From Rhodospirillales bacterium (GTDB lineage: Bacteria > Pseudomonadota > Alphaproteobacteria > Micavibrionales > UBA2020): a DNA stretch of 34,282 nucleotides. Below the pieces are notes generated by a model. The model had not been told where the DNA came from, ran no database searches, and was given only the letters and a program-made list of their open reading frames with translations. Made by a program: the position numbers and the translations under genes. The stretch spans positions 1 through 34,282 of the forward strand of contig PLXM01000083.1 of assembly GCA_003153235.1 (NCBI GenBank). The letters run 5' to 3'. Below, one piece after another: positions 1 to 34,282 of this stretch. How positions within the stretch are numbered: the first letter of the stretch is position 1; the number at the start of each line of letters is the position of its first letter.

Positions 1-629
1 AGCCGCACCAGAATTTCGCGGTTGGAAACGGCATTATAAAAACTATGCGACAATTCCGCATTTTTGCCGACGATGGATTTTAGTAGCTGCCGCAGCTCAT
101 GGGCATTCATCTCGTGCCCTTCCCTGAAGGGATCGAGGATAATGCGCTCGCTGTCTTTTTCCATCCGGATCAGAAAGTGCACGGGAAAGCTCAGCCCATC
201 ACAAGCCCACCCCATCTCGCGGGCAAGAACGATATAGAGGATGCCGAGCGATACCGGCAACCCTTTCCGCCGCTCAATGACGCGGATGAGATTGGCATTT
301 TGAATATCATCATAATTTTTCTCATCGCCCTGATAGCCATGCGCTTCATGGATGATCTTGCGCAGCACCTGCACGCGAAGCTGCAGGGTATCTTCCTCCT
401 GCAGACGCAGGCGTGAGCGGTATTCCTCCTGCACATGTTCGGCAAGCTTACGCAGATGCTGGCGATAACGGTCGATATGCAGGCCGGGCAGGAAAATCAG
501 CCCCAGCGCCAGCGCCGCTTCCGCGAGATCGATATCAGCATCATCGGCCTGACCAATATGCCGGAGATACTGTAGGGCCTCGTCGGAAGATTGAAAAAGA
601 TCGGGATTATCCTGATCCGCTTCATCCAT
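1..629 (-). CDS. SirB1-family transglutaminase-like protein (3' end cut by window)
   Basis: Reading down from the ATG at 629 gives an open frame of 209 codons to the window edge, so the C-terminus is missing. The core segment RRKGLPVSLGILYIVLARE, then GWACDGLSFPVHFLIR and ILDPFREG, matches the SirB1/COG2912 family (transglutaminase-like fold followed in full-length members by TPR-like repeats). The Cys of WACDG, His of PVHFLIR and Asp of ILDPF sit where the Cys-His-Asp triad of transglutaminase-like proteins lies; this assignment is from family knowledge. Most members begin with a helical region like residues 1-90 here. The biochemical role is not firmly known. The start overlaps the stop of the upstream BON lipoprotein by 8 bases, so the two are probably translationally coupled. 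Confidence 0.85.
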   Translation of the reverse strand, partial: MDEADQDNPDLFQSSDEALQYLRHIGQADDADIDLAEAALALGLIFLPGLHIDRYRQHLRKLAEHVQEEYRSRLRLQEEDTLQLRVQVLRKIIHEAHGYQGDEKNYDDIQNANLIRVIERRKGLPVSLGILYIVLAREMGWACDGLSFPVHFLIRMEKDSERIILDPFREGHEMNAHELRQLLKSIVGKNAELSHSFYNAVSNREILVR

Positions 630-1239
630 TGTTAGGCGCCATTCCTGCGACATTGTTCGGGTCTTCATAGCGCAGCCGGACGTAGCTGACCACATTGTGA
701 ACGTGATCCTCATTGCGCGCATATTCCACCACGCGGGTCAGCTCTTTCTGGTCCTGCGCCACGCCCATCAGGTAGACATTGCCGTTCACCGTATCGATGT
801 TGTAATTGATTGACTGCACATACTTGTCGAACATCAGCTTGGTTTTGATATTACTGGTGATCCAGCCGTCAATGACCGCCCCGGATATGCCGCCGCCGTC
901 ATCGACGGAAATTTCATTGAGCACCTGCCGCACACCATCGGCCTGCCACGCCAGCCGGATAGCCTCAACCCGCATGTCTGGATTGGGGACGGAGCCTGTA
1001 ATCAGCACGCGCCCTTCTTTGACGGTTGTACTGAGCTTGCGGAACATATCAAAATTTTTCTTGAACCACAGATCGGCGATCTTGAGCTGGATGGCGTCAT
1101 CCGTCAGGGCGCCACGAACACCGCCCTCCTGCGACGAAGCCACACCGAGCGAGGCCCCTGCCCCCGCCACAAGACCGACAGGCGTACAACCGGACAACAA
1201 CGCCACAGCTGCAACAATCCCAAAAAATGGATATTTCAT
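622..1239 (-). CDS. dolP: BON-domain outer-membrane lipoprotein, DolP/YraP-like
   Basis: The predicted protein is 205 residues. A short lipoprotein signal ends in the lipobox LLSGC with Cys18 as the lipidated residue; Thr at +2 does not suggest inner-membrane retention. Two BON domains follow, roughly residues 45-115 and 120-190, including VLITGSVPNPDMRVEAIRLA and VNGNVYLMGVAQDQKELTRV, the usual strand-Gly-x-Val pattern. Dual-BON lipoproteins such as E. coli DolP bind anionic phospholipid at the division site and support outer-membrane integrity. I chose the ATG at 1239 because GGGGGAGAGAAG lies just upstream and the signal peptide starts there; a TTG at 1269 would spoil the signal. Neighbouring yraN, rsmI and an lpoA-like gene echo the E. 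coli yraL-yraM-yraN-yraP cluster, which supports the call. Confidence 0.85.
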   Translation of the reverse strand: MKYPFFGIVAAVALLSGCTPVGLVAGAGASLGVASSQEGGVRGALTDDAIQLKIADLWFKKNFDMFRKLSTTVKEGRVLITGSVPNPDMRVEAIRLAWQADGVRQVLNEISVDDGGGISGAVIDGWITSNIKTKLMFDKYVQSINYNIDTVNGNVYLMGVAQDQKELTRVVEYARNEDHVHNVVSYVRLRYEDPNNVAGMAPNNG

Positions 1240-1257
1240 CTTCTCTCCCCCTTTTAA

Positions 1258-1273
1258 GGTCTTCCCCAAGACC
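1258..1273 (-). promoter_or_regulatory. Hairpin in the dolP leader
   Basis: On the minus strand GGTCTT-GGGG-AAGACC forms a perfect 6-bp stem with a 4-base loop. It sits just before the purine-rich ribosome binding site of the BON lipoprotein. It could shape the mRNA leader or act as a weak attenuator. No U-tract follows, so a standard terminator is unlikely. The dyad is seen directly; the role is inferred. Confidence 0.35.
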
Positions 1274-1285
1274 GTATTATCTAAA

Positions 1286-1335
1286 ATATTGCGAATAAAG
1301 TTCGCTTTATATATTGCGAATAAAGTTCGCCTTAT
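1286..1335. repeat. Tandem 25-bp repeat with internal dyad
   Basis: Two copies of a 25-bp unit lie head to tail at 1286-1310 and 1311-1335 with a single mismatch (T versus C in the TTTAT/CTTAT end). Each copy contains the inverted repeat GCGAA-TAAAG-TTCGC. The second copy ends directly beside the yraN stop codon. The pair lies about 50-100 bases upstream of the dolP start on the minus strand. A GATAAT -10-like hexamer is found just downstream of it on that strand. Two spaced dyads are typical of a dimeric regulator's operator, and on the minus strand each carries CGAACTT, reminiscent of a sigma-E-type -35 (GGAACTT). Both regulatory readings are inference. Confidence 0.55.
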
Positions 1336-1680
1336 CTAGAAAGCATTCGGAATGTGCTGCGGCCACGCGCCGGGCGCCATGACCAAAGCATCAAACCTCA
1401 ACTCAAACTCAGTATACTCCGGATGCTTCTGCAGGTAAAGTTCCGCAGCACGTCTGACACGCGACTTGTTTTTCTCATGAATGGCTTCCGCGGCAGCCTC
1501 CATCGTCTTGCGCATCTTCACCTCGACGAACACAATTAGATTTCCATTTTTTACAATTAAATCAATCTCTCCAGATGGGGTTTTAAACCTTTGCTCGAGA
1601 ATTTTGTAACCCTTGCAGCGCAGATAAGATTTCGCTTTAAATTCAGCCAACAATCCCTTCTGATATCCGGTTACAGCCAT
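1336..1680 (-). CDS. yraN: YraN family protein (UPF0102)
   Basis: This is a 114-residue protein of the usual YraN length. The diagnostic nuclease-like signature is present: an N-terminal GLLAEFKAKSYLRCKGYKIL helix-strand region, then PSGEIDLIVKNGNLIVFVEV followed by KMR. This matches the restriction-endonuclease-like fold with E-x(n)-D-x(n)-E-x-K metal ligands. The family's cellular role is not settled. It starts at the ATG at 1680, 13 bases after the stop of the DUF1566-like gene, with no clear ribosome binding site, so it may be read from the same transcript. In many proteobacteria yraN directly adjoins rsmI; here two accessory genes separate them. Confidence 0.93.
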   Translation of the reverse strand: MAVTGYQKGLLAEFKAKSYLRCKGYKILEQRFKTPSGEIDLIVKNGNLIVFVEVKMRKTMEAAAEAIHEKNKSRVRRAAELYLQKHPEYTEFELRFDALVMAPGAWPQHIPNAF

Positions 1681-1693
1681 GATTTTTGATGAT

Positions 1694-2524
1694 TTAAGGG
1701 GTTACGGGCACGCTCCGGACAAACCGGACGGACAGCTTTTCGTGGACAAAATGCTGGTGTTTTTTTCCATCGCTGAAACGCTGATCAGTTCCATAAGCGC
1801 CGTTATGAACAAAGGAAGAAGACGACCAATACCATCCGGCATAATTCGATCCTGTTTCATCAAATCCACCAATCTTGTCCTTATTTTCAAACATTGCATT
1901 CAGGATATCCGGCGCTCCATTGATGTCATCATCTCCGGGAGGCAGCATCCAGTCCCTATGACCATGAGCTTTTGATTTCCGAGCATATTTGTATACTGCA
2001 TCATTAAAGCTCAATGCAAGCCGCTTGCCTCTCTTGAAAAACCCCTTTCTTGCATCTTTGGCGGCGGCAAACCAGTCTCTTTCTGTTCCATCGGCACTTT
2101 TGAAACGACCTATGTATATCGTGCCATCCTTCATTTTCTGGCCGGTCTCAAGAACCGGCTTGGCCTCTTCCGCAGGCGCAGCCGCCACTTCGGAAATCAT
2201 CTCGCTATATTCTGATAGCGGTTTATTAGATACCTTAGCACCTGGAGCGATAATGAAAAGCTGTCCATCATCCGCCTGACTCACGGTCACGCCGTTTACA
2301 ACAACCGTATTCAGATCGTTGCTGATACTAACTTCTATATCTTCGGAGTCTGTTTCGGCGGGACTGGCGGCTTTTGTTTCAAAGCCATCTTTTGTATAGG
2401 CTGTAACTCTTTTGCCATCAGGGCTGATTTCAACCCTGTTCTCACCCAGTATTATAATGCTTCGATCTTCATTAACATCCAACTGAATGCCATTGGCTTC
2501 TGCCTTTTCTGCATCTTCAGTCAT
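1694..2524 (-). CDS. Lcl/DUF1566 C-terminal domain protein
   Basis: The predicted protein is 276 residues with no signal peptide or membrane segment. Residues 1-115 form a small beta-rich module (VEISPDGKRVTAYTKDG, then GVTVSQADDGQLFIIAPGAK) that recurs in the next gene. A short Ala/Glu/Pro linker leads to residues 125-276, which look like the Legionella Lcl/DUF1566 domain: GTIYIGRF, RDWMLPPGDDDINGA in place of the usual WRLPT, then GWYWSSSS, RFSDG and a terminal LSVRFVRSVP. That domain has a C-type-lectin or FGE-like fold, and several relatives are surface adhesins or virus tail proteins. Function here is unknown; the absence of a signal argues against classic Sec export. It lies 23 bases downstream of its paralogue and probably shares its promoter. 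Confidence 0.75.
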   Translation of the reverse strand: MTEDAEKAEANGIQLDVNEDRSIIILGENRVEISPDGKRVTAYTKDGFETKAASPAETDSEDIEVSISNDLNTVVVNGVTVSQADDGQLFIIAPGAKVSNKPLSEYSEMISEVAAAPAEEAKPVLETGQKMKDGTIYIGRFKSADGTERDWFAAAKDARKGFFKRGKRLALSFNDAVYKYARKSKAHGHRDWMLPPGDDDINGAPDILNAMFENKDKIGGFDETGSNYAGWYWSSSSFVHNGAYGTDQRFSDGKKHQHFVHEKLSVRFVRSVPVTP

Positions 2525-2547
2525 TGGATACCTATCAACGGGATAAA

Positions 2548-2874
2548 TTAGCCGCGGTTAAAAAACCTTTTTGCCTTTACTGTTTTGACGGTGGTTCCTA
2601 CAGGAACAGAAATAACAGGGCGGCCATCGGCAGCCTTCTTGACGGTGACACCCTTCAGGGCAACCGTATCGAATCCCTCACTGATACTGGTTGCTCCATC
2701 ATTTGAAGTTGCGGTGACGGCTTCTATTTGCGCACGCCCCTTTTTAGCAAATGTTGTGACCTCTTTGCCATCAGCGCTGACTTCGGCAACTTTCTTGCCA
2801 TCCAGCAGCACTACGCTAACACCGCTCTCTTTAAGAACCACTCCAGCTGTCTGCTTTGTCTTATCTTTAGCCAT
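2548..2874 (-). CDS. Stand-alone N-domain paralogue of the DUF1566 protein
   Basis: The protein has 108 residues, is basic at both ends and has no signal peptide. I do not recognise a named family. It aligns by eye with the first ~110 residues of the next gene: VSVVLLDGKKVAEVSADGKE versus SIIILGENRVEISPDGKRVT, and LKGVTVKKAADGRPVISVPV versus VNGVTVSQADDGQLFIIAPG. It is therefore a duplicated beta-rich module without the C-terminal lectin-like domain. The ATG at 2874 has AGGAAGG 8 bases upstream. It is the first gene behind the strong promoter at 2941-2969. A structural or chaperone-like partner of the larger protein is plausible but unproven. Confidence 0.7.
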   Translation of the reverse strand: MAKDKTKQTAGVVLKESGVSVVLLDGKKVAEVSADGKEVTTFAKKGRAQIEAVTATSNDGATSISEGFDTVALKGVTVKKAADGRPVISVPVGTTVKTVKAKRFFNRG

Positions 2875-2926
2875 TGTTATATCCTTCCTGTATTTGACTG
2901 TTAAACGCTTGCGAATCTCACATTAA

Positions 2927-2948
2927 ATTATATTATGTATAATATAAT
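2927..2948. promoter_or_regulatory. Perfect palindrome overlapping the -10 (candidate operator)
   Basis: The 10-base arm ATTATATTAT (2927-2936) is followed by GT and its exact reverse complement (2939-2948). It covers the -10 element of the minus-strand promoter at 2941-2969 and lies about 53 bases upstream of the ATG at 2874. That placement is what one expects for a repressor site. Low sequence complexity is the main caution. Confidence 0.5.
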
Positions 2949-2969
2949 GATTCTACATAATATCGTCAA
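2941..2969 (-). promoter_or_regulatory. Sigma-70-type promoter for the DUF1566 pair
   Basis: On the minus strand TTGACG (2969-2964), a 17-bp spacer and TATATT (2946-2941) form a near-consensus promoter pointing at the genes starting at 2874 and 2524. The rest of the 194-base gap 2875-3068 is AT-rich and shows nothing else I can support. Confidence 0.6.
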
Positions 2970-3068
2970 GAGGAAGTTTAGTTTTTTACTCAATGGCAAA
3001 AAAAATATTGGCCGCATATCGTGCATTAAGTTAATAAAAAATACTTTATTTACAAATGGTTATATAAA

Positions 3069-3953
3069 TTATCTGTTTTTCTGATTTAATATCAATGCCC
3101 GCTGGTAAACATCACGTTTCTTTAAGCCAGACTTGGCAGCAACGAAGGCGGAGGCATCTTTAACGCTCATATTTTTCGCCTCCATCATCTCCAGCAGCAG
3201 CTTATCAATGGCCTGTTCCGTCCAGTCCTCCGCCTGTCCCGCAACAGGCGCACCCACGATAACAACGATTTCACCGCGAGGATCTTCTTCCTCTTTATAG
3301 CGAGCAACGAGTTCTGAGAGTGGTCCTCTCCTCACTTCTTCAAACTTCTTGGTCAGCTCACGCGCCACAGCGGCTGGACGATCCCCCAGAACAGCCTGCA
3401 TATCCTGAAGACTGTCCAGTAAACGTGGCCCCGTTTCGTAGAAAACCAAGGTGGCTGGCACTGCCTTGATCTCGGACAGAGCCGTCCGACGCGCCGCCGA
3501 TTTAGGCGGCAAAAACCCCGCAAACATGAACTTGTCCGTTGGCAGACCTGATAATACTAAAGCCGTTAAGGAGGCCGTCGGTCCAGGAATACACGTCATG
3601 GGGATGTTTTCTGACGCGCATTGAGAAACCAGCTTGTAGCCGGGGTCGGAAATCAGCGGCATACCCGCATCTGAAATCAACGCCACTCGTTTGCCTTCTT
3701 TCAGCATGGCGATCAGGCGGGGGCGTATCTCATCGGCATTATGGTCATGGTATGGAACTTTTTGAGCAGGTATATCGTAGTATGAGGTCAACTTGCCTGA
3801 TACCCGCGTATCTTCGCAGGCAATTGCGTCTACTTTTCCTAATACTGATAACGCACGCAACGTGATGTCTTCTATATTACCAATCGGCGTGGCTATAATG
3901 TACAGTCCTGCGGACAAGTCCGAATCTGTATCTGAAGTTGTTTTATGTGCCAT
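3069..3953 (-). CDS. rsmI: 16S rRNA (cytidine(1402)-2'-O)-methyltransferase RsmI
   Basis: The 294-residue protein has the standard RsmI length. Family hallmarks are present in order: LYIIATPIGNIEDITLRAL at the N-terminus, ACEDTR, LISDAGMPLISDPGY, IPGPTASLTALVLSGLPTD, FAGFLPPK, and the closing segment KDASAFVAAKSGLKKRDVYQ. It belongs to the tetrapyrrole-methylase fold. Together with RsmH it methylates C1402 in the ribosomal P-site using SAM. I prefer the ATG at 3953; a TTG at 3986 would add 11 residues ahead of the conserved core with no better ribosome binding site. The gene is divergent from the lpoA-like gene, with only about 14 bases between the two start codons. Confidence 0.95.
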   Translation of the reverse strand: MAHKTTSDTDSDLSAGLYIIATPIGNIEDITLRALSVLGKVDAIACEDTRVSGKLTSYYDIPAQKVPYHDHNADEIRPRLIAMLKEGKRVALISDAGMPLISDPGYKLVSQCASENIPMTCIPGPTASLTALVLSGLPTDKFMFAGFLPPKSAARRTALSEIKAVPATLVFYETGPRLLDSLQDMQAVLGDRPAAVARELTKKFEEVRRGPLSELVARYKEEEDPRGEIVVIVGAPVAGQAEDWTEQAIDKLLLEMMEAKNMSVKDASAFVAAKSGLKKRDVYQRALILNQKNR

Positions 3954-3967
3954 ATGGAGTTCATCCC

Positions 3968-5284
3968 TTGCTGAGAGTATACGCAAAATTTCAAATTTTA
4001 ATCATCCTTTTCTCAACCCTTTTGCTGAGCGGCTGCGGCAGTGCCTATTACTCGTCGTCCACCAATACGGGCATCATGACCGACAACCCGAACAGCATCC
4101 CCAATATCGGCTGGCAGACTCCGGATCAGCGTCAGGTCCTGTCTCAGCAAAGTACCGCAGCAGGAGTACAACAGCCCGCTTCCCAAGCGCCAGGAACCGC
4201 CGCGTCAGTACCTTCAGTTGCTGCTGAAGCAGTTCCCGCCGTCGCGCATGAGAAAATAATCGTTTCTATCCTTCTGCCTCTCACCGGTCCTAAGTCCGCG
4301 TTGGGGCAATCAATGCTGAAGGCGGCACAAATGGCTTTGTTCGATATCGGCAGCGCCAACTTCGAACTCGTCCCGCGTGATACCAAAAGCACAAAAGAAG
4401 GCTCTATTGCCGCAGCTCAGGCAGCCATCAATGCCCATAGCGCCCTTATCCTCGGCCCCGTATTCGCCGATGATCTGAAAGCAATCCAGCCCATTGTCAG
4501 CCCTACACACACACCCATCGTTGCTTTCACGACCGACTGGACGCTTGCCGGCAACAATACCTATATTATGGGCTTCCTGCCCTTTACGCAGGTCATGCGC
4601 GTCGCCAAATATGCGCAGGATCACGGATATACCAAACTCGCCGTCTTTGCGCCGCAGACAGAATACTCCGACGTCGTGATCAGCACCCTGCAGAAAAGCA
4701 GCGTATCGGTCGTCCATATCAACCGCTATCCTCCCAAACAGCTTGACCTGACGGCTGCCGTTCAGGATCTTGCCAAGGACAAGAGCGGCGATGCTTTTGA
4801 CTTCAATGCGCTGATGCTGCCCCTCGGCAGCGAAGGCCTGCGCACATTGGTCACAGCCCTGAACAATAACGGCATCAGCCAGAACAATGTCAAGTTTATC
4901 GGCACCGGCCTCTGGGATGACCAGACACTGATGAACAGCCCGCCCCTGTTCGGCGGATGGTTTTCTGCGCCCGACCCCAACCTGCGTGCAGACTTTGAAA
5001 AGCGCTATCAGGAGAATTACGGGGCAGCGCCGCTACGCCTCTCCTCACTCGCTTATGACGCAACAGCTCTGGCTTCTGTCCTCGCAAGAACGGCGACAGA
5101 CCCGACAACGGCCTATTCATCTGAAGCCATCACAAACCCGCGCGGCTTCGCCGGCATCGACGGCATCTTCCGCTTCCGCCCTGATGGGCTGTCCGAACGC
5201 GGCCTTGCCGTGCTGGAAATCCGCTCCGGCGGACCGAAGGTTGTCGATCCAGCACCCACAGCTTTCATTTCCTCCGGCACCTGA
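3968..5284 (+). CDS. Penicillin-binding protein activator, LpoA/LppC-like lipoprotein
   Basis: The call rests on a lipoprotein signal with lipobox LLLSGC (Cys23 from the chosen start), a Ser/Pro/Ala-rich linker, and a type-1 periplasmic-binding-protein domain from about residue 95 to the end (IIVSILLPLTGPKSALGQSM, LILGPVFADDL, TPIVAFTTDW). This matches the LppC/LpoA C-terminal domain; the N-terminal TPR domain of E. coli LpoA is absent, as usual in alphaproteobacteria. Such proteins are thought to stimulate PBP1A-type synthases from the outer membrane. No ATG exists in the right place. I chose TTG at 3968 because GGAG lies 8 bases upstream and it yields a compact signal; a GTG at 3947 or a TTG at 3938 is possible. 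Divergent from rsmI, upstream of yggS. Confidence 0.85.
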   Translation: MLRVYAKFQILIILFSTLLLSGCGSAYYSSSTNTGIMTDNPNSIPNIGWQTPDQRQVLSQQSTAAGVQQPASQAPGTAASVPSVAAEAVPAVAHEKIIVSILLPLTGPKSALGQSMLKAAQMALFDIGSANFELVPRDTKSTKEGSIAAAQAAINAHSALILGPVFADDLKAIQPIVSPTHTPIVAFTTDWTLAGNNTYIMGFLPFTQVMRVAKYAQDHGYTKLAVFAPQTEYSDVVISTLQKSSVSVVHINRYPPKQLDLTAAVQDLAKDKSGDAFDFNALMLPLGSEGLRTLVTALNNNGISQNNVKFIGTGLWDDQTLMNSPPLFGGWFSAPDPNLRADFEKRYQENYGAAPLRLSSLAYDATALASVLARTATDPTTAYSSEAITNPRGFAGIDGIFRFRPDGLSERGLAVLEIRSGGPKVVDPAPTAFISSGT

Positions 5285-5299
5285 TAACACCATAAAAAT

Positions 5300-5959
5300 A
5301 TGAGCTTAGCAGAAGTAAAATCTCACATCGCTTCCTCCTGCAAACAGGCGAAACGTGACACGTCCTCCGTTACGCTGGTAGCCGTGAGCAAATTCCAGCC
5401 CACTGAAAAAATTGAAGCGCTTCTCAAACAGGGGCAGCGCGTCTTCGGCGAAAACCGCGTGCAGGAAGCGGAAGAAAAATATCCGGCCCTGCGTATAAAA
5501 TATCCTGACCTTAACCTGCATTTTATCGGCCATCTGCAAACTAACAAGGCGAAGGATGCTGTACGGATTTTTGACGTGATTGAAACAGTCGACCGCCCCG
5601 AACTCGCCGAAGCACTACGCCACGAGATGAGCAAGCAGAACCGCGAGCTGCCCTGCTTCATTCAGGTGAATACCGGCAATGAAGAACAAAAGGGAGGCGT
5701 TGCACCCAAATATCTTGCCGAGCTTTACCGCTTTTGCAAAGACAAGAAGCTGAATATCACCGGTCTGATGTGCATACCGCCTGTCAACGATATTCCCGAC
5801 CTGCACTTTGCCCTGCTGCACAAGCTTGCGGGAGAGCTCAGCTTAAAACAACTGAGCATGGGCATGAGCGCCGATTTCGATACAGCTATAAAATATGGCG
5901 CAACGCATGTCCGCGTTGGCACAGCCCTCTTTGGTGCCAGAAAAGATCAGGCGGCTTAA
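5300..5959 (+). CDS. yggS: YggS/PLPBP-family pyridoxal phosphate homeostasis protein
   Basis: The 219-residue protein has the length and landmarks of the YggS (COG0325) family. The PLP-binding lysine lies in LVAVSKFQP (Lys31). Further motifs are FGENRVQEAEEKYPAL, LHFIGHLQTNKAK, FIQVNTGNEEQKGGV, GLMCIPP, LSMGMSADFDTAIKYGATHV and RVGTALFG. The fold is an alanine-racemase-like barrel without racemase activity; members buffer free PLP and affect amino-acid and keto-acid balance. It starts 15 bases after the lpoA-like stop on the same strand and probably shares its transcript. It converges on the repeat protein with only two bases between the stops. Confidence 0.95.
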   Translation: MSLAEVKSHIASSCKQAKRDTSSVTLVAVSKFQPTEKIEALLKQGQRVFGENRVQEAEEKYPALRIKYPDLNLHFIGHLQTNKAKDAVRIFDVIETVDRPELAEALRHEMSKQNRELPCFIQVNTGNEEQKGGVAPKYLAELYRFCKDKKLNITGLMCIPPVNDIPDLHFALLHKLAGELSLKQLSMGMSADFDTAIKYGATHVRVGTALFGARKDQAA

Positions 5960-5961
5960 GG

Positions 5962-6663
5962 CTATTTCTGTAGATGCAATTTCTTGGCAATAAAATTCTT
6001 GATGCCTGACTTGCCTACAAAGTAACCATCTTTCCAGTGTTCTGTCAGCGTGACCTTGCCGTTTTTATCAAAACGCTGGTAGCCGGGTTCACCATTGAGG
6101 CCGTCATTTTTCTGGTTATTTCTGTAGCGCGCCTGAGAAACCAGCGTGCCATCTTCAAGAAATTTCTCTACGGCTGCCTCGCCATTCGGGCCATCACTGC
6201 GCTCGCCATTATTATAGCGCTCCCAAATAACCTCATTCTTGTTATAAGCCATCATGACAGCAGGCTCGGTCGGCGTATCATTGAGCCTGCCATTCAAGTA
6301 ATGACGCTTCACAAGCAATCTGCCCGTTTCGCCGTCAAACTGCTGGAAGCAGACTTCATCAGCGGTGTCACCGGGTTGGTCATTCTTGTAATGCGCTCTG
6401 AGAGTCTGACGGCCCTTATCGTCAAATACCTGAACGGCCGCCTGACCATCCAAACCATCTTCGCGCTTGCCATCCTTGTAGCGTGTTATCGTCGAGATGC
6501 TGCCCGGAGCGGATTTGAGGAGAGCCTCAACAAGAGCATCACCGCTTTTTCCGATGCTTGCCACCTGAAAGGCCATCGTCAGATCTTTACCGGTCACAAC
6601 TATTTTCCGGCCACCGCCGCAATCAATCTCTTTTTGCTGCTTTGTATTTTTTGGCTCAGTCAT
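5962..6663 (-). CDS. Tandem-repeat protein, MORN-variant/YwqK-like
   Basis: The 233-residue protein has no signal peptide. After about 55 residues it consists of roughly five 30-33-residue repeats: RYKDGKREDGLDGQAAVQVF, HYKNDQPGDTADEVCFQQF, HYLNGRLNDTPTEPAVMMAY, RYNNGERSDGPNGEAAVEKF and RYRNNQKNDGLNGEPGYQRF, then a half repeat HWKDGYF. The Y-x-(D/N)-G/N-x(4)-D-G-x-G spacing is that of MORN-variant/YwqK-like repeats, which form an extended beta sheet. Databases often label such proteins as YwqK antitoxins, but no toxin gene is adjacent, so I do not use that name. The ATG at 6663 is preceded by CTGGAG. It is transcribed away from mfd; its partner is unknown. Confidence 0.75.
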   Translation of the reverse strand: MTEPKNTKQQKEIDCGGGRKIVVTGKDLTMAFQVASIGKSGDALVEALLKSAPGSISTITRYKDGKREDGLDGQAAVQVFDDKGRQTLRAHYKNDQPGDTADEVCFQQFDGETGRLLVKRHYLNGRLNDTPTEPAVMMAYNKNEVIWERYNNGERSDGPNGEAAVEKFLEDGTLVSQARYRNNQKNDGLNGEPGYQRFDKNGKVTLTEHWKDGYFVGKSGIKNFIAKKLHLQK

Positions 6664-6718
6664 TTTTTCTCCAGTTTAAAATTTACATATGATATGGACC
6701 GCAAGATAGCAAAATAGC

Positions 6719-6737
6719 GTGTATTCTGTCAATACAC
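6719..6737. promoter_or_regulatory. Dyad between the MORN-like gene and mfd
   Basis: GTGTATT-CTGTC-AATACAC is a perfect 7-bp inverted repeat with a 5-base centre. It lies in the divergent control region 6664-6796 and overlaps the -35 of the proposed mfd promoter. It could be an operator acting on either gene; only the symmetry is observed. Confidence 0.35.
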
Positions 6738-6754
6738 ATCTGCTTGGCTATATA
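6726..6754 (+). promoter_or_regulatory. Candidate mfd promoter
   Basis: CTGTCA (6726-6731), a 17-bp spacer and TATATA (6749-6754) give a reasonable sigma-70 match about 40 bases upstream of the mfd ATG. The -35 is imperfect, so confidence is moderate. Confidence 0.4.
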
Positions 6755-6796
6755 GCCCTGAAAATGTTATGTATCCCCTTGGAAAAAGAGGGCGAT

Positions 6797-9700
6797 ATGA
6801 CACAAGCAAGCCCTGCAACGGCTCTACCTGCATCCGAACGGCATGCCCTTTTTGGCGTACCGGAGGGGTACGATTCTGTTTTTTTGGGCCGGCTGGCAAA
6901 AGAATCCCCCTTGCCCGTCATCCATATCGCTTCCGACGATCTGCGCTTCGAGCAGATGTATGAGACGCTGCGCTTCTTTGCGCCAGACGTCGAGGTGCTG
7001 CGCTTTCCGGCGTGGGACTGCCTGCCCTATGACCGCATTTCCCCAACCTCGGATGTTGTGGGCGAACGCCTCAAAACACTGTCGCGCCTGCTGCACCGCA
7101 ATGACAGAAAGCCTCTTATCATCCTGACGACTGTTTCTGCCATCATCCAGCGCGTGCCTGCACGTGCGTTGCTCGAAAATTCAGTTTTCAGTGTCAAAAC
7201 CGGCGACAAACTCGATATGCAGAAGCTGCAAGGCTTTCTTATCGCTAACGGTTATCACCGCAGCGAAACCGTACGCGAGGCCGGTGAATATGCTTTGCGT
7301 GGAGGTCTGATCGATATTTTCCCTGCAGGAGCGCCAGAGCCTCTCCGCATAGATTGCTTTGGCGACGATATCGAGCATATCCGCTCCTTCGATGCCTTGA
7401 GTCAACGCACGATCGAAGACAAAAAAGAGCTGAGCCTCTATCCTGTCTCCGAAGTCCTGCTGACGCCTGAAGCGATTGAAAGCTTCCGCCTCAAATACCG
7501 CGAACTCTTCGGCGCGGTGCGCAAGGAAGATGCGCTGTATGAATCGATCAGTGAAGGCCGCAAATACGCCGGCATGGAACACTGGCTGCCGCTGTATTAC
7601 GACCGCCTCGAGACACTATTTGATTATATTCCGCAAGCAACCGTCACGCTCGACAATCAGTCCGAGCAATCCCGCGATATGCGCCTGCAGCAGGTGGAAG
7701 ACCTCTATCAGGCGCGCGTCACCATGTGGAAGGCCGAGCAAAAAGACAAGCCTGCGCAATATCGCCCCGTGCCTGTCGCGCTGCTGTATCTGCCGCAGGC
7801 GGAATGGCTGAAGAAGATCAGCGATTATGCAGTGATTGACCTTTCGCCATTCTCCCCAACGCCCGGTCAGAAAGACGGTGGTGGCAAAAAAGGTCGCGAC
7901 TTCGGCGATATCCGCGCACAGACATCTATCGATTTATACGCCACCATCCGCGATCACATCGAAGCCCTCAACAGGGCAGGCAAAAAAGTGCTTATTGCCG
8001 CTTATAGTGCTGGCGCACGAGATAGGCTCAAACACCTGATGGAAGAACAGGGATTATATGTCTCGCCGAAATACGACCTCGCCATCCTCGGTCTCGAACA
8101 TGGTTTTGAAACCGCAGACTTTGCCGTCCTGACCGAACAGGACCTGCTCGGCGACCGCCTCTCGCGCACCACGAAGAAACGCAAGAAAAGTGATGCCTTC
8201 CTGTTCGAAATCAGCCAGCTGCACGAGGGTGACTTTGTCGTGCATGAAGATCACGGCGTCGGGCAATTCGACAAGCTCGAAACCGTCGTTGTCGATGGTG
8301 TGCCACATGATTGCCTGAAGCTTATCTATGCTGGAGGTGACAAGCTATTTGTTCCGGTTGAAAACCTTGATGTGCTTTCGCGCTACGGTTCTGCAGAGGC
8401 TGGCGCTGTACTCGATAAACTGGGCGGCGCAGCATGGCAGGCCCGCAAGGCGCACGTTAAACGCGACCTGCTCGCGCTCGCTCAGGAACTCCTGAAGATC
8501 GCGGCAGCGCGGATCTTGCGACATTCCGATCCCATTCAACTGCCGCCTGAAACATACGAGAAGTTTGCCGCCGGATTCCCCTACCCTGAAACGGAAGACC
8601 AGCAAAAGGCCATCGAGGATGCGCTGGGTGATCTTGATAAAGATCAGGCGATGGACAGGCTGATCTGCGGCGATGTGGGCTTTGGCAAAACGGAGGTCGC
8701 CCTTCGCGCTGCCGCCGTTGCCGCTCTGAGCGGGCATCAGGTCGCGCTTATTGCACCGACAACGCTGCTGGCACGGCAGCATTACCAGACCTTCACCCGC
8801 CGCTTTCACGGCTTCCCAGTAAAAATAGGCCTGCTGTCGCGCTTTGTTTCAGCCAAAGACGCCGACCAGAACCGCGCTGACCTTGAAAAGGGTGACCTCA
8901 ATATCATCATCGGTACGCACGCGTTGCTCAGTGAAAAGATAAAATTTAATAATCTTGCCTTGCTGATTGTCGACGAAGAGCAAAAATTTGGCGTGAAGCA
9001 GAAAGAGCGCCTGAAGCAGCTGAAAGAAAATGTCCACGTCCTCACTCTCACCGCCACGCCCATTCCGCGCACGCTGCAAATGGCGCTATCCGGCGTACGC
9101 GAACTGAGCCTGATCACCACCGCGCCGATGGACCGTCTCGCCGTTAAAACATTCGTACTACCCTATGACCCCGTTGTGATCCGCGATGCCCTCATGCGTG
9201 AACATTATCGCGGCGGACAATCGTTCTATATCTGCCCGCGCATTTCCGATATGGAAGAGCTGGAAAAAGACCTGCGCCTCCTCGTGCCCGAGCTGAAGAT
9301 CGTCGCTGCGCACGGTCAGATGAGCGCGGAAGACATTGAAGATAAAATGTCAGCTTTCTATGAAGGCGCGTTTGATGTGCTGGTATCAACCAATATTGTT
9401 GAGTCCGGCCTTGATATCCCGAATGCAAATACAATGGTTATTCACCGCTCCGAAATGTTCGGCCTCGCGCAGCTTTATCAATTGCGCGGGCGCATTGGCC
9501 GCGCCAAGCAACGCGCTTATGCCTACCTGACTTTTGCGCCGAACAAAAAACTCACCAAACCCGCCGAACAGCGCCTGCATGCGATTGAGCAGCTGGACAG
9601 CCTCGGTGCGGGATTCCAGCTCGCCAGCCACGACCTTGATATTCGTGGCGCTGGCAATCTTCTCGGCGAAGAACAATCCGGTCATATCCGTGAGATCGGC

Positions 9701-10228
9701 GTCGAGCTTTATCAGAAGATGCTGGAAGAAGCCGTCGCAGCCGCGCGCGAAGGCGGTAAACTTGTTCCCGAGGCCGATCATTGGTCACCACAGATCAACC
9801 TCGGCATGCCAGTGCTGATACCGGATGTCTATATTCCTGACCTGAACCTGCGCCTCTCCATCTACCGCCGCATCGCCGAACTCGTTGACAAGCAAGAGAT
9901 TGAAAGCTTTGCTGCTGAACTGATCGACCGCTTTGGCCCCCTGCCCGACGATGTGGAAAACCTGCTCAAGCTTGTCGAAATCAAGCAGCTATGTCGTCTG
10001 GCAGGCGTGGCGCGGATCGATGCCGGGCCAAAGGGCGCGCTGCTGACCTTCCACCCTTCAACGAAAATCAATATTAACAAGCTGGTACAATATATCGCTA
10101 AACACCCCGGCAACGTCAAACTGCGTCCTGAGGATCAAAAGCTTGTACTCATCAAGGCATGGGATGACTTGAGCCAACGTCTGCGCGGGGCGCACAGGGT
10201 TCTGAAGGAATTGACGGAACTTTGTTGA
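6797..10228 (+). CDS. mfd: Transcription-repair coupling factor Mfd
   Basis: The 1143-residue protein is full length for Mfd. Domain order is intact: a UvrB-like N-terminal region (RFFAPDVEVLRFPAWDCLPY, EAGEYALRGGLIDIFPAG), the RNA-polymerase-interacting CarD-like domain from about residue 479 (GDFVVHEDHGVGQFDKL), then the RecG-like SF2 motor with Walker A GDVGFGKTE (Lys631), DEEQ (726-729), TATPIPRTLQMALSG and QLRGRIGRAKQRAYAYL, and the C-terminal TRCF domain. It removes stalled RNA polymerase at lesions and recruits UvrA. I chose the ATG at 6797, which has GAGG six bases upstream; an in-frame ATG at 6764 is less well supported. Nothing in the catalytic motifs looks damaged. Confidence 0.97.
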   Translation: MTQASPATALPASERHALFGVPEGYDSVFLGRLAKESPLPVIHIASDDLRFEQMYETLRFFAPDVEVLRFPAWDCLPYDRISPTSDVVGERLKTLSRLLHRNDRKPLIILTTVSAIIQRVPARALLENSVFSVKTGDKLDMQKLQGFLIANGYHRSETVREAGEYALRGGLIDIFPAGAPEPLRIDCFGDDIEHIRSFDALSQRTIEDKKELSLYPVSEVLLTPEAIESFRLKYRELFGAVRKEDALYESISEGRKYAGMEHWLPLYYDRLETLFDYIPQATVTLDNQSEQSRDMRLQQVEDLYQARVTMWKAEQKDKPAQYRPVPVALLYLPQAEWLKKISDYAVIDLSPFSPTPGQKDGGGKKGRDFGDIRAQTSIDLYATIRDHIEALNRAGKKVLIAAYSAGARDRLKHLMEEQGLYVSPKYDLAILGLEHGFETADFAVLTEQDLLGDRLSRTTKKRKKSDAFLFEISQLHEGDFVVHEDHGVGQFDKLETVVVDGVPHDCLKLIYAGGDKLFVPVENLDVLSRYGSAEAGAVLDKLGGAAWQARKAHVKRDLLALAQELLKIAAARILRHSDPIQLPPETYEKFAAGFPYPETEDQQKAIEDALGDLDKDQAMDRLICGDVGFGKTEVALRAAAVAALSGHQVALIAPTTLLARQHYQTFTRRFHGFPVKIGLLSRFVSAKDADQNRADLEKGDLNIIIGTHALLSEKIKFNNLALLIVDEEQKFGVKQKERLKQLKENVHVLTLTATPIPRTLQMALSGVRELSLITTAPMDRLAVKTFVLPYDPVVIRDALMREHYRGGQSFYICPRISDMEELEKDLRLLVPELKIVAAHGQMSAEDIEDKMSAFYEGAFDVLVSTNIVESGLDIPNANTMVIHRSEMFGLAQLYQLRGRIGRAKQRAYAYLTFAPNKKLTKPAEQRLHAIEQLDSLGAGFQLASHDLDIRGAGNLLGEEQSGHIREIGVELYQKMLEEAVAAAREGGKLVPEADHWSPQINLGMPVLIPDVYIPDLNLRLSIYRRIAELVDKQEIESFAAELIDRFGPLPDDVENLLKLVEIKQLCRLAGVARIDAGPKGALLTFHPSTKININKLVQYIAKHPGNVKLRPEDQKLVLIKAWDDLSQRLRGAHRVLKELTELC

Positions 10229-10267
10229 TATGTCACTCTTGAGACAGCGTTAACAAGGGAGGCTTTT

Positions 10268-10681
10268 ATGAGCAGAGAATACGCACTGTCACGGGTTAAG
10301 GATGCGCTGGAAAAGTCCGATGGCAACCACCTAAAAGCGCAGCGCCTGCTTCTATCATGGCTTGAAAATGACCATAGCTTGTTATTCGGCCTCGTGAGCC
10401 CGCACATGCACAGCATTATCGTACATGCTCTTGTACATGTTGATCAGCCGGCGCAAAAAACGCCTGTGGCAAAAAAGATAACTCCTAAAGCGCATGAAAC
10501 CAGCGAATTCGGCAGCGCCCTGCTCAAAAGCCTGCGCGGTCACGGCGAAGAAACCGGCACTTTTGGTCAGGCAACACCGCGCGGCATCTCTAAACCCGGT
10601 AAGACTTCAAAGGCACATGTCGATGCCATCAATAAGCTTGTCACCGCCGGCCGCAATAAAGATAAAAAGACGAAGAAATAG
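10268..10681 (+). CDS. Conserved small hypothetical protein
   Basis: The protein has 137 residues and a very good ribosome binding site (AGGGAGG before the ATG at 10268). I do not recognise the family. Residues 1-60 look helical (ALSRVKDALEKSDGNHLKAQ, RLLLSWLENDHSLLFGLVSP, HMHSIIVHALVHV). A basic Pro/Lys linker follows, and the C-terminal half (EFGSALLKSLRGHGEETGTF, GQATPRGISKPGKTSKAHVD, AINKLVTAGRN) ends in a Lys-rich tail. There is no signal peptide or membrane segment, so it is probably cytoplasmic. It follows mfd by 39 bases on the same strand. Confidence 0.75.
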   Translation: MSREYALSRVKDALEKSDGNHLKAQRLLLSWLENDHSLLFGLVSPHMHSIIVHALVHVDQPAQKTPVAKKITPKAHETSEFGSALLKSLRGHGEETGTFGQATPRGISKPGKTSKAHVDAINKLVTAGRNKDKKTKK

Positions 10682-10691
10682 GTTAAGAGAA

Positions 10692-11796
10692 ATGCAATCT
10701 CGTGCGTTAATAACGCCTCAGGTGGATTTTTGGCTGCTCGGGGGGGCTGTCTATTGTTAGCCTGACTGTGATCTGGATGCTGACCACATGGGGTAACCCA
10801 GAATGGTCACAACAGATCATGCTCGTGTTTACCTATGCCATGTTCATGGTCGGATATCCGCATATTGCCTACTCTTATGTGCTTTTTTATAAAGACTTTT
10901 ATAGTTATTTGCGCAATCCGGAATCAGAATTTACGAATAAAGCCCGTCTTTTTGTCGCCGGCATTCTTGCGCCAGTACTGATTATTTGTTTTTATGCATA
11001 TGTTGGCATCACGCATAATGGCTACTTATTCGGCTATGGGCTTTCCACATATTTATTCCTGATAGGCTGGCACTACGTCAAGCAAGGCTATGGCGTTTTG
11101 ATTACAACCTCCGTTTATAAAAGGATATTCTACAGCAACTGGCAGAAACGTATATTATACGGGAATGCGTACATAGTATGGATTTATGCGTGGGTGCGGC
11201 TGAATGGATCTACAATAATAAACAACATATCGTTTTACGATATTCCTATTAATGTGCCTCATTTTCCTATGTGGTGTCAGGATTTTCTACTTGCTGCCGT
11301 TTGTATTAGCAGCCTTCTTGCGATTGGTACTATCTTTTATGTATGGCGCGTGGAAAAAAAGGGCATCGCCTTCAATGGCCTCGTAGGTTATATCTCGGCT
11401 TGCTATATCTGGCGTATACTCATATGCCTTAACCCGGTTTTTACATTTTGTATTCTCGCCTTTCATGGCCTCCAATACCTGCCATTTGTATACAAGTTCA
11501 AAAAGAACGAGCTCGAAAGCGAAAAGGATGCTCCGAGCCAAAATTTTTTAAAAGAGAACAGCGCCAAAATAACTTTATTGGAAATCTTTATTTTTATTGC
11601 ACCAGCCGCAACCCAGTTACTATTTTCTACCTTGCCTACCTATCTTGATAAGCTGCACGGTCCATGGAGCGGCGTTAGCAATTATTTTTTTCTTATTGCC
11701 GTTTCCATGTTCATTAACATTCACCATTTCTTTATCGATCATGCCTTCTGGCGCAAAGATAATGCGAAAATCCAGAAATTCATATTCAACAGTTAA
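10692..11796 (+). CDS. His-rich polytopic membrane protein, apparent frameshift near the start
   Basis: An ATG at 10692, 10 bases after the preceding gene and with AAGAG upstream, opens MQSRALITPQVDFWLLGG and then stops at a TAG after a run of seven G (10740-10746). Removing one G joins this to the long downstream frame (LSIVSLTVIWMLTTWGNPEW onward) and completes the first membrane helix, giving 367 residues. The downstream frame alone would need a GTG at 10768 or ATG at 10777 with no ribosome binding site. About nine membrane helices are visible. Conserved-looking polar sites lie in or near helices: GYPHIAYSY, GWHYVKQGYG, FHGLQYLPF and NIHHFFIDHAFWR. The histidines suggest metal or cofactor binding, but I cannot name a family. 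Base composition is AT-rich compared with mfd and polA. Confidence 0.65.
10740..10746 (+). other. G7 homopolymer at the frame break
   Basis: Seven consecutive G lie inside the coding region for the first membrane helix of the His-rich protein. A net +1 change of frame (loss of one G) restores one continuous protein. The cause could be an assembly or sequencing error, slipped-strand variation, transcriptional slippage or a true mutation. Confidence 0.7.
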
Positions 11797-11842
11797 GCCC
11801 AGAAGGCGCAATATTTAATTTCTATTTCTATCACATTTTCTA

Positions 11843-11871
11843 TGTAAACACGACGGCATTATATATATAAT
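11843..11871 (+). promoter_or_regulatory. Candidate polA promoter
   Basis: A perfect -10 TATAAT (11866-11871) has a weak -35 TGTAAA 17 bases upstream. It sits in the AT-rich 179-base gap ahead of polA (11797-11975). The run of TA steps around it could produce the hexamer by chance. Confidence 0.35.
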
Positions 11872-11975
11872 AACCTATATATTTGATTAAATTAACCCAG
11901 CCTTTGACACAGACGAAGTGAACGTGCATCCTGAGCCCCATGATCAGCACATATGCACTCAGACAGGCGGCCCCT

Positions 11976-14783
11976 ATGGACGAGAATGACCGTAAAAATG
12001 AACTGTTTCTGATCGACGGCTCGGGATTTATCTTCCGTGCCTTCCATGCGCTGCCGCCCCTCACGCGCGCGGACGGGACGCCGGTCAACGCCGTGCTCGG
12101 CTTTACCAATATGCTCGTCAAGCTCATCACCGACATGCACGTGCCGAATATCGCTGTGATCTTCGATGCCAAGCGTAAAAACTTCCGCAATGACATCTAT
12201 CCCGAATACAAAGCCAACCGCACGGAGACACCGCCGGAGCTCATTCCGCAATTCCCGCTCATCCGTGAAGCGACGGAAGCTTTCTCCATCCCCGCGATCG
12301 AGATGGAAGGCTTTGAGGCCGACGACCTGATTGCGACTTACGCCAAGCTCGCGCTCGCCAAAGGCATTCACGTCACCATCGTTTCCTCCGATAAAGACCT
12401 GATGCAGCTGGTCCGCGACGGCGTGCGGATGTTCGACCCCATGAAATACAAATATATGGGTGCGGACGAAGTGATGGAAAAATTCGGCGTCACGCCAGAG
12501 AAAGTCGTCGATGTGCAGGCGCTCGCGGGCGACAGCACAGATAACGTGCCCGGCGTGCCCGGCATCGGCGTCAAAACAGCCGCGCAACTGATCAACGAAT
12601 ACGGCGATCTCGAAACACTCCTCGCACGTGCGCCGGAGATCAAGCAGCAGAAGCGCCGCGAGTCACTGATTGAGCATGCCGAGCTGGCGCGTATTTCCAA
12701 GAAACTGGTACTGCTTGATGCCCATGTAAAAGTGCCGGTCGGGCTTGATGATCTTAAAATCAGGAAGCCGGATACGGCCAAGCTGTTTAACTTCCTACAG
12801 GTGCAGGGCTTCAAGAGCGTGCTGGCGCGGATGGAAAAGCAATTTGGCAGCGCGGCGAATGATGCCGCCCCTCTTTCCCGTCATTCCGGCGAAAGCCGGA
12901 ATCCAGATCCCGGCCTACGCCGGGATGTCGCAAAGGGCTACGAACTTATTCAGGACGAAAAAGCTCTGCAACGCTGGATCGACGACGCTATTGAGGCCGG
13001 TACTGTCGCCGTGGATACAGAAACAACCTCCCTCACCCCGGCGAAAGCAAAGCTGGTCGGCATCTCGATGTCGACGGCGGAGGGCAATGGCTGCTATATT
13101 CCGCTGCAGCACCGTAATCCGGAAGGATACAGCGAGAGCTTTGACTTCTCGATGAAAGAAAAGACGCCGGAGCCGGAGCTGATACAAATCCCCATCGAAA
13201 AGGTGCTGAAACTGCTGAAGCCGATGCTGGAAGACCCAAGCGTCCTCAAAATCGGGCATAACATCAAATATGATATGCAGCTGTTCTTCCCTTATGGCAT
13301 CAACATCGCGCCGATTGACGACACGATGCTGATTTCTTACGTGCTTGATGGCACGTCGCATGGCCACGGCATGGACGATCTCGCGCAGACATTCCTGAAC
13401 CACAACACCATCAAATATGAGGAAGTGACCGGTACAGGCAAATCGCAGGTGACCTTCGACCTCGTGCCGCTCGACAAGGCGCTGCAATACGCGGCGGAAG
13501 ATGCGGACATCACGCTGCGCCTGCACAAGCTTTTCAAGCCGCGCCTCGCACAGGAGCAGATGGTGACGGTCTATGAAACGCTGGAGCGCCCGCTTGCGGC
13601 CATCGTCGCCGAGATGGAATACACGGGCATCAAGATCGACGTGAAGGTCCTTAAAGGCCTCAGCAACGAATTCGCCAGGCAGATCGTCGCAAATGAAGAA
13701 GAAATTTTCAAGATCTCGGGACACACCTTCAACGTCGGCTCGCCGAAGCAGATGGGCGACGTGTTGTTCGGCTCGATGGGGCTGCCCGGGGGCAGAAAAA
13801 CAAAAACCGGTGCATGGTCGACGGGCGCCGATGTGCTGGATGAACTAGCGGGGCAGCACCCGATCATCGACAAAATCATTGAATGGCGCGAGCTTTCCAA
13901 GCTGAAAAGCACTTATGCCGATTCACTGCCGGAAGCGATCAACCCGAAAACGGGCCGCCTGCACACGTCATTCTCGATGGCGGGGACGAATACGGGCCGC
14001 CTCTCCTCCTCCGACCCCAACCTGCAGAATATTCCTATCCGCACAGACAACGGCAAAAAAATTCGCGCCGCGTTCATACCGGAGAAAGGCTTTGAGCTGC
14101 TGTCCGTCGACTATTCGCAGGTGGAACTGCGCCTCGCCGCCGAACTCGGCAACATCAAGGCGCTGAAACAGGCGTTCCTTGACGGCGTAGACATTCACGC
14201 GGCGACGGCCAGCCAGGTTTTCGGCGTACCGATGGCGCAGATGACACCCGACATCCGCCGTCAGGCCAAGGCGATCAACTTCGGCATCATCTACGGCATC
14301 AGCGGATTCGGCCTCGCCAAGCAGCTCGGCATCTCAAATGCGGAAGCGTCGGAATACATCAAGAAATACCTCGCCCGCTTCCACGAACTCAAGAAGTTCA
14401 TGGATGACGCAAAAGAATACGCCCGAAAACACGGTTACGTGAAAACTTTCTACGGTCGCAAATGCTTTGTGCGCGGCATCAACGACAAAGGCCCCTACCG
14501 CAGCTTCGCCGAGCGCCAAGCCATCAACGCGCCGCTGCAAGGCACCGCCGCCGACATCATGAAACGCGCCATGATCGCGCTGAAACCTGCCCTCGCCGAA
14601 GCGAAACTCGGCGCGCGCATGTTATTGCAGGTGCATGACGAGTTACTATTCGAAGTACCCACCGCCGAGAAAACTAAAACCGAAGCGCTCGTCAAACGCG
14701 TCATGGAATCCGCCGGCATGGGCATCGGTGTCCCCCTCGCCGTCGAAGCCGGCTGGGGCGATAACTGGGCGGATGCGCATTAA
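11976..14783 (+). CDS. polA: DNA polymerase I
   Basis: The 935-residue protein is a complete three-domain PolA. The 5' nuclease shows LFLIDGSGFIFRAFHALPP, EADDLIATYAK and GDSTDNVPGVPGIGVKTAAQ. The 3'-5' exonuclease keeps its DTE motif (Asp347, Glu349), IGHNIKYDMQ and YAAEDADITLRLHK, so proofreading should be intact. The polymerase has motif A SVDYSQVELRLAAELG (Asp712), motif B RRQAKAINFGIIYGISGFG and motif C QVHDELLFEVP (His887-Asp888). Residues 302-317, in the linker between the nuclease and exonuclease domains, are encoded by a palindromic repeat read in frame. I chose the ATG at 11976, with AGGCGG five bases upstream; an in-frame ATG at 11940 would add 12 residues. Confidence 0.97.
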   Translation: MDENDRKNELFLIDGSGFIFRAFHALPPLTRADGTPVNAVLGFTNMLVKLITDMHVPNIAVIFDAKRKNFRNDIYPEYKANRTETPPELIPQFPLIREATEAFSIPAIEMEGFEADDLIATYAKLALAKGIHVTIVSSDKDLMQLVRDGVRMFDPMKYKYMGADEVMEKFGVTPEKVVDVQALAGDSTDNVPGVPGIGVKTAAQLINEYGDLETLLARAPEIKQQKRRESLIEHAELARISKKLVLLDAHVKVPVGLDDLKIRKPDTAKLFNFLQVQGFKSVLARMEKQFGSAANDAAPLSRHSGESRNPDPGLRRDVAKGYELIQDEKALQRWIDDAIEAGTVAVDTETTSLTPAKAKLVGISMSTAEGNGCYIPLQHRNPEGYSESFDFSMKEKTPEPELIQIPIEKVLKLLKPMLEDPSVLKIGHNIKYDMQLFFPYGINIAPIDDTMLISYVLDGTSHGHGMDDLAQTFLNHNTIKYEEVTGTGKSQVTFDLVPLDKALQYAAEDADITLRLHKLFKPRLAQEQMVTVYETLERPLAAIVAEMEYTGIKIDVKVLKGLSNEFARQIVANEEEIFKISGHTFNVGSPKQMGDVLFGSMGLPGGRKTKTGAWSTGADVLDELAGQHPIIDKIIEWRELSKLKSTYADSLPEAINPKTGRLHTSFSMAGTNTGRLSSSDPNLQNIPIRTDNGKKIRAAFIPEKGFELLSVDYSQVELRLAAELGNIKALKQAFLDGVDIHAATASQVFGVPMAQMTPDIRRQAKAINFGIIYGISGFGLAKQLGISNAEASEYIKKYLARFHELKKFMDDAKEYARKHGYVKTFYGRKCFVRGINDKGPYRSFAERQAINAPLQGTAADIMKRAMIALKPALAEAKLGARMLLQVHDELLFEVPTAEKTKTEALVKRVMESAGMGIGVPLAVEAGWGDNWADAH
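12879..12926. repeat. Double-hairpin palindromic element inside polA
   Basis: Two perfect 8-bp hairpins stand side by side: ATTCCGGC-GAAA-GCCGGAAT (12883-12902) and ATCCCGGC-CTAC-GCCGGGAT (12907-12926), preceded by CGTC. This resembles the dispersed palindromes common between genes in several proteobacteria, whose translation is recognisable as RHSGESRNPDPGLRRD. Here 48 bases (16 codons) are read in frame within the polA linker. It therefore looks like a repeat insertion tolerated inside a protein gene. Confidence 0.85.
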
Positions 14784-14804
14784 TTAATTTAAGTGGGATT
14801 ATCT

Positions 14805-15659
14805 TTGACAAACAACGGTAAAAGCTTACGCAGATTTATTCTTGGTTCTACGTTGCCTATAGTGTTAATAACCTCTCCTTTTTGGTTATTTTATCTCATT
14901 TTCCAACACGACAGTTCCTCCAATACTGCAATAGGTCTAGGCATGACCTTGTTCTTTATTGGCATTCCCGTTGCCATCCTATTGATATTAATAAGCTGGC
15001 TAATTGCCGCAAAAAAAAGACTAATAGATCTTCATCTTTCGAAAGTCTTTCTTTTATTATTTCCCGTATGCGCAATTCCATTATTTAGATTTGTGAACTT
15101 TACCAACAAACATTCTTTAGCTTTGTTAAAAAATCCTCATGTATGGATGAGCCTTGCTGGGCTCATCGTATTGCTTTTCATGACGCCAATAACCGAAAGT
15201 GAAACAAAAAAAGAAAATTTCCTTTTTCAACACTTGCGGCGGATAACCAATACATCGTTAAAAATTGAAAAGAAAACTTTCGTCATACATTCATCGTGGC
15301 TTTTTATAGCATTACTCATCACCTCGGTAAGTAATTATATGATGAATCCGGCATTCATCATCCTCCTTAGTAAAAGTATCATCTGGCCTCTTATACTTAC
15401 CTCCATAACGTTAAGATTCATTAACACGCCAGTTCTCATTGCCCTATCAATTCTCGTTATTAGAAGATTAAACGGACTTCAGAAGGGTCTCTGGCTTGCA
15501 ACGCCTCTTTTTCTAACCGTCTTGCCGACTTTCGCAATATTTCCGGTATTTGCTCCTGTTCTAGGAATAGCTTCATACATAGCGTTCGCATTTTCAGCTC
15601 TACTTATAGTTTGGCTTATGCTTACTTCGTCTAATCAACCACATCAGGACATCACATGA
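14805..15659 (+). CDS. AT-rich polytopic membrane protein, unknown
   Basis: The protein has about 284 residues and roughly nine hydrophobic helices, for example TLPIVLITSPFWLFYLIF, VFLLLFPVCAIPLFRFV and VLGIASYIAFAFSALLIVWL. A charged cytoplasmic-looking loop lies in the middle (ESETKKENFLFQHLRRITN). I do not recognise a family. The start is uncertain: TTG at 14805 or GTG at 14793; a GGGA lies before the TTG. It follows polA by about 20 bases. Its stop overlaps the cupin ATG as ATGA, which implies translational coupling. Codon and base use are much more AT-rich than in polA or the cupin. Confidence 0.6.
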   Translation: MTNNGKSLRRFILGSTLPIVLITSPFWLFYLIFQHDSSSNTAIGLGMTLFFIGIPVAILLILISWLIAAKKRLIDLHLSKVFLLLFPVCAIPLFRFVNFTNKHSLALLKNPHVWMSLAGLIVLLFMTPITESETKKENFLFQHLRRITNTSLKIEKKTFVIHSSWLFIALLITSVSNYMMNPAFIILLSKSIIWPLILTSITLRFINTPVLIALSILVIRRLNGLQKGLWLATPLFLTVLPTFAIFPVFAPVLGIASYIAFAFSALLIVWLMLTSSNQPHQDIT

Positions 15660-16051
15660 AAGGCTTTATCGCCAACATCGAAAAATTGACCGAAGACAAT
15701 ACAGACTTCCGTCATGTTCTCTATACTGGCCACAACTTGCAGCTCGTTTTGATGGCCCTGCCGCCGGGATGTGATATCGGCAGCGAGGTGCATGACGACC
15801 GCGACCAGTTTTTCCGCGTCGAGCAAGGCGCGGGCGAAGTGTGGATTGATGACGTGTGCCACAAGGTCAAGGCGGATGACGGCATTATTGTGCCGCAGGG
15901 CGCGAAGCATAATGTGGTGAACACGGGCAAAGAGCCGCTGAAGGTCTACACCATTTACGGCCCGCCCGAACATGTCGACGGCACACTCCGCCATACCAAA
16001 GAAGAAGCCGAGAAGAACCACGAGCATTTTGACGGTAAAACAACAGAGTAA
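15656..16051 (+). CDS. Cupin domain protein
   Basis: This is a 131-residue single-cupin protein. Motif 1 reads GSEVHDDRDQFFRVEQGAGE, supplying the metal-binding His, Gln and Glu positions; motif 2 reads IIVPQGAKHNVVNTG with the last His. The closing YTIYGPPEHVDGTLRHTKEE is typical of a cupin_2 subgroup often annotated only as 'cupin domain-containing'. The substrate is unknown; relatives include sugar isomerases and small-molecule-binding proteins. It overlaps the preceding membrane gene by 4 bases and lies 10 bases ahead of the aldo/keto reductase, so the three form a likely operon. Confidence 0.85.
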   Translation: MKGFIANIEKLTEDNTDFRHVLYTGHNLQLVLMALPPGCDIGSEVHDDRDQFFRVEQGAGEVWIDDVCHKVKADDGIIVPQGAKHNVVNTGKEPLKVYTIYGPPEHVDGTLRHTKEEAEKNHEHFDGKTTE

Positions 16052-16061
16052 GGAGAAGATC

Positions 16062-16892
16062 ATGATCTACATTACTGCACAAAACAAAAAAGTCCCCGCC
16101 CTCGGCTACGGCACATGGAAGCTGAAAGACAAGGAATGCAGCGCGGGCGTCGAGAAGGCAATCGAGATCGGCTACCGCCATATCGACACGGCGCAGATTT
16201 ACGAGAACGAGGCGGAAGTCGGCGCGGGCATCGCGGCGAGCGGCGTCAAGCGCAGCGAGATTTTTCTCACCACCAAAATCTGGATCACCGAACTCGCCGA
16301 CGGCAAGCTGCAGAAATCTCTCGATGTCAGCTTGAAGAAACTAAAGACTGATCATGTTGACCTGCTGCTCATCCACTGGCCGATCACGGATGTGCCGTTT
16401 GCCGAGCAGATGAAAGCGCTGCAATCGGTGCAGAAGGACGGCAAGGCAATACTGATTGGCGTTTCCAATTACACGGTTACCCAGATGAAGGAAGTCGTCG
16501 AGAAAATCGGCGCGAAGGCCGTCTGCAATCAGGTGGAATATCACCCCTACCTGTCGCAAAAGGTTTTGCTGGATTACATGCGCCCGCACGGCATGTTCCT
16601 CACCGCTTACTGCCCGCTCGCGCGCGGCAACGTGGCGAACGATGCGGTATTGGCAAAGATCGCCAAGAAGCATAACAAAACCGTGGGTCAGGTTACACTC
16701 CGCTGGCTCGTGCAGCAGGACGGCGTCGCAGCCATTCCCAAGGCCGGCAGTGAAAAGCATATGCGCGAGAATTTCGAGATTTTCAATTTCACACTGGATG
16801 CTGCTGAGATGAAGGAAATCTCAAATCTTGCTCGTCCAGACGGGCGTCTGGTCAGTCCCGATTTCGCGCCGAAATGGGATAAAGCGGCTTAA
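16062..16892 (+). CDS. Aldo/keto reductase
   Basis: The 276-residue protein is a complete single-domain AKR barrel. The catalytic tetrad is visible: Asp42 and Tyr47 (IDTAQIYENE), Lys72 (LTTKIW) and His105 (LLIHWP). GVSNYT, CNQVEYHPYL, AYCPLARG and AIPKAGSEKHMREN (NADPH-binding end) follow. It is closest in style to the 2,5-diketo-gluconate reductase/AKR5 type enzymes, reducing aldehydes or ketones with NADPH; the true substrate is unknown. The ATG at 16062 has AGGAGAAG three bases upstream. The stop TAA shares bases with the stop of the convergent GNAT-like gene. Confidence 0.93.
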   Translation: MIYITAQNKKVPALGYGTWKLKDKECSAGVEKAIEIGYRHIDTAQIYENEAEVGAGIAASGVKRSEIFLTTKIWITELADGKLQKSLDVSLKKLKTDHVDLLLIHWPITDVPFAEQMKALQSVQKDGKAILIGVSNYTVTQMKEVVEKIGAKAVCNQVEYHPYLSQKVLLDYMRPHGMFLTAYCPLARGNVANDAVLAKIAKKHNKTVGQVTLRWLVQQDGVAAIPKAGSEKHMRENFEIFNFTLDAAEMKEISNLARPDGRLVSPDFAPKWDKAA

Positions 16893-17653
16893 AGGCGATT
16901 GAGCTTGGCCGGTGACGGCTTGAGCGGTTTCTTGCAGTCCGGCTTTTTGACGTCGCCGAAGTTTTGCTTCGCGAGCACCTGAACTTGATCCTTAAGCTGC
17001 GTCGCCAGAATGCAGCGGCTGAAGTCCAGTTCGTATTCCTCGCCGGTTTTCTTGTTGACGCGGATGTTGTTCTTCTGGGCATCAAGCAGCGTGGCCGCGA
17101 TGCCGGGAATAGCTTCGGTGCCGATCTGGAACCATTCTACCGGATCTTCATCCGACGCTGCAACGGCTGGTGCATCTGCGCCTGCATCCGATGCAATGCT
17201 GGCTCTTGCCTTTTCCGCGAGTTCCGGCGTCATTTCAAACAGTGTCGCGCCCAGTTTTGAGAATACATGTTTGGAATGCTCGTTGCCGACAACGATCTCC
17301 ATCAGAAAGCGGTCCTTCGGCGGCTCCAGCAGATAAGCACGCAACACCTGCGCACTCACCAGCGGGTTGAACAGACCGATACCATCAAGAGCCACACGCG
17401 TTGAGCCGATTTCGCTCCACTGCTGCACATCATTGCCCTTCGCATCTTTCATCATGATGGGATACGAGATAGAAGCCGCCATGATCTGCCCGGCTTCATC
17501 GTGGATCATCGTCACGGCACCGGCAGCAATGCGTTCTTTCCAGACTTCAGGATCGCGCAGGAAAATAAACGTGTGCGAATTCTGTTTGTAGAAATCGAAA
17601 ATATCTTTCTCGTCCTGTTCTGTCGAAAAACGGACATATAATTTTTTGGCCAT
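16889..17653 (-). CDS. GNAT-like protein with C-terminal extension
   Basis: The protein has 254 residues. The N-terminal ~140 residues resemble a GNAT acetyltransferase fold: KLYVRFSTEQDEKDIFDFYK opens as such domains often do, followed by MIHDEAGQIMAASISYPIM and a late VGNEHSKHVFSKLGATLFEM that mimics the acceptor-side helix. The classic acetyl-CoA loop Q/R-x-x-G-x-G/A is not evident, so activity is uncertain. An Ala/Asp-rich linker leads to a second conserved part (FQIGTEAIPGIAATLLDAQK, CILATQLKDQVQVLAKQNFG) and a Lys/Pro-rich tail. No export signal is seen. A near-consensus promoter lies at 17698-17726. It converges on the reductase with overlapping stop codons. Confidence 0.55.
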   Translation of the reverse strand: MAKKLYVRFSTEQDEKDIFDFYKQNSHTFIFLRDPEVWKERIAAGAVTMIHDEAGQIMAASISYPIMMKDAKGNDVQQWSEIGSTRVALDGIGLFNPLVSAQVLRAYLLEPPKDRFLMEIVVGNEHSKHVFSKLGATLFEMTPELAEKARASIASDAGADAPAVAASDEDPVEWFQIGTEAIPGIAATLLDAQKNNIRVNKKTGEEYELDFSRCILATQLKDQVQVLAKQNFGDVKKPDCKKPLKPSPAKLNRL

Positions 17654-17697
17654 CCGCGAAATCCTAGCTATCCATTGGCTGATTCAGTATGATGGGG

Positions 17698-17726
17698 AAA
17701 TTAATAGAATAATTACATAACGTCAA
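17698..17726 (-). promoter_or_regulatory. Promoter of the GNAT-like gene
   Basis: On the minus strand TTGACG (17726-17721), a 17-bp spacer and TAATTT (17703-17698) lie about 45 bases upstream of the ATG at 17653. The -35 hexamer is identical to that of the promoter at 2941-2969. Confidence 0.5.
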
Positions 17727-17733
17727 GGCCATA

Positions 17734-17997
17734 ATGTCGCGAGAACAAACTAAATCTGCAGAAGCTGCGGCTTTCAAGGCACGCCTGTCAAAACTATTGG
17801 AATCCAAAGAGATAGACGATGCCGCCTTTGCAGATGCCATCTATGCGGCCATGAGCACATTCGGTATTGATGAAGGACAGTTCAGGGATACATACGGACT
17901 AACCAAGGGCGCTGTCGATCGCTGGACGCAGCGCCAGAACCTGCCCCAGCCGCTCGTCCGCCCTAAGATCATCGCGTGGATCAGAGATAAATTATAA
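17734..17997 (+). CDS. Small putative DNA-binding protein
   Basis: The protein has 87 residues, is charged, and has no signal peptide. The C-terminal half, FGIDEGQFRDTYGLTKGAVD followed by RWTQRQNLPQPLVRPKIIAW, looks like a helix-turn-helix with a tryptophan-rich recognition helix, but I cannot assign a family. The N-terminal half is helical (AAAFKARLSKLLESKEIDDA). The ATG at 17734 lies just downstream of the divergent GNAT-like promoter, so it might regulate that gene. Its stop is directly adjacent to the stop of the convergent EamA gene. Confidence 0.6.
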   Translation: MSREQTKSAEAAAFKARLSKLLESKEIDDAAFADAIYAAMSTFGIDEGQFRDTYGLTKGAVDRWTQRQNLPQPLVRPKIIAWIRDKL

Positions 17998-18405
17998 TCA
18001 CCCTGCGAGCAGGTAAATCGCCACCATCGCCATCACAGCGGCCAGAAGCTGTACGCGGTTCATCTTCTCCTTCAGGAAGATCCGCGCCAGCGCCACACCT
18101 ACAACCGGATACATCGCTGTGATTGTTGACACTGTCGCAACGGGCCCGAGCCTGAGCGCAGTGTAGTAGCAGAGAATAGCAATGATACTGAGGCTGCTGC
18201 CACAGGCGACAATGGAGATGCCCTTTTTATCCCTGACGAGTTCGCCTTTGATAAAAAAGAGCAATGGCATTGTCACGAACAGGCCGCCGAGAGCCTCGTA
18301 AAAAATAACGCTATGCGGCGGCAGACTCTGCATGGCGAGTTTGGGCAGAAAAGCCCAGAAGCCCCACAGCACCAACGCCGCCAGCGGCGCAAAAAGGCTA
18401 TGCAT
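17998..18405 (-). CDS. Half-size EamA/DMT transporter subunit (second of pair)
   Basis: The protein has 135 residues from the ATG at 18405, or 141 from a GTG at 18423. It has five predicted helices, which is one EamA repeat instead of the usual ten-helix protein. The final helices, AILCYYTALRLGPVATVSTI and TAMYPVVGVALARIFLKEKM, carry the EamA signature. Positive charges gather in the loop KGELVRDKKG and in KEKMNR, predicting N-in orientation, opposite to its partner. It overlaps the upstream half-transporter gene by 8 bases. Function as a heterodimer is inferred from small multidrug resistance pairs; the substrate is unknown. Confidence 0.85.
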   Translation of the reverse strand: MHSLFAPLAALVLWGFWAFLPKLAMQSLPPHSVIFYEALGGLFVTMPLLFFIKGELVRDKKGISIVACGSSLSIIAILCYYTALRLGPVATVSTITAMYPVVGVALARIFLKEKMNRVQLLAAVMAMVAIYLLAG

Positions 18406-18841
18406 CGTCAGTTTTTTTATCACTTGCCTTCACCATGAGAATAAGTGAGAGAATGCCAAGAACGATTCCTGCAATCTGGCGCACTGTGAGCGCCTCGTTT
18501 AGAATAAAAAAGGCCAGCAGCGTCGCCACCGCCGGATAGAGCGAGGTAATCACCACGCTATAGGTCATCGAACTGACGCGCAGCGAAACGTTGTAAAGGA
18601 TCTGTGCAATCCCGCCTATGATACCGACTGACATTGCTAACGCGGCACCCCGCAGATCAAAGCCTATCTGAAACCCGTAAAATGCCTGCAGCGCAATACT
18701 GCCGAGCAGGAAGAAGCTGTAGGAATAGATAGTCATGTGAAACGGCGGCAAGCGCCTGACTGCCAGCTTGGGCAGGAACATCGACACGCCCCAGAGAATA
18801 ACGGCCAGAATAGAAGGCAGGAACCAGGCCGCACTCGTCAT
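18398..18841 (-). CDS. Half-size EamA/DMT transporter subunit (first of pair)
   Basis: This is a 147-residue protein with five helices forming a single EamA domain. It resembles its downstream partner at the start (VILWGVSMFLPKLAVRRLPP versus LVLWGFWAFLPKLAMQSLPP) and in the region YSVVITSLYPAVATLLAFFI. Positive residues lie in the first loop (AVRRLPPFH) and the C-terminal tail (KASDKKTDDA), predicting N-out, C-in, the reverse of the partner. I chose the ATG at 18841; the ribosome binding site there is weak, and a strong one lies further up before an 18-codon frame. Confidence 0.85.
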   Translation of the reverse strand: MTSAAWFLPSILAVILWGVSMFLPKLAVRRLPPFHMTIYSYSFFLLGSIALQAFYGFQIGFDLRGAALAMSVGIIGGIAQILYNVSLRVSSMTYSVVITSLYPAVATLLAFFILNEALTVRQIAGIVLGILSLILMVKASDKKTDDA

Positions 18842-18851
18842 GATAAAAAAC

Positions 18852-18908
18852 TCACTGTTTATGTTGCGTTGCAGCAATAACTTTCGCGGACGCGATGCTT
18901 CGATACAC
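18852..18908 (-). CDS. Possible 18-residue leader peptide upstream of the EamA pair
   Basis: AAGGAG sits four bases before a GTG at 18908 that opens an 18-codon frame, MYRSIASAKVIAATQHKQ, ending in TGA 10 bases before the EamA ATG. The EamA start itself has only a weak ribosome binding site, so a coupled leader peptide would explain how it is translated. No amino-acid run typical of attenuation is present. Coding status is speculative. Confidence 0.3.
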   Translation of the reverse strand: MYRSIASAKVIAATQHKQ

Positions 18909-19040
18909 GAATCTCCTTGTAGACGATCCGGCTTTTATTTTCTATAGGCCTGATATTGCCAGCTTAATTATCCATTAACGGTTTCTTAAATTATTTATGG
19001 GATATTATAGTTGTACACACAGCTTTTTATTGGGGCATGT

Positions 19041-19616
19041 ATGCGGGAACAAACCGTAAACATCTGTTCTATCAACCTAGAGGCAAACGCTTTATTTAAA
19101 AAAATAAGAGTTCTTGCCGTCAGCCTCCTCGCATTCTTTTTAAGCGCCTGCATCCCGGTTGGTGACCAGGAGGTCAACACCGACCTCTTCAAGAGCAAAG
19201 AAGACATGCAGGAACGCGCCGCTCAGCTTCAACCGGGCATGGCTAAAAAGACAGTCTTTGAAAAAATACAGATAAATCAAGACAAATTCGCGCATATGAA
19301 TACGCAGGAAGTCCAGATGAGCATCTACGGCAACTCGCAGGTGCAGGGCTCTCCGGAGCAGCTGGAGCAGTTCAGACAGCGCCTGATGAACTATGAGGGT
19401 TACGCGCTGCCCTATCGGGACATCAAGGCCAGCGGCTCCCTCGGCTTTGGCTCGCTGCGGGTGAACAAAAACGGCTATGACCTCAAACTTGTGTTAATTT
19501 TTGATAAGGGAAAGCTGCTGCGTGCCTCCATCGATGGCAACCAGCAAGTTAACCAAGACGAAGACCAGTCCTTCTTCAACGTCCTGATGCGGCGAACGAC
19601 CGGCGTCAGTTTCTAA
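19041..19616 (+). CDS. Putative lipoprotein, unknown
   Basis: The protein has 191 residues. A lipoprotein signal ends in FFLSAC (Cys37), preceded by an unusually long N-region of about 22 residues; no start codon closer to the hydrophobic core is visible. The mature part has LQPGMAKKTVFEKIQIN, reminiscent of the SmpA/OmlA (BamE-like) opening 'PGMTK-x-E-V', and ends with LKLVLIFDKGKLLRASIDGN, similar to a BamE-type last strand. The inserted middle and length differ from BamE, so I treat the resemblance as a hint only. Ile-Pro after the Cys does not suggest inner-membrane retention. It stands alone between the EamA pair (divergent) and the atp operon. Confidence 0.7.
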   Translation: MREQTVNICSINLEANALFKKIRVLAVSLLAFFLSACIPVGDQEVNTDLFKSKEDMQERAAQLQPGMAKKTVFEKIQINQDKFAHMNTQEVQMSIYGNSQVQGSPEQLEQFRQRLMNYEGYALPYRDIKASGSLGFGSLRVNKNGYDLKLVLIFDKGKLLRASIDGNQQVNQDEDQSFFNVLMRRTTGVSF

Positions 19617-19644
19617 TATAATTCCATAAAATATACATTCTAGC

Positions 19645-19661
19645 CAAAGGCCTTGCCTTTG
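19645..19661 (+). terminator. Weak terminator-like hairpin
   Basis: CAAAGGC-CTT-GCCTTTG forms a perfect 7-bp stem 28 bases after the lipoprotein gene and before the atp promoter. The following TTGTTATGAATTTTA is only moderately T-rich, so termination is plausible but not certain. Confidence 0.4.
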
Positions 19662-19676
19662 TTGTTATGAATTTTA

Positions 19677-19705
19677 TTGACAATTCAAGCGCCTGCCCGT
19701 AATTT
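19677..19705 (+). promoter_or_regulatory. Promoter of the F0 ATP synthase operon
   Basis: A consensus -35 TTGACA (19677-19682) is separated by 17 bp from TAATTT (19700-19705). It lies 36 bases upstream of the atpI ATG, predicting a short leader. This is the best promoter match in the window. Confidence 0.65.
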
Positions 19706-19741
19706 TCGCGCATCTGCAAACGCAACTTTGAAAGCTTTTCA

Positions 19742-20032
19742 ATGAGCCAGATTCCTGATGACCTCGGCCAGAAAATCAAGGAAGCGCAAAGCAAAAGCGC
19801 CCCTCCGCCCCGGCCAAAAGAAGCCCATATGTCGCCCGAAATGCAGGCGGCTCTGAAAGCGGCAACAGATTTCTCCGCCGCTATTGTAGTCGGTGCATTT
19901 TTAGGGTATTGGATTGACCGCTGGTTCGGCACCTCGCCCTATGGAATCGTGATTTTCATATTTCTTGGGTTTGGTGCCGGAATTCTCAACCTTTACCGCA
20001 CCCAAGTGGCGCAAAACGATAAAAAGAAATAA
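19742..20032 (+). CDS. atpI: F0F1 ATP synthase assembly protein AtpI/AtpZ-like
   Basis: The protein has 96 residues with a Pro-rich hydrophilic N-terminus and two helices (FSAAIVVGAFLGYWIDRWFG and GIVIFIFLGFGAGILNLYR). The GYWIDRWFG turn is diagnostic of the AtpI/AtpQ 'Ca-Mg ATPase gene' family found at the head of alphaproteobacterial F0 operons. It is thought to help c-ring assembly or Mg2+ supply and is not part of the enzyme. The ATG at 19742 has only a weak ribosome binding site. It precedes atpB by three bases. Confidence 0.93.
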   Translation: MSQIPDDLGQKIKEAQSKSAPPPRPKEAHMSPEMQAALKAATDFSAAIVVGAFLGYWIDRWFGTSPYGIVIFIFLGFGAGILNLYRTQVAQNDKKK

Positions 20033-20035
20033 ACC

Positions 20036-20779
20036 GTGCAAAACCCCTTCGAGCAATTCGTCATTCATCCAATTCTGTCGCTCCATATCGGGAGTTACGA
20101 CCTTTCGTTCACGCAATCCGCGCTATGCATGGCGCTCGCTGTAGCGCTGACGACGATCCTGATGACTGTGAGTGTGCGCAGCAAGTCTCTGGTTCCGGGC
20201 CGCTGGCAAAACGTCGCCGAGATGCTGTATGAAACCGTCTTCGGTCTGACCAACGATTACCTTCACGACGAGGGTAAAAAATATTTCCCCTTCGTGTTCA
20301 CGCTATTCATGGTCGTGCTGATGGGCAACCTGATCGGCCTTATCCCCTATTCGTTCACCTACACGAGCCACATAGTCGTTACGGGCGCACTCGCGCTCTT
20401 CGTCTTCGGCCTCGCGACGCTGATCGGACTGTGGAAGCACAAGCTGCACTTCTTCTCACTCTTCCTGCCCAAGGGCATGCCTTGGCTGATCATCCCGCTC
20501 ATCATCCCGATCGAGCTCATTTCCTACCTCTCACGCCCCATCAGCCTCTCGGTGCGTCTCTGCGCCAACATGATGATCGGTCATACAATGCTGAAACTCA
20601 TCGCTGGATTCTGCGCCTCGCTGTTCCTGCTCGGTTTTGGCTTCAAGCTACTCGGGCTTGTCCCGTTCTTCATCAACACGGCCCTGATGGGCCTTGAGTT
20701 GATGATCGCCTTCATCCAAGCCTACGTCTTCGCCGTCCTCACCTGCATCTACCTTAAGGACGCCGTGGAATTGCACTAA
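20036..20779 (+). CDS. atpB: ATP synthase F0 subunit a
   Basis: The 247-residue membrane protein has the usual length and the conserved ion-path helix region: IELISYLSRPISLSVRLCAN followed by MMIGHTMLKLIAGF. The essential arginine is Arg174 in SVRLCANM, and ELMIAFIQAYVFAVLTCIYL forms the last helix. It starts with GTG at 20036, three bases after the atpI stop. It forms the stator half-channels against the c-ring. No atypical substitution was noticed in the visible motifs. Confidence 0.96.
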   Translation: MQNPFEQFVIHPILSLHIGSYDLSFTQSALCMALAVALTTILMTVSVRSKSLVPGRWQNVAEMLYETVFGLTNDYLHDEGKKYFPFVFTLFMVVLMGNLIGLIPYSFTYTSHIVVTGALALFVFGLATLIGLWKHKLHFFSLFLPKGMPWLIIPLIIPIELISYLSRPISLSVRLCANMMIGHTMLKLIAGFCASLFLLGFGFKLLGLVPFFINTALMGLELMIAFIQAYVFAVLTCIYLKDAVELH

Positions 20780-20814
20780 AAAACCATAACAAAACAAAAA
20801 GGAGAAAAATCACT

Positions 20815-21039
20815 ATGGATCCACAATCAGCCAAACTCATCGCCGCCGGTCTCGCCGCTATTGCCGTTCTTGGTCCTGGCATCGGCCTCGGTGTCCTCTT
20901 TGGCAACGCCGTCAGCGCCATCGGTCGTAACCCCTCTGCCTCCGGCGAAATCAAGAGCACCACACTGTTCTACTTCGCCCTGATCGAAGCCCTCGCGCTC
21001 TTCGCGCTCGGCATGGCATTCATCCTGAAGTCGTCGTAA
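20815..21039 (+). CDS. atpE: ATP synthase F0 subunit c
   Basis: The 74-residue hairpin protein has helix 1 GLAAIAVLGPGIGLGVLFGN with the glycine-rich packing motif, loop IGRNPSASGEIKS carrying the invariant Arg-Asn-Pro, and helix 2 TLFYFALIEALALFALGMAF with the proton-carrying Glu58. No Na+-type ligand set is obvious, so proton use is likely. A strong AAAAGGAG lies before the ATG at 20815, consistent with the higher translation needed for a multi-copy ring. Confidence 0.97.
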   Translation: MDPQSAKLIAAGLAAIAVLGPGIGLGVLFGNAVSAIGRNPSASGEIKSTTLFYFALIEALALFALGMAFILKSS

Positions 21040-21042
21040 ACC

Positions 21043-21603
21043 ATGCGGCGCGACATCGCATATACGACGGTGCTGCTGTTCGCTTCGTCTCCGGCTCAGG
21101 CCCAAGACGCCGGACTTCCGCAGACGGATGTGAGCACCTACCCGAGCCAGATTTTCTGGCTCGGGGTGTGCTTCATTGCCCTTTATGTGTTGATGTCGCG
21201 TCTCTCACTGCCCCGCGTGGCCGAAACGCTCGAACGCCGCCGCACACAGAAGGACGGCGATCTCAAGCTCGCTGCCGGATGGAACGAAGAAGCAGAAAAA
21301 ATCAGGGCCCAGTATGAGAAGTCTCTCGCAAAAGCCCAAAGCACAGCTGCGGCAACTATCGCAACAGCTGAACGTGCCGTCAGCAATAAGATAGCGGAAG
21401 AGCAGTCCAAGTTCGCGGACAATTCGCGTAAGCGGCTTGCCTTGGCAGAGCAGAATATAGCCAAGGCGAAAGTTAATGCGCTGAGTTCCCTCTCCGATAT
21501 CGCTGCGGACATTGCCGCTGATATGGTGCAGAAGATTGCTGATGTTCAGGTTAACAAGGCTGACGCCAAAAAGATGGTCGTCTCAGCCATGAAGGAGGGC
21601 TAG
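21043..21603 (+). CDS. atpF2: ATP synthase F0 subunit b'
   Basis: The 186-residue protein begins three bases after atpE. An N-terminal presequence-like stretch (YTTVLLFASSPAQAQDAG) is followed by the typical b' segment TDVSTYPSQIFWLGVCFIAL with one membrane helix, then a long Ala/Glu/Lys-rich coiled coil. A b' plus b pair is usual for alphaproteobacteria and phototrophs, in which they form the heterodimeric peripheral stalk. The order b' then b supports which copy is which. Confidence 0.93.
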   Translation: MRRDIAYTTVLLFASSPAQAQDAGLPQTDVSTYPSQIFWLGVCFIALYVLMSRLSLPRVAETLERRRTQKDGDLKLAAGWNEEAEKIRAQYEKSLAKAQSTAAATIATAERAVSNKIAEEQSKFADNSRKRLALAEQNIAKAKVNALSSLSDIAADIAADMVQKIADVQVNKADAKKMVVSAMKEG

Positions 21604-21607
21604 AGCC

Positions 21608-22111
21608 ATGGAAGCAGAAAACACCAGCTTCTTTGCAGACCCGCACACATGGGTCCTGTTCTCGACGATCATCTTCGCAATCATCGCCTATAAAAAAGGC
21701 AAGAAGCCCCTCCTCAACATGCTCGACTCCCGCTCTGCACGCATCAAAGCAGATCTGGACGAAGCAGAGCGTCTGAAGAATGAGGCGCAAGCACTCCTCG
21801 CCGATTATCAGAAGAAACACCGTGACGCCGTCACAACAGCGCAGAAAATCATAGACAATGCGCAAGAATCCGTTTCTCTGATACAAAAAGCGGCGGAAGA
21901 AAAACTGACTGAAAACCTGAAACGCCGCGAAGAGCTTCTGCTGGAGCGTATTGCCCGTGCCGAAGCCGCCGCCGTTCAGGAACTCCGTTATCAGGCGGCT
22001 GACATTGCTGCCGCCGCTGCCGGACAGCTTTTAGCCGACGCCATGAACAAGCGTGGCGCTAAGCTTGTGGACGAGGCGATTGAGGAACTTCCGCAGCGGA
22101 TGAGGGCCTGA
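21608..22111 (+). CDS. atpF: ATP synthase F0 subunit b
   Basis: The protein has 167 residues. A short N-terminus and single helix (PHTWVLFSTIIFAIIAYKKG) are followed by KKPLLNMLDSRSARIKADLD, EAERLKNEAQALLADYQKKH and a long coiled coil, the standard b subunit design. It lies four bases after the b' stop. F1 subunit genes do not follow; putA does, as expected for the split ATP synthase operons of many alphaproteobacteria. The gap 22112-22160 shows no clear terminator. Confidence 0.95.
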   Translation: MEAENTSFFADPHTWVLFSTIIFAIIAYKKGKKPLLNMLDSRSARIKADLDEAERLKNEAQALLADYQKKHRDAVTTAQKIIDNAQESVSLIQKAAEEKLTENLKRREELLLERIARAEAAAVQELRYQAADIAAAAAGQLLADAMNKRGAKLVDEAIEELPQRMRA

Positions 22112-22160
22112 CTTTTCTCCCTGCGGGTTTCAATCGTAATTCATATGAAGGATTTTACCT

Positions 22161-25100
22161 ATGAAACAGGCTGGCAAAGAGAAATCTTCCATGAGCAATC
22201 TTGACGCACTGATGACGCGCATGAATGAAGCGTATCACCTTGATGAAAACGCCTCGGTGAAAGAATATCTGGACGCAATCAGTCTCACATCCGACGCAAA
22301 CACCCGCATTAAAACGACGGCTAAAAAACTGGTCGAGACCGTCCGTGCCAAGCGCAAAATGTTCGGCGGGCTGGACAGCTTCCTGCAGGAATTCGGCCTG
22401 ACGACGAAAGAAGGCATCGCGCTCATGTGCCTCGCCGAGGCCCTGCTGCGCATCCCAGATTCCGCAACAGCAGACCTACTGATTCGCGACAAGATTGGCA
22501 GCGCCGACTGGGACCAGCACCTCGGTAAAGGCCACGATCTATTCGTCAACGCTTCCACCTGGGCGCTCATGCTGACCGGAAAGGTCATTAGCGACGTCGA
22601 GAAAGAAGGCGGCAATATGGTCTCCCGCCTTGGAGAACCCGTTGTGCGCAAAGCCATGCTGCATGCCATGAAGATCATGGGGCAGCAATTCGTCATGGGC
22701 CGCACGATTGATGAGGCGCTTGCGCGCAGCGCTGAAGCTGAAAAAAGCGGCTACCGCCATTCCTTCGACATGCTGGGTGAAGGCGCCCGCACCGCTGAAG
22801 ATGCCGAGTGTTATTTCAAAAGTTACGAAATGGCCATCGACGCCATTGGCCGTGCTGCCGCCGGTCGCGGCGTGAATGAGTCCCCCGGAATCTCGATAAA
22901 ACTCTCCGCGCTGCACCCGCGCTTTGAATATACACAGCGCGATCTCTGCATCCCCGCGTTGTCCGAAAAACTGCTGGCACTGGCCGAAAAATGCACCCAT
23001 TACAACATCGGCATGACCGTGGATGCGGAAGAAGCGCACCGCCTTGAAATGTCGTTTAACATCATCGAAAACGTTTTCCCCGATCCCGCACTGAAGGGTT
23101 GGGATGGTTTCGGCCTCGCTGTGCAGGCTTACCAGAAACGCTCGGACCGCGCGCTCGACTGGCTGATCACACTTGCAGAACAAAATAACCGCCGCATGAT
23201 GGTGCGTCTGGTCAAAGGCGCATACTGGGATAGCGAAATCAAATACGCGCAGGTCGGTGGTCTGCCCGGCTATCCGGTGTTCACACGCAAGAACGCGACC
23301 GACGTTTCGTATATCGCCAACGCCGCAAAGATGATGGACCGCCGTGATGTTTTCTATCCGATGTTCGCCACGCACAATGCCTATACCGTTGCCGCACTCA
23401 TCGAGCTCGCCGGCAAGAACCAGAAAGACTTCGAATTCCAGCGTCTGCATGGCATGGGCGAACCGCTCTACCACCAGATCGTCGGCTTCGATGAAGGAAA
23501 ATATCCCTGCCGCATTTATGCCCCTGTCGGCAGCCATCAGGATCTGCTGCCCTACCTCGTCCGCCGCCTGCTGGAAAATGGCGCGAACTCGAACTTCGTT
23601 AACCGCCTGCAAAATGATAAAGTGCCGGTGGATGATATCGTCGCCGATCCGGTTGAATACATGGCCAAGCTGGACAGCAAGCCGCACCCAAAAATCCCGT
23701 TACCGATTGATGTTTACGGCGCATCACGCAAAAACTCGAAAGGCATCGAATTCGCCAATACCAATGTCAGCACAAAATTTATCAAGGATATTGAATCACT
23801 CTCCACGCAACGCCATGCTTCCGCACCGCTGATTAACGGCGTCGCCAAAATAAATACACCCGAAAAAGCACTGAACCCCGCCGATCACCGGCAGGAAATC
23901 GGCACCCTGACTTCCGCCACCAAGGAAGATCTGGAACTTGCCATCAGCACAGCGCATGCCGCCTTCCCGCGCTGGAACGCGACACCCGCCGACACACGCG
24001 CCGCCTGTCTTGAGCGCATGGCCGATCTGATGGAGGCCAATACGTCCGAACTCATGTCAATCTGCATCCGCGAAGCCGGAAAGACACTGCCCGATGCCGT
24101 CGCCGAAATCCGCGAAGCAGTCGATTTCTGCCGTTACTACGCCGTTGAAGGCCGCAAAAATTTTGGCGCACCGCACGTGATGCCAGGCCCGACGGGAGAA
24201 TCCAACACGCTCTCGCTGCAAGGCCGCGGCGTTTTCCTCTGCATCAGCCCGTGGAACTTCCCGTTGGCCATTTTCCTAGGTCAAGTCTCCGCCGCGCTGA
24301 TGGCAGGAAATGCCGTTATTGCCAAGCCTTCGGCGCAAACCACAATCATCGCCATGAAAGCCGTTGAACTGCTGCACAAGGCCGGCGTGCCAAAAGATGT
24401 CGTCACCCTCCTCCCCGCTTCAGGCCGCATGATCGGGCAAGTACTTGTGCCGGATGAACGCGTTGCGGGCATATGCTTTACCGGTTCGACCGAAGTCGCA
24501 CAGCAGATCAACCGCGCTCTCGCCGGACGCAATGGCGCTATCGTGCCGCTGATCGCCGAAACGGGCGGGCAGAACGCCATGGTCGTCGATTCAAGCGCAC
24601 TGCCGGAACAGATCGTTGATGACGTCATCACCAGCGCTTTCCGCTCGGCGGGGCAACGCTGCTCGGCGCTGCGCGTACTGTTCGTTCAGGATGGAATTGC
24701 CGACAAGGTCATCAATATGCTGCATGGCGCCTGTCAGGAACTCGTCCTCGGTGACCCTTCAAAGCTTTCAACCGATGTCGGCCCCGTGATCGACAAATCT
24801 GCGCTTGCGACGCTGACAGAACACGCCGCCCGCATGGACAAGGAAGCGAAACTGCTGACGCAGGTCAAAACAACGCCGGAATGCGAATACGGTTATTTCT
24901 TTGCACCGCGCGCCTATGAGCTGAAATCGCTCTCGCAACTCACAGGCGAAGTTTTCGGGCCGATACTGCACGTCATCCGCTACAAGGCTGATGAAATGGA
25001 CAAGGTGATCGACCAGATTAACGCCACCGGTTTCGGCCTCACCTTCGGCATCCACACGCGCATCGACCACCAGATGAAATCCGTCTGCGCACGCGTGAAC

Positions 25101-25301
25101 GCGGGCAACTGCTACGTCAACCGCTCGATGATCGGCGCTGTCGTCGGCGTTCAGCCCTTCGGCGGCAACGGCCTTTCCGGCACCGGTCCCAAGGCGGGCG
25201 GCCCGCACTACCTGCTGCGCTTCGCCAACGAAAAAACCCTGAGCGTCAACACCACGGCCTCCGGCGGCAACACCACGCTGGTCTCGCTGGCGGAAGAGTA
25301 A
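22161..25301 (+). CDS. putA: Bifunctional proline dehydrogenase / L-glutamate-gamma-semialdehyde dehydrogenase
   Basis: The protein has 1046 residues. The FAD-dependent proline dehydrogenase half spans about residues 100-480 (GVNESPGISIKLSALHPRFE, MMVRLVKGAYWDSEIKYAQV, FATHNAYTVAALIELAG, FEFQRLHGMGEPLYHQ). The NAD-dependent aldehyde dehydrogenase half spans about 540-1030 (ISPWNFPLAIFLGQVSAALM, FTGSTEV) with Glu800 in AETGGQN and nucleophile Cys834 in AGQRCSALR. It converts proline to glutamate with substrate channelling. There is no N-terminal ribbon-helix-helix domain and no long C-terminal extension, so it is the short, non-regulatory PutA type. The ATG at 22161 has AAGGA upstream; an ATG at 22194 is an alternative. 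Confidence 0.97.
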   Translation: MKQAGKEKSSMSNLDALMTRMNEAYHLDENASVKEYLDAISLTSDANTRIKTTAKKLVETVRAKRKMFGGLDSFLQEFGLTTKEGIALMCLAEALLRIPDSATADLLIRDKIGSADWDQHLGKGHDLFVNASTWALMLTGKVISDVEKEGGNMVSRLGEPVVRKAMLHAMKIMGQQFVMGRTIDEALARSAEAEKSGYRHSFDMLGEGARTAEDAECYFKSYEMAIDAIGRAAAGRGVNESPGISIKLSALHPRFEYTQRDLCIPALSEKLLALAEKCTHYNIGMTVDAEEAHRLEMSFNIIENVFPDPALKGWDGFGLAVQAYQKRSDRALDWLITLAEQNNRRMMVRLVKGAYWDSEIKYAQVGGLPGYPVFTRKNATDVSYIANAAKMMDRRDVFYPMFATHNAYTVAALIELAGKNQKDFEFQRLHGMGEPLYHQIVGFDEGKYPCRIYAPVGSHQDLLPYLVRRLLENGANSNFVNRLQNDKVPVDDIVADPVEYMAKLDSKPHPKIPLPIDVYGASRKNSKGIEFANTNVSTKFIKDIESLSTQRHASAPLINGVAKINTPEKALNPADHRQEIGTLTSATKEDLELAISTAHAAFPRWNATPADTRAACLERMADLMEANTSELMSICIREAGKTLPDAVAEIREAVDFCRYYAVEGRKNFGAPHVMPGPTGESNTLSLQGRGVFLCISPWNFPLAIFLGQVSAALMAGNAVIAKPSAQTTIIAMKAVELLHKAGVPKDVVTLLPASGRMIGQVLVPDERVAGICFTGSTEVAQQINRALAGRNGAIVPLIAETGGQNAMVVDSSALPEQIVDDVITSAFRSAGQRCSALRVLFVQDGIADKVINMLHGACQELVLGDPSKLSTDVGPVIDKSALATLTEHAARMDKEAKLLTQVKTTPECEYGYFFAPRAYELKSLSQLTGEVFGPILHVIRYKADEMDKVIDQINATGFGLTFGIHTRIDHQMKSVCARVNAGNCYVNRSMIGAVVGVQPFGGNGLSGTGPKAGGPHYLLRFANEKTLSVNTTASGGNTTLVSLAEE

Positions 25302-25303
25302 GG

Positions 25304-25921
25304 ATGCTTTCGACCCCCTCGCCGCATCAGGCCAACCTCTGGGCCAACCGTACCGTCGGCCTTCTGGGCGGGTCGTTTAATCCGGCGCATGAAGGTCACA
25401 GGCATATCAGCCTTTATGCGCTGAAGCTGCTGGGGCTTGATGCCGTGTGGTGGATGGTCAGCCCGCAAAACCCGCTGAAGCCGGCCGCTGGCATGGCCTC
25501 GCTTGAAGAACGCATGACCGGCGCGATTGAAGCCAGAAACCATCTACATATTCACGTGACTGACATTGAACGGCAGTTGGGCACGCGCCATACCGTCGAC
25601 ACCTTAATAGCTCTTAAACAGCACTTCCCAAGCACCCGTTTTATCTGGCTGATGGGCACCGACAATCTGCTGCAGATGCATCTCTGGAGGGAGTGGGAGA
25701 GGATTTTCAACCTCGTGCCAGTGGCCGTCCTTGACCGCCCGCCGCGTGGCAACAATATTAAATCTTGCCCTGCACTGGAACGGTTTCGCGCCAATCTCCT
25801 GCCACAGGAGCAATCCCTGCGCTTAAAAACCCTAAAACCGCCCGTCTGGACGATCCTCCACATACCCCTGAATGAGCAATCAGCCACCAATATTCGGGAA
25901 AGAAGGAAGTTGCAGATTTAA
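25304..25921 (+). CDS. nadD: Nicotinate-nucleotide adenylyltransferase
   Basis: The 205-residue nucleotidyltransferase carries the (T/H)xGH-type site GLLGGSFNPAHEGHRHIS near the N-terminus, WWMVSPQNPLK, FIWLMGTDNL and the closing SATNIRERR (the SxTxxR element). It makes nicotinate adenine dinucleotide in NAD synthesis. It begins two bases after the putA stop and leads the conserved alphaproteobacterial nadD-rsfS-rlmH series. No unusual residue was seen. Confidence 0.96.
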   Translation: MLSTPSPHQANLWANRTVGLLGGSFNPAHEGHRHISLYALKLLGLDAVWWMVSPQNPLKPAAGMASLEERMTGAIEARNHLHIHVTDIERQLGTRHTVDTLIALKQHFPSTRFIWLMGTDNLLQMHLWREWERIFNLVPVAVLDRPPRGNNIKSCPALERFRANLLPQEQSLRLKTLKPPVWTILHIPLNEQSATNIRERRKLQI

Positions 25922-25944
25922 GCGATATACAGTATAATTTAAAT

Positions 25945-26388
25945 ATGAAACGTGCAAAAGCGACCGCTCCCAAGACGAATACCAAGACAAAAAAGGCCGC
26001 CCCTAAAAAGGCCCTCAAGTCTGTAGAAAAAAAATTCACCGAACTGCAGGACTTTATTTCAGCAACGCTGGACAGTGACAAGGCACGGAATATCGTTTCC
26101 ATCCCCCTCAAGGGAAAAACAACGATTGCCGATTACATGCTGATCGCGACAGGAACATCATCCCGTCATGTCACCGGCATGGCGCAAAAACTGCGCGACA
26201 AGCTCAGCGCCGAGCGCAAGATCAAGGCCCGTGTTGAAGGTCTGGAAACTGGCGACTGGGCAATCATCGATGCCGGCGACGTGATGGTGCACCTCTTCCG
26301 CGAAGAGGTCCGCGAGTTCTACGACCTCGAGAAACTCTGGGGCGCGGATTTTTCGACTGTGAACTATACGCGCTATCAGTCTGTTTAG
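25945..26388 (+). CDS. rsfS: Ribosomal silencing factor RsfS
   Basis: The protein has 147 residues. A Lys/Ala/Thr-rich extension of about 27 residues precedes the RsfS domain: FISATLDSDKARNIVSIPLK, IADYMLIATGTSSRHVTGMA, VEGLETGDWAIIDAGDVMVH, LFREEVREFYDLEKLWG. RsfS binds L14 on the 50S subunit and blocks subunit joining in starvation. The basic extension may aid rRNA contact (inference). It lies six bases upstream of rlmH. Confidence 0.95.
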   Translation: MKRAKATAPKTNTKTKKAAPKKALKSVEKKFTELQDFISATLDSDKARNIVSIPLKGKTTIADYMLIATGTSSRHVTGMAQKLRDKLSAERKIKARVEGLETGDWAIIDAGDVMVHLFREEVREFYDLEKLWGADFSTVNYTRYQSV

Positions 26389-26394
26389 ACTTCC

Positions 26395-26844
26395 ATGAAA
26401 ATCCGGATTATCGCTGTCGGGCGGCACAAATCCTCCCCGACGAAGGATCTGTGCGACGAATACCTGAAACGGATGAACTGGAACGTCAGTATCAAGGAAA
26501 TCGATGCTCCCAAAGGCTCGACATCGGCACAGGAAGCCCCGCTGATTCTCAAAGAGCTTGCAAAACCGACCCTTGTCGTCGCCCTCGACGAGCGCGGCGA
26601 AACCCTGACCAGCCCCGAATTCTCAAAAAAGATGGCAGGCTGGCAGAATCAGGCTCCGGGTAACGAAATGGCCTTTCTGATCGGCGGCGCTGATGGTTTC
26701 GATAATGAGGTAAGAAAAAAAGCAAAGTTTTTACTGTCTTTCGGCAAACAAACATGGCCTCACATGCTGGTTCGCGTTATGCTACTGGAACAGATTTACC
26801 GTGCCCAGCAGATCATTGCTGGACACCCTTACCATAGGCAATAA
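26395..26844 (+). CDS. rlmH: 23S rRNA (pseudouridine(1915)-N3)-methyltransferase RlmH
   Basis: The 149-residue SPOUT methyltransferase shows MKIRIIAVGRHK, VVALDERGETLTSPEFS, the SAM-binding knot FLIGGADGFDNEVRKKA, and the C-terminal HMLVRVMLLEQIYRAQQI plus IAGHPYHRQ. It methylates pseudouridine 1915 in helix 69 of 23S rRNA. Length and motifs are standard. The EnvC-like gene follows after about 20 bases. Confidence 0.97.
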   Translation: MKIRIIAVGRHKSSPTKDLCDEYLKRMNWNVSIKEIDAPKGSTSAQEAPLILKELAKPTLVVALDERGETLTSPEFSKKMAGWQNQAPGNEMAFLIGGADGFDNEVRKKAKFLLSFGKQTWPHMLVRVMLLEQIYRAQQIIAGHPYHRQ

Positions 26845-26866
26845 TAGTTTGGCCACAGGCAGTAAA

Positions 26867-28051
26867 ATGAGCGGGATATTCAAAGGTCAGCGCCCTTATT
26901 TCATCTTTTGCCTGAGCGTAATGGCAGTTATCCTGCTGCATCCTGCGTCTGGCATTTGCAACACAGCAGATTACATAGATAAAGCCAGTGACCTCCGCGA
27001 TGAGCTGACCGCAAAAAAAGCAGCCCATCAAGCTCTCTTGCAGAAATCAACTGCCCTGAACTCAGAAGTCACTGATCTGAAAAAGAATCTTATTCAAGTT
27101 TCAAAAAATCTGCAGGCAAGCGAAGAAAATCTTTCAGATGCCGACCAGAACCTTCAGGACCTGCGGCAGAAAAAAGTACGCATCATCCAGAACCTCTACA
27201 AAGACCAGCAGGCTATGGGCGGATTGGTTTCAGCCGTCAAAAAATATGCACAAACATCGACACCCGATATGCTTATGCAAAGCGACCCGATTGATGCTGC
27301 GCGTGCGTCCCTCGTCATGAAGTCCGTCATGCCACGGCTGCAGGAGCAGTCCAGCTTGCTGAAAGCACAACTGGCCGAAATAAAGAAAATTGAAGGGGAC
27401 ATCACAGGTCAGCTGCATATCCAAACCCAGGAAGCCAATAAACTGGATAAACAACAGGATGATCTTGCTGTTCTGCTTCAACAGCGCCAGAGACTCTACC
27501 AGAGTACGGAAAGTCTCCGCCTCACGCAGGAAAAGGAAGTCCTCAGACTTACGAAAGAGTCTAAGAATATTGAAGATTTAATACAGAGACTTAAATCGAA
27601 AAACCGGAAAGTTGAAGATGACAGTGACGACGGCGAGGATGCCGATAATAGCGGCCCCCTGCCCGAACATATGCTGCTTCCCGTAAATGGGAAATTATAT
27701 ACAGCTTTCGGACAAACGGATGATCAGGGCGCTCCCAGCAAAGGCATTACATTTTCCACAAGACCGGGCGCCCGCGTTGTTATTCCGCTGGCTGGCATTG
27801 TCAAATTCGCCGGGCCCTTTCAAAAATACAAGCAAATCTTGATTGTCGAACACAAGGGCGGGTATCATAGCCTTATTGCCGGACTGGCACGCATAGATAC
27901 GGTTGTTGGGGCGTCTCTTGCGGCTGGTGAGCCTGTCGGTGTTGCAGAAACTTCCGGCTCTCCCCGGGTCTATTACGAACTTCGCCGCAATGGAAAACCG
28001 GTCAATCCCCAAAGGTCGCTGCTCGCAGAAAGAAAACAGGAAAAAAGTTAG
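26867..28051 (+). CDS. EnvC-like murein hydrolase activator (degenerate LytM/M23)
   Basis: The protein has 394 residues. A signal peptide (FIFCLSVMAVILLHPASGIC) is followed by a long coiled coil from about residue 40 to 255 and a LytM domain at the C-terminus (LPVNGKLYTAFGQTDDQGAP, GYHSLIAGLARIDTVVGASL, YYELRRNGKPVNPQ). The zinc ligands of active M23 peptidases are replaced: the HxxxD position reads SKGITFS and the HxH reads VYYEL. It therefore should activate periplasmic amidases, not cut peptidoglycan, like E. coli EnvC. I chose the ATG at 26867, which places the signal peptide correctly. It stands directly before ctpA. Confidence 0.9.
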   Translation: MSGIFKGQRPYFIFCLSVMAVILLHPASGICNTADYIDKASDLRDELTAKKAAHQALLQKSTALNSEVTDLKKNLIQVSKNLQASEENLSDADQNLQDLRQKKVRIIQNLYKDQQAMGGLVSAVKKYAQTSTPDMLMQSDPIDAARASLVMKSVMPRLQEQSSLLKAQLAEIKKIEGDITGQLHIQTQEANKLDKQQDDLAVLLQQRQRLYQSTESLRLTQEKEVLRLTKESKNIEDLIQRLKSKNRKVEDDSDDGEDADNSGPLPEHMLLPVNGKLYTAFGQTDDQGAPSKGITFSTRPGARVVIPLAGIVKFAGPFQKYKQILIVEHKGGYHSLIAGLARIDTVVGASLAAGEPVGVAETSGSPRVYYELRRNGKPVNPQRSLLAERKQEKS

Positions 28052-28053
28052 CT

Positions 28054-29529
28054 ATGAACAAACAAAAATCTCTTAAGTTCGCCACCATCATTATCACACT
28101 GCTCGCCTGTTCATCGCTGACGGTTATCGCAGCGCGAAGCGAACCGCATGCGACAGATCCCGGCACGACTTCCGAAACTTACAAAGCACTGAACCTTTTC
28201 GGTGATGTTTTCGAGCAGGTGCGCGCCAATTATGTGGAGCCCGTTGAAGACAAAAAACTTATTGAATACGCCCTGAACGGCATGCTCTCCAGCCTAGACC
28301 CTCACTCCGGCTATATGAACGAGGATGAAGCCAAATCCATGAACATCCAAAACAAGGGCGAATTCGGCGGTCTCGGCATCGAAGTCACGATGGAAAACGG
28401 CGTAATCAAAGTCGTCTCTCCTATCGATGATACGCCCGCGGCACGTGCAGGAGTCCAGTCCGGCGACCTGATCGTCGAAATCGACGGGAAGCCTGTCACC
28501 GGCATGACTCTGAATGAAGCCGTCGACAAGATGCGCGGAAAAGTAGGCTCCGAAATTCTGCTGACGATTGTGCGCAAGGACGCCAAAGCACCGCTGAAAC
28601 TCAAACTGGTGCGCGACATCATCCAGATACAATCCGTCAAAAGCCGCGTCGTCAACAACAATGTCGGCTATATCCGCATCACCACCTTCAATGCCCAGAC
28701 GCAGCCTGGCATGATCAAGGCCTTTGAAGACATCAAGAAAAAAACTAACGGCAAGCTGATCGGCTATATCCTCGACCTCCGCAACAATCCGGGCGGTCTT
28801 CTGGATCAAGCCATTGCTGTGTCAAACGACTTCCTCGAAAAGGGTGAAATCGTTTCAACGCGCGGACGCAATCCTGATGACACCCGCCGTGACAGCGCCG
28901 TACCCGGCGAAGACAAGAGCAATAACCTGCCGGTTGTTGTACTCATCAACGGCGGCTCGGCATCAGCTTCGGAAATCGTCTCCGGTGCCCTGCAGGACAA
29001 CAAGCGCGCTATCGTTGTCGGTACGCAGTCCTTCGGCAAAGGCTCCGTGCAAACGCTCTTTAATGTCCCCGGTGGCGGCATGGTGCGCCTGACAACGGCA
29101 CGCTATTACACGCCTTCTGGCCGTTCCATTCAGGCCAAAGGCATCACGCCCGACATCATGGTTGAGCCTGCCAAGGTCGTTGCTGAAAACAAGGACGCCT
29201 TCACTGAAATCCATGAGTCCGATCTGAAGGGCGCTCTCAAAAACCCCGATGGCACGGCAGCAGCTCCGGAACAAAAGCCGGATGATGCAAAAGACAGCTC
29301 CTCTGACAAAGCAGATGACAAATCCGGAACCAAGCCGTCGGATGCAAAGTCTGGCGATAAATCCAAGGACAAGGATGAGAGCAAGCTGCAGGATGATTAC
29401 CAGTTGCTGCGCGCCGTTGACGTGCTGCAGGGGATCGCCATCTACAAAGGCGATTCATCCCCCGCAGCAGCTGAAACCAAGCCAGCTCCCGCAAAAGAAG
29501 AAACACCCAAGCCAAGCTTGAACCATTAA
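28054..29529 (+). CDS. ctpA: C-terminal processing peptidase, S41 family
   Basis: The protein has 491 residues. A signal peptide or anchor (IIITLLACSSLTVIAARS) leads to a cap region, a PDZ domain at about 105-185 (GGLGIEVTMENGVIKVVSPI, GDLIVEIDGKPVTGMTLNEA), and the protease core with catalytic Ser304 in GGSASASEIVSG and Lys329 in SFGKGSVQT. Between the core and a final YQLLRAVDVLQGI helix lies a very hydrophilic stretch of about 55 residues rich in Asp, Lys and Ser. CtpA enzymes trim or degrade envelope proteins, including peptidoglycan hydrolases. The ATG at 28054 follows envC by two bases. Confidence 0.95.
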   Translation: MNKQKSLKFATIIITLLACSSLTVIAARSEPHATDPGTTSETYKALNLFGDVFEQVRANYVEPVEDKKLIEYALNGMLSSLDPHSGYMNEDEAKSMNIQNKGEFGGLGIEVTMENGVIKVVSPIDDTPAARAGVQSGDLIVEIDGKPVTGMTLNEAVDKMRGKVGSEILLTIVRKDAKAPLKLKLVRDIIQIQSVKSRVVNNNVGYIRITTFNAQTQPGMIKAFEDIKKKTNGKLIGYILDLRNNPGGLLDQAIAVSNDFLEKGEIVSTRGRNPDDTRRDSAVPGEDKSNNLPVVVLINGGSASASEIVSGALQDNKRAIVVGTQSFGKGSVQTLFNVPGGGMVRLTTARYYTPSGRSIQAKGITPDIMVEPAKVVAENKDAFTEIHESDLKGALKNPDGTAAAPEQKPDDAKDSSSDKADDKSGTKPSDAKSGDKSKDKDESKLQDDYQLLRAVDVLQGIAIYKGDSSPAAAETKPAPAKEETPKPSLNH

Positions 29530-29541
29530 GGGGATCCTGAT

Positions 29542-30549
29542 TTGAAAGGATGGGCTGAAATATGGTCATCTTTTCCGGCAGCGCATAAAAAGCGCTGCTA
29601 TCAGGGACTGGCGGGATACGGGATACTGACGCTCGCAACTGCTGCGTGGGTTTCAATGCATGCCCATGACACGCTCAAAAGATGGCAGGACAGCATTCCT
29701 TCGGCAACAATCTCGGTCAAGAATGTTTACCTGACGCCGCAAATCACGGATGTATCAAAAGACACAACCGCCCAGTCCCCGGGTTTAGCTCCGGAACCCA
29801 GCCAACCTGTGGTCGATGACGGTAAAACCTACATTTCGATCATTGTCTCCGATCTGGGACTGTCATCTCTGGCAACCGAAAGGGCCGTGGATGACCTGCC
29901 GCCACAGGTGACACTGGCTTTCTCTCCTTATGCGGATAATGTTCATACGTGGGTCAGTAAGGCAATCTCTGCTCATCATGAAACGCTGATGCTCTTGCCG
30001 ATGGAAACAGCCAGTTACCCGCAGGATGATCCGGGCCCGAAGGCGCTTTCATCCCACTTTAGTGATCAGGACAATAACGATAACCTTAACTGGCTGCTCA
30101 CACAGGGCGCGGGTTCTGCCGGCGTCATCAACATGATGGGAACCCGTTTCCTGACCGATCAGAAAAGACTGTCTTCTGCCTTTACAACCCTGCGGAAGAA
30201 CGATTCCATTTTTGTTGAAACACCGGGCATAGATAAATCTGCCGCGCCCGGCATTGCTTCAAAGATCGGCCTTCCTTTCATGGAAGCAAACCTGCAAATT
30301 GATGCCAGCGCCACGGATAAGGATATCCGTGCCCAGCTGGATGCTCTGGAACAAGCTGCCCGCAAGCACGGCTATGCCATAGGCATTGCCCAGCCCTATC
30401 CGCTGACGCTCAACATTATAAAGTCATGGGCAGCCGCCCTCGGCGGGCGCGGGATTATCCTTGCACCCCTGAGAACGGTATGGAAAAATAAACCCCATTA
30501 TGAAGAAGACACACAACCACCCCCTGAGTCACAGCTCAAACAACCCTGA
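29542..30549 (+). CDS. Divergent polysaccharide deacetylase family protein
   Basis: This 335-residue protein has an N-terminal membrane anchor (GLAGYGILTLATAAWVSMHA) and a periplasmic COG2861/DUF610 domain: YISIIVSDLGLSSLATERAV, LPPQVTLAFSPYADNVHTWV, LMLLPMETASYPQDDPGPKA, GVINMMGTRFLTDQKRLSSA, IFVETPG. The family usually has Asp-Asp in the first motif (IxIVIDDLG); here it is Ser-Asp, so metal binding or activity may be altered. It starts with TTG at 29542 (AAGGGG eight bases before). Its position after envC and ctpA is conserved in alphaproteobacteria, suggesting a role in wall remodelling. Confidence 0.9.
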   Translation: MKGWAEIWSSFPAAHKKRCYQGLAGYGILTLATAAWVSMHAHDTLKRWQDSIPSATISVKNVYLTPQITDVSKDTTAQSPGLAPEPSQPVVDDGKTYISIIVSDLGLSSLATERAVDDLPPQVTLAFSPYADNVHTWVSKAISAHHETLMLLPMETASYPQDDPGPKALSSHFSDQDNNDNLNWLLTQGAGSAGVINMMGTRFLTDQKRLSSAFTTLRKNDSIFVETPGIDKSAAPGIASKIGLPFMEANLQIDASATDKDIRAQLDALEQAARKHGYAIGIAQPYPLTLNIIKSWAAALGGRGIILAPLRTVWKNKPHYEEDTQPPPESQLKQP

Positions 30550-31018
30550 TACTGCTGCTTATCGCCATGGCGTAGGGATCGTCCTGTTTAATAGTGACGG
30601 TCATGTACTGATCGCTGAGCGGCTTGATAATCCCGGCGGCTGGCAGATGCCGCAAGGCGGGATCGACGCCGGGGAAGCACCGGAAACTGCTGTTTTCCGC
30701 GAAATGGAAGAAGAGATCGGCACACGCAACGCCAAGATCATCGGCATGATGCAAGAATGGATTTCTTACGATTTTCCCCCCGCCTTGAAAAAGAAACTCT
30801 GGAAGGGCCAGTATATCGGCCAACGGCAGAAATGGATTGCCCTGCGTTTCCTCGGCAAGGATAACGAAATCAACATGAATACCCACAGCGAGCCGGAATT
30901 CAGCCGCTGGAAATGGGTCCCCCTCCGAGACCTGATGCAATACGTCGTGCCTTTCAAGCGAGAGGTTTATGAGCGGGTAATCAGAGAGTTCTCGAAATAT
31001 GCAGGAACACCTGAATAG
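30500..31018 (+). CDS. rppH: RNA pyrophosphohydrolase RppH
   Basis: The 172-residue Nudix enzyme opens RHGVGIVLFNSDGHVLIAER and has LDNPGGWQMPQGGIDAGE. The full Nudix box is GGIDAGEAPETAVFREMEEE followed by IG. Further RppH features are WISYDFPP, KLWKGQYIGQRQKWIALRF and FSRWKWVPL. It removes pyrophosphate from 5' triphosphorylated RNA to start decay. The ATG at 30500 lies inside the deacetylase gene, an overlap of 50 bases; no later start precedes the conserved core. It converges on the secreted-protein gene with one base between stops. Confidence 0.95.
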   Translation: MKKTHNHPLSHSSNNPDTAAYRHGVGIVLFNSDGHVLIAERLDNPGGWQMPQGGIDAGEAPETAVFREMEEEIGTRNAKIIGMMQEWISYDFPPALKKKLWKGQYIGQRQKWIALRFLGKDNEINMNTHSEPEFSRWKWVPLRDLMQYVVPFKREVYERVIREFSKYAGTPE

Positions 31019-31019
31019 C

Positions 31020-31511
31020 TTAATTTTTCATCTCGACGAATGATGGCTGCAAAAAGGATTTCAGATCCTTCACTGTATATATCCAGGTCTTCATAGCGCG
31101 CGGCAAGTATTCGTAGTGCGGCGCTTCAGGGGAATAAACCTTGATGATGCCACCTGAAAGAATAGCAACATGCACCTCGCCTTTATAAATGCACACATTT
31201 ACAAAGGCTGCTTCTTGTCCGCCCTGATGAGGTGCATTCCCTGATAAAATCAAACAGTCTTCGTCAAAGCCTATGCTGCCCCTGACGTCAAGTCGTGCTT
31301 TCAGCTTTTCTATTTCCTCTTTGCCAAGCATCGTATCAAGCTGGGCAGAAACTCTCTTGTCATTTAAAACCTGATCATACTCATAACGGCCAATATACTG
31401 CGCCAAGTCCCCCCATTTGCCGCCAAGCTTCCAGTCTAAATCACTGTACGCCCATGCCGTGGTTCCCATTAAGAGGAACCAGAGCAAGGATAAAAGGGGG
31501 GATTTTGACAA
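31020..31511 (-). CDS. Small secreted protein downstream of tolB, unknown
   Basis: The protein has 163 residues. A clear signal peptide (SPLLSLLWFLLMGTTAWA, cleavage before YSD) makes it periplasmic. It starts with TTG at 31511, 15 bases after the tolB stop; GGGA lies upstream. The mature part contains LKARLDVRGSIGFDEDCLIL, SGNAPHQGGQEAAFVNVCIY and KGEVHVAILSGGIIKVYSPE. Two cysteines could form a disulfide. The C-x(n)-APH-x(n)-C layout faintly recalls lysozyme-inhibitor (Ivy-type) proteins, but I would not name it so. Pal or CpoB would be the expected neighbour here and this is neither (no lipobox, no OmpA-like domain). Confidence 0.7.
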   Translation of the reverse strand: MSKSPLLSLLWFLLMGTTAWAYSDLDWKLGGKWGDLAQYIGRYEYDQVLNDKRVSAQLDTMLGKEEIEKLKARLDVRGSIGFDEDCLILSGNAPHQGGQEAAFVNVCIYKGEVHVAILSGGIIKVYSPEAPHYEYLPRAMKTWIYTVKDLKSFLQPSFVEMKN

Positions 31512-31526
31512 TTATTTATTTCCCGC

Positions 31527-32861
31527 TCAAGGATTCAGCGGCGACCAGGCAGGGTCCGAAGCATCGAGAGGCGTCGGGACTTTTGTCTCGTTGAAACCTG
31601 TCAGGTCGATCGTGTAGAGCTGTGCGGTGCGCTCCGTTTTGCCCCAGCCTGACGGCAACTCCTTGAAGTAGGAGAGAACACGACCGTTTGGCGCCCATGT
31701 CGGCCCCTCAACATGGTAGGCCTGTGTGATCAGGCGTTCGCCATGGCCATCCGGATGGATGACGCCGATATAGAACTGGCCCTGATAAATGCGGGTGAAG
31801 GCGATCAGGTCTCCGCGCGGCGACCAGACAGGGCCGGCATATTTTCCGTCGCCGAAAGTGATGCGGTGCGCACCCGAGCCGTCGGAGTTCATGACGTAAA
31901 CCTCCTGCGATCCGCTGCGGTCCGATTCAAACGTGATGTACTTTCCATCGGGTGAATAGGATGGCGCCGTATTAATCGAGTTGTCATGCGTCAATTGGGC
32001 CACACCGTGATTGCGCAGGTCCATCGTGTAGATGTCGCTGTTGCCGTTCTTGGACAAGCTCATGACAACCTTGTTGCCATCCGGCGAGAACCGCGGAGCG
32101 AACGTCATGCCCGGGAAATCGCCCAGAACTTCCTGACGACCTGAGTCGATGTCATAGAGATAGACACGCGGTCTGTTGTTATAATAAGCCATATAGGTAA
32201 TCTGCTGCGCCGTCGGCGAGAAGCGCGGTGTCAGAACAAGCGTGTCGCCGTCCGTCAGGAAATGGTGGTTTGCGCCATCCTGATCCATAATGGCCAGGCG
32301 CTTGATACGATGGTCGAAAGGCCCCGTCTCGGAAATATAGACAAGACGGCTGTCGAAATAGCCCTGCTCGCCGGTGATGCGCTTGTAGATTGTGTCCGCA
32401 ATGATATGGGCGATACGCCGCCAGTTTGACGGCGTCGTCATGTAAGCCATGCCGACAAGCTGCTGTTCCGATGATACATCCCAGAGCCTGAATTCAACGC
32501 GCGTGCGGCCATTGCCCGTCTTGCTCAAAACGCCCGTCACCAGAGCCTGCGCATTGATGGCTCGCCATTCGCTGAAATTGGGGTTCGCACCCGCATCGTG
32601 CGCGTTCTGGATAAAAGACTTGGAATCCAGCGTGTGGAAAAGACCGGAACGGTCTAAATCGGCGGAAATAACATCGACAAGATCATGTCCCAATGATGCA
32701 TCGACATCCGCGCCGCCGGAAAAATCCGGTATCGCGATCGGCATCGGGTTGACCTGACCGCGCGTGACGTCAATCTTCAGATCGGCGCGGGCGGGCGCTG
32801 CGCCCGTCCCCATAAAAAACACGACAGCAAAAAACGCGAATAAAATGCTTTGGACTCTCAT
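31527..32861 (-). CDS. tolB: Tol-Pal system beta-propeller protein TolB
   Basis: The protein has 444 residues. A signal peptide ends at APARA before [20 protein letters not shown]. The N-terminal TolB domain ([27 protein letters not shown]) is followed by the propeller with repeats such as [40 protein letters not shown] and [15 protein letters not shown]. TolB links TolA and Pal across the periplasm. The ATG at 32861 shares one base with the tolA stop (TGATG), and AAGGAT precedes it; a longer frame to 32906 would spoil the signal. Confidence 0.97.
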
Positions 32862-33661
32862 CAGAACATATCCTTCGGGTTGAACGTAACGGTAACCGTA
32901 TTCCAAGTATTATATTTATCAGGAGGCAAGTCAAAAGGCGAGCACAAAGGGCTCCGTACTGCCCGAAGGGCACTATCCGCCATCGCCGTAAAAAAGCTGT
33001 CAGAATTGTATCGCGCCATGTCCGCTGCTGCGATATGCGCCTCGCGCAGGCTTCTATCTGGATTTATAACCATAACAACATCCACGATCATATTATCGGC
33101 ATCCTTGGCCCCGTAGGGAACGTTCCAGCATTTTTCCAGCTGTCCCCGGAGAGCATCCTCCTCGCTCATGGTCATCTTTTCGCCGATCGGCGTATTCTGG
33201 CCCGGTGGCGGCGGAGGCGGCGGTTGCTTGCTCACGTCAAGGTTCTTCAGCACCGAGGAAAAATCCCTCTGCGGCACTTTTTTAACCTCTGGCTTCTTGA
33301 TCTCTTTCTTGCTTTTTTGTGGCAGAGCGTTCTCATCAATCTCTTCGGCGTTATTCGGTTTGGGTGGTTCTTTTACCTCCTCCGGCTTCGGCGGTTCCTT
33401 CACTGGCGCTACCGGCTGCGGTGCGCTGTTCACTGCAGCCGGAGCCGGCTTCGGCGGCTCCGGCTTGGGCGGAGGCGGCTGAGGCTTAGGCGTTACCTGT
33501 GTTGTCTGGCTTACTTTCGATATTTCAACAAGATCCACCGTAATCGGCTGCGGAATGACAAGATCGTGATGCGACAGGAATGGCAGCCCGATAATGGCGA
33601 TCAGAATAATAGCGGCATGGAAACCGATGGATGTAAAAAATGAGTTCCACCGCATGTACAT
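32861..33661 (-). CDS. tolA: Cell envelope integrity protein TolA
   Basis: The protein has 266 residues. The N-terminal helix ([20 protein letters not shown]) carries the conserved His (His15) that contacts TolQ-TolR. Domain II is a Pro/Lys/Glu-rich linker ([30 protein letters not shown], a PPPPPPPG run) unlike the long Ala/Lys helix of E. coli TolA and more like a TonB linker. Domain III is a TolA/TonB C-terminal fold ([60 protein letters not shown]). Its place between tolR and tolB decides for TolA over TonB. It starts eight bases after the tolR stop. Confidence 0.93.
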
Positions 33662-33669
33662 TTCTTTCT

Positions 33670-34113
33670 CTACTGCCCTTGCGCTGTGGACGGATCAGTA
33701 ATGAGTGCAATCTTGGTGAGGCCCGAGGTACTGGCGATCCCCATCACTGCCATGACCTGCCCATAAGAGAGATGATTGTCCGCACGGATATAAACACGGC
33801 GGTCCGGCGTATCCTTGGCAATGGCCGACAGCACATCTTTAAGATGATCCACAGTCACCGGCGTCTGCCCCATCAGGAGATTGCCATTCGACTGAATGGA
33901 TATCTCCAGCGGAGCATTGTCCTGCTGGTGTATTGAATGCGCCTGCGCTTTAGGCAGATCGATCTGCACGCCCGCCGTCAGCAGCGGCGCTGTCACCATG
34001 AACACAATCAGCAGCACGAGCATCACGTCGACAAGCGGCGTGACGTTAATATCAGACATCACCTTATGCGCCCGCCGGCTCCCGCGCCTTCCTCTTTCGA
34101 GTTTGACACCCAT
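33670..34113 (-). CDS. tolR: Tol-Pal system protein TolR (ExbD/TolR)
   Basis: The protein has 147 residues. A basic N-terminus (RGRRGSRRAHKVMSDINVTP) precedes the single helix LVDVMLVLLIVFMVTAP with the proton-path Asp29. The periplasmic domain (LPKAQAHSIHQQDNAPLEIS, VYIRADNHLSYGQVMAVMGI, ALITDP) is standard for ExbD/TolR. With TolQ it converts proton flow into movement of TolA. The ATG at 34113 shares one base with the tolQ stop. Confidence 0.97.
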   Translation of the reverse strand: MGVKLERGRRGSRRAHKVMSDINVTPLVDVMLVLLIVFMVTAPLLTAGVQIDLPKAQAHSIHQQDNAPLEISIQSNGNLLMGQTPVTVDHLKDVLSAIAKDTPDRRVYIRADNHLSYGQVMAVMGIASTSGLTKIALITDPSTAQGQ

Positions 34114-34282
34114 CAGCGCTTGCCCTGTTGTTCGAGGTGACGGCTCAGGATGGAACCGAATTCCGCCGAAAAGGCTTCCAGTCGGTCGCCATAGCGGCCC
34201 AGATCGGAGGAAAATTTGTTGTAAGCCACCACCGCCGGAATGGCGGCGACAAGGCCGATGGCCGTTGCAAACAGGGCCTGCG
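34113..34282 (-). CDS. tolQ: Tol-Pal system protein TolQ (C-terminal part only)
   Basis: Only the last 55 codons and the stop are in the window. QALFATAIGLVAAIPAVVAY followed by NKFSSDLGRYGDRLEAFSAE is the third membrane helix and cytoplasmic tail of a TolQ/ExbB protein. Linkage to tolR, tolA and tolB identifies it as TolQ. Confidence 0.93.
   Translation of the reverse strand, partial: QALFATAIGLVAAIPAVVAYNKFSSDLGRYGDRLEAFSAEFGSILSRHLEQQGKR

Follow-up and report, generated by a model that had tools for sequence, protein, structure and literature searches.

A 52-bp palindromic element lies in frame within the gene for DNA polymerase I (polA) of the alphaproteobacterial genome analyzed here. 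With a probability of roughly 0.85, we interpret it as a dimer of CGTC-1 type REP units, a small non-autonomous palindromic repeat, which entered the linker between two PolA domains. This interpretation is based on membership in a repeat family, the linker position, the kept reading frame, the predicted disorder of the surrounding peptide and the scattered distribution of such repeats among relatives. CGTC REPs within genes of bacteria other than Rickettsia, that of DNA polymerase I included, were already published in 2013 (PMC3733652), and the phenomenon as such is therefore not new. The useful addition is the recurrence of REPs in one polA linker across the order (presumably Micavibrionales). 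A literature search, which left aside the table of individual intragenic REPs in PMC3733652, found no earlier description of REPs arriving again and again in the polA linker within an order of bacteria.

The REP dimer in the polA linker

The window, i.e. the whole stretch of 34,282 nucleotides that was analyzed, corresponds to contig C72 of an assembly that totals 2.6 Mb in 257 contigs, is 79% complete and is labelled G000 in the following. It contains these features:

11940..14783, plus strand: polA, DNA polymerase I, 947 aa, intact according to the uninterrupted ORF and its Pfam domains
12849..12932, plus strand: predicted disordered linker, residues 304-331 (pLDDT <50 in the AlphaFold2 model), enclosing all REP-coded residues
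12879..12930, plus strand: inverted dimer of two CGTC-type REP units with tags outward (HH dimer sensu Di Nocera et al. 2013), assigned from the inverted arms and from the genome REP pattern on both strands
12879..12905, plus strand: REP unit 1 with CGTC tag, stem ATTCCGGC/GCCGGAAT, loop GAAA and tail CCA, an exact CGTC-1 fit as defined in PMC3733652
12904..12930, minus strand: REP unit 2, inverted, with tag CGAC, stem ATCCCGGC/GCCGGGAT, 4-base loop and tail CTG for CCA, with three mismatches to the pattern

The two hairpins (12883-12902 and 12907-12926) have perfect 8-bp stems with 4-nt loops and form the sole adjacent pair among all 8-bp hairpins of the window (loops of 3-5). An earlier sequence-only reading had described two consecutive hairpins at 12879-12926 (48 bp) coding in frame for 16 residues. 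Both hairpins are indeed real and perfect, but the element including its CGTC tags spans the 52 bp from 12879 to 12930, the last four bases of which had been missed; likewise, the frame is kept throughout the 947-aa ORF, but the residues encoded are 314-330 (RHSGESRNPDPGLRRDV). The arms of the dimer (12879-12903 and 12906-12930) are 25 nt long and 80% complementary, and the CGAC tag of unit 2 differs from CGTC by a single change. According to a distance census, the polA dimer is compressed, with 27 bases from start to start versus most commonly 43-47 in other dimers, and an inner spacer reduced by about 16-18 bp relative to theirs.

PolA consists of a 5' nuclease (residues 22-279), a 3'-5' exonuclease (334-536) and a polymerase domain (569-945), and the dimer is situated in the linker between the first two. 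As the alignment to chains of solved Klenow fragments starts at query residue 333-334, the insert lies where the small fragment with the 5' nuclease meets the large or Klenow fragment. The AlphaFold2 model, built on an alignment of 21 sequences, shows well-folded domains on either side of the segment with pLDDT <50 (304-331). Two claims of the sequence-only reading were thereby borne out: the flanking catalytic domains are intact, with all four polA domain matches far above the Pfam cut-offs, and the linker is a tolerant site, as is further indicated by related repeats in 10/110 polA linkers of the order.

The repeat is not confined to polA. That it might occur nowhere else in the genome, which the sequence-only reading had considered, is contradicted by 13 loose matches of the REP pattern at about 10 sites in G000, compared to none for the reversed control. 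As that reading had envisaged, further copies include an in-frame one: two sites of G000 are in frame, polA and the gene of the pyruvate dehydrogenase E2 subunit, while no convincing gene spans any of the remaining G000 sites inspected. The outward orientation of the tags is common to the polA dimer and the dimers on contigs C100 and C151. Among the relatives, the pattern is present in 37/55 genomes with 1 to 263 copies each. In G085, a single contig of 2,481,983 bases, it matches 193 times.

A comparison of linker lengths indicates that the dimer was not simply added to the protein. Between fixed anchors, G000 has 40 residues, G003 has 35 and the genus mates G004-G006 have 30-32, with linker length and sequence varying within the family. 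In G003, an 18-residue stretch corresponds to 24 residues in G000. None of the relatives offers a clean empty site for the polA dimer, the closest one with data (G003) being only 83-84% identical in PolA. The expectation that relatives would lack the 48 bases thus holds in so far as their homologous linkers are 5-10 residues shorter; what we observe is, however, no clean 48-bp addition, and some older linker sequence was probably lost or replaced. A homologous linker of the same length with unrelated DNA had also been named as evidence against an insertion. In length, the relatives come halfway to this picture, but the DNA in question plainly belongs to the repeat family. Across the order, polA linkers with a REP have on average 39.1 residues versus 34.5 without (p 0.006), a gain of about 5 residues although the dimer codes for about 17. 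E2 linkers comprise 26-29 residues with a REP (G007, G000) and 26-27 without (G002, G004-G006). The small gain in length and the compressed dimer thus suggest that linker or spacer DNA was lost during or after the insertion, which probably went along with the removal of older linker DNA. Moreover, since 52 is not divisible by 3, another length change must have accompanied the insertion.

Recurrence of REPs in polA linkers across the order

To cover the order, 110 polA linkers were scored against three CGTC-type REP consensus patterns and compared to 60 codon shuffles per linker. The resulting scores were bimodal: nine linkers reached 13-27, each above all 60 shuffles of its own sequence, and the remainder lay near a median of 3. 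With the linker of G119, which scored 11 against a shuffle maximum of 6, ten of the 110 linkers carry a REP (G000, G032, G053, G055, G068, G073, G085, G095, G119 and G131). These carriers belong to ten different genera, and their congeners, where sampled and checked, are without REP. The repeats fall into three sequence types at varied distances from the linker start. REP type and linker position are shared within three pairs (G032/G119, G053/G055 and G085/G095), each of which may go back to one event; we therefore infer, cautiously, about six or seven independent arrivals instead of ten.

Thirty polA genes scanned in full (84 kb) showed no REP beyond the linker, with isolated scores of 11 only, and neither did 52 kb of sequence flanking the 110 polA genes. 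A candidate relic in the nearest relative G003 (CTTCTTCCGCCGAAAG...) gave a suggestive alignment, but was rejected as its score of 7 is within the range of codon shuffles (8/60 as high). The polA linker of G112 (L201) contains a different palindromic repeat (CCTTCCCCCGTCAAGGGGGAAGG ... CCCTCCCCCCTTGCGGGGGAGGG), which is also translated in frame.

In-frame REPs in other genes

The second in-frame copy of G000 is found in the E2 gene (L004, contig C143; gene at 601-1878, minus strand), where a REP unit at 1337-1363, oriented against the gene, is translated as VIPAQAGIQ. In the protein, this peptide follows the E3-binding domain (126-161) and precedes the catalytic domain (196-418). The sister genome G007 has the same E2 REP and two further units in the first linker of the gene. 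Altogether, 4/62 scanned E2 genes carry in-frame REPs (G000, G007 in both linkers, G119 and G131); the E2 gene of G073 has another, doubtful repeat. Just after the E2 REP there is a small hairpin, GCCGCC-gaa-GGCGGC in G000 (L004) and GTCGCC-acc-GGCGAC in G007 (L259, near 1270-1285), in which both sides of one pair are changed between the genomes; this hairpin could have arisen by chance or constantly accompany the REP.

Further genes are affected as well. In G007, the carA gene carries an in-frame REP between the CPSase and GATase domains, and in G085 one lies between two aldehyde dehydrogenase (Aldedh) domains. G095 has in-frame REPs in LpxK, RecO and a squalene/phytoene synthase-like gene. 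The REP dimers of the former two (L245 and L257; VIPAKAGIS...DPRFREDD) interrupt the LpxK and RecO_C Pfam matches, and seem to have entered loops within folded domains rather than linkers between domains.

In a search for intragenic REPs, 800 kb of G085 were scanned for coding potential across REP sites. Here, 2/68 evaluated sites passed; as one of them matches a conserved NusA-like stretch by chance, one convincing intragenic REP is left among the 68 sites. With 2,434 genes predicted for the 2.48 Mb, this amounts to about one gene in 800. This rate applies to G085 only, and the same kind of scan overlooked LpxK and RecO in G095, both of which are confirmed by Pfam. By a rough estimate, in which a single genome supplies the average and E2, one of the two genes compared, was chosen as a known hit, the linkers of polA and E2 bear REPs far more often than the average gene and about equally often. 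A targeting specific to polA is weakened by the similar rate in E2 (4/62 versus 10/110) and by the further genes hit. Permissive interdomain linkers therefore fit better, and are the likely target instead of polA itself.

A by-eye, post hoc count indicated that intragenic REPs on the sense strand nearly always read as VIPAKAGI or an equivalent, though three frames are open. This tally comprised the polA linkers of G032, G053, G055, G073, G085, G095 and G119, E2 of G000, G007, G119 and G131, LpxK and RecO of G095 and CarA of G007. Two cases deviate: the polA copy in the window reads RHSGESRNP, and the G085 aldehyde dehydrogenase reads SPRKRGS.

Origin of the polA REP and comparison with known systems

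Three other explanations of the polA repeat were weighed against the insertion of a REP dimer. The most serious of them, though still improbable, is a single ancient insertion into the polA linker of the order's ancestor, which was kept or decayed and occasionally refreshed by other copies, comparable to RPE-4, RPE-6 and RPE-7 of Rickettsia, for which a common origin is favoured in PMC3767692. It would account for the three pairs of carriers that agree in REP type and position. In the tree based on the polA flanks, the ten carriers correspond to ten changes, which favors separate insertions, but strongly supported branches force only 3; this tree has 130 columns and few resolved forks. However, the three REP types sit at different linker positions, and the carriers are scattered among congeners without REP. 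In the 99 REP-negative linkers, neither the tag motif GTCAT/ATGAC (15 versus 12.6 in codon shuffles, p 0.28) nor hairpins (3 versus 1.9, p 0.29) are in excess, which argues against one ancient insertion decayed everywhere. By far the least credible option is a chance palindrome or an assembly error without any true insertion. The metagenome assembly is fragmented, and repeats cause misjoins, but shuffles of the window give a chance expectation of 0.00 for the 26-base core even with up to three mismatches, the reading frame and the flanks on either side show continuity and conservation, and the single-contig genome G085 likewise has a REP in its polA linker.

The repeat could also be kept for a function, either as an mRNA hairpin slowing the ribosome between domains or as a linker altering the cooperation of 5' nuclease and polymerase. 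The window copy has two perfect stems, and the segment with the polA REP folds more strongly than its shuffles (RNA z -3.6, DNA z -3.3); any REP folds well, though, so that folding is uninformative on selection. Repair genes are over-represented among REP-bearing genes (PMC3733652), and polA and recO are hit here, but so are the non-repair genes for E2, CarA, LpxK, Aldedh and the squalene/phytoene synthase-like protein, with E2 close to polA in frequency, and congeners manage without a REP. We regard such a function as quite unlikely. The same low probability is given to the broader idea that the polA linker is a repeated and selected landing site in Micavibrionales, where gain and loss of REPs would tune nuclease-polymerase coupling or the mutation rate.

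For the favored reading, insertion of a REP dimer into a permissive linker, the following course is the most likely. A trans-acting enzyme would have copied the dimer from another site of the genome, and copies that break the frame or fall into folded parts would have been removed by selection. In-frame copies in disordered linkers may persist for a time and be trimmed, as the linker of polA presumably was after the insertion, before they decay. The outcome would be an extra disordered peptide, which is probably near-neutral, and the same process may have been repeated in other flexible linkers of the order. A RAYT transposase was rejected as mobilizer: no Y1/RAYT transposase was detected in the 79%-complete G000, and of the 14 Y1 matches spread over 13 relatives, a single one has REPs at a distance of up to 1.5 kb, namely in the genome richest in REPs.

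The closest known system are the CGTC-1 REPs of Di Nocera, De Gregorio and Rocco 2013 (PMC3733652), which are known from Alphaproteobacteria, with M. aeruginosavorus named as a host. They are described with a CGTC (or TGTC/CCTC) tag, an 8-bp stem beginning with AT, a 4-base loop and mostly a CCA tail, form dimers mainly with tags outward, and have no dedicated transposase. All of this is shared by the polA element, with its terminal tags (CGTC at 12879-12882, CGAC in unit 2), perfect AT-start stems, 4-base loops, outward tags and membership in a multicopy family. The CCA tail is present at 12903-12905 in unit 1, while unit 2 has CTG, in line with CCA being usual but not absolute. A flanking transposase is missing as well (no Y1_Tnp in the incomplete G000, and one of the relatives' 14 Y1 matches near a REP). 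Differences are the compression of the dimer (27 versus about 43-47 bases) and CGAC/CTG in place of CGTC/CCA in unit 2. The same study found REPs to be mostly intergenic but some in frame in genes, including replication and repair genes such as that of DNA polymerase I, proposed flexible linkers as tolerant places and suggested that REPs in repair genes might yield mutators. Repair-gene REPs of different species were reported at different sites, except for recB of two Xanthomonas. Recurrence in one linker over ten genera, as found here for polA, was not reported there.

The in-frame palindromes of Rickettsia offer a second comparison. RPE-4, RPE-6 and RPE-7 carry the motif ATGAC, are 84-192 bp long and occupy exposed parts of proteins, with a location that does not vary among the species compared (PMC3767692); RPE-4 and RPE-6 of R. 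conorii have been equated with CGTC repeats (PMC3733652). RPEs in general have a length of about 105-146 bp, and RPE-1 goes back to Ogata et al. 2000 (as given in PMC2229807). Shared with our case is the in-frame position of palindromes in conserved genes, here polA and E2, and ATGAC is the complement of the GTCAT end of the polA REP. In contrast, the Rickettsia elements are larger (84-192 or about 105-146 bp versus 52 bp), reside in Rickettsiales and have fixed sites, whereas the polA REPs of Micavibrionales come and go between congeners. A Rickettsia-like process with an in-frame palindrome tolerated in a linker, as the sequence-only reading had suggested, is supported by the copies in E2 and in 10/110 polA linkers. 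More distant are the GTAG REPs of Pseudomonas and enterobacteria, which are associated with RAYT transposases and form REPINs (PMC3116915 and PMC2817692). REPINs share the unit of two inverted REPs, but the polA tag is CGTC, not GTAG, and no RAYT was found in G000 (79% complete).

Free-living and predator-related, the alphaproteobacterial order studied here joins the small number of groups whose repeats are known to contribute to proteins. One linker of one gene, with and without three types of REP among close species, provides a natural series. It can be used to ask whether the inserts are harmless filler or alter a DNA repair enzyme, a question open since 2013; in Rickettsia, guanylate kinase with an RPE insert is active with altered substrate affinity (PMC2229807). 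For annotation, peptides such as VIPAKAGIQ...DSRLRGND or RHSGESRNP in real proteins should be read as translated repeats, not as domains. The genome of M. aeruginosavorus ARL-13 was called almost repeat-free and without mobile elements, using a repeat cut-off of 50 bp (PMC3189940); the REPs are shorter than this cut-off.
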